Part shown: positions 1-64,000 of the stretch, piece by piece
How positions within the stretch are numbered: the stretch's first letter is position 1
Layout: each line of letters begins with the position of its first letter
Origin: Thermoplasmatales archaeon I-plasma
Lineage (GTDB): Archaea; Thermoplasmatota; Thermoplasmata; Thermoplasmatales; GCA-001856825
Length of the DNA: 64,000 nt
NCBI GenBank assembly: GCA_001856825.1
Contig: ATMD01000002.1
Location: forward strand, 310,004-374,003
Reading direction: 5' to 3'
Position numbers and translations under genes: made by a program
Notes under the pieces: generated by a model
The model's input: only the letters and a program-made list of their open reading frames with translations
Database searches by the model: none
Told to the model about the DNA's origin: nothing

Positions 1-12
1 TTTCACCTCTCG

Positions 13-32
13 TTATGAATATATATTCATAA
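13..32. promoter_or_regulatory. Perfect 20-bp palindrome TTATGAATATATATTCATAA, candidate operator/TATA region for a leftward gene beginning off-window
   Basis: Sequence equals its own reverse complement; tttcacctct at 1-10 reads AGAGGTGAAA (SD-like) on the minus strand. Confidence 0.5.
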
Positions 33-60
33 TAAATACTTAAACATTCCCTACTTACAT

Positions 61-942
61 TCACGTTACTATACTATCAACGAATGATGAAACCTCTCGA
101 ATTGCCTTTGAGGCTGGGGAATCTGGACTATACTCGACCAGAGGCATCCTTCTTGCCATTGACTCTGCGACCGTCCCGTCATAGGGAATCCTTCCGACAA
201 CCTCCAGATCATTTCCCGAGACAAAATCCTTCAGTTCTTTGAATTCCGGATTCAGATTATACTTGTTGACAACAACGTAGGACCTTATCCTAAAATGTTG
301 TGCGAGATAATGGACGCGTTTCAAGTCGCTCAGGCTCGATTTTGTGGGTTCGACAACAAGTAGTGCGTGAGTCGCACCACTCATTGAAGCAATGACCTGA
401 CAGCCTATACCTGCAGCGGAATCGATTATGATGTTCTTTATCAGACCTTCCTTAACCCACTCCCTTGCGATGTTCTTTTCGCTTGTAACAAGCTTGCCGC
501 TGTTAGGCTGCCCAACATCAAGTTCTGAACTCACGAATGGACCATACTTTGTCTTTCCTACTCTTATCCACCCAGATAGGTCATTCTTCTCGATTGATAT
601 GGCTTTACTAGGACAGATTACCTTACATGCGCCGCAACCCTCGCATACGTAGCTCATTATCGAAGGGGCACCATCTTTCTCTTCGATCGCCTCATATGTA
701 CAAACCTCGCTGCAGAGCATGCAGTTTGAGCATTCAGAGTAATTTATTACGGCTACGCTCTTTTCTCTGTATTCTGTCACCTTCTCCCAGCTATTGATAT
801 TAAAGATAATGTGAAGATTTGGGGCCTCTGCATCTCCGTCCACTATTCCTATATCCCTTTTTTGCAGCAATACCGAGATTGAAGACGTGAGAGTACTTTT
901 GCCCACACCACCTTTTCCACTAGCCACAACTATTTCTGCCAT
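61..942 (-). CDS. MinD/Mrp-superfamily P-loop ATPase with inserted 4Fe-4S ferredoxin domain
   Basis: GKGGVGKST Walker A; CSNCMLCSEVC and CEGCGACKVIC cluster motifs. Confidence 0.9.
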   Translation of the reverse strand: MAEIVVASGKGGVGKSTLTSSISVLLQKRDIGIVDGDAEAPNLHIIFNINSWEKVTEYREKSVAVINYSECSNCMLCSEVCTYEAIEEKDGAPSIMSYVCEGCGACKVICPSKAISIEKNDLSGWIRVGKTKYGPFVSSELDVGQPNSGKLVTSEKNIAREWVKEGLIKNIIIDSAAGIGCQVIASMSGATHALLVVEPTKSSLSDLKRVHYLAQHFRIRSYVVVNKYNLNPEFKELKDFVSGNDLEVVGRIPYDGTVAESMARRMPLVEYSPDSPASKAIREVSSFVDSIVT

Positions 943-1784
943 ATCAGATCACATAATTTCTCTGAAATTCTATTGATCTCTTGTGAAGCTAAACTCTGGG
1001 GGTACATATCTACTACTGGTTTTCCTTTGACATAGCTATCAACGATCTCATCACTCATGGGAATTCTCCCAATTATTTCAACATCATCAATCTGCGGAGG
1101 GTCATCAACAAGGTCTGCCCTGTTTACAACCACGTAACTTTTGATACCTTCTTTCTTGAGTAGACTTATTATCATTTTCAGATCGTGGATTCCAAGGGGC
1201 GTCGGTTCCGTCACCACAACTGCAAGTTTGGAACCCGAAAGGGAAGCGGCTACGTGATTTCCTGTTCCAGCTGAAGTATCGAATATCTTCAGGTCCGATT
1301 CCACCTTATCAGACCTCTTCCTCGTTGATAAGACAAGGGGATACGATCTCTCCTCCCCCTCATTGAGAACTCCAGTGACCAAGGTAAGGTTTTCATTGAC
1401 TGCGCTTACGAAAGTGCTACCTATGGTTTTTGTATCATCCTTGATCGCGTCGGCAGGGCATATCAACTGGCAAGTTTTGCATCCCGAGCATAGTGAAGGC
1501 ATCAGGAATGGATAGCCCTCCTTGAACATCACAATTGCACTTTCTGAACAATTTTCCTTACACAGATGGCATTTTGTGCACTTCGAGTAATCAAATTTTG
1601 GTCTGAAAATTATGCTGGCCTCCTCGCCGGCGAGCTCAGTGGACATCAGGATGTGGTCATTTGGGCATTCAACGTCTGCATCTACCAGCACTACCTTCTT
1701 CCGTCTTGCAATGATTGCCGCAATATTAATTGCGATGGTGCTTTTACCCGTTCCTCCCTTGCCACCAGTAACAGAAATCTTCAT
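930..1784 (-). CDS. MinD/Mrp-superfamily P-loop ATPase with inserted 4Fe-4S ferredoxin domain (paralog)
   Basis: GGKGGTGKST; CTKCHLCKENC and CSGCKTCQLIC motifs; overlaps the neighbouring gene. Confidence 0.9.
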   Translation of the reverse strand: MKISVTGGKGGTGKSTIAINIAAIIARRKKVVLVDADVECPNDHILMSTELAGEEASIIFRPKFDYSKCTKCHLCKENCSESAIVMFKEGYPFLMPSLCSGCKTCQLICPADAIKDDTKTIGSTFVSAVNENLTLVTGVLNEGEERSYPLVLSTRKRSDKVESDLKIFDTSAGTGNHVAASLSGSKLAVVVTEPTPLGIHDLKMIISLLKKEGIKSYVVVNRADLVDDPPQIDDVEIIGRIPMSDEIVDSYVKGKPVVDMYPQSLASQEINRISEKLCDLIWQK

Positions 1785-2200
1785 TTAAACGGGTCACCGG
1801 GTCGATTGCCGTAACCTCTGCCCATGCCATGCCCTCTTTCTGGTCCACGACCGGAGCCGGAAGATGGTTGAAGTCTTCCTTGCATATATTCCTCTAATGC
1901 CTTCTGAACAGTAACTCCTGGACACTCCAGGACTTCAAGTTTCGCCATTGAGAGTACCTGAAATGCATTAGGGCCCACGGCCCCTGCAATGACTACGTTA
2001 CATCCCGCATCGGCTACTGCCTGGGCAGCTTGCATTCCCGCCCCGCTTCCTGCAGAAAAACCAGGGTTTTGGATTACCCTGGGGTTCTTTATCTCTCCTC
2101 CTTCAACATCCACAATTGTATAAGAGGGACAACGTCCAAAATTAGAACTCACTAAATCTTGCAGTCCGCCTTGGTTAAAAGTGGCCAAGCATATTCTCAT
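1781..2200 (-). CDS. NifX/NifB-type dinitrogenase iron-molybdenum cofactor domain protein
   Basis: MRICLATFNQGGLQDLVSSNFGRCPSYTIVD and IAGAVGPNAFQVL; Gly-rich tail. Confidence 0.85.
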   Translation of the reverse strand: MRICLATFNQGGLQDLVSSNFGRCPSYTIVDVEGGEIKNPRVIQNPGFSAGSGAGMQAAQAVADAGCNVVIAGAVGPNAFQVLSMAKLEVLECPGVTVQKALEEYMQGRLQPSSGSGRGPERGHGMGRGYGNRPGDPFK

Positions 2201-2380
2201 AATAAGTCACGAATCAAGGTAGTCATGAAAATTATAAAAGTGTTGAGTAAATTTAATTGTTGGCATAATTCTTTAGTGGTCGGTTAAATCGCTTCAACTC
2301 AAATACGCAATTTAGATCATCATCCACGCTACTGCAATCTTGGATGTTGTATCGGAGCGCCGTTCACTACAGTTTCAATT

Positions 2381-2812
2381 CTAATGGGAGCTATTATCTA
2401 AATTGAGCATCTTCCTTGCCTCATCGCTGATCATGTCTGGAGTCCACGGTGGATCCCACACTAGTTCAATGTCACACTTAGAAACTCCATCCATTTCCTC
2501 TACCTTTTTTTGTGCATCGAAAAGTATCCAGTCTGTTAGAGGACAGCTCGGTGCGGTCATAGTCATCTTGATCGTTACAGAATCATCGTCGATTTTCAGA
2601 TCGTATACTAATCCTAAGTCAACTATATCTATTCCAATTTCGGGATCGTTTACAGTTTTGAGTACTTTCACCACGTCTTCCTTTGCAACCATTCCTAGTA
2701 GATATTGATCGGTGGCACATATCTTTTCCGAAGAGTGGTCACATTTGGTTACTTGCACTTGTAATACCAAAGAAGTCTCCTTACAGAAAATAACGTCTCT
2801 TTTGCTCCTCAT
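2381..2812 (-). CDS. MIP18/DUF59-family iron-sulfur assembly protein
   Basis: VLKTVNDPEIGIDIVDLGLVYDLKID, TMTAPSCPLTDWI, WDPPWTPDMIS. Confidence 0.85.
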   Translation of the reverse strand: MRSKRDVIFCKETSLVLQVQVTKCDHSSEKICATDQYLLGMVAKEDVVKVLKTVNDPEIGIDIVDLGLVYDLKIDDDSVTIKMTMTAPSCPLTDWILFDAQKKVEEMDGVSKCDIELVWDPPWTPDMISDEARKMLNLDNSSH

Positions 2813-3107
2813 TTTAATGTCATATTACTTCAGAAACTAATAGTACGAATTAAGGTAGCAAGTGTGTAAGATTATAACGAATCTTTACTGTCTTCTTGTT
2901 GCCTTCCTCAGAGTAGTTCAGATGAGGGGCAGTTATATTACCATTGCTTTCGTCTAAAACATTATAATGTTTCCTAAAATATCCATAAAATACGGTCATT
3001 TTTAGTGTTCGCATCTGTCTCGTGCCTAATTTAATAGCAGAAAGTGGTAATGTAACAAATATCTCCTTAGGTTACTTTATTATTTGAGTTTTCAATATCC
3101 TTGTGAG

Positions 3108-3347
3108 ATGGGAAAAATGGAATCTGTGAAACTTATTGACACAAGGGGGGCAGCGTGTGCATCTATTACTTACCTATCAGAGGCATATAGACACAGTAAA
3201 TATGGCGACATTCTGGACGTTTTGTTTACAGAAAAAGTGATGAAAGAAGACACAAAGGAATGGGCAGCCAAAACCAAAAATGAGATCGTGGAAATGAAAG
3301 AAGATAAGGGAGAGACCACTGCAAGAATTAGGATAAACAAAAGGTAA
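3108..3347 (+). CDS. TusA/SirA-like sulfur-carrier-fold protein (degenerate CPxP motif)
   Basis: LIDTRGAACASITYLSEAYRHSKYGDILDVLF matches the TusA layout; start placed at internal ATG. Confidence 0.6.
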   Translation: MGKMESVKLIDTRGAACASITYLSEAYRHSKYGDILDVLFTEKVMKEDTKEWAAKTKNEIVEMKEDKGETTARIRINKR

Positions 3348-3686
3348 ACCGCCGGTACAAGTTATATAACTCCACGAATGCGTTGGAATTTTAGAAATTT
3401 CTTCGCAGCAATGCAGTTCAGTGATAGGCTGTAACTTAAGTTGAGCAGCGCGTTACACAAGTCATAAAAACCGGTGGTTTCAATTATCAATAATGAAAGA
3501 TTGGTGCATATGCGATCTAATTGGGGCATAACCAGAAAAATAGCTAGTCCATAAGATGTAATTACCTAAATTTAGATTGGTTATGAAAAATTATTGAATG
3601 AAAAAAATGAGACCCAACATGAGGACCGTAGACAATTTAGGCTGGAAAATTTATGTTCGGTCTCTAGGATAGACAGTGGATTCCCT

Positions 3687-3947
3687 TCAGAAGACCTTGC
3701 TGACTTCTGTGATGGTGTGGGTTGTAGGAGGATTCACTTTTCCCAGGAGGTCGGAAAGAGCTGATGCGCTTGGGGCTACCCAGTTGCATATTGCCTTATT
3801 CTTTCCGTTGAGTAGTTGCACTCCCTTTAGTGCGAATCCTTGAGGAAGCGTACCTTTCTTCTCCATCTCAATTATTCCTCCGACCACATTCATCACTTTT
3901 TCGCTGTCTTCTTTCTTCCACTCATGTTCTATTATTAGTTCTGCCAT
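3687..3947 (-). CDS. Small conserved hypothetical protein (DUF3303-like)
   Basis: MAELIIEHEWKKEDSEKVMNVVGG...; start chosen at internal Met to avoid overlap with the divergent gene. Confidence 0.5.
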   Translation of the reverse strand: MAELIIEHEWKKEDSEKVMNVVGGIIEMEKKGTLPQGFALKGVQLLNGKNKAICNWVAPSASALSDLLGKVNPPTTHTITEVSKVF

Positions 3948-4006
3948 TTTTATCAAAAGGTTATCGAAGTAACAGTAATATAGTTGATACCGTTCCTGAC
4001 CGGTAC

Positions 4007-4699
4007 ATGGAAGAAATAGAATTAGAGTTGAAGAACGCAACGCCCTTCACTCTCTTGTCTCAGGAGTTCCCTGATCTGACAATCTTCAGGTGGTGCAGTT
4101 CTGTAGTTGATTATGTAGAGATGTATGGGCCCAAGGAACGTGTTCAGAAGGCAGCGAGGAGCTTGAAAATTACAACGCAGAAAATCCACAGTTACGTAGT
4201 GACCGAAGATTCTTCTGAAAATCATTCATCAACTGCAATATCCTGTAGATGTAATGTTGTCAATTCCACCATAAGGCTTGCCGAATCGATGAATCTTCTC
4301 TGGGAGGCTCCTGCTATATACAAGGATGGAAGGGAGAGGCTTAGACTTATATCATTTTCTGATTCAGAATTGGAAAAATTCTTCAAAAGGGCGTCAGCAA
4401 ATGGAGAGGTTCATATCGTTAGGAAAAAGAAGATTGAACCGGAATCCCTTAGGGACGTTTACCGGATTTCCCTTAAGGAACTGTTAGGTTCTCTTTCACT
4501 CAAACAGGCAAAATATTTGAGGGAAGCAATTGGAAGTGGGATGTTTTCTTCACCAAAGAAAGTCAAGATCGAAGAACTAGCTAAGAAACACGGGCTGACC
4601 AAGTCAACAATGCAGGAACATGTTAACAAGGCAAAGAACAAGTTGATTCAGTCTATTGAGCCTTACCTTACTCTATACATTCATTCCAAGGTAGAATAA
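4007..4699 (+). CDS. Bacterio-opsin-activator-type (HTH_10) transcriptional regulator
   Basis: C-terminal LSLKQAKYLREAIGSGMFSSPKKVKIEELAKKHGLTKSTMQEHVNKAKNKLI; start ATG 4007 in frame with the ORF track. Confidence 0.75.
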   Translation: MEEIELELKNATPFTLLSQEFPDLTIFRWCSSVVDYVEMYGPKERVQKAARSLKITTQKIHSYVVTEDSSENHSSTAISCRCNVVNSTIRLAESMNLLWEAPAIYKDGRERLRLISFSDSELEKFFKRASANGEVHIVRKKKIEPESLRDVYRISLKELLGSLSLKQAKYLREAIGSGMFSSPKKVKIEELAKKHGLTKSTMQEHVNKAKNKLIQSIEPYLTLYIHSKVE

Positions 4700-4997
4700 G
4701 GGAGAAAGTAGAAGTTAAGAAGTAATGTGCATCCTTTTTTAACTCGTGGGCTCCTTGCTATGAGAATCCATTGCTGCTTTTGCAAATCCATTCTAAAATT
4801 GACCATAGCATTTTCTATTCATGATAAAGGGCAAAAATTTCTGTATCCAAGATTTAAGTAACATCCCAAACTCCTTCCTTTTAATTAATCTCCCAATCCT
4901 CTGTCTAGATGTGTTCAGATAACATTTAAAGTCTTATCAGTATCTGTAACCTCAGAGAGATAATATGAAAATCATACATTGAGGGAAAGTTTTCCAC

Positions 4998-5471
4998 TTA
5001 AAGTATTACCCCGAAACCCTTGTACGTTTGCAGCACTGGGAATATGTCATAGAATTCAATGATTTTTATGTCTTTGAAAAGTTCCTGTATGTAAGATTTC
5101 AGTAGTGCAAAGTTTGAGTGATAAACCTCCACATCTAGATCGTATTTGTACAGGTACCTGTTAACCTCATAAACACGATCCTCCTTTAGAAGAGACTTCA
5201 CAAAGCTATCTATCTCGCTCTGGGAGGTGTTAACTAGGAACTTTATCATGATGTCAGCATACACCAGATTCAAATTCTGTAAAATTGGTATTCCCAGTAT
5301 CTTAATTTTTTCAGATTTGATGAGTTTCAATTTCCTAAGTCTCACGCTTGTCTTGCTAAGACCGACTTCTTTGGCGATTTCAGTGTCCGTGATTCGCCCA
5401 TCCATGCTTAGAAGCTCTACAATCCTAAGATCAATCTTATCAAGAGAATCCGCATAAAGATTAATCGACAT
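4998..5471 (-). CDS. Lrp/AsnC-family transcriptional regulator
   Basis: LDKIDLRIVELLSMDGRITDTEIAKEVGLSKTSVRLRKLKL. Confidence 0.85.
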   Translation of the reverse strand: MSINLYADSLDKIDLRIVELLSMDGRITDTEIAKEVGLSKTSVRLRKLKLIKSEKIKILGIPILQNLNLVYADIMIKFLVNTSQSEIDSFVKSLLKEDRVYEVNRYLYKYDLDVEVYHSNFALLKSYIQELFKDIKIIEFYDIFPVLQTYKGFGVIL

Positions 5472-5710
5472 TTTGCTTCAAAAATACGTCATTGCATATA
5501 AAATGATATACAATAAGAAGGACAATTTCTTCATTTTATATATATAGTGGTTTCTCAAGTTTCGAAAAGCATAAATAATGCTGGAAGTTAGAAAGGATTA
5601 AACACTTGTTTCATAGATGTTGAGTTCATTTACTTCTTGTGACAAACGAGAACGGGTGCCTGACCGGCCATTCCTTTTAGTTAGTTCGTTAAAGACCTGC
5701 TGAAACGTAT

Positions 5711-6517
5711 CTATTTCTTGCTTAGCAGTGCAATTTGCTTTTCTTCAAGTTTCCAGCCTAAAGACCCCATAATTTCTTTCATGTGTTCAAGTCTTTCAGT
5801 CTTTGGTATGGGAATGACTTCTTTGTGGCTTAGAAGGAAATTTAGCGAGACCTGAATGGCAGTCTTTCCGCTTCCACTCACAACTTGCCTAAATACAGAA
5901 TCTCTTGAAGCCTCACCTTTGCTAATGGGTGTATAAGCTATAACAGAAAGTCCTTTATCCCTGCAGTAAGGAAGAACGTCATTTTCTATTCCCCTTTCAT
6001 CTAGATTGTATTTTACCTGGTTGCAGACGATCTCCGTGGATGTAGTAGAATGCCTTGCCTCTTCTAACTGGTCAACGGAGAAATTACTAACACCTATAAA
6101 CCTCGACAGCCCGTCTTTCTGGACAGCCTCTATATTCTTCACTTGTTCAATAATACTCATAGTTCTGTGTGGCCAGTGTATCAGGATGAGGTCCACATAA
6201 CTTGTTCCAAGCCTCGTCAATGATCCCTTGGCAGCTTTGATTGTGCTGTCCTTTGACACTATATTTTTTGGCCACACTTTTGTGATTATGAAAAGTTTCT
6301 CCCTCCCAAATCTTTTGATAATTCTGCCTACAAAATCTTCTGTGTTGTAGATTTCTGCAGTATCTATCAGGTCAATGCCTCTCTCTATTGCATACGCAAA
6401 TGCTTCCTCTCCCTTCTTGTAGTCCGTTATTCCATAAGTTCCAAGTCCAATTTCAGATACCTTCTCACCCGTATTTCCAATGAATTTATATTCTATTTTC
6501 GGGAAATCGCTTTCCAT
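5711..6517 (-). CDS. Aldo/keto reductase
   Basis: GLGTYGITDYKKGEEAFAYAIERGIDLIDTAEIY ... IGVSNFSVDQLEEA. Confidence 0.9.
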   Translation of the reverse strand: MESDFPKIEYKFIGNTGEKVSEIGLGTYGITDYKKGEEAFAYAIERGIDLIDTAEIYNTEDFVGRIIKRFGREKLFIITKVWPKNIVSKDSTIKAAKGSLTRLGTSYVDLILIHWPHRTMSIIEQVKNIEAVQKDGLSRFIGVSNFSVDQLEEARHSTTSTEIVCNQVKYNLDERGIENDVLPYCRDKGLSVIAYTPISKGEASRDSVFRQVVSGSGKTAIQVSLNFLLSHKEVIPIPKTERLEHMKEIMGSLGWKLEEKQIALLSKK

Positions 6518-6650
6518 AATAATTACATTGTAACTTCAATTAATTAGTTTGGTTTGGTCAAGAGCAACAATTCTTAATGAATGAGAAGAGATGCCAGATT
6601 GCGTGATTTTTCCAAAGATATTGGATGAAGCTTAACTATAATGCTAAAAT

Positions 6651-7220
6651 ATGCTTTTTATGAAAGATGAAGGAAATATAGTAATTGCCGGTTTTGGAGG
6701 AAGTCTTAGAAAAGGCTCATTCAGCAGGAAAGTAATGGAGAGAGCTGCGACCTTGATGCCCGTGGGCTCAAAGTTGGTCATGGCAGACATTTCGAAAATT
6801 CCAGTATTCAATGCAGACTTCGCAAAGGAACCTGATGAGTCTGTGGTAAAGTTCAAGAAATTGATTGAGGAATCAGATGGCTTTCTCATAGTCACACCAG
6901 AATACAATTATTCTGTCCCTGGATTTTTGAAGAATGCAATAGACTGGGCATCTGTACCAAACAACGTCTTTGCAAAGAAAATTGGGGCCATCATGAGTTC
7001 ATCCACCGGAATGATGGGTGGTTCTAGAGCGCAGTACCACCTAAGACAATCATTTGTCTTCCTTGATTCAAGAATCATAAACAGGCCTGAGGTTATCATA
7101 AATTCTGTGGATAAAAAGATCAATGAGAAGGGAGAATTTCAGGACGAGAATTCTGAGAAGTTTATGATCGACCTATTGAAGAACCTCGTTAGCGAAGTAA
7201 GGGAACAAAGGACACGCTAG
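6651..7220 (+). CDS. NADPH-dependent FMN reductase
   Basis: GFGGSLRKGSFSRKV ... FLIVTPEYNYSVPGFLKNAIDWAS. Confidence 0.9.
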   Translation: MLFMKDEGNIVIAGFGGSLRKGSFSRKVMERAATLMPVGSKLVMADISKIPVFNADFAKEPDESVVKFKKLIEESDGFLIVTPEYNYSVPGFLKNAIDWASVPNNVFAKKIGAIMSSSTGMMGGSRAQYHLRQSFVFLDSRIINRPEVIINSVDKKINEKGEFQDENSEKFMIDLLKNLVSEVREQRTR

Positions 7221-7237
7221 GTCAAAGTAAAAAACAG

Positions 7238-8590
7238 CTATGGTAAGGGAATAGAGGGGAAATAATACATTATCGCAAGAAAGACTGCCAAGAATGCAAC
7301 TGAGAAGTAGATGTGGAGGGACGTGAAACTGGCAGTGAGCATATCAAGCAGATTCCTCTTCATATTCTTTCCGTTTCTAGCAATCCTGGTCAACCTCACT
7401 GCCCATGGGATAGTCAGAAGAGCGCCTAGAATGGGGAACAATCTAGGCTCGATAAGAACGGCTGATATAAAAAGAGGGTAAGAAGCCCATATAAGGAATA
7501 CGTAATAGATCAGTGATCCTTTATCCCCTAGATATAATGCGACGGTCTTGACCCCGGCTTCCTTATCGTCCTTCATGTCCCTCCAGTTATTGCCGTGTAG
7601 GATTGCAACTATTATCATACCTAGTGAGAAGGAAATGAGTAGCTGGGGGATGCCAACGTGACCGCCCTGCAGCACTAGAGAACCCAGGAAGATGCCTGGG
7701 CCGAAAGCGAGGAAAACAGCAAGATCGCCTAGCGCAATTCTCTTCCACCCAAACTTTGGCAGGCCGTAAATGACACCGGCTAACAATCCTATTATGACAT
7801 AAGGTATAATGACTGGTCTTAAAATTATGAGATAGATGCCAAGCGCTAGACCTACCACAAACACAAGCGTGGTGAAGAAGAGGAATTTACTGGTTGGTAT
7901 GAGCCTGTCTATCAGGACCCTGGCACCTGCCGATCCCATTCCTTCAGGTTTGTCTGTTTTCAATGTAAAATCGAAGTAATCGCTGTATGCATTGAAAGCT
8001 CCATGTACCAGAATCAAAGATATGGCGGACAGCAACAGTAGGTACAAATTAGTTCTAGCTGAAAAACTGACCTGGAAAGCAATCAGAGCTCCAAAAATCA
8101 GCGATGTAACGCTCTGCTGAAAAGACCACGGACGGAGAGCCCTCCAGTAGCGAAACGTCTTCTTCTCCGTCATCTCCTCCGGGCGGAACTTATTGTCTGT
8201 CTTCCTTGGTTGAGCACGGAAATCGCTGAACCTCACGTTATCTGGCTCAAGTTTGGCTATCAATACGTGACCAGATTTGACAAAGAGGGTATCCTCCGGA
8301 ACCTTATACAACAATGTTCCCCTCTCCTTGTGGAACTCCTTCGGCTCTCCCAGTATTGTAACCTTTCCGACCCCCTGGATGAACAGATCTGGTGTATCAA
8401 AATCAATTGTAAATACTACCGAATTGTTCTTTAGGATATTCCTAAGTGTTAGACTTCCCTTTTCAACGAGGAAAATGAGGCCGCCTTCAAGTGCATAGAA
8501 TACCTTCGCAGACCAGAGGCTTTCCCCTGTGGTAGAAATGACCATGGTTCTGCCTTTCCTAAGCAGGCTTAGAACCTCGTTTTCCATCAA
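7238..8590 (-). CDS. Fusion: N-terminal FMN-binding split-barrel domain + C-terminal UbiA prenyltransferase
   Basis: N-term LLRKGRTMVISTTGESLWSAKVFYALEGGLIFLVEKGSLTLRNILKNNSVVFTID; C-term RALRPWSFQQSVTSLIFGALI...NAYSDYFDF..GNNWRDMKDDKEAG. Confidence 0.8.
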   Translation of the reverse strand: MMENEVLSLLRKGRTMVISTTGESLWSAKVFYALEGGLIFLVEKGSLTLRNILKNNSVVFTIDFDTPDLFIQGVGKVTILGEPKEFHKERGTLLYKVPEDTLFVKSGHVLIAKLEPDNVRFSDFRAQPRKTDNKFRPEEMTEKKTFRYWRALRPWSFQQSVTSLIFGALIAFQVSFSARTNLYLLLLSAISLILVHGAFNAYSDYFDFTLKTDKPEGMGSAGARVLIDRLIPTSKFLFFTTLVFVVGLALGIYLIILRPVIIPYVIIGLLAGVIYGLPKFGWKRIALGDLAVFLAFGPGIFLGSLVLQGGHVGIPQLLISFSLGMIIVAILHGNNWRDMKDDKEAGVKTVALYLGDKGSLIYYVFLIWASYPLFISAVLIEPRLFPILGALLTIPWAVRLTRIARNGKNMKRNLLDMLTASFTSLHIYFSVAFLAVFLAIMYYFPSIPLP

Positions 8591-8666
8591 TCCAATGAGG
8601 TCTAATTCGTATAAATAGGTTAACGCTTTACTTGTCCTCTTTCAGGATTTAGAGGGATTGATAGTT

Positions 8667-9020
8667 CTACTTTAATTCTTCCCTGAAAATCCTGTCGTAA
8701 ATGTTCTCCTCCCCTTCTTTCTGCGTGCTTAGTATGTTCTTTATCTTCATTTCGTTGATGTGCCAGTAATGGATCCTCCAAGTTTTTCCTTTCATAAGTG
8801 TGATATCCTCGCTACTGGTGGACAGGATTCCCGTTTCTTCGAGAGTGTAGAAAACATCCCGGTCTTGCTGTGAAAGTATGTTATCGACTAAGGTATCCTC
8901 AAACCCGAAGAAGCTGAGTACGTAATCCGCAAGTTCCTCTATTTCCTTCTGATTCATTCCGGACGGTTTGAATATAACGTTTAGGGCAGTAACTAGCTCC
9001 TCCCTTTTGATCACCGTCAT
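8667..9020 (-). CDS. Conserved archaeal hypothetical protein (DUF6015-like)
   Basis: MTVIKREELVTALNVIFKPSGMNQKEIEELADYVLSFFGFED... Confidence 0.5.
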   Translation of the reverse strand: MTVIKREELVTALNVIFKPSGMNQKEIEELADYVLSFFGFEDTLVDNILSQQDRDVFYTLEETGILSTSSEDITLMKGKTWRIHYWHINEMKIKNILSTQKEGEENIYDRIFREELK

Positions 9021-9118
9021 CTCGATTTCATGGTTTAAATGGACAACATATTTATAATTTCGTTAAACGGGTTTATACACTTTTACCCTAATCCGAAGTA
9101 GATTCTACAGAAACTGCC

Positions 9119-10052
9119 TCAGCTCCTCTCTTTCAATTCTCTCTTGAGATCCTCTATGATCGAGACGTTCCTGGGATCAACATCCCTTTTTTTTGCAAGG
9201 AAATATGAGATGTAATCTCCTTTGTGAATAAGGGTGAAGATGTTGGAGAAAATGGTATTTCCGTCCCCCTCTACATTCGCCATTTTAATCTTGCATAGCT
9301 TTGAAGTGATCCTGATCCTGTCCGCTATCTCCCTTTCGATTTGTTTATGAGTAAGCACGAAGAAGTAGAACTCCTCTTTCCTGTATGTATTCTCTAGGGC
9401 CATCGTATCGTTGTGATTCAATTCAGGAAATGACGCGGAATAGGCCAGAACCTTGGCATTTTCATTAAACTGAGTCTTCCACCTGTAGGCAACTCCTTCT
9501 AATTTTGGAGTACCGAATATTACAGGTATCTTGTTCGAGGAAAATATTTCATCTGCAAATTCTTGCCAAGTCCCAATATTCCTATCTATTTTCGCCAGGT
9601 GCTCCTTCGCATTGTCTACTTCAGAATCGTCGAATAGATCAAACGCTCTTAGGAGGGGAATGGTAAGATATCCAACTGCAGATCTGGGTTGGTAGCCCTT
9701 AGGTATGATTACAGTGGAGTTTAAAATTTCAGCCAGCTTACCTCCAGATGTGATTCCTCTTATCACCGCCCCCCTCTCCTTTGCTCTCTTTACTGCATGG
9801 AGTGTTTCCTCCGTGTTACCCGAATAGCTGACGGCAACAAACAGCGTATTGGAATCAACGAATTTGGGTATTTCATATGAATTAACCAGTGTCACTGGGT
9901 TTAACGGTATAAAGGTCCTGAAAAATCTTTCCTGCAATTCCCGAACCTCCCATCCCCGCAATGACTATCTTATTGATTCCATCAGGCACATCTATCTTCC
10001 CTTGAAACGAAAGTTGATCCTTCAGTGAAACAATTTCTTCAACGAATTCCAT
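9119..10052 (-). pseudogene. Bifunctional phosphoglucose/phosphomannose isomerase, interrupted by a +1 frameshift near 9897-9899
   Basis: Frame A from ATG 10052: MEFVEEIVSLKDQLSFQGKIDVPDGINKIVIAGMGGSGIAGKIFQDLYTVKP; frame B: VTLVNSYEIPKFVDSNTLFVAVSYSGNTEETL...GVAYRWKTQFNENAK. Confidence 0.8.
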
Positions 10053-10109
10053 TGATCAACATGAAATCATGCGTTATTAATAAGTATGCCTTTTTCTTGC
10101 CAGCAGTCT

Positions 10110-10844
10110 TCAAAATTTCAAGTACGATACACGGAATCCCTTATTCCCCATTTCACGATTAAGCGCTCGTAGAGATTCAAGCTCTTCTTCAGTTATCGAA
10201 AGGGTGTTCTTGTTGACGAAATGGAATATAACCCTCTTGAGCATCTCAATATTTTCAATACCATGGGCGACTGCTATCTCCCTTATTAAATCAGACGCGT
10301 TGTTAAGAGCATACTTAACTGATGCACTGATAGCATCCTCTACTGTCCCCTTCAGGTCCTTTTCTGATCTCTTTATAAGGGCGGAATAAAGAGGGAAAGG
10401 AAGGTCATTCGCAATTCTAGACCACTTGTTATAAAGATCAAATTTCTCAGGAGTTCTCCTGAGGCTCAGCATTGCTACTCTAGGCTCCATAATTGCAGGA
10501 GATCCGCTGCCCTCTTTGATGTGGACTCCGTCCATTAGTATCCGTACATAGTATCTTGACAGGAAATCATGTTCGCCAACGAACACTTCGCCCTCGTCCC
10601 CTCTTGAATTTATTATCTGGGGCCCGGAGAAATAAGAAAATATGTTTCCCGCCTTAAGAAGGGAATAGTTGTTGAAGTTAAGAATTGCTAAAGGAGCAGG
10701 AACAAACGCGATGTCTGTCTTAAGCTCTTCATCAAATTCTGTAAGCGCATCACAATGGAACTTTGGATATTGGGGGAACTTATCTGAGCATAAACCCTTG
10801 AGAATGAAATGATATTCCGGTACGTCCGGAAATACTATTTCCAT
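10110..10844 (-). CDS. Periplasmic-binding-fold protein resembling MqnA/MqnD or DUF3834
   Basis: TDIAFVPAPLAILNFNNYSLLKAG..., basis is overall layout only. Confidence 0.45.
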   Translation of the reverse strand: MEIVFPDVPEYHFILKGLCSDKFPQYPKFHCDALTEFDEELKTDIAFVPAPLAILNFNNYSLLKAGNIFSYFSGPQIINSRGDEGEVFVGEHDFLSRYYVRILMDGVHIKEGSGSPAIMEPRVAMLSLRRTPEKFDLYNKWSRIANDLPFPLYSALIKRSEKDLKGTVEDAISASVKYALNNASDLIREIAVAHGIENIEMLKRVIFHFVNKNTLSITEEELESLRALNREMGNKGFRVSYLKF

Positions 10845-10920
10845 GGTAGTACAACATGCAGTTTGAATGCTAATAACCTTCGGTATTTTTCAGGGAAATA
10901 TTTTAATTTAAATACAGATA

Positions 10921-12063
10921 ATGAGAAGAAGAGATATGGATTTTAATCTCCCAGAGAATACACGAGCCATCAGGGATTTGGTGAGAGAGTTTTCACAGAA
11001 AAAGATAGAGCCAATTGCAGCAAAAATAGATAGAGATGATGAATTTCCAGTTCAAATATTCAGGGAGATGGGGAAACTCGGACTGCTTGGTCTAACAATA
11101 GCAGAGGAGTATGGTGGAGCAGGACTGGATTATCTCACGGAGGGAGTTGCCCTGGAGGAGATATCCTACTACTCCGGTTCATTCGGTCTTTCTTACGGTG
11201 CACACAACAATCTGGTGGTAGATAGCATATACAGGAATGCAAACAATGAACAGAAGGAGAGGTACCTTCCGGGCCTGGTATCGGGAGAGAGGATTGGGTC
11301 CCTGTGCCTTACAGAGCCAGGGGCTGGGTCAGATGCACTTGGAGGGATGAAGACCGTTTATGAATTGAAGGGGGGAGGGTACGAAATAAACGGTTCCAAG
11401 ACTTTCATAACCAACGCGCCTTTGGCAGATATCTTTCTGGTCTATGCACGCAATGGGAAATCCTATTCTGCATTCATACTGGAGAGACGTGATGGTGTTG
11501 AGACTCCCAGGAAGATCAAGAAGCTCGGGATGAGGGGGTCACCGACGGGAGAGGTGGTCTTCAGGAACGTGCATGTAGGGGGTGAGCGTGTTCTTAAGGG
11601 AGAGGGGCATGGGCGCAGCATAATTTACAACGGCCTGAATGCAGAAAGGGCCGTTCTGGCTTTCGGCCCACTCGGAATTGCGAGAAGGGCGCTAGATGAG
11701 GCAATTGGCTACAGCAACCAGAGGGAACAGTTCGGCAGGAAGATAGGGGAATTCGAACTTATCCAGGAGAAGCTGGCTTATATGTTCACTCGGCTGGAGG
11801 CGGCCAGACTGCTAGCATACAAAGCCGCTTTTCTTGTTACAGAGAAGATATCTGATCCTTCATATGCGGCAGCTTCCATCATGATGGCTTCTGAAACAGC
11901 GACCCAGATCGCGAAGGAGGCGCTGCAGATTTTTGGAGGATATGGGTACACGGAAGATTATCCGCTTGAACGATTACTGCGCGATGCAATATTATACGAG
12001 ATAGGGGCTGGAACAACTGAGATAAGAAAGATAGTCATAGGAAAGGCACTCCTTAAGAGATAG
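10921..12063 (+). CDS. Acyl-CoA dehydrogenase
   Basis: LCLTEPGAGSDALG, GMRGSPTGEVVF, QIFGGYGYTEDYPLERLLRDA. Confidence 0.95.
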   Translation: MRRRDMDFNLPENTRAIRDLVREFSQKKIEPIAAKIDRDDEFPVQIFREMGKLGLLGLTIAEEYGGAGLDYLTEGVALEEISYYSGSFGLSYGAHNNLVVDSIYRNANNEQKERYLPGLVSGERIGSLCLTEPGAGSDALGGMKTVYELKGGGYEINGSKTFITNAPLADIFLVYARNGKSYSAFILERRDGVETPRKIKKLGMRGSPTGEVVFRNVHVGGERVLKGEGHGRSIIYNGLNAERAVLAFGPLGIARRALDEAIGYSNQREQFGRKIGEFELIQEKLAYMFTRLEAARLLAYKAAFLVTEKISDPSYAAASIMMASETATQIAKEALQIFGGYGYTEDYPLERLLRDAILYEIGAGTTEIRKIVIGKALLKR

Positions 12064-12209
12064 GCCCCGGGGTCAGCCAGATGGAAAACGGCAATGGAAT
12101 ATGAGGTAACTTCAATCATTCCCATTTACTGTTACAGTTCCCTATTGCATTTTCATATTTCCTGACAAAAGTATTAAAACGAACTTTACTATGTTATCAC
12201 GGTGATTTA

Positions 12210-12833
12210 ATGGTTGAATATAAGGGACTGAAGAAATATGAGCTACCGCAGTTGCCATACAGAATCGATGGACTTGAACCCCACATCAGCAAGGATATAG
12301 TGGACGTTCACTACAACGGCCACCATAAGGGCTACGTAAATACGGCCAATAATCTCATAGACAGGCTGAACGGGATTGTAAAAGAGGAAGTTAAGAGCTA
12401 TGACATCCACGGTGTCCTGAGAAATCTCACATTCAACATAAACGGGGACAAGCTCCATACGCTTTATTGGAACAATATGGCGCCAGAAGGCAAAGGCGGG
12501 GACAAACCTGGAGGAAAGCTTGGTGACCTGATAGAACAGCAATATGGTAGCTACGAAAAGTTCAGGAAGTTATTCACAGAGGCTGCAAACTCAAATCCCG
12601 GCACAGGATGGGCGGTCCTGACGTATGACAAGGAAAACAGCAATCTTAACGTAATGACAGTGGAAAATCATTTCATGAACCATCTTGCGGAGATGCCGAT
12701 AGTCCTGATTCTGGACGAGTTTGAGCATGCATATTACCTTCAGTACAAGAACAAGAGGGCTGACTACGTAGGTGCGTGGTGGCACATAGTCAACTGGGAT
12801 GAGGCAAACAAGAAACTTGAGAAGCTGCTGTGA
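12210..12833 (+). CDS. sod: Fe/Mn superoxide dismutase
   Basis: [57 protein letters not shown]. Confidence 0.95.
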
Positions 12834-13137
12834 CTGAAACCCCTTGATTTAGAGAATTCGAAATTTGGATATAAGGGGCACACAGGTGTGATTATCTAAA
12901 GACCCTTTGTATCCTCCATTTTTATTGGTAATCTAGCTGAAATTTCTTATTGACCCAAAATTCATTTTTCCATCACTATTAACCAGGATTTTTGACTCCG
13001 TACTAAAATGAGATCGCAGGTTGTTCAACTTCTCTTAGAATCTGAAAATAGAGTAAAGCGGAAGCTGTAACTACTCACTTGAGACGTAGATTTAGGCGTA
13101 TTCATCAAATCAGGCAGATTGCTAAGAGGAGATTAAA

Positions 13138-13173
13138 CTCACTGCCCGATAGGAGGGGCCAAGGGGCAGTGAG
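13138..13173. terminator. Hairpin CTCACTGCCC-N16-GGGCAGTGAG between convergent genes
   Basis: Perfect 10-bp inverted repeat with 16-nt loop. Confidence 0.4.
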
Positions 13174-13255
13174 CAATTGACTAACTGAATTTGATATATC
13201 TATATTTCTACTTTCATTAAGACAACTGTCTTTCTCCACCCTTCTTATCAGTCCG

Positions 13256-14554
13256 TTACTTGCTTCTAGAGATGTTAACCTCTGCAGCTTCAACAAAAGG
13301 TGACCTGGTGTGCATTGTCTCGTCCCACCATTTGACTTTCTTAGTCTCCCTGCTTATTCCTTCTATGTTCTTGTAGATGTTAATTAGGGAGTCAGAAATC
13401 CTGATCCCGCTCCAGCTCTCTTTAATCTCACCGTTCTCGATGTAGAATATCCCATCGCGGGGTATGGTAGAGAATACACCTTCCCTGTAATCCTGGAACC
13501 TTGTGTACCAGGTGTTGTTAATGAACAGACCTTTCTTCATTGACGCTATCATGTCATCTAAGTCCTCATTCCCAGGTTCTACAGAAATCTGCCAAGGTGC
13601 AGGGCTGATTATTCCTGCATTACCCGTCGTTTCCGTGTGATACTTGCTCGCAGTTGAAAAGTTGTGAAGCAGACTCTTCACGACCCCCTTCTCTATCACA
13701 GGCGTCTTTCTAGCTGGGCTCCCCTCATCGTCAAAAGTTCTTGAATTGAACATGGAGTCGTCTGTTGGGTCATCGTATACAGTGAATGATCTACTGCCGA
13801 CCTTTTCCCCCATCCTTCCAGCGAACATCGACATTCCAGAATCTACCTGGAATGCAGAAGCCATGGGAACCGTGTAAGAAACAAGGGAGGCAAAACAGAG
13901 GGGGCTGAAAATCACGTTGTACCTTCCTTCCCTACCTTCCTTGATGCTTTTCACCTTTCTAGCCAGGTCCATTATTTCATCTTTCTGTCTCATTAGGTCC
14001 TGGAGGTCATCGTCTGAGGATGTGGCAAACGATGTTTGCAACGGGTAGTCATGATCATTAAATGCCCTTGCAACAAATTCCACCCCAAACTGTCTTTCAG
14101 TACCTTCGTTGAAAGGAGTCTTCATCTGTTCTTCCGTTTCCTTCTTGTAAAAGACACCTCCTGTCCTCTTCACAAAAGGTTTCACGTCATTAATGAAATC
14201 TGTTACAAATTGCTGTGCCTCGACCTCCCTTAGCTTTGCGTCGTTCATCCTCTTCTTCCTGTAGTTATTCTTCTTGTCGTTCAGGCTGACAAAATCAGTA
14301 TTCTCCCCTATCTTTTCAATCGCTGATATGGAACGGGGGAGGATCTTATCCAGATCCTTCTCGTTCTTCAAGTCAAACATGAAGGTTCGTCCATTCTTTG
14401 CAAGGAATACTGAGGCGAGTTCTTCATTCCATTCATTGCTTATGTCTATTACGTTGTTTGAGAATCGTATCTGAGTCACTCTTGTCCGGGAAAGATTTAC
14501 CGCTGCCTGATCAGATACCCTCTCCACTCTTCTAAAAATCTCTTCTATATCCAT
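13256..14554 (-). CDS. pmbA: PmbA/TldE-like metalloprotease-family protein
   Basis: Paired with tldD; PWQISVEPGNEDLDDMIASMKKGLFINNTWYTRFQDYREGVFSTIPRDGIFYIENGEI. Confidence 0.85.
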   Translation of the reverse strand: MDIEEIFRRVERVSDQAAVNLSRTRVTQIRFSNNVIDISNEWNEELASVFLAKNGRTFMFDLKNEKDLDKILPRSISAIEKIGENTDFVSLNDKKNNYRKKRMNDAKLREVEAQQFVTDFINDVKPFVKRTGGVFYKKETEEQMKTPFNEGTERQFGVEFVARAFNDHDYPLQTSFATSSDDDLQDLMRQKDEIMDLARKVKSIKEGREGRYNVIFSPLCFASLVSYTVPMASAFQVDSGMSMFAGRMGEKVGSRSFTVYDDPTDDSMFNSRTFDDEGSPARKTPVIEKGVVKSLLHNFSTASKYHTETTGNAGIISPAPWQISVEPGNEDLDDMIASMKKGLFINNTWYTRFQDYREGVFSTIPRDGIFYIENGEIKESWSGIRISDSLINIYKNIEGISRETKKVKWWDETMHTRSPFVEAAEVNISRSK

Positions 14555-14560
14555 CAGATT

Positions 14561-15952
14561 TCACCTCACCTTCAGATTCCTTACCCGTATGTGAGGGCCC
14601 CCCATCCACACATCTACACCCTGCATCGGGTCTCCCTTCCCACAGGTGCCAGCGGAAAATTCAATGTCTTTCCCTATTGCATCTATGGAAGAGTAGAAAT
14701 TCACCGTAGTCGTCTCTATAACGGGTCTCCTGACTACTTCCTTTATTTCCCCGTTCTTAACATGATAAGCTTCCCTTCCAACATACTTCTCGTTGAACCT
14801 GATGTCATCTATGTTCCATTCTGTAAAGCTCTTCATGTAAATTCCTTCCTTCACCCCTTCAAGAAGCTCCTCCAGGCTGTGGTCCCTTGGTTCTATGAAC
14901 GTAGTGCTCATCCTGACCAGTGGTTCCTTGTCCCATTCCGATGATCTTGAAGCGGCGTTACTCTTTTCTCCGAGCCTCCCGGCACTCTCCCTGTTGCTGA
15001 GAAATTCGTTTATTATCCCCAACTTGTAAAGATATCTCTTCCTTGCCTTAACTCCGTCCCTGTCATACTTGTAGAACCCGAAACTGTGTTCGATGGTTGG
15101 GTCATCTACGAGATTTACAATATCCGAGCCTACTCTTTTCCCCCTGTCATCCTTTTTTATGAAAGATTCTCCTGCCTGGGCCATCTCCCTCCCTAGTATC
15201 CTGTCAGATTCAGTTGGATGGCCGGCACTTTCGTGCGCAACTATGCCCGAGATTTCAGGGCCGGCAATCAGGTCATATGTTCCATCTTCCAGTTTTTTAG
15301 CTTTTGCAGCCATCTTGAGAACATTAGACTCATGTTTCAGCTTATCAACCAGTTTCCAGCTATCAAATGCCTCGTAACCTCCAGAGTAGCCGACTTCCAC
15401 CGTTCCCTGCTCGAAGCTTCCATTCTCCATATATCCCATCATCGCAAACAGGCTGACCTTCGGCAGTCTGGACCTTATAGCCATCCCCTCAGAGCTTGTA
15501 TTGAACTCCTCCTCTATGTTATCTCCCAGAGCCAGGATCCTCATTGCAATCTTTTCATCGGCAAGGATTCCGTCAAGCTCCTTCAACCGATTCACCCTTT
15601 CTTCGAATGGCAGGTCCTCGATCTTCTGTTTCTGGCTCACTCTCCATTCGTCCTTCACAGGTGTTTCATTGGAAAAATTATCCCTTCCAGGATGTTCAGA
15701 CATCCTTGCTGCCCTGTCAATTTCTTCCTTTATCCTGTCCCAGCTGCCGATATTTATGGACGAGAAAGCAATGGACTTGTTCAGCATTCTTATTGCCATG
15801 CCTGAGTCGACTGTATACCCTGATGCAGATATTGCACCATTTTTCATCATTACAGAATTTCTTGTGGAAGAAAAGAACCTCACCTCTGCGTATTTCGACC
15901 TCTTGGATGCGTAGTCGAGTGCCTTGTCCACAAACTCTTCCATTTCCATCAA
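14561..15952 (-). CDS. tldD: TldD-family metalloprotease
   Basis: GIVAHESAGHPTESDRILGREMAQAGESF contains HESxGHxxE. Confidence 0.9.
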   Translation of the reverse strand: MMEMEEFVDKALDYASKRSKYAEVRFFSSTRNSVMMKNGAISASGYTVDSGMAIRMLNKSIAFSSINIGSWDRIKEEIDRAARMSEHPGRDNFSNETPVKDEWRVSQKQKIEDLPFEERVNRLKELDGILADEKIAMRILALGDNIEEEFNTSSEGMAIRSRLPKVSLFAMMGYMENGSFEQGTVEVGYSGGYEAFDSWKLVDKLKHESNVLKMAAKAKKLEDGTYDLIAGPEISGIVAHESAGHPTESDRILGREMAQAGESFIKKDDRGKRVGSDIVNLVDDPTIEHSFGFYKYDRDGVKARKRYLYKLGIINEFLSNRESAGRLGEKSNAASRSSEWDKEPLVRMSTTFIEPRDHSLEELLEGVKEGIYMKSFTEWNIDDIRFNEKYVGREAYHVKNGEIKEVVRRPVIETTTVNFYSSIDAIGKDIEFSAGTCGKGDPMQGVDVWMGGPHIRVRNLKVR

Positions 15953-15958
15953 CCTACT

Positions 15959-17068
15959 TCACTTGTAAGTCTTGTTCTTCCGAACCATAGTCTCGAACTG
16001 TTCCATAAGTTGCTTCACAGCCCTGAAGACATTCCAGTCCCAGGTCCTGGAGAAGAATGTTTTGGACTCCGTGACCATTTTCCCCCTGATCGAATACTTG
16101 GTCTCCTTTCCTGTCTGGCTGTATTCTTCTATGTGGATGTTGATAAGCATAGGCCTCATCCTCTTGAGCTTTGCAATTGACTTTGCCGATTTCTCTATGA
16201 GCGAATATATCTTGTCGTACACTTCTGGATCGTCAAACCTTGCGCCAGAAAGGTTTACAAGGACAGACCTACCGGATGATCCCTTGACTATTTCCCCAAG
16301 AATGTCGCTCTGACTTATTATGCCTTCAGGGACCATGTTCTCGTCAACGACAGCACATATCCTGGCTTCAGAATCCGCCATCTCCCTCATGCACGACGAG
16401 ATGCTCTTATCCGGTTCAATAGTTAGCGGTGAAACCATTACATCCTTCACAGAAGGCTTTGACTTATTCCTGTAGTACTCGCCTTGGTGCATCTTGCCCC
16501 GTTCCCTCCATAATTCTTTGCTGATGTCGTTTATGTTAACCATGCCTGTTATCTTTCCGTCTTTGTTCACCACAGGAATGCTCGCCTCGTCGATGTCCCT
16601 CATCTTCTTGAGGGCGTCGAGGAGATCATCGTCCTCTGAAACCGTTATTGGATCCCCAGACATAATATCAGCAGCTCTGAGATCTGCAACTTCCGGGATG
16701 GAGTTTATTGAATTAACTATATCAGTTGAAGTCACTATGCCCTTTACCTTGTTCTTTTCTAGAACCGGCAATGCCTTCAGGCCGCTATCCAGCATGAGTC
16801 TTGCAGCATCAGCCAGGGATAAATCTGAGGAAATAGATGGAGTCCTCTCCATCACTGTTTTGATCTTGGTTGTCACTGGGATCGATTCTCTCTTATAAAG
16901 AAGGTTGTAGTCGAGCATCCCCACGTATTCTCCCTTGCCGTCTACGATGGGTATGTGATGCATTTTGTTGTCGCTCATTTTTGCGATTGCTGTAGAGATT
17001 AAATCGTCCGTGGTCAGGGTAATCACTTTTGTTGTCATTATTTCTCCAACGGACACCATGAATACCAA
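15959..17068 (-). CDS. Protein with four CBS domains
   Basis: Repeated VGEIMTTKVITLTTDD / VVDENMVPEGIISQSDILGEI motifs. Confidence 0.85.
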   Translation of the reverse strand: MVFMVSVGEIMTTKVITLTTDDLISTAIAKMSDNKMHHIPIVDGKGEYVGMLDYNLLYKRESIPVTTKIKTVMERTPSISSDLSLADAARLMLDSGLKALPVLEKNKVKGIVTSTDIVNSINSIPEVADLRAADIMSGDPITVSEDDDLLDALKKMRDIDEASIPVVNKDGKITGMVNINDISKELWRERGKMHQGEYYRNKSKPSVKDVMVSPLTIEPDKSISSCMREMADSEARICAVVDENMVPEGIISQSDILGEIVKGSSGRSVLVNLSGARFDDPEVYDKIYSLIEKSAKSIAKLKRMRPMLINIHIEEYSQTGKETKYSIRGKMVTESKTFFSRTWDWNVFRAVKQLMEQFETMVRKNKTYK

Positions 17069-17089
17069 TTGATAGGTTGGTTATGAATT

Positions 17090-18493
17090 TTATTTCCTGC
17101 GCGAGGTCAAAACATTGGGAATCTGGTCCACCAGTTCAGATGTAAGGTAGCCGTCTCCCATCCTTTCGAATGAGTAGAGCCCGGCCTGGCCAACAATATA
17201 TGATGCCAGGAATGCTGCATGAAGTGCATCAACCTTCCTTGACATGAGCCCAGCAATAGCCCCTGTAACCACATCTCCCGTCCCACCCCTTGTCATGCTC
17301 TTGTGATGATACGACGTGTTCTTCTTTATCGTTTCACCATCAGTTACAATGTCTGTCTCTCCTTTCACGAGTATAACCGCATTGACCCTCTTAGCAACCC
17401 TCTTCACATTCTCTTCGTCTGGATCTAGTCCGAACACAGACTTGAACTCCCCCCTATGAGGGGTAAGAACAGATTTCCCATTGAAATCGTCTATATTTCT
17501 GGAAGCCTGGAGGGCGTCAGCATCTATAACCATGCTCTTATTCAACGAGATTGTGAAGTCAATTATTTTGGCAGCCTCGTCCAGTGCAATCTCGCCCTTC
17601 GATATCCCCGGACCTATTGCAAGCGAATCAGCTTTTTCCTTCAACATTTTCATTAGTTCGTAGTTGAATTCAATCTCCTTGATTCCAGACTTCCTGAGGA
17701 TTATGCCCTGGCAGTTTGAAGCTATATACTCATGAATGCTGCTGGGTGCAAAAAGGTTGACGAGATCTGGCCCCATCCTCAGTGCTGCTTCAGCCATGTA
17801 AAGCGGTGCGCCAAAGTATTTCTCGCTTCCTCCTACAAGTACACATATTCCATTTTCCCCCTTGTGGGAACCTTTGAGAGATGAGGGGAAAGAAAGCATG
17901 TCACCTGGACCAATCATCTCAATGACTTCGCGTGGGAAACCGACGTCAGCAACTGTCACCCTGCCGCAGTTGGACCTGGTCATACCCTCCTTCTTGAATT
18001 GCATGGTGACGGTGTAGTGAGGCCTGACCTGTAATGAAGTTGGGAATCCTGATGGTACGTCAACAGACACGATCTTACTCTCAGAACTGTTTATCATATT
18101 GATGGCAGATAAGTATGGCTCCCGTGGTGGTCCAGATATTCCGACTCCCAGAAGTGCATCTATTATCACATCGTAGCTGCCTTCCTTCATGGAATGGACG
18201 ACCCTACCCTTGTTCTTCAAGTATGCAGCATACTTTTTCTTCGATAAATAGGTAGCCGGAGGAGAGACGGGATAGCAGGTTACAGAAATCCCCTCCCTCT
18301 TAAGAGTCGTGGCCGCAACGTACCCATCCCCCCCATTGTTTCCGCTTCCGCATGCAACAAGCACCCTCTTGGGTTCAAGCGACATAACAAGCTTTGCAAC
18401 AGCATTGCCAGCATTATTCATGAGCTCTTCCATGTTGACCCCGGCCGCTTCAGCGTTAGCATCCAAAATCCTGGAGTCTAGAATAGTATGCAC
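17090..18493 (-). CDS. nnr: Bifunctional NAD(P)H-hydrate epimerase / ADP-dependent hydrate dehydratase
   Basis: GSGNNGGDGYVAA; LTPHRGEFKSVFG; TRGGTGDVVTGAIAGLMS. Confidence 0.92.
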   Translation of the reverse strand: MHTILDSRILDANAEAAGVNMEELMNNAGNAVAKLVMSLEPKRVLVACGSGNNGGDGYVAATTLKREGISVTCYPVSPPATYLSKKKYAAYLKNKGRVVHSMKEGSYDVIIDALLGVGISGPPREPYLSAINMINSSESKIVSVDVPSGFPTSLQVRPHYTVTMQFKKEGMTRSNCGRVTVADVGFPREVIEMIGPGDMLSFPSSLKGSHKGENGICVLVGGSEKYFGAPLYMAEAALRMGPDLVNLFAPSSIHEYIASNCQGIILRKSGIKEIEFNYELMKMLKEKADSLAIGPGISKGEIALDEAAKIIDFTISLNKSMVIDADALQASRNIDDFNGKSVLTPHRGEFKSVFGLDPDEENVKRVAKRVNAVILVKGETDIVTDGETIKKNTSYHHKSMTRGGTGDVVTGAIAGLMSRKVDALHAAFLASYIVGQAGLYSFERMGDGYLTSELVDQIPNVLTSRRK

Positions 18494-18657
18494 GAGGGAA
18501 TATCAAAGGCTGATATTTTATGTGCATGCTAATAACTGGAAACTAAACGGAATGTTCTCCATTACATTAAATTAATTTTCGAGAAAGACGGTAAACTTCT
18601 GTTTATATAAGCAACCCCTCAAAAAAGAGTTTATATTGCTATTGCATATTAGAAACT

Positions 18658-18712
18658 GTGATGACAAGAGGGTCAGCTGAGCTAAAGCTGTGATGACCCC
18701 TATGAGTGCTGA
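18658..18712 (+). ncRNA. C/D-box sRNA candidate: C GTGATGA, D' CTGA, C' GTGATGA, D CTGA, two 12-nt guides
   Basis: C 18658-18664; guide CAAGAGGGTCAG; D' 18677-18680; C' 18690-18696; guide CCCCTATGAGTG; D 18709-18712. Confidence 0.8.
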
Positions 18713-18725
18713 CAGGTGATAAAAA

Positions 18726-19316
18726 ATGAAGAGTATAGAGGAGCTTGCAGAAACTGCAAGACAGTTAAAACAGAAGGGCATGAATGATAAAGATATAGCA
18801 ACAGAGATGCACCTTTCCCTGAACACGATAATATGGTTACTCAGCGGTGAATCAAAGATAGAAAAGGCTCCAGGGGACGTGAAGATAGGCTGGAGAAGTA
18901 TCGGTGTCTACTCAAACAGGATATATAACGTGGCAGAGATAATGGCAGACATTATAGAGGAGGAGACACACAGGGCAGAAAAGGAAATAGATACGATCGT
19001 CGGCATAACTATCAACGGAATTCCATATGCTACTTTCATTTCAGACATCCTTGGGACAGAACTGGGGATTTACAGGTCCATAACCACAAAGGGAGAGGGC
19101 ACATTCTCAAGTAACTATGCGAGCATATCTGGAAAGAACGTGGTGCTTGTTGATGACGTTGTCAGCACCGGGGAGACAATATCCAAGGCTTTGAGTGCAG
19201 TGAAGAAGGAGAAGGGAAACCCCATCCTCGTTGTCGTACTTACAAATAAAACTACTAAGGACGAGATAGACGGAGTTCCGCTAAGGGCACTGATCAGGGC
19301 AAGACTGCTCAAGTGA
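18726..19316 (+). CDS. gfcR: GfcR-type PRTase-like transcriptional regulator (HTH + orotate phosphoribosyltransferase-like)
   Basis: N-terminal HTH KGMNDKDIATEMHLSLNTIIWLLSG; PRPP-binding NVVLVDDVVSTGETISKAL. Confidence 0.85.
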   Translation: MKSIEELAETARQLKQKGMNDKDIATEMHLSLNTIIWLLSGESKIEKAPGDVKIGWRSIGVYSNRIYNVAEIMADIIEEETHRAEKEIDTIVGITINGIPYATFISDILGTELGIYRSITTKGEGTFSSNYASISGKNVVLVDDVVSTGETISKALSAVKKEKGNPILVVVLTNKTTKDEIDGVPLRALIRARLLK

Positions 19317-19388
19317 CGACGTCCATAATCAGCGGAAACAATAGAAAGGCTATCATGCATTTTATGAACTTCATGGTAGGGTGATATA

Positions 19389-20861
19389 ATACCAGCTATA
19401 GATAAAGCAAAAATTGAGAGCATCAATATACTCAGGAAAGAAGGGATAGAGCCATACCCTTACTCATATAACGTGACCCACCACGCCCAAGAGATCAAGG
19501 ACGGTTTTTCCATACTGGAGGGAAAGGAGGTAAGCATCGCTGGTCGTGCCATGCAGATGAGACAGATGGGAGGCATAACATTCATTGACATCCAGGACAG
19601 GTCGGGGAAGATTCAGGCGCTAATAAGAAACGATGATCTTGACCCGAAGTCACTTCTGGTGTTAAATCATGCCTCAATAGGGGACAACCTTGGAATCAGG
19701 GGAATGGTCATGAAGAGCAAGAGGGGTGAAATCAGCGTCGGGGCTAAGGAAATCACCATGCTTTCCAAGACACTGAGGACACTTCCAAACAAGTGGCATG
19801 GCCTGACGGACACCGAAGCCAGGTACAGATACAGGCATTTGGACCTCATGATGAATCAGGAAGTTCTCAGGACGTTTGAGACGAGATCTAAGTTTTTGCG
19901 CCATGTCAGGGATACCCTTGATTCTAGGGGGGCAATTGAAGTGGAGACACCGATCCTCCAGGATGTATACGGCGGGGCCAAGGCAAAGCCATTCACGACG
20001 GTATACCACACCCTTGATGACAAGCAGATGTATTTGAGGATATCAGACGAACTCTACCTTAAGAGGCTCATCATTGGTGGTGCGGAGAGGGTGTACGAGG
20101 TATCAAAGGATTTCAGGAACGAAGACGCCGATACGACTCACAATCCAGAATTCACTCAGATTGAATATTACGAGGCATACAGCGATTATGAGGCGTTCAT
20201 GAAGATGATGGAGGAAATGCTTTCATCTTTTGCGCTCAAGACATTTGGAAGTACGAAGGTTGAATACCAGGGGGAAACGATAGATTTCACTCCGCCATTC
20301 TCAAGAATGTACTGGGTTGACGAACTGAAGAAGATAGTGGGGGTTGATGTCTCAAAGATGTCAGATGAAGAAGCAGCAAGAATAAACGAGATAGAGAAAC
20401 TAGGATTGAAACATCCCGACCCGTATCACGTTGCTGATTCTCTGTTTGACAAATACCTGAAGGGGAAAACACTCCAGCCTACGTTTGTACTTGATTTCCC
20501 CGCATTCATGTGTCCGCTGACAAAGGTAAAGAGAGGGAATCCATTGCTTGCGGAGCGTTTCGAGCTGTATGTAGGAAGGATGGAAGTCGCGAATTCGTAC
20601 TCAGAACTTACAGACCCGATTTACCAGAGAAAGATGTTTGAGGACCAGGAAAGAGAGCGGAAGAAGGGGGACGAGGAAGCTCCACCGTTCGATGAGGATT
20701 TCCTAGACGCAATAGAATATGGCATGCCACCAACCGCGGGAATAGGCATATCCATAGATCGCCCAGTTATGGTGTTCACAAACCAGACATCTATCAAGGA
20801 AGTGATACTCTTCCCCCCGATGAAGTCCCTTCCTCCAAACGAGGGCACAGGGGATAAGTGA
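19389..20861 (+). CDS. lysS: Lysyl-tRNA synthetase class II; start proposed at AUA 19389 (first GTG in the track is 19473)
   Basis: KIESINILRKEGIEPYPYSYNVTHHAQEI upstream of GTG is homologous-looking; motifs RYRHLDLMMN, EVETPILQ, GIGISIDRPVM. Confidence 0.9.
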   Translation: MPAIDKAKIESINILRKEGIEPYPYSYNVTHHAQEIKDGFSILEGKEVSIAGRAMQMRQMGGITFIDIQDRSGKIQALIRNDDLDPKSLLVLNHASIGDNLGIRGMVMKSKRGEISVGAKEITMLSKTLRTLPNKWHGLTDTEARYRYRHLDLMMNQEVLRTFETRSKFLRHVRDTLDSRGAIEVETPILQDVYGGAKAKPFTTVYHTLDDKQMYLRISDELYLKRLIIGGAERVYEVSKDFRNEDADTTHNPEFTQIEYYEAYSDYEAFMKMMEEMLSSFALKTFGSTKVEYQGETIDFTPPFSRMYWVDELKKIVGVDVSKMSDEEAARINEIEKLGLKHPDPYHVADSLFDKYLKGKTLQPTFVLDFPAFMCPLTKVKRGNPLLAERFELYVGRMEVANSYSELTDPIYQRKMFEDQERERKKGDEEAPPFDEDFLDAIEYGMPPTAGIGISIDRPVMVFTNQTSIKEVILFPPMKSLPPNEGTGDK

Positions 20862-20872
20862 ATACGGAGGAA

Positions 20873-21307
20873 TCACTGGACTTTCTCTAGTATCCTTACT
20901 CCCATTACCTTTTCTATTTTCCTTGCCGTCTGCTTATCCGGCTTAATTTCCTCCCTTTCAATCTTAGCAACGACGTTCTTCTTCTCCTGAAGTTTATTTG
21001 CCAACTCTTCCTGGGAAAGACCCATCTCCTCTCTTCTCTTCTTTATCACCTTTCCAAAATCTACGATAGGTTCGTCTGCGTCATCTACGTCATCAGAAGT
21101 TCTCCTCCTAGGTGGAGGAGGTGGAGAAACATGCACAAAATTCCTGGGCTGTAAAGGATGCGGGGTCTGTTCCCTCTGGACTGTGAGTGGCTTCCTTGTT
21201 ACTTCCTTACCATATTTCGCGCAGTCGTGACAGACCTTCATTGTGACCCCATCAATAATAACTTCATGGTAACGATCCATCACCTTTCCGCACAATTCAC
21301 AATTCAT
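20873..21307 (-). CDS. mbf1: Archaeal multiprotein bridging factor 1 (MBF1)
   Basis: N-terminal Zn ribbon MNCELCGKVM...CHDCAKYG; HTH IKKRREEMGLSQEELANKLQEKKNVVAKIEREEIKP. Confidence 0.9.
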   Translation of the reverse strand: MNCELCGKVMDRYHEVIIDGVTMKVCHDCAKYGKEVTRKPLTVQREQTPHPLQPRNFVHVSPPPPPRRRTSDDVDDADEPIVDFGKVIKKRREEMGLSQEELANKLQEKKNVVAKIEREEIKPDKQTARKIEKVMGVRILEKVQ

Positions 21308-21449
21308 GTTTGTAGAAGAGACAATTAGTAGATAATTTTAATGGAACTTACGATTTGAAGTTATTTAATTTTTAAATGAGAGTCAAGATATAGGCAGTGA
21401 TGTCTATCATGTGGAAAGGAATATAAACCGAGTAAAAATAAGGTCGGAA

Positions 21450-21522
21450 GGGGCTGTGGGGTAGCTTGGTATCCTACGGGCTTTGGGAGTCTGAGACCCC
21501 GGTCCAAATCCGGGCAGCCCCA
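21450..21522 (+). tRNA. tRNA-Pro (anticodon TGG)
   Basis: Acceptor GGGGCTG/CAGCCCC, anticodon loop TTTGGGA, T-arm GGTCCAAATCC; CCA not encoded. Confidence 0.93.
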
Positions 21523-21608
21523 CTATATCCATGTCCAGATTCGTTCCTTTCCAACGCTTCATTCATTTCTTCATCGCTTCTAGAAAATTTCCCCAACCGC
21601 TTCTGCAC

Positions 21609-22010
21609 TTAGTCTGACACCTCCAGCCGGCAAACATGCGTGTATCTCTGGGTGGTCTTCGGCGACTTGTGGTCGAGATGGATTTGGACCATGCGGATGT
21701 CCAGTGGTTTCTGGCCGAAAATACCCCTCAGGAGCGCAGTGGCGCACCAAAGCCTTGCAGCATGCGCATGGAACCTCGGAACGCCTCCCCTTGCACCGAT
21801 TTGCCTCAGTATGTTCCTGACATAATGATAGCTCATCCTCCTCCTTCTCGTGGTGAAGAGAGCTGCGGTGTCGCTGTTATACCTGTAGTACTCTATAAGA
21901 CCCTGTATCTCTGCCGTTATCCCTCCCTCATGATTTCATCCAGATTTCTTTGGCCAAGTTCTTTCAAACAGTCTTTCCATACCAGGACCGTATGTCGATT
22001 TCTAATATTG
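21609..22010 (-). pseudogene. Decayed tyrosine recombinase (integrase) C-terminus
   Basis: HAARLWCATALLRG...DIRMVQIHLDHKSPKTTQRYTHV; upstream WKDCLKELGQRNLDEIMREG and ITAEIQGLIEYYRYNSDTAALFTTRRR lie in different frames. Confidence 0.75.
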
Positions 22011-22329
22011 CAGCTCACTGAGATCATTCCCAAAATACCTCGTCTCCATCTCTGTCTTGCAATATGGAAAAGCATTGCCTAATATCCATCTCCTCCTTCA
22101 GGTTTATCTTGCTAAGTTTCTTCATCCTTCCTTCAACCAGCTTGTCAAATTCCCTGTCTAATCCATTGTTTTTCATGCACATCACAGACCAAAATTTTAG
22201 GTCTGATATTTGAAACTTAAGACCTGGGATGTGAAATTGAAAAAATGAAAAATTGAATTTCTTTGTTGATGAAGGATACAAAGCTCGCTATGTAGAAAAT
22301 CTTAAGTACGCTAAGTTTAGTATATAAGC

Positions 22330-22824
22330 ATGAAAACCATTCTCGTGCGATTTTTAGAAAAGAGAAGTGAGTTGCATGAGTTGATCAAGGAATTGTCCGC
22401 GAGAAAAACGGAAACAGGAAAAATTTTTTCCCAGATGAACGCTATGCTCGAGGCGCACTTCAGGAATGAGGGCGTTACCATCGTACCTCTTGTGAAACTT
22501 CTGGAGAAACGTCTGGTAGAAAGAGAAGAGAATATTGAAGAGTCCAGAAAAGCTATGATGGCAGGAAGGAAGTACAAACAGATAAGTGAAACTATGTATC
22601 AGGAGCATAGAGAAATGGAACGTCTATGCAAGAGTGTTCAAGACATTCTCAAGCGTAAGCCAGACAAGAAAGAATCCTATGCTGTTGAGCAGCTGATCAG
22701 CCTCATCAAGCTAGAGGACGAATTCGTTTACGCTATGGCTAATTATTATGGTGACACGTTGAAACTGAACGAGTTTGCCTCCTCTCTGGACGGTTTTGAT
22801 TTTTTCGTCAGGGTAATGCCCTGA
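22330..22824 (+). CDS. Hemerythrin-like HHE-domain protein (degenerate)
   Basis: LEAHFRNEGVTIVPLVKLLEKRL ... MYQEHREMERLCKSVQDIL. Confidence 0.55.
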   Translation: MKTILVRFLEKRSELHELIKELSARKTETGKIFSQMNAMLEAHFRNEGVTIVPLVKLLEKRLVEREENIEESRKAMMAGRKYKQISETMYQEHREMERLCKSVQDILKRKPDKKESYAVEQLISLIKLEDEFVYAMANYYGDTLKLNEFASSLDGFDFFVRVMP

Positions 22825-23182
22825 ATACATGGCCAAAGGTTCAGCTTGAATTGCTCAAGAAGACCAGAACTTCCACCACTACCCGCGCAGCCATCTCTTC
22901 CTTCCGTACTCGGTCAGAGGGTTGGCATAGTTATTGATCCTGTTGGGCTTGTCGAATACGTCCTCCCTCCCTTCATCATCGAACGACAGGTTAAGCAAGT
23001 AGCTTCCCCGTTGCTCGTCCATTTGACCTCTTTACTAACTGTTAGGATAAATCAGAACAATATCTCAGGCAAACGGTGGCTTCATCAAAGAGGTTCCTTT
23101 TACGAGCACCATAGCACTCCTTAAGGTCAAAGACAAGCAAGTTTTAAGGGCAGATATTTAGCGTCGTGTGTATTCTTGAATC

Positions 23183-23548
23183 ATGCGAAGGAATTCTATT
23201 GAAGTTATGAAGGTTGCGGACAGAATGGACGCAGTCTCTTTCTCTGATCTAATGACAGACGACGTGAAATTCAGATTTTCTAACGGAAATATTTCCACAG
23301 GCAGGGCTGCAGTTGTGACGGGTCTAAATTACCTCTTCTCCAAGATCACTGCACTTCGACATGAGGTCACAGGAATTTACGAGAACAAAGATGGATATGC
23401 AGTGGAGGCAGTGGCAAACTACACGATGAAAGACGGGAAAGTGATATCGCTGCCGGTGGTGAGCGTAATGAAGTACGCAGGGGACAAGATTTACGACTAC
23501 AGGATATACATGGATATATCGCCAGTAATGACCTACCCAAATCCATGA
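23183..23548 (+). CDS. SnoaL/NTF2-like fold protein
   Basis: FSDLMTDDVKFRFSNGNISTGRAAVVTGLNYLFSKITALRHEVTGIYENKD...YRIYMDISPV. Confidence 0.65.
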   Translation: MRRNSIEVMKVADRMDAVSFSDLMTDDVKFRFSNGNISTGRAAVVTGLNYLFSKITALRHEVTGIYENKDGYAVEAVANYTMKDGKVISLPVVSVMKYAGDKIYDYRIYMDISPVMTYPNP

Positions 23549-23605
23549 CAGATGATCCTCCAAGCATCAGTCAAATCTATTTAAAATTGAAATTCATATT
23601 AGAAG

Positions 23606-24229
23606 GTGATAGTCTCCATCTCCCTTGCAATAGGGGTAATTCTTGCATCTGTTGTAATAATCCTGATAATAAGCTTCGCCCTTGAGAGGAGGGTACTGAA
23701 ACTTAAGCTTCTGATGGAACAGGAGAGGCTGAGTGCTCAAAAAACGGCGGAAGAAACGGCTAAAACACTCTTCAACCAGTGGGCAGAAGCTAGCATAAAG
23801 ACAATCAGAAATCAGATCACTGAAACGCTTAAAAAAGATTACGAAGTGCAGCTAGAATCCTGGAAGAAACAGGAAGAAAAGAAGATCAGGGAGGATGCAA
23901 TTCAGAAGTCCATCAACACTCTGCTCGGAAAAATAGGAGAAGAGTTTTCACCAGTTCTTCTGGCAAATAAGTATGGCATAAATCTAAAGGACTTCAGGCA
24001 TCTTGGAACACCCGTAGACTTTGTAGCCTTCAAGGGATTGAGTGATGGCTCCTCCGAAGTGGAAGTCCTTTTCCTTGAAATAAAGAGTGGAAAGTCATCT
24101 GGCCTTGTAGGAAGGGAAAGAATGGTGAGGGACGCAGTGAAGAGTAAGAGGGTAAGCTATGAGGTCGTGAATCTGGGTGAAATGATCGGGGGACTCAAGA
24201 GCGAATTGAATGGCGACAACCCGGCCTAA
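23606..24229 (+). CDS. Membrane-anchored Holliday-junction-resolvase-related endonuclease
   Basis: N-terminal TM; ILLANKYGINLKDFRHLGTPVDFVAFKGLSDG..EVLFLEIKSGKSS. Confidence 0.75.
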   Translation: MIVSISLAIGVILASVVIILIISFALERRVLKLKLLMEQERLSAQKTAEETAKTLFNQWAEASIKTIRNQITETLKKDYEVQLESWKKQEEKKIREDAIQKSINTLLGKIGEEFSPVLLANKYGINLKDFRHLGTPVDFVAFKGLSDGSSEVEVLFLEIKSGKSSGLVGRERMVRDAVKSKRVSYEVVNLGEMIGGLKSELNGDNPA

Positions 24230-24243
24230 GTGCAGTTTGATGG

Positions 24244-25638
24244 TCAGTCTAGCTGTCTATAACTTGCAGTCTGGTTATTATAGTAAGTGAGACCCCATGT
24301 TGGAGGTGCATCTATTGAATAGGGGAGCATATAACTGCTGTTCAGCGGAACAAGGCTGGAAAAGCTTGACCCATATGAAATGTTGTACATCGATCCGTTG
24401 AATCTATAGTCATTTAGCTGAGAACCGTTCATGGCCGACGTTTCTATCTGGGTGTAAGCTGCGTAGAACTCAGTGCCTATGTAAGGTACGCTGACATTCC
24501 AGTACCTGAACTGGTTGTTCACGCTGTAGTCTACTATCTGGAAGGATATCCTACCCTCTGAAGGTATGTCCTGGATTGTGAGGCCGAGGATAGTTCCGTT
24601 CGGTGTCGAAAAACCTGGCATGAAGTCAGGGCTCAGATGGTTCTTGAAATAGATGGCAATTGCCTTGTTGTTTCCCACATACCAAGGTGCTATCCTTCCA
24701 TTGGGGTCCAGATCAACCCCGAGTTGGAAGAAACCGTTTGCAGTCTGGTTTTCCGCCCCATTGAGGTTCATGGCATTTATCTGGAAGCTCAAAGTTGAAT
24801 ATCGTGGAACAGACCAGTTGTAGAGAACGAAATTTGCATGCAATATTGTAAATGGTTTAAGTAGGTTCACCAAGGCCCCAGATCCCTGGCCGTATCCTTC
24901 CATATTGTTGTAACCAGGCAGGTAAACAGCCATCCTGTAGCTCGTGAATATGATGTTAGTGAAGAACACAGTTCCGCTTGAAGACAGTATTTCGATGCCT
25001 GCATAAGAATACCCCAGAGGAACGGTTATATTTGCAAAAACGGACGCAGTGTTGTCAACAAACACCTCCATTCTCCAGGAAGATTCACTTCCATTGCTAT
25101 ATTTGAACAGGTTGCCGCTCACGAGCATCCACCCGTCTGAGTTTGATCCCATTGTTATGTTCCCACTTACAGGCAAGCTCATTCCAGGGGAGTAAACGGA
25201 AACGGAATTCCAGGTTGCAGAAACAGATGCAATCTCCCCTCCCGCCAGGTTAGTTATCAAGAATGTCCCGTTACCATCTGCAGCGTTGACAGCGAATTGA
25301 AAAGACAGTGACTTGTCCCCCTGAACTATGCCTTTTTGGGTATACAGGGCGGTGCCAGCTGTCAATGCTATCGAAGGCTCTCCGTAGTAACTGGTGGAAT
25401 TCACAATTGCAGGAGTAGAAGTCCCGTTCTTCATGGACCATCCATAGTCAGAAAAGTTACCTCCGTTCGCAAATTCTGACAGAAATTCGAAGGCGCCTGC
25501 TGGTCTTGAAAGCGGGATAGGATTCTGTGGAACAGCATTCGTAACAGTGGAGTCTCTCACGACCAAATTTACAACAGTTGCTGAAGAAAGTATTACCACT
25601 GTCAATACAACCAAAACAACTACTTTCTTAGGCAACAT
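24244..25638 (-). CDS. Large secreted/membrane-anchored surface protein, sequon-rich
   Basis: N-terminal hydrophobic segment KKVVVLVVLTVVILSSATVVNLVV; many N-x-S/T sites. Confidence 0.6.
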   Translation of the reverse strand: MLPKKVVVLVVLTVVILSSATVVNLVVRDSTVTNAVPQNPIPLSRPAGAFEFLSEFANGGNFSDYGWSMKNGTSTPAIVNSTSYYGEPSIALTAGTALYTQKGIVQGDKSLSFQFAVNAADGNGTFLITNLAGGEIASVSATWNSVSVYSPGMSLPVSGNITMGSNSDGWMLVSGNLFKYSNGSESSWRMEVFVDNTASVFANITVPLGYSYAGIEILSSSGTVFFTNIIFTSYRMAVYLPGYNNMEGYGQGSGALVNLLKPFTILHANFVLYNWSVPRYSTLSFQINAMNLNGAENQTANGFFQLGVDLDPNGRIAPWYVGNNKAIAIYFKNHLSPDFMPGFSTPNGTILGLTIQDIPSEGRISFQIVDYSVNNQFRYWNVSVPYIGTEFYAAYTQIETSAMNGSQLNDYRFNGSMYNISYGSSFSSLVPLNSSYMLPYSIDAPPTWGLTYYNNQTASYRQLD

Positions 25639-25731
25639 ATAGGTGATTAAAGATATCTTAGAATAAATCTTTCGCTAAAATAAATTAAGTACTAAGTAAA
25701 GGAGAAAATAGAATTTATAGGTCCATTTCAA

Positions 25732-25914
25732 TCATTCTATAACTATTTCAATTTCCTTCTTCTCGTCTTTTAAAACTTTTATGTCTCCGCGATATCCGCA
25801 GTTATTGCATACAAATGGAACTTTTAAATAACATTTATAAGTAATTGCCGCTGGCTCCAAGACTGTGAAATTCTTCGATCCGCACTTTGGACAGGAGACC
25901 AGCAGCGTTTGCAT
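25732..25914 (-). CDS. Small zinc-ribbon protein
   Basis: CPKCGSKNF...CNNCGYRGD. Confidence 0.7.
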   Translation of the reverse strand: MQTLLVSCPKCGSKNFTVLEPAAITYKCYLKVPFVCNNCGYRGDIKVLKDEKKEIEIVIE

Positions 25915-25932
25915 AATAAATACAATAAAAAT

Positions 25933-26529
25933 TTAGGCTCTTACTTTCGCAAAGTCTACCAGATGTCCGCCGATTGCAGTGCTACCTATGATCAGTGCGA
26001 GTATTGCAACACCCAGGAATGCAATTGCAACCAGGACTGCCAATACCTGGACTGCCCTCTTGTTTGGGAGCACGACCAATGGTGCCGTGAGAATTCCCCC
26101 AATGCCAGCGCCTAGGTAGAGTAACAGTATGTACAGCGGAGAAGACATCCCGAGGATGTACCCCTGTATCGCATATATGACTCCAAGGATTCCACCGAAG
26201 AAAGTGAATATTCCAGCAAACGCAAGAGACACTTTCTTGTTCAACAGGACTCCTATGAGTATTGATGCAACTCCAAGAATCACCATTGGGTCACCAAATA
26301 GCTCCCCGTCTGCAACAGTGAAAGGGGAAGGTACGATGACGCTGTAGAGAACTCCATATGACAACGCATAGATGCCAGTTGCTATCAGTAGGTAGGCGAA
26401 GCCCGCATTTATTTCCGGTTTGTTCCTGTTTAAGAGGAACCTATAGATTGCGTACGATCCAAATGAAGCAAACATTATTCCTACAACGAATAGATTTGCC
26501 GCAAGTGGGTCAGTAAATAACCATGCCAT
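25933..26529 (-). CDS. DUF981-like polytopic membrane protein
   Basis: Six or more hydrophobic segments; MAWLFTDPLAANLFVVGIMFASFGSYAIYRFL. Confidence 0.6.
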   Translation of the reverse strand: MAWLFTDPLAANLFVVGIMFASFGSYAIYRFLLNRNKPEINAGFAYLLIATGIYALSYGVLYSVIVPSPFTVADGELFGDPMVILGVASILIGVLLNKKVSLAFAGIFTFFGGILGVIYAIQGYILGMSSPLYILLLYLGAGIGGILTAPLVVLPNKRAVQVLAVLVAIAFLGVAILALIIGSTAIGGHLVDFAKVRA

Positions 26530-26640
26530 TTTTAGGTCACCACTCCAAAATTACAAGACGCTATTTCACTTATCACGTGCCATATTTCACACTCTTGTGC
26601 AAGTGAACACATTTATACTCACTAGTATTAACAAGACAGG

Positions 26641-27234
26641 ATGGCAAGGTTAAACGTATCCCTCACCAATGAAATGGCGAAGAAGATCCAGGATTTTGCC
26701 GACGAAGACGGGAAGACAATTAGTTCCATAATAACTGAATCTGTTGACCTGTACCTTCACCTGAAGAGTATGGGGCTCTCAAGGAGCCAGCTCATGAAAC
26801 TGATGAAGTTCCTTGAAGTCACTAAATCTGTTGACGCTGTACCTGTCCCGAGCCTGCTTCTTGATACTACCCTTAACTTGGCTATCTCAAATTCTTCAGA
26901 AAAGGTCATAGATATATGGTGTGAGAGCGGTAGAATTGCGGGTGAGCTGATAAAAAGCATTGTACCAGACGTTAGGCAGTTGTCTCAAGAATTCAAGGAG
27001 TACGCCCTTTTCACCCCGCTCACGAAAATGGAACTTAAAACAGATGACAAGGAGGTTGAACTTATACTGATGGGAACGGGATACAGCATGGCTTCAGCAC
27101 GCGTTACTGCCGGGGCAATAAAGTGTTTTCTTGAGGTTTATGGGATTAAGAACATAAGCGAGTCCATTTCAGAAGGTTTTGTGAAGGTAAAAGGATCAAT
27201 AGTTGATGAAAGCGATATCGTTGGAGAGGAATGA
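26641..27234 (+). CDS. Ribbon-helix-helix transcriptional regulator
   Basis: MARLNVSLTNEMAKKIQDFADEDGKTISSIITESVDLYL. Confidence 0.75.
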   Translation: MARLNVSLTNEMAKKIQDFADEDGKTISSIITESVDLYLHLKSMGLSRSQLMKLMKFLEVTKSVDAVPVPSLLLDTTLNLAISNSSEKVIDIWCESGRIAGELIKSIVPDVRQLSQEFKEYALFTPLTKMELKTDDKEVELILMGTGYSMASARVTAGAIKCFLEVYGIKNISESISEGFVKVKGSIVDESDIVGEE

Positions 27235-27305
27235 TATTACATTCCTTAAGATGGATTGCCTTAGGACGATTGCCATTTTGGTTGCAAATTTATTAAGGGT
27301 GTAAC

Positions 27306-28313
27306 GTGACAGAGGTAAAGAAGCAGCCGATGGACAACCTGGCCTTCGACCAGGAGGGCTTCAGGATGAGCACTCCTCAGGCCATTGCGAAGTACAAGGC
27401 TGAAAGGTTGAAATGTGGCAATATTGCAGACCTAGGTGCAGGCATAGGCATCCAGGCCCTTCACTTTGCAGCTTATTCAGAAAGGGTATTCGCCGTGGAA
27501 AACGACCCAAGCAGGCTGGTATACCTAAGGAAGAATGCAGAAACCATGGGAGTGCACAACCTGGAAGTCATAGAGGGTAATGCCCTGGACCCCAAGATAA
27601 TTAATATGCTGTCTGGAATGGATGCATTCCATTCAGACCCTTCGAGAAAGAGGACAAAAGAAACATGGTCATTTGAGGACCTTTCACCAAACCCCATTGA
27701 CGTTTTGAAAAAGTACAAAGGTGACAACTTCTCCTTTGACATTCCGCCCCTGTTTCCAAGGGGTCTGCTACAGAAGGATTGGGAAACGGAATACATATCC
27801 GTTTCAGGCGAGCTGAAGAGGATGAGTGTCTATGTGGGTGGGGCCAAAAGGTATGGCAGGAATGCCCTCTCCCTTCCAGATGGAGGAAGAATAGTCGAAG
27901 ATCAGAACCTGGAAAGGGACGTAAGGAAAAGAAGCACGCCGCTAAGCTGGATATATGATTTAGACGAATCCCTCTTTTATTCGGACCTTTTGCCAGAATT
28001 CCTTGAGATGAATCCAGATGTGAGTCTTCTACACGAGGACAGGCAGAAGACGCTGGTCACATCCGATAAATTTGTAGAAGGTCCTTTCCTTACCAAATCG
28101 TATTCCGTTCTGGAATCTGCTGTAGACATGCAAGATGCTAAGAACAAGCTATCGAGGATGAAGGTGGGTAAGGTAATCTTAAGGTTCCCAATGGACCCGA
28201 CAAAATATTACGAGGAAAGGAGAAGACTCGAGAAGGAACTGGAAGGGGAAAGGACGGCATACTTGTTCAGGTTTGGAGGCATGCTTTTCATAGCGGAACG
28301 GGTGGAGAAGTAA
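27306..28313 (+). CDS. Class I SAM-dependent methyltransferase (THUMP-like family)
   Basis: NIADLGAGIGIQALHFAAYSERVFAVENDPSRLVYLRKNAETMGVHNLEVIEGNAL. Confidence 0.8.
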   Translation: MTEVKKQPMDNLAFDQEGFRMSTPQAIAKYKAERLKCGNIADLGAGIGIQALHFAAYSERVFAVENDPSRLVYLRKNAETMGVHNLEVIEGNALDPKIINMLSGMDAFHSDPSRKRTKETWSFEDLSPNPIDVLKKYKGDNFSFDIPPLFPRGLLQKDWETEYISVSGELKRMSVYVGGAKRYGRNALSLPDGGRIVEDQNLERDVRKRSTPLSWIYDLDESLFYSDLLPEFLEMNPDVSLLHEDRQKTLVTSDKFVEGPFLTKSYSVLESAVDMQDAKNKLSRMKVGKVILRFPMDPTKYYEERRRLEKELEGERTAYLFRFGGMLFIAERVEK

Positions 28314-28356
28314 CTGGGTCTTGAAAAGATTAAATGATAAGTCAGGTTAACCATAT

Positions 28357-28770
28357 ATGAAACCAAGGGATTTACCTATAAAGGAACTGATAGAGAAGCT
28401 GAAGGAGGAACACGCATCCCTCCCGGCGATCATAGACGATGCAGTCATCACGTATAAGACAGGCAACCTTAGCGGTGCCTTCCCAGTAATAGCTGAAGTG
28501 AGGGAAACTCTCTCCCAGCACATAATAGACGAAGAGAGTGTTTTGCTAAAGCTACTCATAGAAAAGATTGGGAAGGAAGCTTCAGAACCGTACATCAAGA
28601 TTCTCCAGGAGCATACAAAAATCATGAAGCTTGTGGAACAGTCGGTCGAATCCACATACACCGGATGGACTGAAACTGAACCCAATCTCAATCTTCTCAA
28701 GGAGACCCTTGCCCAGCACCACAAGCAGGAGGAAGATGAACTATTTCCGAAGGTCCTCTCCCTGCTCTGA
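28357..28770 (+). CDS. Hemerythrin HHE-domain protein
   Basis: LKEEHASL, LSQHIIDEESVLL, LQEHTKIM, LAQHHKQEEDELFP. Confidence 0.85.
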   Translation: MKPRDLPIKELIEKLKEEHASLPAIIDDAVITYKTGNLSGAFPVIAEVRETLSQHIIDEESVLLKLLIEKIGKEASEPYIKILQEHTKIMKLVEQSVESTYTGWTETEPNLNLLKETLAQHHKQEEDELFPKVLSLL

Positions 28771-28919
28771 TATCAAGGCTTCCAGGAAAATAATAGGAAT
28801 AAAAGTCTGGACTCAGAAATCACATCGATCTCAGACCATTAGCTCAAGCGAAGGTACAACCTGATAGGCACATTTTTATATGCCTTTACCATTTTGAAAG
28901 GCGCCTTGAGGTGAATAAA

Positions 28920-29348
28920 TTGCCTAACGGACTAATGGGTGGAAAACAAGTTAGAGTTAATAGAGACAAGTTGCGATGGTCTGATAGAGACTACAAGAGA
29001 AGAGTGCTGAGGTTGAAGATTAAAAGTGACCCCCTGGAGGGTGCACCTCAGGCTAGAGGAATAGTTATAGAAAAGGTTGGGATAGAAGCCAAGCAGCCCA
29101 ATTCTGCAATAAGGAAGTGCGTCAAGATACAGCTTATAAAGAACGGAAGACAGCTTACAGCATTCGCACCAGGAGATGGGGCCATAAATTTCATAGATGA
29201 ACATGACGAGGTAGTCGTGGAAGGAATAGGGGGAAGAATGGGAAGATCAAAAGGAGATATACCGGGTGTCAGGTATAAGGTCATCAAGGTCAACAACGTT
29301 TCCCTCAAGGAGCTTGTGAAGGGAAGAAAGGAGAAGCCAGTGAGGTAA
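28920..29348 (+). CDS. rps12: 30S ribosomal protein S12 (TTG start after GAGGTGA)
   Basis: [41 protein letters not shown]. Confidence 0.97.
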
Positions 29349-29353
29349 ACAAC

Positions 29354-29920
29354 ATGGCAAATATTCTCGTATTTGAAAAGTGGGACACTGCAGGCATTTC
29401 AGTCGTTGATCCCGGGCTCACCAAGTACATATCCCTGAAGCCAACAGCAACACTTCACAGTGACGGGAGACACGCAAACAAGTTCATGGGAAAAGCAGGG
29501 ATGAATGTAGTTGAGCGGCTCATAAACAATCTCATGAGAACTATCAGGTGGACAGGGAAGAAGCAGAGTGCATACAGGACAGTGAAGGTTGCTTTCGAGA
29601 TAATCGAAAAGAAGACAAAGGAAAATCCGGTTCAGGTATACGTAAACGCCATACAGAACGCAGGGCCAAGGGAAGAAATTACTAGACTGAAGTACGGTGG
29701 TATTGCAGTGCCAAAGTCAGTAGATACAAGCTCCTCTAGGAGACTTGACCTGGCCATCAGGAACATTTCTTTTGGTGCAAGGCAGACAGCAAAGAAGACG
29801 AAGAAGAACATGAGCGATGCGCTTGCGGATGAGATAATCCTTGCGGCAAAGAATGATCCAAACTGCTACTCAATTAAGGAGAAGGACGATAAGGAAAGGC
29901 AGGCAGCCTCTGCAAGGTGA
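29354..29920 (+). CDS. rps7: 30S ribosomal protein S7
   Basis: NKFMGKAGMNVVERLINNLMR...KENPVQVYVNAIQNAGPREEITRLKYGG. Confidence 0.97.
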   Translation: MANILVFEKWDTAGISVVDPGLTKYISLKPTATLHSDGRHANKFMGKAGMNVVERLINNLMRTIRWTGKKQSAYRTVKVAFEIIEKKTKENPVQVYVNAIQNAGPREEITRLKYGGIAVPKSVDTSSSRRLDLAIRNISFGARQTAKKTKKNMSDALADEIILAAKNDPNCYSIKEKDDKERQAASAR

Positions 29921-29926
29921 TTCTAA

Positions 29927-32131
29927 ATGGGAAGAAAAGAGGACAACATCCAGAAAGCTTCTGAAATAATGAAGGATATAACTAGGATAAGAAACATAGG
30001 TATAGCTGCTCACATAGACCACGGAAAGACTACACTTTCTGACAACCTGATAGCTGGAGCAGGGATGATGAGCGAGGAACTTGCCGGAAAGCAGCTGGTA
30101 CTGGATTACGATGAGCAGGAACAGGCAAGAGGAATCACGATCAACGCAGCTTCCGCCTCCATGGTGCACGAGGTTGAAGGAACAACGTATCTAGTAAACC
30201 TCATAGACACTCCGGGACACGTGGATTTCGGTGGCGATGTCACGAGGGCGATGAGGGCTGTGGATGGTGCTGTAATTGTCGTTGATTCAGTGGAAGGACC
30301 CATGCCCCAGACAGAGACAGTCATAAGGCAGGCACTCAGGGAAAGAGTGAAACCTATCCTTTTCATAAACAAGGTTGACAGGTTGATCAATGAACTGAAA
30401 CTTGGCCCGGAAGACATGATGAAGAAATTTGTAAAGATAATAACGGAAGTCAACAGGCTACTGAAGAGGTATGCCCCTGATGAGTTCAAGGATGCATGGC
30501 AGGTCAATGTTGAGAACGGTTCTGTAATATTTGGTTCAGCATTCAACAACTGGGCGGTCTCTACCAAGTACACACCAAAATCATCTGTTGGTTTCAAGGA
30601 AGTTTACCAATACCTTGCGTCAGGTGACCAGAAGACGCTCGCAAAGAAGTCACCCCTGCATAAGGTTCTACTGGATGCAGTGGTTCATCACCTCCCTTCC
30701 CCGAAGGTTGCACAGGTCTACAGGATCCCACAGATATGGAAGGGGGACATAAACTCCGAAGTTGGAAAGGCGATGACTACCTGCGATTCAAATGGTCCGG
30801 TAATGATGATGGTTACAAAGATCATTGTGGACGAACACGCAGGCGAAGTGGCTGTAGGGAGATTGTTCAGCGGAAAGCTCGTGAAGGGTGTGGAGCTATA
30901 CATTTCAGGAGCAGGTGACAAGAAATACAAGGTCCAGCAGCTTGCAATGATGGTTGGACCGGACAGGATTCCAATAGACGAGATGGATGCAGGCAACATA
31001 CCGGCCGTGGTTGGGTTGAAGGATGCAATAGCCGGTTCAACAGTTTCCAATTTGGCAGAAGTGGACGTCTTTGAACCCATGGTTCATTATTCTGAACCTG
31101 TGGTTACAGTTGCCATTGAGGCAAAGCACACTAAGGACCTACCAAGGCTCATAGAAGTTCTGAGGACTATCGCAAAGGCAGACCCAAGCATCGAGGTCGA
31201 AATAAACCAGGAAACGGGTGAACACCTGATGTCAGGTATGGGTGAACTCCATCTTGACGTCACGCTCTACAGGATCAAGAATGATCACAAGGTGGAGGTG
31301 GAAACGTCAGATCCTATAGTTGTTTACAGGGAAACAGTGAAGGGAAAGGGTGGCCCGTTTGAAGGCAAATCACCGAACAAGCACAACAGGTTCTACGTAG
31401 AGGTGGAGCCACTGGAGAAGCCAATAGTGGATGCAATTCTGAAAGGAGACATTGCACAGGCGGACAGGATAAAGGACAAGAAGGCAGTAATAGCACTTCT
31501 GCAGGAACTTGGACTTGACAGGGACGAAGCGAAGGGTATAGAGGCAGTTCACGGTCCAAACGTCCTTCTTGATATGACAAAGGGTATACAGTACCTGAGT
31601 GAAACGATGGAACTGGTAAAGGAGGCATTTGCGGAAGCGATGGACAGGGGACCTCTTGCCAATGAAAGGGTGTATGGCGTGAAGGTAATGCTCGTTGATG
31701 CAAAGCTCCACGAAGACAGTATCCACAGGGGACCGGCACAGGTCATACCTGCAGTCAGGAATGCAATCTATGGAGCAATGTGTCTTGCCAACAGGGTTCT
31801 ACTTGAACCAGTACAGAAGGTCTTCGTAGACACTCCTATGGAGGAATCAGGCTCAGTGACAAGGGAATTCCAGCAGAGGAGGGGAGTGATAACGGAAATG
31901 GAGCAGGAGGGGGAACAGTCGAAAATATCTGCCATGGTTCCAGTTCCTGAAATGTTTGGTTTTGCGTCTGCAATCAGGGGTGCAACCGGTGGAAGAGTTC
32001 TATGGTCCACAGAGAACCACGGACATCAGATTGTCCCAAAGGACCTCCAGTCTTCCGTGGTCGCAAAAATCAGGGAAAGGAAGGGGCTCAAGCCTGAGCC
32101 ATACGATGCGAAATACTACGCAGACCTCTGA
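29927..32131 (+). CDS. fusA: Elongation factor 2
   Basis: IGIAAHIDHGKTTLSDNLIAGAGMMSEELAGKQLVLDYDEQEQARGITI. Confidence 0.98.
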   Translation: MGRKEDNIQKASEIMKDITRIRNIGIAAHIDHGKTTLSDNLIAGAGMMSEELAGKQLVLDYDEQEQARGITINAASASMVHEVEGTTYLVNLIDTPGHVDFGGDVTRAMRAVDGAVIVVDSVEGPMPQTETVIRQALRERVKPILFINKVDRLINELKLGPEDMMKKFVKIITEVNRLLKRYAPDEFKDAWQVNVENGSVIFGSAFNNWAVSTKYTPKSSVGFKEVYQYLASGDQKTLAKKSPLHKVLLDAVVHHLPSPKVAQVYRIPQIWKGDINSEVGKAMTTCDSNGPVMMMVTKIIVDEHAGEVAVGRLFSGKLVKGVELYISGAGDKKYKVQQLAMMVGPDRIPIDEMDAGNIPAVVGLKDAIAGSTVSNLAEVDVFEPMVHYSEPVVTVAIEAKHTKDLPRLIEVLRTIAKADPSIEVEINQETGEHLMSGMGELHLDVTLYRIKNDHKVEVETSDPIVVYRETVKGKGGPFEGKSPNKHNRFYVEVEPLEKPIVDAILKGDIAQADRIKDKKAVIALLQELGLDRDEAKGIEAVHGPNVLLDMTKGIQYLSETMELVKEAFAEAMDRGPLANERVYGVKVMLVDAKLHEDSIHRGPAQVIPAVRNAIYGAMCLANRVLLEPVQKVFVDTPMEESGSVTREFQQRRGVITEMEQEGEQSKISAMVPVPEMFGFASAIRGATGGRVLWSTENHGHQIVPKDLQSSVVAKIRERKGLKPEPYDAKYYADL

Positions 32132-32241
32132 GATATTCAAATATAAGACTGGGAGTTTTTACTCCCGGTCGATAGTTTTTATTGCCATAATTCAACGAAA
32201 TTTGGACAGATTGTTTTATAATTGACGGATTATCAAGGCTG

Positions 32242-32823
32242 ATGTATTCCCCCTCAGTCTTCATAGCGATTGCTGTTCTAGTTGCATCGCTACACATGAT
32301 TGCACCCGATCACTGGCTACCCCTTACGGCGCTTTCAATAAAGAGGGGGTATGCGAAGAGGAGAGTTTTGCTAATTTCTGCTGTTCTGGGATTTCTTCAT
32401 GGCTCTACCTCCGTTATACTCTCGCTGGCTGCCCTGCTAATAGGTGTGGTAATTTTTGGATTAAATGAACTGAAGGAGATTTCAATTGTAATTTTGGTTG
32501 CAGTAGCAATTTACATGCTTATCCAAACAGTAAGGGAGAGAAGGGGCTCTGAGGGCGTAGAGAACACGTCCCTCCTCGTGAGCATACTCCCGGACCCAGT
32601 ACTACTGCCAATTATAATTGCATCATACCCGCTGGGAAATATAGAACTTGGTGCAATTGGAGCATCGTTCATTCTTTCCAGCGCCCTTGCACTTCCGGTT
32701 GTTACAGGAGGAGTCTTGATAGGAGCGGGGAGCGGATTATCCAGGCTGAAACCTGCGACAGTGGACTACGTTGTAATAATAGCATTGGTCCTGACTGCAT
32801 TTTACATTTACTTCTTTGGGTGA
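32242..32823 (+). CDS. Polytopic membrane protein, possible NicO/RcnA-like metal exporter
   Basis: LHMIAPDHWLPLTAL and GFLHGSTSVILSLAALLIG. Confidence 0.5.
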   Translation: MYSPSVFIAIAVLVASLHMIAPDHWLPLTALSIKRGYAKRRVLLISAVLGFLHGSTSVILSLAALLIGVVIFGLNELKEISIVILVAVAIYMLIQTVRERRGSEGVENTSLLVSILPDPVLLPIIIASYPLGNIELGAIGASFILSSALALPVVTGGVLIGAGSGLSRLKPATVDYVVIIALVLTAFYIYFFG

Positions 32824-32957
32824 ATGGCATTGACACTGAGCAATTTTCACTCAGAATCTGGATGCTCTATGATCAATGGAAGACGAGACTCATAACAAAA
32901 GATTTATACGGAGATAAAATAGGCGTTAGCTAGGTACAAATATGGAGGTACAATAGT

Positions 32958-34238
32958 ATGGCTGCACAAAAACCACATCTGAATCTCGTAACCATTGGTC
33001 ATGTCGATCATGGTAAATCAACGACAGTAGGTAGACTTCTATTCGAGCACGGAGAAATTCCCGCTCATATTATAGAGGAATACAAGAAAGAAGCAGAGGA
33101 AAAAGGAAAGGCAACCTTCGAATTCGCTTGGGTTATGGACAGGCTTAAGGAAGAGAGGGAGAGGGGAGTTACAATAGACGTAGCTCACAGGAAGTTCGAA
33201 ACGGACAAATTCTATTTCACGCTGATAGATGCTCCAGGGCATAGGGACTTCGTCAAGAACATGATTACAGGTACAAGCCAGGCGGATGCCGCTCTACTTG
33301 TAGTTTCTGCAAGGGATGGAGAAGGCGTCATGGCACAGACAAGGGAACACGTTTTCCTTGCAAGGACTCTCGGAGTTCCACAGTTGATCGTCCTTGTCAA
33401 CAAGATGGATGCAACACAGCCACCTTATTCTCAAAAGAGGTTTGAGGAAGTAAAGAAGCAGATCGAGCAGCTCCTTCTGTCAGTAGGATACAAGAACGTA
33501 CCAGTCGTTCCTACATCAGGATACAAAGGGGACAACATAATGAAGAAGAGCCCCAACCTTCCGTGGTGGACCGGCCCAACTGTTCTTGATCTCCTGAATC
33601 AGTTAACGATCCCGCCTAAGCCTACCGACAAGCCACTCAGGCTGCCTGTACAGGATGTATATTCCATCACAGGTATAGGTACAGTCCCTGTTGGAAGGGT
33701 TGAAACAGGCGTCATGAAGATAGGGGACAACATCATATTCGAGCCCTCACACAAGGTGGGGGAAGTGAAATCAATAGAAGAGCACCACGAACAGATACAA
33801 CAGGCGGAGCCTGGGGACAACGTTGGATTCAACGTAAGGGGAATTGCAAAGACTGACATAAGGAGAGGGGACGTCGCGGGCCTTGTATCAAACCCGCCAA
33901 CGGTAGTGTCAAGTTTCACCGGGCAGATTGTCGTTCTCAACCACCCTTCAATAATAGCAGCAGGATACACCCCGGTATTCCATACGCATACAGCACAGGT
34001 AGCATGCACTATCACGGAAATTATAAAGACGATAGACCCGAGGCAGGGAACAACAAAGGAGGAGCATCCTCAGCATATCCAGACTGGAGACGCAGCTATC
34101 GTTAAGATAGTTCCTTCGAAGCCAATGGTAATAGAAAAGATGTCTGAGTTTCCGCAAATGGCAAGATTTGCAGTCAGGGATATGGGACAGACGGTCGCTG
34201 CTGGTCAGTGTATTGATCTCGAGAAGAAAACACAGTAG
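32958..34238 (+). CDS. tuf: Elongation factor 1-alpha
   Basis: [20 protein letters not shown]...[40 protein letters not shown]. Confidence 0.98.
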
Positions 34239-34247
34239 TGAATTCAA

Positions 34248-34562
34248 ATGCCTTCCTACCGAATGAAAATCTCACTGTCTGGAACTGATGTAAAGAAAGT
34301 AGACAACGTTTGCACTGAAATCAGGCAACTTGCTGGCAGAACAGGAGTGGAAATGAAAGGACCGATCCCACTGCTGACGAAGAGACTCATAGTGCCCATC
34401 AGAAAAGCCCCAAATGGGGCTGGAACGGCCACCTGGGACAGATGGGAGATGAGAGTTCATAGGAGGCTGATCTATATTGACGCAGACGAGAGGACGATCA
34501 GGCAAGTCATGAGGATACAGCTGCCAGACGGTATAAACATTGAAGTTAAGCTTCAATCCTAA
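34248..34562 (+). CDS. rps10: 30S ribosomal protein S10
   Basis: [72 protein letters not shown]. Confidence 0.97.
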
Positions 34563-34789
34563 ATTTTATTTTCTTATCTTAAATTTCCGGGAAGTAGAGC
34601 TTTAACCTGAATTATTATTTAGTCCGGAGGAAGATAAAAAGCTTGGCGATGTTGGTAAGAGCTTGGAATCCTCAAAAGACTGGAAACTGCAATAGTATAT
34701 TCCATCACAGATAAGAAAAGGGACAATGGATCACCTCCCTCAACCAATTTTAACCAAAAAGATTAGGTTCAACTTATAGTTTTAAGCAC

Positions 34790-35269
34790 ATGGAAAACGC
34801 ATCTGAATTTCCAAAATTTGAATGTGCAATATCGAACACCAAGGAAGAATACGACTCAGAGGTTGAATCTTTTTTCACTGAGCTGGCATCCCTTGAGTCA
34901 GATATCGGGTTGCTTATGCTGAGTGACTTGAAGTGGAAGGAGAATTACCAGAAAATTTTAGGTTACATAACTGACCTGGAAACATCAATCATCTTCAAGA
35001 GGGGAGTTCCCGATACAGAATTCATAAGGAGCTTGGTCAAGGGAGAAGACCCGCAGGATGAGATAGCAGATATTCTAATCAGGGCCAAGGATTACGTTCC
35101 AGCGTTATTGATAAGGGCTCAATCCAGGACTAGGGATGTTATGACGCTCTTTGTAAGGATGTCAAGGATACCTAGATTCTCAGGGGGGTTCACAAAGGAG
35201 AGGTTTGAAGGATTGCTGCCACTGAGGAAGGCACTATTCAGGAGGGCTGTTGAAGTATCCAGGAAGTAA
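34790..35269 (+). CDS. Hypothetical protein
   Basis: Intact ORF with TATA-like upstream sequence; family not recognised. Confidence 0.5.
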   Translation: MENASEFPKFECAISNTKEEYDSEVESFFTELASLESDIGLLMLSDLKWKENYQKILGYITDLETSIIFKRGVPDTEFIRSLVKGEDPQDEIADILIRAKDYVPALLIRAQSRTRDVMTLFVRMSRIPRFSGGFTKERFEGLLPLRKALFRRAVEVSRK

Positions 35270-35295
35270 AATGTAACCAGTTGGGGGCAGGATCG

Positions 35296-36192
35296 TTAGA
35301 TCTTCTTATTCTCCCTGTTAATTGCCAATACCATAGAGACAAGAATGATGGCACCACCCAGTATCATCAATGTGGTAACTGGGAAGTGGAAAAAGATCGT
35401 GGATACCATAACTGCTGAAACAGGCTCTATAACCAGTATGAGGGCAGATATGTACGCATTCGTGTTTCTTATTGCTACACTCATCAGCCATATGGCCAAA
35501 GTCGAACCAAGTATGGCGTTGAAGAGCACAGAAAACAGGACGTAGCCATTTGTAAGTATTCCAGCTTTCAGAACGGACCCGGGGCTGATCAGTAGGCTCA
35601 GGACTGCAACAACGATGAGCTGAAAGAAGGTGAAAACGAGAGGGTTCCCCGTCTTCAGGTATTTCTCCGTCAGCACTAACTGCAATGCATAACAGAAAGC
35701 TGTAGCGATAGTCAGGAGATTGCCCAGTGCCTCGCCTGAGGTGGATGAAATGGTCATGAGTGCCATCCCTACGAAGGCAGCCACTGCAAGGTAAATCTTG
35801 ACCATGTCCAGCCCATTTCTAAGGATAAAGATTGAAAGGATTGGTGTGAGAACTATGTAAATTCCGGTGATGAGACCTGACATTGACGGAGAGGTGTATT
35901 GAAGACCGACTGTCTGTGTAACATAACCAAGGAAGAGGGGGATGCCCACTATTGTTCCGTATATGGCATCCCTCTTGTTCATCTTCTTTATAACAAAGGG
36001 AAGAAGGACCACTGCCGCTATGGCGAACCTGAAGAGTAGGAAGGATATAGGATCGATGAACGTCAGCGATAACTTGATGATGGGGAAAGTTGCTCCCCAA
36101 ACTACCGCAACAATGACAAGGCTGCCGTAGGCAATCTTTCGATCCATCACGCTGAAGCAATCTTTATAAGAAATGTTTTGCGTTCTGTCCAT
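35296..36192 (-). CDS. EamA/DMT-superfamily transporter
   Basis: Ten hydrophobic segments; AVVWGATFPIIKLSLTFIDPISFLLFRFAIAAV. Confidence 0.88.
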   Translation of the reverse strand: MDRTQNISYKDCFSVMDRKIAYGSLVIVAVVWGATFPIIKLSLTFIDPISFLLFRFAIAAVVLLPFVIKKMNKRDAIYGTIVGIPLFLGYVTQTVGLQYTSPSMSGLITGIYIVLTPILSIFILRNGLDMVKIYLAVAAFVGMALMTISSTSGEALGNLLTIATAFCYALQLVLTEKYLKTGNPLVFTFFQLIVVAVLSLLISPGSVLKAGILTNGYVLFSVLFNAILGSTLAIWLMSVAIRNTNAYISALILVIEPVSAVMVSTIFFHFPVTTLMILGGAIILVSMVLAINRENKKI

Positions 36193-36245
36193 AAATCAAC
36201 TGGAAAAATGAGTAGTTTTTTATTTGTGATATTGTTGCAGAGTAA

Positions 36246-37061
36246 ATGCAGTTCAGGACCCTTATAATACTATTGATCGCACTGGTGATTGTGGTACCAG
36301 TTGCATCTTACGGAGCGTATCACTACCTTCAGCCCAAACTGGATGTCATAAAACAGGGAGATAATGTGTCGCTCTGGTATTACGGGTACGTGATAGTGGA
36401 TGGCACCCCGCTGGTATTCGATACCAACATGGCGAGCATAGCAAACAACAACACCTCGTATCCCAAAGCCCCGGATTTCAAATACCATCCCCCTTTCACT
36501 GTTCTTAACGATACGGTTGGTTCAGGGTCCATGATAAAGGGGTTTGATGATGGCCTAATAGGCATGGCAAAGGGTCAGTCAGGGGTTATAACAATTCCTC
36601 CTGCACTCGGTTACGGGCTAGAAAATACTAGCAAAATAACAAAACATAGCATAAATGGAAGTGTCCCGATGTATCAGGTGCTGAACTACACAGCATTTAA
36701 GTCAGAATTCGGCTTGTCACCGTTCCAGGGGGAGACACTGAAGAGCCCGGTTTACGGATGGAGCGTCTACGTCGTGAGTTTCAACGGATGGTATGCTTTC
36801 ATTGAAAATGAGCCATCTATTGGCGGCCAATATTTCCCTTACAATTCAACGAAGCAGTTCAGCATTGTGGCTGAGAACATCACTGGCACGGGCAACAATA
36901 CAACCATTTATTACTATACGAGTGTGGTCAATGGCACCATCCTTTCTTCAAGCTCTTACGTAAGTGCTGTTTCCGGTAATTACTACTATCTCAACGGTAA
37001 CTCATACCTGGTCGGTAAGACACTTTACTTTTACGTCCAGATAGTCACAGTTAGTCAGTAA
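36246..37061 (+). CDS. Membrane-anchored FKBP-type peptidyl-prolyl isomerase with C-terminal extension
   Basis: QGDNVSLWYYGYVIVDGTPLVFDTN...GSGSMIKGFDDGLIGMAKGQSGVITIPPALGYG. Confidence 0.85.
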   Translation: MQFRTLIILLIALVIVVPVASYGAYHYLQPKLDVIKQGDNVSLWYYGYVIVDGTPLVFDTNMASIANNNTSYPKAPDFKYHPPFTVLNDTVGSGSMIKGFDDGLIGMAKGQSGVITIPPALGYGLENTSKITKHSINGSVPMYQVLNYTAFKSEFGLSPFQGETLKSPVYGWSVYVVSFNGWYAFIENEPSIGGQYFPYNSTKQFSIVAENITGTGNNTTIYYYTSVVNGTILSSSSYVSAVSGNYYYLNGNSYLVGKTLYFYVQIVTVSQ

Positions 37062-37149
37062 TCTTTAGGGCCACCTTGGTAGCCATTCTGACTATCTGTT
37101 TCGCCTCTTCATGCTGGGAAGCGACATCTGCAGCTGTATAGGGAATGAG

Positions 37150-37563
37150 CTATGGGGTTACTGTAAACTTATATCCGTACTGTATTATTCCTTCCTTCCC
37201 CTCTGCCCTCACCCTTCTCAATGTAGCAGTGACCTTAGTTCCTATCTTGATCTCCTCAGGAGAGCAGTCCACTACTTGTCCTGTCACCAAAGGTCCCTCC
37301 TTCATCTTGATTATTGCCATGATATATGGGATCTGCATCTTGAACTGCTCAAGACCGTCATGTACTACCGTGAATGAAAATATCTCGCCCTCGCCAGACA
37401 TCTCCTCCTCCACCATCTTCCCGACAGATTCCCTCCTGCATGAAGGGCAAATAACCCTTGGGGGGAAGTATAGGGTATCGCATTTCGGGCATCTTGTGCC
37501 AACCAGCCTGTATCTGTGCCTTGACTCTCTCCAGAACCTTGGTACTTCGCTCACTTTAATCAA
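37150..37563 (-). CDS. DUF35 Zn-ribbon/OB-fold protein of the thiolase-HMG-CoA synthase complex
   Basis: CPKCDTLYFPPRVICPSC ... FTVVHDGLEQFKMQIPYIMAIIKM. Confidence 0.9.
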   Translation of the reverse strand: MIKVSEVPRFWRESRHRYRLVGTRCPKCDTLYFPPRVICPSCRRESVGKMVEEEMSGEGEIFSFTVVHDGLEQFKMQIPYIMAIIKMKEGPLVTGQVVDCSPEEIKIGTKVTATLRRVRAEGKEGIIQYGYKFTVTP

Positions 37564-38722
37564 CTCCTATAACGGTTGAAACGGATGTTGTTCCAAGACC
37601 ACCCATATTGTGGATTAAGTAGTTTCGCGGATCCTTTATCTGTCGCTGTCCTGCCTTTCCTCTCAGCTGGATGGTTGCCTCGACTGCCTGATATAGCCCG
37701 CTGGTTCCAAGCGGATTGCCGTGTGCCTTCAAGCCTCCTGACACATTAAGCGGATTCGATGAATTGTAGTAAAAATCATCCCCTTCCGTCATCTTCTTCG
37801 CATCCTTGCCGAACAGTTCCTCTATCTGGATAAGTGAGGCTATGCTGTAGGAATCATGAATCTCGATTCCATCAATTTTTCCTATCTCCAGGTTGGCCGC
37901 CTTCAACGCACTGCTGGTGCTCTTCCTGACTGCCTTGAATGTATCAATTTTACTCCTGTCATGCAGGGAAAGGAAATCGTTCGCTGCGGAGCTTGACTTG
38001 ATTCTTATGGGGTGAGCAGCGTTGCTAATTTTCTTGTGATCTGCTGAAATCACCAAAGCGGATGCTCCATCGCTAATCGGTGCATTGTCGAATACTGTCA
38101 GGGGGTCGGAAACAGTGGACGCGTTTATAACGTCCTCAATCTTTATTACATTCCTGAAGTGAGATGTGTCGTTCATGGAAGCATGCTTATGAGCGATTAC
38201 TGGGAAAACGGCATAATTACTCCTCTTTGCAGATCCCTCGAATTCGTGCCTTCTTGCTATCATTGCTGCTATTGAACACTCTGTCGCTCCGAAGAATGTT
38301 TCCCATTCTGCGTCCAGTGATCCCCCTATTATCTCCGTCGCAACCTCAGATGGGACATCAGTCATCTTCTCTACTCCCCCCACGACCACAGTGTCATACT
38401 GTCCTGACTTTACGGCAAGGTACGCCTGCATGAGTGCTGCACCACCGCTTGCGGAACCAGCCTCAATTCTGATTGAAGGGATGTTCAATTCCGTGATACC
38501 AGAATAGTCTGCTATCAGGGCAGCGATCTGTTCCTGGTCCACGAACTGTCCTCCACTAGTGTTTGCACCGTAGAGTGCGTCCACGTCTTCTGCATAAACG
38601 CCGGCGTCCATTATAGCCTTCAGGCCAGCCTCCGAAGCTAGCTCCCTCAAACTTGAGTCCCATAGTTCACCGAATTTTGTTGATCCAACTCCCAGAATAT
38701 ATACGTCTCTCATATTATTCAC
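37556..38722 (-). CDS. Acetyl-CoA acetyltransferase (thiolase family)
   Basis: [39 protein letters not shown]. Confidence 0.92.
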
Positions 38723-39777
38723 GCCCCCCTCATTATAATCTTACCCCTGTATTTCACATAAGTGGCATAATCTATCCATATAGGCCTGTTGACTTGTTCC
38801 ATCACGCCTGCCGCATTTTTTCTTTTGAATGATTTGATCCTGTCATTTACAGTTATGTCGAACGCATCTGATCCTGCGCCACTTCCGAAGGCAATGCCAA
38901 GAATTCTGTCTCCGCTTTCTGCCTTGTCAAGGATGGCAGATAAGCCAATCATCATTGAACTTGAGTAAGTATTTCCTATGTAAGGCGTAAGAAGCCCGTC
39001 CTTAACCTGTTCATCCTTGAAGCCAAGCATCTTCGCCGCCCGTGTCGGGAATTTTCCATTTGGCTGGTGGAAAACTGCATAGTCGTAGTCCTCTGGTTTT
39101 GTGGACACTCTCTCCATCATCTTCTTCGCAGCTGTCAGAACATGCTTGAAGTACGCAGGTTCCCCGGTGAATCTCCCCCCATGGCTGGGATATTTTTCCC
39201 CTTCCCTCCTCCAGAAGTCAGGGGTATCAGTTGTGAATGAGAGAGTGGCGTTGAAGTCTGCGAAACCGTTCTTGCCGATTATATATGCTGTTCCTCCTGC
39301 TGAAGCTGAGTATTCGAGTGCATCACCAGGTGCTCCCTGCGAGGTGTCTGCACCTATTGCAATACCGTTCTCTATCTGTCCGCTGTCGACCATTGCCATA
39401 ACGTTCTGCATTGCAGCTGTGCCAGCCTTGCATGCAAACTCATAGTCAGCAGAGTGAATGTCATAGGAAAGGCCAAGAGCTTCCACCAGTATGGAAGACG
39501 TGGGTTTAACTGCGTAAGGGTGGCTCTCAGACCCAACATAGATTGCACCAATCTTCTTCTTGTCCAGGCTTGTTCTTCTCAGGGCGTTCTTGGCTGCTTC
39601 CGCTGATATTGTCAGAACGTCCTCGTCTGGCCCTGGCACGGATTTGCTGTGTATGAAGAGTCCACTTTTGATGTTTTCAGGATTCTCCCCCCATTCCTTA
39701 GCTATCTCCTCTGCCCTTATTCTGAACCTAGGAACATATGATCCGTAGGAAACTATTGAACTCATTACTATCAGCAC
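38719..39777 (-). CDS. Hydroxymethylglutaryl-CoA synthase
   Basis: [57 protein letters not shown]. Confidence 0.95.
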
Positions 39778-39833
39778 TCAATTTCATCATATATTTAGCC
39801 TTTGCCGACATCCACATTCGACAATTGTCTATG

Positions 39834-40829
39834 TCACATGAAAAGGAAGCCCAGTCTTGCAATTGAATTAGGCAGAAATCTGGGATAAAAGCCAACTGAT
39901 GTTTCAAGTATTCCACTTCGTTGTAGTGCCATTTCGATTGAGGATATTTCGAATTCTGTTAGTTGGACTGAATTGGCAGACACGATTTCCTTTACCTGAT
40001 TGGTGTTCTTGAATCCGGGTATTGGCAGAACCCCCTGATGTTTCTCGTATGCGAGAACGAGCTGGATGACGCTTATCTTCCTTGTCTCCGATATCCTCTG
40101 GAGTTCCTGCAGCAGGGGAGTAAACCTTTCGAAATTCTGAGGCTTAAAGATACCGTTTATTCTTCTGACCGTACCAGCTGGCCTTTTGCTTGCGGAGTAT
40201 TTTCCAGAAAGGAAGCCTTGAGCTAGCGGGCTCCAGGCGATTAACTTGATCTCATTAGAGTTCAGGAAGTCAATCAGCAAATGATTGGGTCTTTCAACCA
40301 TGTTGAATTTGATCTGATTGCTTTCTATCTTCCTTTCCTTCATTGATTCATTTGCCTTCCTTATGTTCTCTGCAGAAAAGTTTGAAACTCCAATGTGGCC
40401 TATCAAACCCTCTTCTACATTACGTTCAAGCTCCCTGAAAAGCTCTGAAAGATTGGTATATATGCTTGGCTCCCAGTGGACCTGATACAGGTCAACATAA
40501 TCCAGTTTCAACCTATTCAGGCTTCCTTTAAGACTGATTTTGACTTTCTTTGAAGTTGCATTGAAACCTGCGATCTTTGTAGCAACAAAAAACTCCTTCC
40601 TGTCGAACTCCCTTAGCGCCTCTCCGACCAGACTCTCAGATTTTCCCATTCCATAAATCTCTGCAGTATCTATGAAGTTCAATCCATTCTTAATTCCAGT
40701 CCTGAGTGCTTGAACCAGTTCATCTTCTTCGTAACCGCTCCCCCAGCCCTTCAGGCCCATTTGCCAAGTCCCTAATCCTATCTTACTTACATTACTGGAA
40801 TCGAACAGATTTTTTTCCATCGAGCGCAA
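39834..40829 (-). CDS. Aldo/keto reductase
   Basis: IGLGTWQMG...NFIDTAEIYGMGKSESLVGEAL. Confidence 0.92.
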   Translation of the reverse strand: MRSMEKNLFDSSNVSKIGLGTWQMGLKGWGSGYEEDELVQALRTGIKNGLNFIDTAEIYGMGKSESLVGEALREFDRKEFFVATKIAGFNATSKKVKISLKGSLNRLKLDYVDLYQVHWEPSIYTNLSELFRELERNVEEGLIGHIGVSNFSAENIRKANESMKERKIESNQIKFNMVERPNHLLIDFLNSNEIKLIAWSPLAQGFLSGKYSASKRPAGTVRRINGIFKPQNFERFTPLLQELQRISETRKISVIQLVLAYEKHQGVLPIPGFKNTNQVKEIVSANSVQLTEFEISSIEMALQRSGILETSVGFYPRFLPNSIARLGFLFM

Positions 40830-40924
40830 TACGTCGGACCAATTTATTCTTTGTCTTAAAAAGAAAACTAACCAAATGAAATAGCCGATTCAAAATATTA
40901 TATTTGAGGAACTTATTTGACATA

Positions 40925-41332
40925 GTGAGGTTCTATTATGAATTCCCACTCAACGAACCGCCGGAGGACGCCTTCCAGAAACTTATAGAGAGCATTGATG
41001 ACACCAAGGTATGGAGAGGGCATCTTGATATCAGGAGGATCGACCAGAATAACAGGGAATCCATCCTTGCATTTCGAAATAAGAAACAGATGGAATGGAT
41101 AGGCAGAAGGAAGGAGGACCTTTCAATGATGATCAAATACGGCACCGGGCCGCTAAAGGGATATCAGGTCTTCCAGGTTTATCAGGACAAGATTTTGATT
41201 AGAATGGACATCAAGATGAGAGGTTTATGGTATCCTTTCACTCGCTTTGCTGTCTCTCACATACTTGAAGGAGAGATCAATGCCCTTTACAGGTTGTTTC
41301 CGGCCAACTCATTTCAAGAAAGAATTAAATAA
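40925..41332 (+). CDS. Hypothetical protein (possible SRPBCC fold)
   Basis: Intact ORF, GTG start proposed; family not recognised with confidence. Confidence 0.5.
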   Translation: MRFYYEFPLNEPPEDAFQKLIESIDDTKVWRGHLDIRRIDQNNRESILAFRNKKQMEWIGRRKEDLSMMIKYGTGPLKGYQVFQVYQDKILIRMDIKMRGLWYPFTRFAVSHILEGEINALYRLFPANSFQERIK

Positions 41333-41353
41333 ACTCATTCTATACGACGCAAA

Positions 41354-41426
41354 GCCCCGATAGTGTAGTGGCCTATCATCCGAGTCTGTCGAGCTCGGGA
41401 CACGGGTTCAAATCCCGTTCGGGGCG
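41354..41426 (+). tRNA. tRNA-Asp (anticodon GTC)
   Basis: Acceptor GCCCCGA/TCGGGGC, anticodon loop CTGTCGA, discriminator G; CCA not encoded. Confidence 0.95.
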
Positions 41427-41688
41427 TCGCGTTATAAAAGTAAACATATGGAATGTCAAATGCCAACCTACTTATTTCCTTTACGGCGCTATGTCGCTAA
41501 ATCCATTGTTGAGACGCGAAGTTATTTTGGAGTTGAGCCCAAACGGACCGTTCATTTTAACTACGGCAGAAGATGTGAATAATTATGATTCTTGGTACTA
41601 CTGTTTTTACGAATTCTACCACTCTCGAGTGGAAAGCTCAAGCTACTTCCTAAGGTTGAAATTCGGTGATCTTAACCTCCCATATCAG

Positions 41689-43128
41689 TTATTTCTCAAC
41701 ATGGGAAGAATCCATATTGCCAGGATCTAAATCAGGACTTTTCACTCCCCTCTTCCTTACTGCAAGAAAGATCCCTAAGGCCAACCAGAATATTATGATG
41801 GGTACGATGTAAACCAATGGGCTTGAAATACCGAGGAATGTGTAGTAGAAGACAACACCTGAAATGACTGTTCCTATAGTTGGCCCTATGATGTGCTTGA
41901 CAATGTTGAGTTCCTTTAGCCTGTGCATGAGTATAGGTAAAGTTTCATTGACGATAGCATGGTAAAGAAGATTCATGAATGTAAGGGCTACGACCCAGAA
42001 TATGATGGAGTAGAAGAAGCCGGTTTCTACGCCATAATATGAGACAAGAACGGCTTGGGTAATAATGCTCACGACTAGTGAGAATATGAAAACGAATATT
42101 GTTGACACATAAGGGGTACCAAATTTCTTGTGTATCTTGGAAAAGGACCTGGGGAAGAACCCATCTCTGGATAATGCAAACCCAACTCTTGCAGCTGAAC
42201 TTCCAAAGGTTAATGGGGATGTTATTTCACCGACAAGAGCTACAGCAAGCACAATTGAGGCGAAGGCGATTCCCATATACTGCTTCGTCAAAAAAAGGGC
42301 AGGGGCGTAAGTGTTCGCAATTGCCGATATATTCGATGGGGAGGTTCCTACCGTGATTGCATACATAATGAGCGTCTCAAAAACTGCAGTAATTAGAAGT
42401 GATGCTACTATTGCCTTCTTCATGGTTGTCTTGGGGAACTTAGCTTCCTCCGCAAATCCCACCACAGATGAGTAGCCGATATAGGCAGTAACAGGCCCGG
42501 TAATGGTTCCGACAAAGAATCCGTATATACCTCCAGATGACTTCTGGATGTTGAAAACCTGAACTGTGTTGTAAGAAGAATGAAGAAGTATGTATACCCC
42601 TGCTATGAACACGAAGACCATCTGTGCAATGCCCACTATTATTGCGAGCCTGACGGAGACCTTTACTCCGAAATAAGTAACCAGGAACAGGTATACAATC
42701 GTGAGTGAACTTGCAAGAAATGGAACGTATATTGGAAGTGCGATTCCAAAGAGTACGTTAGCGCTGACATCTATTAACCAAGCAAATACAGTAGCTCCTA
42801 TGACAAAAGGCAGCATCTGGCCTAAAAACTGTATCCAGGCCGTAATTCTTGCAAGCGTTGAATTTCTTGTGGCTTTCTCAACGAACTTATAGAACCCTCC
42901 TGCGTTTGCTACCTTAGTGGTATAAATGTACACTGCAATGACGTTGAAGAACATGAGTACGGTTCCGACAATAAACGTAAGTGGGGCTGCCTCCCCAGCG
43001 TAGACAAGTGAAGTTGTAGAAGCGAGTAAATAGATGCTTCCAGGCGCCATGGCTACAACCGAGAAAAATACGATCCCCCAAAAGCCGACTATTCCAGACT
43101 TGAGAGAATTCCCCTCTATTTGGGTCAT
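41689..43128 (-). CDS. APC-family amino acid permease
   Basis: 12 TM-like segments; GIVFFSVVAMAPGSIYLLASTTSLVYAGEAAPLTFIVG. Confidence 0.88.
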   Translation of the reverse strand: MTQIEGNSLKSGIVGFWGIVFFSVVAMAPGSIYLLASTTSLVYAGEAAPLTFIVGTVLMFFNVIAVYIYTTKVANAGGFYKFVEKATRNSTLARITAWIQFLGQMLPFVIGATVFAWLIDVSANVLFGIALPIYVPFLASSLTIVYLFLVTYFGVKVSVRLAIIVGIAQMVFVFIAGVYILLHSSYNTVQVFNIQKSSGGIYGFFVGTITGPVTAYIGYSSVVGFAEEAKFPKTTMKKAIVASLLITAVFETLIMYAITVGTSPSNISAIANTYAPALFLTKQYMGIAFASIVLAVALVGEITSPLTFGSSAARVGFALSRDGFFPRSFSKIHKKFGTPYVSTIFVFIFSLVVSIITQAVLVSYYGVETGFFYSIIFWVVALTFMNLLYHAIVNETLPILMHRLKELNIVKHIIGPTIGTVISGVVFYYTFLGISSPLVYIVPIIIFWLALGIFLAVRKRGVKSPDLDPGNMDSSHVEK

Positions 43129-43501
43129 TCCCGCCTATGAGATGCAAAATAAAAAGTATTTGCTGTTCCAGATCGTCACTGGACATTCTGTAGGGATTCA
43201 ATTTTAAGTATTTACATGCACCACTAACAATAAAAGCATTGAAGTACATTCGATGGTCTAACAGGTCAAACTCGTTAAAATCGTATAGAACACTCTTCAG
43301 GTCCCATACTGTTTCAATCAAGGATTCCTTGAGTTGAAACCGAGAAATAATGATCTTCCCGATTACTGCAATCTGTGAGAATTTAACAGTGAGGGACCTA
43401 TGCCAATGATATGGATATTCTATTGTGCGAAATTCAGAAATCGCTTCTAACGAATAGCAGGAGCAGGAAGCCACTCAAGTTTTATCTACAATGATTTAGT
43501 C

Positions 43502-44257
43502 ATGATTTCAATGTCTAAAGGCGCTAAAAGCAGGACAGTTCTTGTAACTGGCGGGAACAGGGGAATAGGAAGGGCAATAGCGTTAAAACTGGCGGAGTCT
43601 GGATATGATATCATTTTTACCTACAACTCTGGCGTAAAGGAGGCGAAGGATTCAGAGAGAGCCATTACTTCCTTTGGTGTATCTGCAATAAGTTACCAGG
43701 TGGACCTGTCAAATACATCACAGCTGGAGGCGTTTACTTCAGAAATAAAGAAGAGTGGCAACAAACTTTTTGCACTGATAAATAACGCAGGAATATATGA
43801 TGGAAGCAGATTAAAGAATATCGACAACGAGAAGTGGGACAGGATCATTGGACTGAATCTATCCGCACCTTTCTACCTGGTTAGAAATCTTCACAACATC
43901 ATAGAGGACAACGGTTCAATATTAAACATATCGTCTGTTTATGGTTTCAGGGCCGATCCCTGGGCACACGGATATCAGGCATCAAAGGCAGCCATCATAC
44001 ACCTGACCAGGGGACTTGCCAAGGAACTTGCACCTCGGATTAGGGTCAACTGCGTAGCCCCGGGATATGTTAGGACTGACATGAACAAGGGCGGGTGGAA
44101 TGATGTATCATTTTATGACAAGATAAAGAAAATGACCCCAATGTCAAGATGGGGGGAACCTGAAGACATTGCAAATGCAGTAAAGTTCCTGATAGATTCT
44201 GAGAACAGTTTCATTACGGGACAAACGCTTGTAGTAGACGGAGGTATTGGTCTTTAG
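43502..44257 (+). CDS. Short-chain dehydrogenase/reductase (FabG-like)
   Basis: VTGGNRGIGRAIA, LINNAGIYDG, YQASKAAIIHLTRGLA, VDGGIGL. Confidence 0.93.
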   Translation: MISMSKGAKSRTVLVTGGNRGIGRAIALKLAESGYDIIFTYNSGVKEAKDSERAITSFGVSAISYQVDLSNTSQLEAFTSEIKKSGNKLFALINNAGIYDGSRLKNIDNEKWDRIIGLNLSAPFYLVRNLHNIIEDNGSILNISSVYGFRADPWAHGYQASKAAIIHLTRGLAKELAPRIRVNCVAPGYVRTDMNKGGWNDVSFYDKIKKMTPMSRWGEPEDIANAVKFLIDSENSFITGQTLVVDGGIGL

Positions 44258-44613
44258 TTTGTCTCAGTTGTTCCCTTCCAAGCCTCTAAGCACGCAATTT
44301 CAGAGCAATATCTATTGATCCTTCTGTCAATAAGTCAGGAAACTCGTCATTTAACTGAAATTAAGAAGGAAGCAAGTTGAGTTTATGTTGAAGAGGAGCA
44401 CATACATTGAGTCTCTCTCCAACCCATTTTTCTGCCTGTAGTGGCGATAATGCCTAGTGCCAGAACGGTTAAATCATCGGCTAACATTGCGAGGTATGAG
44501 TACCGGTGCCAATTCGAGCTCATATAGTATATTATGGAGTCATTTTGGTCCCTTTGACCTTAACCACGTCCCAAGGGAAAAGGGAAATGAAGTTGTGGCT
44601 GGAGTGTGAATAG

Positions 44614-45342
44614 ATGGAAAAGTCATTTCTTCCCCCATCGGTTGAACTAAACAACATATCAAAGAATTACGGTGATGTACAGGCATTAAAAGGTCTCACG
44701 TTCAAGCTGGAACCTGGTGAGAGATGTGCGCTCCTGGGTCCAAATGGCGCCGGAAAGACTACAACACTGAAGATATTAGTGGGCCTACTCAGTCCTAACT
44801 CGGGCTATGTTAAGATCGGCGGGTATGCACCCCAGTCTCAAGAGGCTCGCAGGATGATGGGTTATCTTCCAGATGATGCTTCACCATACAGATCATTCAG
44901 CGTAAGGGAGAACATGGAATATATAGGTGCCCTGAGGGGTGTTGACAACGTCTCAGAAAAAGTGGATCGCCTCTTAGATTCCCTTCAACTGAGGGAGTAT
45001 GAGAAGGCTAAGGTTGGAAGACTTTCAAGGGGTAATGTGCAGAAACTTGCAATGGCGCTTGCTATAATTCACGATCCATCGGTTCTATTTCTGGATGAGC
45101 CACTTAATTATCTTGACATTCCTACGCAGGAAACAGTGATAGATATTCTAAAGGGACTGAAGGCTACACTGCTAGTATCAACGCACATAATGGAAGTTGC
45201 AACAAGACTGACAGAAAGGGTCGTTATGATTTCACACGGTTCGGTTGTTTGGACTGGGACGCTAGGTGAACTGAAAAATCTTGGAAAGGAAGGAGAACCC
45301 ATTGAACGTGTTGTTGCGAGGATGTTAACTGATGTCATATAA
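44614..45342 (+). CDS. ABC transporter ATP-binding protein
   Basis: LLGPNGAGKTTTLKILVG, LSRGNVQKLAMALAIIHDPSVLFLDEP. Confidence 0.95.
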   Translation: MEKSFLPPSVELNNISKNYGDVQALKGLTFKLEPGERCALLGPNGAGKTTTLKILVGLLSPNSGYVKIGGYAPQSQEARRMMGYLPDDASPYRSFSVRENMEYIGALRGVDNVSEKVDRLLDSLQLREYEKAKVGRLSRGNVQKLAMALAIIHDPSVLFLDEPLNYLDIPTQETVIDILKGLKATLLVSTHIMEVATRLTERVVMISHGSVVWTGTLGELKNLGKEGEPIERVVARMLTDVI

Positions 45343-46756
45343 ACTTCTGAAGTTCGTGATCCTCTCGAGATTCTCGAAGCAACTCCTAGGTGTAATGCTG
45401 GTGCTCATGGTCTATGCTCTATTCGTAAGCTTCGAGACAGGTTCGTCTTCAGGCATCTATTACTACTATGGCCCAGCCTTTCTCGCATTCTTTATGATAC
45501 TCCCAATAATGAGCGGAGGAATAGCAGTTCTTAAGTCAGACAGGGATTTCCTCTTCACCCTTCCGTTGAAGAGAACAGACTTGGCCTTCTCTCTCTTTGT
45601 TGTTCAGCTGTTAAGTTTCGGGCTCATCCTAATTTACGTTCTAGCCTATTCATTTTCAAGTTTACGATCAGTTTTGATATTGGCATTGGTTGATTTTATC
45701 TCGTTGACATTGGTTATTACGTCCCTCGGTCCAATAACATATTCGCTGAAGACGCCCATCAGGGTTCTGCTTGCGGCAGTTCTTGCAGCATGGTCCCTTT
45801 CTGTCTTTCTGGGATTTCCATTTTCTCCTGCTGCCATATATTCTGGTCACGCGGTGTATGCAGTTATCTCATCGGTTGCACTAGCGTGCGTGACTGTTCC
45901 TCTCGCATTCAGGTCACTCTCAAGGGTTGATCTAGACCTGATGAAGACGTTCACAAGATTCTCTTCGGGTCAAGTAAAGCACGTCAGAAGGTTCAGTGGG
46001 ATGTCGCCAAACAGTGCGATTTTGGCAGAGAATTTCTTCGTTGTTGAGATTTCGGGTAGGATGAATTCAATGGGGGGAGGCGGGTCATACAGGTCTGGAA
46101 GGTTCAAGTTGTATAAGGGAGTGATTGTGACTGCTGTCCTGGCAGCCCTATATTATTACGCATTTGGTTTCAAATTGTCGCTTCCACTCCATTCCCAGGA
46201 AATAGCACTTTTCATTCTCTCAATATATTCCATAATTCTAGTGATGTTTTTCACTATGGGGATTCTGGGAAATGAGCGGCTGTGGCTAGGCTTCATGACC
46301 AGAAGCCCGATCAAATATCTCAGGGCTATATTGGTGGCAAAATCACTTTCGATGGCTGTTCTACTGTCTCCACTTGCGATCGCTAGCTTCCTCCTTGCCG
46401 TTCACGGAAACGAGCAGGCATTGAATTTTGGCCTATTGCTATTAGTCGTCATACCATCACTTATGATAATCGTTGTATACATCTCTGCATTCTTAAACCC
46501 ATTCCAGATAAAGGAGGACCTCATGATGCCGGGCCAGCTCAACCTGAAGCAGATGATATCACTTTTACCTGCCCTCCCTGCATGGGTGTTAGTTGCATTC
46601 TCTTTCGGAGTTCTTGAAGCGGGATTCGTAACTCTTGCGTTAATTGTCACTATTTTGACTGCCGTGATTATAGGGGCAGTTGCAGTTGCGCTGCTCTATA
46701 ATAAATCACTTGGGATGAGATTGATAGATAGACTTGTAGAAGCAGGGTTCGTATGA
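45332..46756 (+). CDS. ABC transporter permease
   Basis: Overlaps the ATPase by 11 bp; ~12 hydrophobic segments. Confidence 0.8.
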   Translation: MSYKLLKFVILSRFSKQLLGVMLVLMVYALFVSFETGSSSGIYYYYGPAFLAFFMILPIMSGGIAVLKSDRDFLFTLPLKRTDLAFSLFVVQLLSFGLILIYVLAYSFSSLRSVLILALVDFISLTLVITSLGPITYSLKTPIRVLLAAVLAAWSLSVFLGFPFSPAAIYSGHAVYAVISSVALACVTVPLAFRSLSRVDLDLMKTFTRFSSGQVKHVRRFSGMSPNSAILAENFFVVEISGRMNSMGGGGSYRSGRFKLYKGVIVTAVLAALYYYAFGFKLSLPLHSQEIALFILSIYSIILVMFFTMGILGNERLWLGFMTRSPIKYLRAILVAKSLSMAVLLSPLAIASFLLAVHGNEQALNFGLLLLVVIPSLMIIVVYISAFLNPFQIKEDLMMPGQLNLKQMISLLPALPAWVLVAFSFGVLEAGFVTLALIVTILTAVIIGAVAVALLYNKSLGMRLIDRLVEAGFV

Positions 46757-46870
46757 TTTTATATTACTACCGTTTGGTAATGATACTTAATGCAATTCAG
46801 CAATAATCCGAAGTCAAGCAGACGCCCGGTCCGTGGCCTAAGTTAAATATCTGCGCCAATTATCTTTTAG

Positions 46871-47662
46871 ATGTTCCTATTGGCCGTAATCGCAGCGGTG
46901 TTCGCTTTAGCTTTGATAGTTGCAATGATAGGGAACATTGTAGGGATCGGCGGCGGAGTCATAAATGTACTCTTCCTGATCTATATTTTCAGATTGAATC
47001 CACTGGATGCAGCAGGGTTAAGCCTGATTGCCATTGTGTTCAGCTCACTTTCTGGATCCATACAGGACATGAGAAAGCTACTTGTTGACATGAAGATGTT
47101 TGTCGTTATCGGATCAATTGCGGTGTTGGGCTCAGTCATAGGATCAATTGTGACAACTTACATCTCTCCTGGCATCTTCAAGGGTGTATTCAGCATAATT
47201 GTAATATTCATAGGCATTTTCTCAATCTACTCCACGCATGCGCAGACAAGAGGAGGGGTGGAATATTATAGAGATGCAGGAGATCATCTGAAAGAAACAG
47301 GAATTCTTTCATTAGTTGCGGGGGTGATATCAGGCTTCATGGGGATAGGAATTGGAGGTATCATGGGCACATACCTGACTGCAGTTAGAAGAGTGAAGCC
47401 AAAAATTGCCTTCGCAACAATCATTGCTGCAATGCTGCCTGTATCGGCTGTCGGAGCCACCATTCATTTCTATTATACTGGTCTGGAAAGTATCTACCTC
47501 GCACCATCGCTTATAACGGGAGCGATGATAGGTGCTGTTCTAGGATCGCGGATAATAAGCAGGGCCCCGCAGGCAAAGCTTAGATTCTTTCAAGGGTACG
47601 TCATTATAGCTTTCGGAACTCTATCTGCAATCCTATTCCTGTTGACAACTCATCAAATATGA
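46871..47662 (+). CDS. TauE/SafE-family sulfite/anion exporter
   Basis: GIGGGVINVLFLIYIFRLNPLDAAGLSLIAIVFSSLSGS ... GFMGIGIGGIMGTYL. Confidence 0.9.
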   Translation: MFLLAVIAAVFALALIVAMIGNIVGIGGGVINVLFLIYIFRLNPLDAAGLSLIAIVFSSLSGSIQDMRKLLVDMKMFVVIGSIAVLGSVIGSIVTTYISPGIFKGVFSIIVIFIGIFSIYSTHAQTRGGVEYYRDAGDHLKETGILSLVAGVISGFMGIGIGGIMGTYLTAVRRVKPKIAFATIIAAMLPVSAVGATIHFYYTGLESIYLAPSLITGAMIGAVLGSRIISRAPQAKLRFFQGYVIIAFGTLSAILFLLTTHQI

Positions 47663-47746
47663 ACATGCATTTCAGGCCATTGACACTTCCAGGAAACATT
47701 AAGATCATTATCTAAATGTTTTTAGCAATGTTTTGCATCAAAATTT

Positions 47747-48916
47747 ATGACAAGTTATGGAGAGGCTGAGAATTTCGATTTTTGGAAGCTTGCCCTGAGA
47801 ATTCATGAACTCAGCGAAGTAGGTAGCAAGGAATTCGAATCTTCAAATATAATTATGGGCATCCTGCAATCTCATGGTTTCAAGGTAACGAGAGGATTCA
47901 TGGGAATACCCACCGCCTTCAAGGCAGAAAAGGCAATAGGAAGTGGTAGGCCCAGGATAGCATTCCTTGCTGAGTACGACGCCCTTCCAGGAATAGGCCA
48001 CGCTTGTGGCCATAACTTGATAGCTTCTTCAGCAGTTTTTTCAGCAATCAAGTCAGCGGAGAAGGTAACAAATGGAACAATTATGGTCGTCGGAACGCCA
48101 GATGAAGAGGGATCTGGCGAGTGGGCAGGATCAAAGGTTATAATGGCAGAAGGAGGAGCGTTCAAGGATGTTGATTTGGTCCTTGGCTCACATCCCGGCG
48201 ACGGATGGAACGTTGGAAGTCAGTCTCTCGCTGTTCAGGATGTTGAGATTACGTTTAAGGGCGTAGCAGCACATGAGGCCGCAAGCCCAAACAACGGGAG
48301 AAGTGCACTCGATGCAGCTATTCTTACTTACAACGCTGTGAACATGATGAGACAGCACGTCAGGCGTGATGCGAATTTTGTGATGCATGGAATAATCAAG
48401 GAAGGCGGAACTGCATCTAATGTTACCCCTGAAAGAGCTGTCCTTACGTATGGCATACGGACATCAGACTTGGACTACCACAAGGAACTGATGGCCAGAT
48501 TCATGAAGATAGTTCAAGGATGCGCAATTGCAACGGAAACCACTTACACAGTCAAAAAAATCGGGCCCCTGTTCTCAACTACTAAGATAAACAGGTCCCT
48601 TTCTGAGAAGGTGAGGGAAAGTCTACTTGCAAGGGGCGTGCAGTGTCCAACTCTAGATGAAACATTTTCACTGCAACCACATGGTTCAACTGATTTCGCA
48701 AACGTTTCACAGGTGGTTCCTGCACTTGAAGTCGGATTCCAGATCGCAGATGAGGGGACGCCATGGCATTCCAGGGAGTCACTCGAGGCTGCAAGAACGA
48801 AGAGGGCAAAGGAGGCACTTTCTATTGTAATAGATGCTCTAAGCGATGTTGCAGCGGAATTCACAGAGGACAAGAGTTTCAGGGAGAATGTAGAGAGGGA
48901 CTTCAGATCCAAATGA
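47747..48916 (+). CDS. M20-family amidohydrolase
   Basis: FLAEYDALPGIGHACGHNLI, GTPDEEGSGE, HGSTDFANVSQVVPALEVGFQI. Confidence 0.93.
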   Translation: MTSYGEAENFDFWKLALRIHELSEVGSKEFESSNIIMGILQSHGFKVTRGFMGIPTAFKAEKAIGSGRPRIAFLAEYDALPGIGHACGHNLIASSAVFSAIKSAEKVTNGTIMVVGTPDEEGSGEWAGSKVIMAEGGAFKDVDLVLGSHPGDGWNVGSQSLAVQDVEITFKGVAAHEAASPNNGRSALDAAILTYNAVNMMRQHVRRDANFVMHGIIKEGGTASNVTPERAVLTYGIRTSDLDYHKELMARFMKIVQGCAIATETTYTVKKIGPLFSTTKINRSLSEKVRESLLARGVQCPTLDETFSLQPHGSTDFANVSQVVPALEVGFQIADEGTPWHSRESLEAARTKRAKEALSIVIDALSDVAAEFTEDKSFRENVERDFRSK

Positions 48917-49051
48917 AAAACTTTTGGTGGAATGTTGGATTCGCCATAAGTAACACAGAACCCAATTCAGGCAGTATCTGATTGTCACGAAACTGCTGTC
49001 TCCAACAACCTTAATACGTCTGGCAAATTCTCACATCCAAAGGTGAATTCC

Positions 49052-50896
49052 ATGGTAAAGATGCGCAATCATTCAATTGACGACCTGCTGAAATCCAAGA
49101 ATGCTTCAGATGTTGACTTTTCTAATGATGGCTCCAAGATAGCATTCTCAATTTACGGAAGGTATAAGGGATACAAGGAAGAACCACCCTCCGAAGTGGC
49201 AGTTCTCTCCACGAAGGATGGAAAATTAAGGTCATTCTCCCAACAGGACTGGTCAAACTTCTCTCCAAAGATCAGTCCTTCAGGAAGAAGAATTGCATAC
49301 CTCTCAAAGAAAGGGGAAGATTACAGGCTTAATGTATACGATCTGGATAACGAATCGGGGCAGGAGATTGTAGTCGACGGGGCAGCGGATAGTCTATCCT
49401 GGGAAGGGGAAGAGGCCCTTATTTTCATCAAAAAGGACAAGGACACCAAAGCAGGGGACAAGGAAAAGGGGGACGACGGTTACTTCTTTGAAGAAGACCC
49501 ACTGTTTGATTCCCTCTGGAGGTTCGACCTTAGAACTGGACTTAAGAGGATCACAAAAGGTGTCCAGGTTTGGGAATATGACGTAAACAGTGGCTATGTG
49601 GCGGCGATAACATCATCACTGCCTTACGAGTGGTCGTGGTACGAAGCAGTGGCATCACTGATAGACCTGAAGGACGGAAGGATCAGGAAAATTTACTCTA
49701 AAAAAGACAGGCAGCTGGCAAAACCAAGGCTGTCTCCAGATAACAAGCAGCTTGTACTGCTTGAATCCCTTTGGAGTGACAGGGGAGTAAATTCAGGCGA
49801 TATAATTGGCATAGATCTCAAAAGCCTAAAGTCAGAAAATTTGACTGAAGGAGATGAGGAAAGCTATTCTGAAGTGAGGTGGAAGAGTGAAAGGGAGTTT
49901 TATGGCCTATCAAACAGAAGAGGGACATTCACTCTTTACCTCTTTTCCGGAAGAAGGAAGAAGACACTGTGGTCAAAATTCGGGTCAGTTCACAGGCCGT
50001 GGTCACCCTCGTTTTCAATTTCAGATGGAAAGGCGGTCATTTCATTTGAGAGTTCCAGTCAGCCGAATGAACTCTTCATGATCGACCTCAATAGTGGAAA
50101 GGAAAGGAAGATAACGAATATCAACAGGGAGCTTGAAGGATGCAAGAGATATGATTCTGAGACCGTCACCTGGAAGTCAAAGGATGGCCTGGAGATCACA
50201 GGTATATTCAGGTCCGCAGGAAAGAATGCACCACTGATGGTAATGGTTCATGGAGGACCTACTGGGTCCTCAACAGATTCATTCATCAGTGATGCAACCT
50301 TGTACCTATCTCACGGTTATTCTGTATTCCTCCCTAATTACAGGGGAAGCGTAGGAAGAGGGAGGAGATATGCGGAATTGAACTTAGGCGACATGGGTGG
50401 TATGGACCTCCAGGACATTATCTCCGGAGTTGAATTCCTTGTGAGGGAGAAGGGACTGAACAGGAACAAGATATTCATCACAGGAGGATCTTATGGAGGC
50501 TTCATGTCTGCCTGGGCGATCACTCAAACGCACATCTTCAGGGGGGCAGTTTCAATGTTCGGAATTTCCGACTGGATCAGCTTCCATGGCGTAAGTAACC
50601 TTCCTACCTGGGATCGCATTCATTACAACGAGGACCCGTACAAATTCAACAAATTCCTTAAGTTTTCTCCCATATGGTTTGCGAATAATGTTAAGACGCC
50701 AGTTCTTCTTGCTCATGGAATTGAAGACCCCTACGTTCCAGTTGGGCAGTACTATCAGTTTTACAGAGCACTTAAGGACAAGGGAAAGGATGTCAGGCTG
50801 CTGCTCTTCCCCAGGGAAGGGCACGGTTTCAGGGAAAAGAAGCACGTGGAAAAATTCTATAGAGAGGTGTTCAGCTGGCTTAAGAAGAAGAGCTGA
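49052..50896 (+). CDS. S9-family prolyl oligopeptidase / acylaminoacyl peptidase
   Basis: FITGGSYGGFMSAWAITQ, HGIEDPYVPVGQYYQFYRALK, EGHGF. Confidence 0.93.
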   Translation: MVKMRNHSIDDLLKSKNASDVDFSNDGSKIAFSIYGRYKGYKEEPPSEVAVLSTKDGKLRSFSQQDWSNFSPKISPSGRRIAYLSKKGEDYRLNVYDLDNESGQEIVVDGAADSLSWEGEEALIFIKKDKDTKAGDKEKGDDGYFFEEDPLFDSLWRFDLRTGLKRITKGVQVWEYDVNSGYVAAITSSLPYEWSWYEAVASLIDLKDGRIRKIYSKKDRQLAKPRLSPDNKQLVLLESLWSDRGVNSGDIIGIDLKSLKSENLTEGDEESYSEVRWKSEREFYGLSNRRGTFTLYLFSGRRKKTLWSKFGSVHRPWSPSFSISDGKAVISFESSSQPNELFMIDLNSGKERKITNINRELEGCKRYDSETVTWKSKDGLEITGIFRSAGKNAPLMVMVHGGPTGSSTDSFISDATLYLSHGYSVFLPNYRGSVGRGRRYAELNLGDMGGMDLQDIISGVEFLVREKGLNRNKIFITGGSYGGFMSAWAITQTHIFRGAVSMFGISDWISFHGVSNLPTWDRIHYNEDPYKFNKFLKFSPIWFANNVKTPVLLAHGIEDPYVPVGQYYQFYRALKDKGKDVRLLLFPREGHGFREKKHVEKFYREVFSWLKKKS

Positions 50897-50956
50897 AATG
50901 AGGAATTGCCGGAGTGTTTCCAATGTGTATGAATGCAGTATAGATTGAAGTATTGC

Positions 50957-51613
50957 TCAGCTCTTTTTATTCATCTTCCATTCATCATTCTTCCTTTCTA
51001 TGAATTCCTTCACGTATTCGGGGACCCGGGGATCGGACGCAAATACCGGATCATGTGCTCTTATGGAAAGGGGAACAACACCTGACCAGATGTTTGGATC
51101 ATTCCTTACCTCTGAAGGTCCACCCTTCCTGATCTTTACGGAGAATTGATCTAGTTTCACCCTGAAAACAGTGACATTCTTCAGTTCATCGTGATTAGGC
51201 AATGCAGTACTCTCCTTTCTTCCAGGAACAAGGCGATCAATCCACTCCTTGAAGAAAGACATCTTCTCCTCCTCAGTAATTAGCTCTTCCGGTTTTCCGA
51301 ATATTATTGCTGACCTGTAGTTCATTGAATTGTCAGCGAGTCCTTTTGCAAGAACCAATCCATTCAGTTCCAAGACAGAAATTGCTACAGTGGGGCCGTC
51401 CCTGAGAGTATTGGATATTCTCGCAACAGGGCTCCCGTGAATGTAAATGTAATTAGAATCATTGTAGTAAGTCATTGGAATTATGAAGGGAAGAGTATTC
51501 TGTTGAAATGCAACCTGACAAACAAGGCCATTTTTAAGAATATCCAGTAGGACCTCTTTATCGTAACTCCCTCTCTCTGGATGCCTTCTAACCTTTGTTA
51601 TCTCAGTTGCCAT
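50957..51613 (-). CDS. Pyridoxamine 5'-phosphate oxidase-like FMN-binding protein
   Basis: RRHPERGSYDKEVLLDILKNGLVCQVAFQQNTLPFIIPMTYYNDSNYIYIHGSP. Confidence 0.88.
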   Translation of the reverse strand: MATEITKVRRHPERGSYDKEVLLDILKNGLVCQVAFQQNTLPFIIPMTYYNDSNYIYIHGSPVARISNTLRDGPTVAISVLELNGLVLAKGLADNSMNYRSAIIFGKPEELITEEEKMSFFKEWIDRLVPGRKESTALPNHDELKNVTVFRVKLDQFSVKIRKGGPSEVRNDPNIWSGVVPLSIRAHDPVFASDPRVPEYVKEFIERKNDEWKMNKKS

Positions 51614-51689
51614 ACCTCTTCAATTCAAAGAACTAAAAAGATTTTCTCCCACTGCAACAGCTAAAGTACCGGTTATGGAGCAATCTCAT

Positions 51690-52613
51690 CTATATGCCAA
51701 TCTTCTCCCTGTCTATGAAAAGTCCTTCATCCCTCTTCACTATATTTCTTGGCTCTTTCCCGTCCATATATCTCTTTATATTTTCAAATGCACATCTGTA
51801 GGAAAATTCCATTATCTCGCCGGAAAGGCCGCCAGCTATGTGGGGAGTAATGACAACATTTTCGCGTCTTGAACCGTCTAGCCCAGGTTCTCCCCACCAT
51901 ACATCTGTAAGATAGGAGACATCCTTGTTATTATCAAGAAATTCCAGCATTTCATTTTTCTTCACTATTTCCGGTCTTGCAACGTTGATTATTGTACAAT
52001 CCTTCTTGAGCAGTTCAAGTTCCCTTTTCCCGACAAGACCCAGGGTCCTGTTGGTTAGCGGTATGGATATCAGTACGTAATCTGCCTCTTTCAGCAATAC
52101 GTCTAGCTCCCCTAACGAGAGGAACTCGTCAGAGAACTCATCTTTGTGCCCCCTGGCAATTGAAACGACCCTCATCCCAAGGGTCTTTGCAATTTCTGCC
52201 GTCCTGCTGCCTATTCCTCCATACCCTATTATTCCCAGGGTTCTTCCATTGAGAAGTCTGGTAGGTCTGGGTTTGTAGATGCCATTCCTTGTTTCATGTT
52301 CGAAATTTGATATATTTTTAGACCGAGCCAGCATGAGAGCTATTGCGTGTTCTGCAACCGAAATTGAATATGCACCTGCGTTACTTGCCACTATCGTTTC
52401 CAAATCAATACTTTCCAGGTTTATATGGTCTGTACCCGCACTCACAGCCTGTATGAATTTGAACTTCCTGTTCCGCGGGAAATCATTTCCCCTTATGAGC
52501 AGCACATCAGCATCTCCAGTTTCAGGAAACCATATTATGTTCTCCTCCCCTATGATCTCCCTTCCTATCTTCCTGTATTTTTCATCAAGTTTGAACGGGA
52601 CCAAGAGCTTCAT
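51690..52613 (-). CDS. D-isomer-specific 2-hydroxyacid dehydrogenase
   Basis: LNGRTLGIIGYGGIGSRTAEIAKTLGMRVV. Confidence 0.93.
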   Translation of the reverse strand: MKLLVPFKLDEKYRKIGREIIGEENIIWFPETGDADVLLIRGNDFPRNRKFKFIQAVSAGTDHINLESIDLETIVASNAGAYSISVAEHAIALMLARSKNISNFEHETRNGIYKPRPTRLLNGRTLGIIGYGGIGSRTAEIAKTLGMRVVSIARGHKDEFSDEFLSLGELDVLLKEADYVLISIPLTNRTLGLVGKRELELLKKDCTIINVARPEIVKKNEMLEFLDNNKDVSYLTDVWWGEPGLDGSRRENVVITPHIAGGLSGEIMEFSYRCAFENIKRYMDGKEPRNIVKRDEGLFIDREKIGI

Positions 52614-52677
52614 ACGAGGTGTATTCCGTAAGACTAGTTATGGCTTTTCTTGTTCAATATTCATTAAGCCTTTACCT

Positions 52678-53565
52678 CTAGAAGGAGTTGAAGCTTGGGT
52701 TCCTGTCCCTTATGAAAGTCCCGTTTTGAAGTTCCCTGAATGAATCCTCAATCTCCTTCCAGTCGTTCATGACAATCGGACCATACCAGCTGATTGGCTC
52801 ATTTGTCCTCCTTCCAGAAATGTAGATGTATCTGTGTCTTCCTTCACCATCCACCTTTATCACTCCTTCTCTGGAATCGTAAACAGCGACCTCTAGTTTC
52901 TTTAGTTCTTTACCATTAGCCTTTAGGCTTCCTTCAATCGGAATTATAAGGGATGTGAACGCTTCCTGTTTAGGTATCTCAAGCGATCCTCCATTTGATG
53001 TTATGTCAAAGTAGCTCACGTCAAGGCTGTGTCGCTGCATTGAAGGATTATCGCTTCCAAGTATGCTTCCGGAAATCACCTTTATTTCATTCCTTTCCCA
53101 CTGGAGCTTGTTTAGGTGGTTTACATCGATGCTCCTGTAAGTTGGTTTAGAAAGCTTGTCCTTTCTTCTCAGGTTTATCCACAATTGAAACCCGAGCATC
53201 TCCCTATCTTGGCTAAATGAACTGGGCATCTCCTGGTGGAATATTCCACTTCCAGCTGTCATCCATTGTATCTCCCCAGGATGTATTGTCCCGCTGTTGC
53301 CAATGCTGTCCTCATGATCAACCTTTCCCTTCAGCAGGTATGTCAATGTCTCAATGCCCCTGTGCGGATGCCAGGGAAATCCCATCTCGTAATCCTCCTT
53401 TTTGTCAGACCCAAAGTAATCCAAAAGCAGGAATGGATCAGTGAATTGGAATGTCCTTTGGGACCCAAAGAGTCTTGAAAGTTTAACTCCAGCCCCATCC
53501 CTGACTTCCTTGCCAGTTAGAATTAGACTTGGGCTGATCCTATTGTTACCTAAATTGCTTGTCAT
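52678..53565 (-). CDS. Pirin family protein
   Basis: FPWHPHRGIETLTYLLKGKVDHEDSIGNSGTIHPGEIQWMTAGSGIFHQEMP. Confidence 0.95.
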   Translation of the reverse strand: MTSNLGNNRISPSLILTGKEVRDGAGVKLSRLFGSQRTFQFTDPFLLLDYFGSDKKEDYEMGFPWHPHRGIETLTYLLKGKVDHEDSIGNSGTIHPGEIQWMTAGSGIFHQEMPSSFSQDREMLGFQLWINLRRKDKLSKPTYRSIDVNHLNKLQWERNEIKVISGSILGSDNPSMQRHSLDVSYFDITSNGGSLEIPKQEAFTSLIIPIEGSLKANGKELKKLEVAVYDSREGVIKVDGEGRHRYIYISGRRTNEPISWYGPIVMNDWKEIEDSFRELQNGTFIRDRNPSFNSF

Positions 53566-53646
53566 TAATTGAAAGAGGTTATTAGTATATAAAAAATACT
53601 TAGTAATTTAATATAATATGTCTTCTTTACCCGAAAATAAAATCGT

Positions 53647-53910
53647 TCAGACTTTTCCTTCAGGCTTGTAGAATTTCCCCGCAATGATTCTTTCCTTTGA
53701 TTCATTGTATGTGTAGATGTGTGTTGGTTCTTCATCTCTCGTTATTCTGTGGCTTCCATCACAGAATGGCTTGTCGTGCGACAGACCACACCCACAGAAC
53801 TCTATGGGAAGATCCAAGACCTTTGAGTTGGGATCTAATTTCTCAGCACCTGGCAGGTCCCTTACTTTCATCTTATAGGGACCAGTCCTTTCGTGAATGA
53901 CTATCCTCAT
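53647..53910 (-). CDS. CDGSH-type iron-sulfur domain protein
   Basis: FCGCGLSHDKPFCDGSH. Confidence 0.9.
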   Translation of the reverse strand: MRIVIHERTGPYKMKVRDLPGAEKLDPNSKVLDLPIEFCGCGLSHDKPFCDGSHRITRDEEPTHIYTYNESKERIIAGKFYKPEGKV

Positions 53911-54016
53911 AGTTCTAAGAATAAGACGTAGTTAAAAATATTTTGTTAACTTCAATTGTTTGAAAATCTCTTTATTACCTGCGTTACCATTATACATCAA
54001 TGCACGTTCCCCAGGC

Positions 54017-54283
54017 ATGGAAGATTACGAAACAGTTACGAAGAACGGCAAAGTAGAGAGGCGAATTTATATAGATTCAGGAAAGTTTGCGATATATGGG
54101 TATGAGTCCGAGGGGAAAATATCAAACAAGTTCAGGGTTGTCATGGACGGAAGGGAAAAGAGATCATACTTCCTGATAGATACTGGTAAAGCAAGGAACC
54201 TGGCAATAAAGGCGGACTTCGAGAACGATATCAAAGTACTTAAAGATGGCAAATCAGTCAAGGTTGCAGATCTCCTGCATTAA
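54017..54283 (+). CDS. Small hypothetical protein
   Basis: MEDYETVTKNGKVERRIYIDSGKFAIYGYESEGKISNKF... Confidence 0.5.
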   Translation: MEDYETVTKNGKVERRIYIDSGKFAIYGYESEGKISNKFRVVMDGREKRSYFLIDTGKARNLAIKADFENDIKVLKDGKSVKVADLLH

Positions 54284-54315
54284 CTGGGAGCATTCAGACA
54301 ACTGCCATCAGTACG

Positions 54316-54948
54316 TTACTTTTCTGCAGGTATATTTCCTCTAAAAAATGGGTTGCTCCTCTTTTCATCCTCTATGGTAGTAGGATCTCCGTGTCCTGGA
54401 AATACATTTAAGTCACGGTTGAGCCTCTTCGCCCATTCTATGCTGGCTGCCATATCTTTGTACGATCCCCCAAAGTCAGTCCTGCCTATCGTGCCTTTGA
54501 AAATGAAGTCACCTGTGAAAATCTTGTCTTCAACTATGAACGAACAGCTCCCTGGTGTGTGTCCAGGTGTCTCAACTACTTCGATGCTATTATTACCCAG
54601 TCTGAAAGTTGTGCCGTCTTCAATGTAATCGTCCGGAATTGGGGCAGGTCCTGGATCAAATCCTATGTATTTCTCCACAAATTGTTCGAAGCCGCTCACA
54701 ATTTCCATGTCCTTCTTGCTGATCAGGAAGGGGGCGCCGAATCTTGATTTGATTGCAGTGACAGAAAGGATGTGATCAAAGTGTCCGTGTGTTGCCAGGA
54801 TCACCTGAGGCGTTATTCCCCTTCTCTCCAGCAAGGCAATTATCTTTTCATGATCTCCTCCTGCGTCGATCACTATGCACTTTCCGTCCTCTACCAATAC
54901 ATAGCAGTTTGTTTGCAGAGGACCGACTTTAAGTCTTTCGATTTCCAT
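54316..54948 (-). CDS. MBL-fold metallo-hydrolase (glyoxalase II-like)
   Basis: ATHGHFDHILSVTAIKSRFGAP, VVETPGHTPGS, FPGHGDPTT. Confidence 0.93.
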   Translation of the reverse strand: MEIERLKVGPLQTNCYVLVEDGKCIVIDAGGDHEKIIALLERRGITPQVILATHGHFDHILSVTAIKSRFGAPFLISKKDMEIVSGFEQFVEKYIGFDPGPAPIPDDYIEDGTTFRLGNNSIEVVETPGHTPGSCSFIVEDKIFTGDFIFKGTIGRTDFGGSYKDMAASIEWAKRLNRDLNVFPGHGDPTTIEDEKRSNPFFRGNIPAEK

Positions 54949-55086
54949 AGAAGATTCAAACGTGAAAGACCAATGGAATATATTGCATTTGCTAGTTATT
55001 GCTCATTAACAGGAAAATGGTCCATCAGTGGATACTTACAGCCATAAGAAATAACAGTTATATATCGGGTTTTCCTTGAAACTTGA

Positions 55087-56079
55087 ATGAGTTCAGTTCC
55101 GTTAAAGACTAAAAATAGGGTTATTGTGAAATTCGTGAATGGAAGGAAACTTGAGGACATCTCCCTGGAGGAAAGAATTTCACTCAGCTCGGTTGAGGAG
55201 GTGATCGAGGAGTGGAAACAAGGTTACATAAACATGGATCTTGGAAATGACATAGCCCAGGAACTCAAGGAGCTAGCATTTCTAATCAGGGACAAGGAAA
55301 TAACCCCACACGATATAGTTGAAGGTTACCAATATTACGAAATTTTTAAGGATAAAGACAGGGATAAAATCATACGGATAGTGAATGAAATCTATTCGCT
55401 CGGGGATGAGAATGGATCAAAGTTTGTAAAGACTGCAGAGAAAATGATGAACCTTTCCAAGTATGGCAACATAGAATACGTGGATATACCGAAGGCTCTT
55501 GATGACATGGTGGAAAGAGGAAAGGAATTAAACAGGGAAATTAAGAGCAAGGAAATTCAGAGCCTGGAACTTACAGAGAGACTGGGCAGGTTGAGAAAGG
55601 AGCTTGAGGAAGTGGAAGAGAAGAAAAAGAGTCTAGAAAGGGAAATAGCGTTCTCAAGTTATCTCAAGCAGGAACTTTCTGGAGGAGCTGAAGATGAGAA
55701 CGCTATAAGGAACACTGTTGAGGGGTTGAAACACTCGAACTTTGACGTAAAGAAGATAGTCGAGATATCTTCCCAGATAGCGCTCATCCGAAGGAGGGAT
55801 ATGACCGTGGATCAGTTCCTTAAAGTTTCAAGGTACTTTGAAGAATTGATGAATCTTGGCCTTTCCGTTCCAACGATGGAAAAGATTCTAGACAATGTGA
55901 AAGAGGATGGAGTGACAATTGACGAATACCTGAATGAGAGAGCAGCATACGTAAGGGACAAGCTGGCATACCTGAAATCACTGAAAGAGTTGATGGAGGC
56001 GCATAAACGGGCAGAAAAACAAATGAAGCAGATAAATGAGGAGATAGCGCTAAAGAAGCTAAAGCTTGAAAGAACCTGA
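55087..56079 (+). CDS. Hypothetical coiled-coil protein
   Basis: Heptad-like Glu/Lys/Leu-rich central segment IKSKEIQSLELTERLGRLRKELEEVEEKKKSLEREI. Confidence 0.6.
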   Translation: MSSVPLKTKNRVIVKFVNGRKLEDISLEERISLSSVEEVIEEWKQGYINMDLGNDIAQELKELAFLIRDKEITPHDIVEGYQYYEIFKDKDRDKIIRIVNEIYSLGDENGSKFVKTAEKMMNLSKYGNIEYVDIPKALDDMVERGKELNREIKSKEIQSLELTERLGRLRKELEEVEEKKKSLEREIAFSSYLKQELSGGAEDENAIRNTVEGLKHSNFDVKKIVEISSQIALIRRRDMTVDQFLKVSRYFEELMNLGLSVPTMEKILDNVKEDGVTIDEYLNERAAYVRDKLAYLKSLKELMEAHKRAEKQMKQINEEIALKKLKLERT

Positions 56080-56098
56080 AGCATGACAAGAAATTTTA

Positions 56099-56995
56099 TT
56101 AGTCATTCGTTTTTCTTGTCAACGCGACAAGTTCATCGTATGTTATAGCGTCTTTTGTAAGGGCCTCAGTTTTTCCCTCATTGAGCACTTCACTTGAAAT
56201 CCGTCTGAGCAATCCCATTGCAGAATAGATAGCGCCTGGCCCAAAACTAGCCCTCTTTACGCCAAGATGTTCCATCTCCCTTAGTGTTGGAGTTGTGTTC
56301 CTTATCATCACGTTGATAGGAAAACCATTCATCTCCCTCACAAATTTTTCAATGTCCTCCCTCTTCACGAGACCCATAGGGTATACGCAGCCAGCTCCGG
56401 CATCCCTGAACTTCTTGCTCCTCTCCAATGCCTCCATGAACTTTTCTTCATCGCTGCCTTTGAAAAACCGAAGTGCATCTGTCCTTGCATTTATGAACAA
56501 ATCCACACCTACCTCTTCCCCAACATCTTTTATCACACGTATTTTTTCCAGTTGTGTTTCTAGCGGGAAAAGTTTGCCTGTTTCATGTTCAAAATCTTCG
56601 ATGTTAAGTCCTACGGCTCCTGCTTCTATAATCCCCTTTATTGTAAGCTTAAGTTCTTTTAAGTTCTTTCCGAAGCCTGCTACAGCATCAACAGACAAAG
56701 GGACGGTTAGAACACTTGAAATAATTTTGACTGCTGACAGGAATCTTCTTCTTCCTATTTCCTCTCCATCGGGAAATCCAAGTGAAACGAACATTCCAGC
56801 ACTTGTTGTCGCCACAGCAGGAAATCCAGAATTCTCGAATATCTTTGCACTTGGCACATCCCATGCATTTGGAAGTACCAACATCCTTGGCGATTTATGC
56901 AGATCTGCGAATTGCCTCGCCTTCTTTTGCTGAAGCGTATTCATACCATCCCTCCACCTAATTGCACTTTTATGGGTTCTTTCATGATACGCCAT
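56099..56995 (-). CDS. Isocitrate lyase / PEP phosphomutase family protein
   Basis: LVLPNAWDVPSAKIFENSGFPAVATTSAG...VGLNIEDFEHE...FINARTDALRFF. Confidence 0.9.
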   Translation of the reverse strand: MAYHERTHKSAIRWRDGMNTLQQKKARQFADLHKSPRMLVLPNAWDVPSAKIFENSGFPAVATTSAGMFVSLGFPDGEEIGRRRFLSAVKIISSVLTVPLSVDAVAGFGKNLKELKLTIKGIIEAGAVGLNIEDFEHETGKLFPLETQLEKIRVIKDVGEEVGVDLFINARTDALRFFKGSDEEKFMEALERSKKFRDAGAGCVYPMGLVKREDIEKFVREMNGFPINVMIRNTTPTLREMEHLGVKRASFGPGAIYSAMGLLRRISSEVLNEGKTEALTKDAITYDELVALTRKTND

Positions 56996-57231
56996 TTGAC
57001 TTTGGCAGATTAAGGTTGTGTAGAATGAACTCTTAACGATGAATGGGTAAAGACATTAGTTTATTCTCTGAGTTAGATTCCTCCCCCAACATTATTTTAC
57101 AGTGCCCATTCAGACTGCTGAAATTCGATATTTATTTCATGATAGCGCGTGCTGCGAAGAATCACCTGTTGAAACTCTTTATGGTAACAACAGCCAAAGA
57201 ACTTATTATTTAAGGAAGGTATCGGCCTAAA

Positions 57232-58089
57232 ATGGCCTTTGCGGAGCTTCTTATGATATTTCTGATCACATTAGGCTTCTCGGGAGCAATCCCGTTGGCG
57301 AAAGTAGGACTAAGGGACTCTGCTGTCGAGGGCTTCACTGCAATATACATCGGTGGTATAGTTTTCACTATGCTTATAGAGCAGTTGATATTCATACCGC
57401 TGAAATTCTCCTTCGTAACATTCGGGTCGTCCGTTGCTGTCGTTGTAATTGCGGGTTCAATTGGAGCTTTTGGATATTTGTCAGGATACGGTGGTATGAA
57501 GAAAGTTCACGCAGGAATATCAAGCACTGTCTTCAATCTTCAAGGACCGCTAATTCTGATATTCGGTGCCCTGATTACGTCAATTTACCCCGGCAGATAT
57601 ATAACAATTGGGCTTGTTATATCTCTCGTTGGCATCATCCTGCTAGGATCATCGAAATTCAAGCTTAGGAACATATCCATAGGTATACCATTCATCCTCG
57701 TTGTTCTCGCCCCAGTACTCTGGGCTCTAGAATGGGTATTCTTCTCTACGGTCTCCATTCGAGACCCAATATTCTACACTTTCCTTCTTTACCTCACGGC
57801 ATTCGTCGTAACACTTTTCCTGAGCATCGGAAGGAAGGCTATTTCCAGCATTCAAAGAAAGGCTGCGATGATGGCATTTCTGGGGGGCTCGCTGGCTGGT
57901 GTTGCAAATGCTTCATATGGAGTTTTCATCACAAATTATGGGACAGCGTTGACAGGAATTGTCACAATAATATCAGTTCCAGCATCTGTGCTCTTAGTGA
58001 TTGCTGTTCTACATGAACGTTACTCAGTGAGCGAAATAGCCGGGCTTATAGTAACAGCAATAGGGCTGGGTGTAGCCCTGATTCTATGA
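57232..58089 (+). CDS. EamA/DMT-superfamily transporter
   Basis: Ten hydrophobic segments; GYGGMKKVHAGISSTVFNLQGPLILIFGALITS. Confidence 0.8.
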   Translation: MAFAELLMIFLITLGFSGAIPLAKVGLRDSAVEGFTAIYIGGIVFTMLIEQLIFIPLKFSFVTFGSSVAVVVIAGSIGAFGYLSGYGGMKKVHAGISSTVFNLQGPLILIFGALITSIYPGRYITIGLVISLVGIILLGSSKFKLRNISIGIPFILVVLAPVLWALEWVFFSTVSIRDPIFYTFLLYLTAFVVTLFLSIGRKAISSIQRKAAMMAFLGGSLAGVANASYGVFITNYGTALTGIVTIISVPASVLLVIAVLHERYSVSEIAGLIVTAIGLGVALIL

Positions 58090-58299
58090 ATTCATTTTGG
58101 AATCGAGATTTAGGCGGCTTAACGATTATTGAGTTCCAGGTGATGAAGCAGTAAAATAGGTCTTAGTAAAGAGTATTAAACTAAGTATATTAGTAGAAGG
58201 CAATTTTAAACTCTATCAATTTTAGGCGCAGCGACTAGGTTGAAAGAACAGAAGAAAAATTGGATAAGATAAACAGAGCATCAAATTCAACGGAGTTTA

Positions 58300-58367
58300 G
58301 TCACCCGCTAATTATTGATGCCCCCACGAGCATTAATGCGGAGGGCCGTATGCGATTAATCTTTTAA
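58300..58367 (+). pseudogene. TnpB (IS200/IS605 OrfB)-like C-terminal remnant
   Basis: In-frame PLIIDAPTSINAEGRMRLIF* resembles the DRDxNAxINIxxEGxRL C-terminus of TnpB. Confidence 0.45.
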
Positions 58368-58490
58368 ACGCATCCTGTAATTTATCATCAGAATTGGATA
58401 GGTAGGGGGCCTGGATCAAAGCTCCTCGAGGCACTTTCCGTTGAACCGCCGAAGGCAATCGGGTGCAGTGGCATAAAAGCAACCACGAGA
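58368..58490 (+). ncRNA. omega-RNA-like / IS605 right-end remnant downstream of the TnpB stop
   Basis: GTTGAACCGCCGAAGGCAATCGGGTGCAGTGGCATAAAAGCAACCAC; terminal GTGG/CCAC stem. Confidence 0.4.
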
Positions 58491-58606
58491 AAAAAACCGG
58501 ACCTTAAATGAAAGAAGTAGGGAAACACGCCATTTCAGCAAGGTTTTTTCCTTTAATTTTCATGGAACTCCTGTTGTAAATTGTGCCGACTCGATGGGCA
58601 GATCGC

Positions 58607-58963
58607 TCAGAATACGAGTACGCTGTCTGCCCAGAGAGACCATTCACCTAATTGATCCATGCTGCCCCTGGAAATTCCCTTGATAAGGTCGTCATCTCCC
58701 AGTCCCCTGGCGTCCATGCAGGTTCCACATGCAACTACATTAACACCTCGCGACACAAGGCCTTTCAGCATAGATTCCAGATTATAGTATCCCTGTGCAA
58801 CTTTCTGGCCATGTTTTGCAGCTATTACGGAATCACCAAGCAGAAAGATCCGTATCGTGTCCGCATCCTGCTGTCTTGCGAGTGTTAGTGCGAGCCTGAG
58901 GGCGTTCCATGGTTTCTCAGAGCCATATGGTGGTTCATTGAGTATGAACAAAAACCCTTTCAT
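58607..58963 (-). CDS. DsrE-family protein
   Basis: FILNEPPYGSEKPWNALRLALTLAR...VNVVACGTCMDARGL. Confidence 0.88.
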   Translation of the reverse strand: MKGFLFILNEPPYGSEKPWNALRLALTLARQQDADTIRIFLLGDSVIAAKHGQKVAQGYYNLESMLKGLVSRGVNVVACGTCMDARGLGDDDLIKGISRGSMDQLGEWSLWADSVLVF

Positions 58964-59003
58964 GTGGATTCACCATCCAACATTAAAATCAAGTGCATAG
59001 ACA

Positions 59004-60158
59004 TCAGAACCAGTGCCTCATCCAGTATTTCTCAAACAACACCTTCTGCATGTGCCATATTTTCCCAGGCTCTTTGAATTCCATCACAGGCTTTGGTGCG
59101 ACAAGAAATTCTCCTTCCATGAACGCACTCTTACCGTTGCCTGTTTCCAAAAAGCAGCCTCCTTTTCCGTCCCACTCTTTAATCTTAGTTTTTCCGGTTA
59201 TGGATCCAACCACGTTATCTGCAACAACCTCTGCCTGGCTGTGAGCGAAAACACCCGCTTTGGATAAAAACGGAACGAAACCGTTGGGGGTGGGAATAGA
59301 GGTTACATCACCAATAGCGAAAACCTGTGGAAACTTAGTCTCCATGTTTCTGACATCTACAGGTATCCAGCCACTTGAATCCGTAAGTCCGGCTTTTTGG
59401 ACAGGAATAGGAGCTTCGTGGGGTGGAACAGAAAAAAGTAAGTCATAGCCCATGCTTTCGCCATTTTCAAAAAGGAGCTCGTTCTTGTTTATTTCCTTAA
59501 GCTTAAGCCGGGAATGATAATTTATTCCCCTTGCTTTTAGTAAATCAAGCACTTTAGCAGCTATCTCTGGTCCGACCGAAGGTACAGGGGTGGGCTCGGG
59601 AGTATAAAACTCCAGCTTAATGTTGCTTCTGAGTCCCTTCTTGGTAAAATAATCATCAAGCAGAAAAGCGACTTCATATGGTGCAGCAGGGCACTTAAAC
59701 GGAAGCCTTGAGATGCCTATTGCTATTGTACCATGCGTAAAATTACTGACGAGATTGCCGAATTCAACAGCAGAATCAAGGTCATAGATGTGATGGGCAT
59801 AGTCTGAAAAACCTGGTATTAAACCTGAATTGTATTGGGCTCCAAGGGCAATTATGACGAAGTCGCCAGAGAGTTCAGAGGTGGTTGTTTTGACGACCTT
59901 CTTTTCCGGGTCTATGGCAGTAATATCTTCATTGATCACGTTGATTCCTTTCTCTTTTAAAGCTTTCAAATCTTTTTGAACCTGGTCAGGCTTTCTCTTA
60001 CCGATCATCAACCATGGGTATGATGGAGGAAACTGAAAATATTGCTTTCTTTCCACCAAAGTTACCTTGCCTCTGCCCTTAAGTCTCGAAGCAATTATGT
60101 TTGCTGCGGCCAATCCTCCTATGCCTCCTCCAAGCACGATTATTTCTTTTTGATCCAT
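59004..60158 (-). CDS. FAD-dependent sulfide:quinone-oxidoreductase-like protein
   Basis: IIVLGGGIGGLAAANIIAS, FKCPAAPYEVAFLLDDYF, VFAIGDVTSIP. Confidence 0.87.
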   Translation of the reverse strand: MDQKEIIVLGGGIGGLAAANIIASRLKGRGKVTLVERKQYFQFPPSYPWLMIGKRKPDQVQKDLKALKEKGINVINEDITAIDPEKKVVKTTTSELSGDFVIIALGAQYNSGLIPGFSDYAHHIYDLDSAVEFGNLVSNFTHGTIAIGISRLPFKCPAAPYEVAFLLDDYFTKKGLRSNIKLEFYTPEPTPVPSVGPEIAAKVLDLLKARGINYHSRLKLKEINKNELLFENGESMGYDLLFSVPPHEAPIPVQKAGLTDSSGWIPVDVRNMETKFPQVFAIGDVTSIPTPNGFVPFLSKAGVFAHSQAEVVADNVVGSITGKTKIKEWDGKGGCFLETGNGKSAFMEGEFLVAPKPVMEFKEPGKIWHMQKVLFEKYWMRHWF

Positions 60159-60263
60159 ATGAAGAGATTATTGGTTTGCTAATTAGTATTTCGATAGGTG
60201 CAACTTATCTTGCAAATCCCTGATCGGGGATGCGAATTCCTGAATTCACGACAAGGGTCCACG

Positions 60264-60445
60264 TCAGTTCTCTGTAACGATCTCTGCTATGGTCTCCCTG
60301 AGTCTCGACAGTTCCCTCTCCTGATCTTGGATGACTGGATACTGTACTTCCTGCACAGATCAGATATCTGTATTGTGCCGCTCAACCCTTCCATTACTAT
60401 TTTCAGTTTTTCTTCCGGTTTGTACACCTTTCTTATTTCTGTCAT
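60264..60445 (-). pseudogene. IS3-family OrfA relic with internal deletion
   Basis: MTEIRKVYKPEEKLKIVMEGLSGTIQISDLCRKYSIQSS, then another frame QDQERELSRLRETIAEIVTEN*. Confidence 0.75.
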
Positions 60446-60468
60446 ACTCTGAACAAAGGATCAGTATC

Positions 60469-61949
60469 TTAATTACCTAACTTTTTGACCGATTTTATTC
60501 ACTACGTTCTTCAGGCCTTAATTATCAACGGTCCACCGAAACATGTAAATACGTGTAGTGTTTAACTATACACTACGACATTCATAAGAAAAATCAAGAC
60601 AAAATCCGGAATATATCTCGCTGAGGTACGCAGTAAGAGGGTGGACGGAAAGGTGAAACAGGAGTTCATAAGATACGTGGGCAAGGAGATGAACAGTTCC
60701 GTGGTGCGGAAAATATCATCCGGTGACGTGAGAGCAATGGAGGTGCGCAGATCACTGGATGTTGAGGTTGTTCACAGGATATCATCCAGGCTGGGAATCA
60801 ACACCATGATCCCCGGGAATGCCTCTGTCATGGTATATTCACAGCTTCTTGACCGGCCTGCAATAAACAGGATGCCGGAATATCTGCAGGAGACAGAGAT
60901 ACTGAGATACCTTGGCATTGAAAGTATTGATACCGTGGATCTTTACGAATCCCTGCAGGAAATGAACGATATGGATTTCTCAGCCATGGAGGAGAAGCTT
61001 GCATCCTTATTCCTTGACATAGAAAAGGAGAGGCGGTCCGTAATAATCGACGTGACTGATACATACTTCACGGGAGATTCCCTTGATTCCAAACCGAGAA
61101 AGGGAAAGGAGGGCAGGATAAAGAAACTCATACAGATCGCTCTTGTTGTGACGGAGAAGAGAGGATTCCCGTTGTTCCACCGCGTATACCCGGGCAATAT
61201 ATCCAACAGATCCATCATGGACGACATTGTTAAGGATCTCTGGCTGAAGGGGTATACCGTGATTATCATGGATCGTGGAACGTCTGATCCGGGAAGGATA
61301 AAATCCATGATCGAATTGAAATTCACCATGATCTGCGGTCTCAAGAAAACGCAGGACCTGAAGAGGATCATTGATGGAATCGACAGGAACGATATCTACA
61401 CAAAGAAACGCATGGTGTCGCTGAAAAACACAAAGGTATACTGCACTGACGTCGCTTTCCTTTCAGGCAGGCTTATTGTAGTATATAACCCGGCCATGGA
61501 ATCTCTGAAGAAGGATCACTATTACGAGCATTCGTCAAATGAAGATATAGCGAAATATCTCGGATATTCCCTCATATTCCACAATACGGAACTCGGCATT
61601 GACGATGTCGTAAGAAAATACTACGACAAGAATTCTGTGGAGAGGGCGTTCAAACAGATGAAGGGCGTTCTTGATCTGAGGCCTGTGAGGGTGTGGCTGA
61701 AGTCTCATATTGAGGGCCATGTGAAGATATGCTACCTGGCGTATTCTATACTCACTTATCTTTCTTACATACTGGAGAAGAAGGAAATATCCGGACCAGA
61801 GGCCATAGATACAATGAGAACCGGTTACAGGGTATATCTGGAGGAACAGAAGACTCAATTCAAATGGGAATCAATTGTTGCTCTGTCGGCAGTACAGAAG
61901 GAAATCATGGATGTAGTGATCAAAAAGACCTAAAAAGTCAGGTAATTAA
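60469..61949 (+). mobile_element. IS1634-like insertion sequence with 18-bp terminal inverted repeats
   Basis: Left TTAATTACCTAACTTTTT (60469-60486); right end reverse-complements to TTAATTACCTGACTTTTT (61932-61949); 17/18 identical. Confidence 0.88.
60575..61933 (+). CDS. IS1634-family transposase (N-terminus extends upstream of GTG 60641 to an ACG codon)
   Basis: (ACG)TFIRKIKTKSGIYLAEVRSKRVDGKVKQEFIRYVGKE...; VIIDVTDTYF, IIMDRGTSDPG, NSVERAFKQMKG. Confidence 0.85.
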   Translation, partial: TTFIRKIKTKSGIYLAEVRSKRVDGKVKQEFIRYVGKEMNSSVVRKISSGDVRAMEVRRSLDVEVVHRISSRLGINTMIPGNASVMVYSQLLDRPAINRMPEYLQETEILRYLGIESIDTVDLYESLQEMNDMDFSAMEEKLASLFLDIEKERRSVIIDVTDTYFTGDSLDSKPRKGKEGRIKKLIQIALVVTEKRGFPLFHRVYPGNISNRSIMDDIVKDLWLKGYTVIIMDRGTSDPGRIKSMIELKFTMICGLKKTQDLKRIIDGIDRNDIYTKKRMVSLKNTKVYCTDVAFLSGRLIVVYNPAMESLKKDHYYEHSSNEDIAKYLGYSLIFHNTELGIDDVVRKYYDKNSVERAFKQMKGVLDLRPVRVWLKSHIEGHVKICYLAYSILTYLSYILEKKEISGPEAIDTMRTGYRVYLEEQKTQFKWESIVALSAVQKEIMDVVIKKT

Positions 61950-62134
61950 TTTTCGATTTTGTCCTATTTTCCGCAAAACATTTCATTGAGTTGTCTGAAT
62001 CCCTGTTCAAGGGCTTCAAGAAATACGGCGACATATTCATTCAAGCCGCAAGAAAATCACTCACAGATCCATACAGATCAACCAGAGGCATTACGCGGAG
62101 ATTGAAAGAGTTTAATCTTGGAAAACCAATATAA
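61950..62134 (+). pseudogene. 3' fragment of a gene beginning at the IS right end
   Basis: Open frame FDFVLFSAKHFIELSESLFKGFKKYGDIFIQAARKSLTDPYRSTRGITRRLKEFNLGKPI* with no start. Confidence 0.45.
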
Positions 62135-62174
62135 TTAACGCAAGACTTTAGATAGTAAGGTGAATTATAGTTAA

Positions 62175-62621
62175 ATGCAAGAAAACAGAGCCAGCGCTGT
62201 ATCTAAATTTGCCGTCAACCTGATTCTTCTGGAATTCCTTCTCCTAATCATCCAGTTCATAATAGGAATGTGGATGAACCTGTTTGCGATATTCCCTTCC
62301 TTCGGTTCCTCTTTCTTTATGTATGGGATGATGCAGGTAATGTTTTCGGTGCCTGAGTTGATGGTGCACATGATGCTTGGAATCTTTATTGGGCTGATAT
62401 CCCTGATGATTTTAATGATATTTGCAATGGGTAGCGATTACAGGCTTTCATTACTAAGCGCGGCAGCGTCAGTATCAATACTCACCGCTGGTATTAGTGG
62501 TCTTGAATTCATGTTCTCTGGCTTTGGCGATAATATCTTCTCGTTCATCATGTCCCTTGGATTTATTTTTACGGTGATCGCCTATTCCCTGATTTTATAT
62601 CCGTTTCCTAACAGAACATGA
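62175..62621 (+). CDS. Hypothetical polytopic membrane protein, Met-rich
   Basis: Four hydrophobic segments. Confidence 0.6.
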   Translation: MQENRASAVSKFAVNLILLEFLLLIIQFIIGMWMNLFAIFPSFGSSFFMYGMMQVMFSVPELMVHMMLGIFIGLISLMILMIFAMGSDYRLSLLSAAASVSILTAGISGLEFMFSGFGDNIFSFIMSLGFIFTVIAYSLILYPFPNRT

Positions 62622-62792
62622 ATCACGGTTTTATCGAGATACAGAAAACTACCATGAGACTTCTTGGATTGGTCATTAAAGGATTTGTTCTAGACAAGTC
62701 AAAAAAGCATTTCTAAGGATAGGTAGGTATCCGATTATTTAATTAAGTGGATACATTTAATCTATACCATCCTATGTATTCTCAAAAATGAT

Positions 62793-63083
62793 TTATAGTT
62801 CTTCTTCGTTATTTTCCCAAGGGGAATATAACAACCCTTGAATCATATTCATCATATATCCAACAACTATTCCCACTAAAAAAAGAAGTGCATCTCCTGA
62901 CACCTTGCCCAGAAAGGTTAGCAAAGCCATAATCCCTATAACAATACCTAGAAAAAGCAATAATGAACTCGTTAGTTTTCTGTTGTTAGAACCAGCCCTT
63001 TCGCCTCTTCTAACTATATAATCAAACTTTGATTTTTGAAAGTCAACATATTTTTCAGCTAAAGGCGGGGTGCGATTAATGTT
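62793..63083 (-). pseudogene. 5'-truncated small membrane protein gene
   Basis: KYVDFQKSKFDYIVRRGERAGSNNRKLTSSLLLFLGIVIGIMALLTFLGKVSGDALLFLVGIVVGYMMNMIQGLLYSPWENNEEEL* with no ATG/GTG/TTG near the N-terminus. Confidence 0.45.
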
Positions 63084-63087
63084 TTAA
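63058..63087 (+). pseudogene. Second TnpB-like C-terminal remnant
   Basis: AKGGVRLMF* parallels AEGRMRLIF* at 58338-58367. Confidence 0.3.
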
Positions 63088-63153
63088 ACAAATCCGTTAC
63101 AAAAGAATAGGCGAAAATTCAACTAATTTTATAGGTGAATACTAAATTCGGCA

Positions 63154-63450
63154 TTATTTGCCTAAGATAGGATTTAAACTCTTATTTCTCAAAACAACTT
63201 TGACATCTTCGAAAGAAATCTCAGCACTTATAAGTGGTCCTTCTTGAACCAACTCATCCCCATCGTACAGTCCAGCCTTAAGTGTTTTCTCTTTTAGATA
63301 AATATCAAGACATCTGTGGTTCTCGTCGAAGAAAGCAACGGTCTTCTTTTCAGGGTCAAACCAGATTTTCACCAAATCCTTCTTATTTTCCATACACTGG
63401 ATAGTAACGCTATTGTATTTACAACAGTAACCTAATATATGAGGGCCCAT
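63154..63450 (-). CDS. Hypothetical protein
   Basis: Intact ORF; internal Met (MENKKDLVKIWF) may be the true start. Confidence 0.5.
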   Translation of the reverse strand: MGPHILGYCCKYNSVTIQCMENKKDLVKIWFDPEKKTVAFFDENHRCLDIYLKEKTLKAGLYDGDELVQEGPLISAEISFEDVKVVLRNKSLNPILGK

Positions 63451-63480
63451 CTATAAATAATTGTGTTAAATAATATTTGC

Positions 63481-63663
63481 ATGGTACTCCCAGTATTGAT
63501 AATTGGCTCGATGTCCACTACCGGATGGAAAATAGGTGTATCTTTAGCAACAAAGTTGCAAGTAAGGAGACTGCCGACGTGGAAATTATATGAGAGGCAA
63601 AATGAAATGATCGAGAGCTTTGAGTCCATAGTTAGCAGCGTACAAAAATCGATTGTGTATTGA
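63481..63663 (+). CDS. Short peptide ORF (60 aa) upstream of the radical-SAM gene
   Basis: MVLPVLIIGSMSTTGWKIGVSLATKLQVRRLPTWKLYERQNEMIESFESIVSSVQKSIVY; TATA-like ctataaat upstream. Confidence 0.5.
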   Translation: MVLPVLIIGSMSTTGWKIGVSLATKLQVRRLPTWKLYERQNEMIESFESIVSSVQKSIVY

Positions 63664-63696
63664 TTTTTGTTGACTATAGGCGAAAGGGGATAAGTT

Positions 63697-64000
63697 TTGA
63701 TACCGAGTCAGCGTCGTGTCCTTGAGAAACCAGCTTCAGTGACTGTGGAATTGACTCGGCAATGTAACGTGAAATGCATTCACTGTTATAGCTCTGCCGG
63801 AATAGGTGGTTTCAACCCTTCCTCGGGGGTGCTTAAGAGTATTTTACACAAGGCACTTGACGTTGAACCTTTCTACCTCATTTTCACAGGGGGTGAGCCT
63901 TTTGTTCGTGCTGACTTGCCGGACCTAATGTCAACGGTATATGGACGTACAGGTCAACAGATGCCAGAAATAACTATAGCTACTAACGGTCAACTAATAT
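63697..64000 (+). CDS. Radical SAM protein, partial at window end
   Basis: TTG start after aaagggga; VELTRQCNVKCIHCYSSAG (CxxxCxxC) and LIFTGGEPFVRADLPDLM. Confidence 0.88.
   Translation, partial: MIPSQRRVLEKPASVTVELTRQCNVKCIHCYSSAGIGGFNPSSGVLKSILHKALDVEPFYLIFTGGEPFVRADLPDLMSTVYGRTGQQMPEITIATNGQLI

Follow-up and report, generated by a model that had tools for sequence, protein, structure and literature searches.

The window, the whole stretch of 64,000 nucleotides of the genome of Thermoplasmatales archaeon I-plasma analysed here, carries on its forward strand a predicted dual-guide C/D-box sRNA, which extends from box C to box D (18658–18712) and lies in the leader of a gene for a GfcR-like (orotate phosphoribosyltransferase-like) protein of 196 aa (18726–19316, + strand), followed by lysS. 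The sRNA consists of box C (GTGATGA, 18658–18664), the D' guide (CAAGAGGGTCAG, 18665–18676), box D' (CTGA, 18677–18680), the D'-C' spacer (GCTAAAGCT, 18681–18689), box C' (GTGATGA, 18690–18696), the D guide (CCCCTATGAGTG, 18697–18708), and box D (CTGA, 18709–18712), all on the + strand. The order C, D', C', D is the layout of archaeal C/D-box methylation guide sRNAs, and a guide of 12 nt lies directly upstream of D' and of D. Upon re-reading of the sequence, the positions of boxes, guides, and spacer given in the initial annotation proved exact to the base, as did the equal length of the guides (12 nt each) and the placing of the D box 13 nt upstream of the gfcR-like ATG (box D ends at 18712, the ATG starts at 18726). 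The D box had also been described as touching the Shine-Dalgarno (SD) sequence, but two nucleotides separate it from the SD of the gfcR-like gene (GGTGAT, 18715–18720, + strand), which is complementary to the 16S 3' end ATCACC (16S gene at C4:274539-276012).

The strict C/D'/C'/D pattern has a single occurrence in the window when both strands are searched, and none in 300 dinucleotide-preserving shuffles, while a looser box pattern is found on average 0.01 times per shuffle. The motifs are short and GTGATGA looks like an SD, which gives some initial appeal to the view that TGATGA and CTGA motifs happened to fall into this arrangement within an ordinary leader; the empty shuffles, together with the conservation, the covariation, and the targets described below, leave this view with practically no probability.

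Promoter, Leader, and Fold of the sRNA

A TATA-like element (TTTATATT, 18630–18637, + strand) precedes the sRNA and would serve as a promoter for both the sRNA and the gfcR-like gene. From the start of this element to box C there are 26–28 nt in the loci of the window's own family (f1; 15 genomes, four genera) and 25–30 nt in those of a second family (f2), which takes in genomes of the DHVE2 group; further TATA-like matches in some of these loci are unconserved. Since the TATA-like element keeps a nearly fixed distance, the transcript should begin at about box C. Between box D and the ATG there is neither room nor a TATA-like element for a separate gfcR promoter. A second TATA-like sequence, present in the window and in one other genome (G006), lies at 18602–18610, some 28 nt farther upstream than the conserved element, and may allow a longer leader.

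Judged by its profile scores, the downstream protein is a member of the broader PRK02277 subfamily (NF002620/PRK02277; score 200, above the cut-off of 115) that falls short of the haloarchaeal GfcR equivalog (NF045507, GfcR_Halo; 127 bits, under the cut-off of 300 bits). The sRNA stands directly before the gfcR-like ATG in all 15 f1 genomes and in 15 f2 genomes. In the leader alignment the promoter and the flanks drift, and the boxes, the D guide, and the SD stay; TGATGA of box C and GGTGA of the SD are invariant in the 16 aligned leaders. The distance from box D to the SD amounts to 0–9 nt in the f1 and f2 leaders. One metagenome-assembled genome, A_EUR_01, has two gfcR-like loci (L103 and L116, on G001:C136 and G001:C89), each with an sRNA leader and encoding proteins 94–95% identical to that of the window; two strains may have been binned together in this case.

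Within the D'-C' spacer of the window, a short hairpin (G18681-C18688 and C18682-G18687, loop UAAA) is followed by the 3-nt bulge UGU (18689–18691) of a kink-turn. All 24 unique D'-C' spacers of 9–20 nt contain a stem of two or more base pairs with a 3' strand that ends 2 nt before TGATGA, a position that is the kink-turn register with a 3-nt bulge; 19% of shuffled spacers have a stem at that register. The paired bases differ by family (GGTCC/GGACC, GGCCC/GGGCC, GGGC/GCCC, GGTC/GACC, GCCC/GGGC, and GC/GC). From these sequences, the covarying D'-C' spacer stem is a predicted kink-turn at C'/D', and shorter spacers fit a k-loop. A conserved terminal stem beside boxes C and D is absent from f1, a point against the sRNA reading, and present in many stand-alone copies; copies in f9 (e.g., GGCCG/CGGCC) and in genus g88 of family f4 have clear stems. 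When the window RNA is folded in naked form, the two guides are predicted to pair (GGGUCA/UGACCC), which gives the leader its main hairpin (18665–18708). This guide-guide pairing also counts against a guide function, for which, if the fold is correct, proteins must open it. In most families, both guides retain GGG and CCC.

Distribution and Host Genes Across the Class

The D guide together with boxes C' and D (D-half pattern) was found in 118 of 400 genomes of the class, against 0 of 400 for a reversed-pattern control, which already refutes the chance arrangement considered above. The element is absent from the gfcR leaders of families f3 and f4 and of more distant families. These leaders first suggested a local feature, a view that was abandoned when model and pattern searches placed the sRNA at other sites in f4 and in numerous further families of the class. 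Weak matches of the sRNA model in f3 (L204–L206) are not C/D sRNAs with this D guide.

In most of the genomes that bear it, the sRNA lies away from gfcR. It is a stand-alone gene in f4, in one case preceded by an AT-rich promoter-like sequence of its own, often adjoins an aminoacyl-tRNA synthetase-like gene in f9, and stands 20 nt before the gene for DP2 of PolD in f27 and 9 nt before an OB-fold gene in f32. Because the sRNA is found alone or before other genes elsewhere, gfcR is to be regarded as a host and not as its purpose, and placement in a leader has arisen with different hosts, i.e., gfcR-like, DP2, and OB-fold genes. At two f4 loci, L186 (G212:C36:3737-3795) and L184 (G259:C27:138583-138638), the sRNA follows the gfcR-like gene at a distance of about 1.8 kb, on the strand opposite to it, still near this gene but outside its leader. 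The sRNA model also gave a weak match to a tRNA-Trp(CCA) intron with C/D-like boxes in the genome of the window (L199; G000:C4:97897-97951), which resembles the known guide RNA of the archaeal tRNA-Trp intron.

Targets of the Two Guides

The search of rRNA and tRNA that the initial annotation had proposed, with the lack of any complementary site named as the outcome that would speak against a C/D-box sRNA, returned complementary sites for both guides. The cytidines it had predicted by the N+5 rule were right; its 12-nt target strings were slightly long, the matches covering 10 nt (guide nt 2–11) in each case. Among shuffled guides, 1.7% and 2.0% (for the two guides) reach a 10-bp match; each match alone is modest evidence, and it is conservation that makes both convincing.

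The N+5 rule was applied to most of the 45 tRNA genes located in the genome. The D guide has its best target in the intron-containing elongator tRNA-Met (C1:213817-213916), which ARAGORN mis-names as Ser because of its intron. Its sequence ACTCATAGGG forms 10 Watson-Crick pairs with the D guide and places C34 at N+5. The pairing spans the exon-intron boundary (ACUCAUA/GGG, with the slash at the boundary); from the anticodon stem we infer that the intron occupies the canonical 37/38 site, so that 3 of the 10 pairs involve intron bases. In the D guide, nt 2–11 (CCCTATGAGT) do not change across species, where the CTATGAGT part is fixed by the class-wide search pattern and the remaining positions are free; they are exactly the bases that pair with the tRNA, and nt 1 and 12, which are unpaired, vary.

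In all sRNA-bearing genomes whose elongator tRNA-Met gene was read, the pre-tRNA is of the ACTCATAGGG type. In f3, where the pattern search found no genome with the sRNA, the pre-tRNA-Met mostly reads ACTCATAAG, and 1 of the 11 read has ACTCATAGGA. A guide variant matching the f3 intron (TTATGAGT) was allowed in the class-wide pattern search and was not found. Under the strict pattern, the listed genomes with an intron of the GG type comprise 55 with and 81 without the sRNA, and none of the 12 genomes listed from outside the order whose intron starts otherwise (f9 genus g85, f12, f15, and f30) bears it (Fisher p = 0.003, with genomes counted without phylogenetic correction). This association suggests that the sRNA acts on the precursor, as described for sR-tMet of Haloferax.

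The best wobble-free target of the D' guide is the sequence TGACCCTCTT of 23S rRNA (LSU 1953–1962; gene at G000:C2:160278-163200), where N+5 is C1956. Nucleotides 2–11 of the guide form a 10-bp Watson-Crick match with helix 69 (H69; UGACCCUCUU). By mapping onto the known helix 69 sequence of E. coli, we take LSU C1956 to correspond to E. coli C1920. Searched for exactly, the 12-nt D' target was matched without mismatch only by the sRNA itself, since the real match is only 10 nt long. The D' consensus AAGAGGGTCA is complementary to UGACCCUCUU, and this core is common to f1, f2, f4, f6, f19, f21, f24, f27, f29, and further families, including copies of the sRNA that stand alone; nt 1, opposite the H69 mismatch, varies among species. 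A second site, LSU 977 (UUGGCCCUCUU), at which the D' guide might act instead of or besides helix 69, offers 11 contiguous pairs, two of which are G-U. However, H69 is matched over nt 2–11 without wobble, position 4 of the guide stays U (opposite A in H69 and G at 977), and position 1 is free (G, A, C, or T), as fits the mismatch in H69 and not the U at 977; action at LSU 977 is therefore quite improbable, and helix 69 is preferred as the D' target. The D' guide has been lost in f9 and in part of f2, and the rRNA target thus appears less essential than the tRNA target. In genus g19 of f2 (L045–L047, L144, and L196) the D' guide now reads AGGGCG, without a match to H69, and the D guide is intact.

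Relation to gfcR and to Known Systems

Taken together, the locus very probably encodes a dual-guide C/D-box methylation sRNA that shares its promoter with the gfcR-like gene and targets C34 and H69. The identification as a C/D-box sRNA made in the initial annotation is borne out by the box architecture, the class-wide conservation, the covarying kink-turn stem, and the complementary rRNA and tRNA targets. The primary transcript would begin at or a few nucleotides before box C, and the sRNA would make up nearly the whole leader of the gfcR-like mRNA. L7Ae, Nop5, and fibrillarin, for the last of which the gene is seen in the genome (G000:C1:48988-49551), would assemble on it. Through the pairings described above, the D guide would direct 2'-O-methylation of the wobble base C34, presumably before GGG is spliced out, and the D' guide would do so for C1956 (E. 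coli C1920). The leader would be one among several sites that have hosted the sRNA in the class; its retention is probably due to the promoter that it provides, and effects on gfcR, if any, would be secondary.

Coupling of sRNA processing to gfcR translation is sterically plausible; it cannot be the main purpose of the sRNA. A rival proposal is that the element is a cis-regulatory leader, in which L7Ae or the full C/D RNP covers the SD, 3' trimming destroys the mRNA, sRNA production and gfcR translation are mutually exclusive, and this control is the reason for the placement. The 0–9 nt between box D and a conserved SD in f1 and f2, and a position kept in two families though the gfcR proteins are only about 59% identical, are consistent with such control. 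In Sulfolobus, L7Ae bound to a k-turn in the 5' UTR masks the SD of l7ae (PMC5539422), and in thermophilic archaea, 5'-overlapping C/D sRNA genes, which make up about 7% of genes, lower downstream expression (Tripp et al., 2017, as cited in PMC7994747). Yet the same sRNA is elsewhere stand-alone or before a DP2 or OB-fold gene, the guide bases are invariant and not the k-turn bases alone, and the targets are left unexplained, for which reasons we consider control of gfcR a somewhat unlikely cause of the placement. An unlikely further reading is that the shared transcript is a decision point, where an RNP that hides the SD would yield sRNA and ribosome loading would yield GfcR-like protein, while the sRNA would couple the Met wobble base to H69. 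If true, the free level of L7Ae, Nop5, and fibrillarin, i.e., the demand of ribosome building, would set a metabolic regulator.

The function proposed for the sRNA is, by its sequence features, of a known type. New as far as we have checked are the sRNA as such in this class, its conserved combination of one target in tRNA with one in rRNA, the guide lying over an exon-intron border with a matching intron, and the changing host leaders; in our literature search no paper dealt with this sRNA in Thermoplasmata, although this does not prove that none exists. Two candidate methylation sites, the wobble base of elongator tRNA-Met and a nucleotide of H69, are thereby assigned to a single sRNA across a large archaeal class. 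The occurrence of a guide RNA in the leaders of gfcR-like, DP2, and OB-fold genes, or of none, bears on how archaeal C/D genes acquire promoters.

In bacteria, 23S C1920 is methylated by the 2'-O-methyltransferase TlyA; the H69 nucleotide is equal by mapping, and a protein enzyme there contrasts with a predicted RNA guide here. Rfam at gathering scores matched only two tRNAs, and its nearest models are archaeal C/D sRNAs. The best of these, sR3 (RF01133; E 3e-8), resembles the sRNA in its D' guide (GGGUCUG) and box layout, but scores 36.8 bits, below the gathering score of 41, and has a different D guide (CCGUUGGAGC). Conversely, sR41 (RF01126) has an identical D-guide core, GAGCCCUAUGAG before CUGA, but an unrelated D' guide (26.6 bits, gathering score 54). 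In hyperthermophilic archaea, many methylations are predicted in helix 69 (PMC4644070). In Pyrobaculum, tRNA-targeting sRNAs are stated in a review to be without a target for the other guide (PMC7994747), with which the conserved tRNA and rRNA target pair contrasts. The autoregulatory L7Ae leader likewise places a k-turn near the SD in an archaeal 5' UTR, but its gene is l7ae and it is without guides or targets (PMC5539422). In the 5'-overlapping C/D genes of thermophiles the sRNA likewise directly precedes or overlaps the ORF start, whereas the present placement is conserved in two families with a TATA-like element at an almost constant distance from box C. Both Pyrococcus and haloarchaea have known C/D guides that direct Cm34 of tRNA-Met (PMC7994747; PMC4033218; PMC2584109). 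The closest counterpart by target is sR-tMet of Haloferax volcanii (Joardar et al., 2011, as cited in PMC4033218; predicted in PMC2584109), likewise a C/D-box guide for Cm34 of elongator pre-tRNA-Met, which according to the title of the former study acts on the precursor; the likeness is one of target, and the present sRNA differs in carrying another conserved guide, directed at 23S H69, and in its position in a gfcR-like leader.
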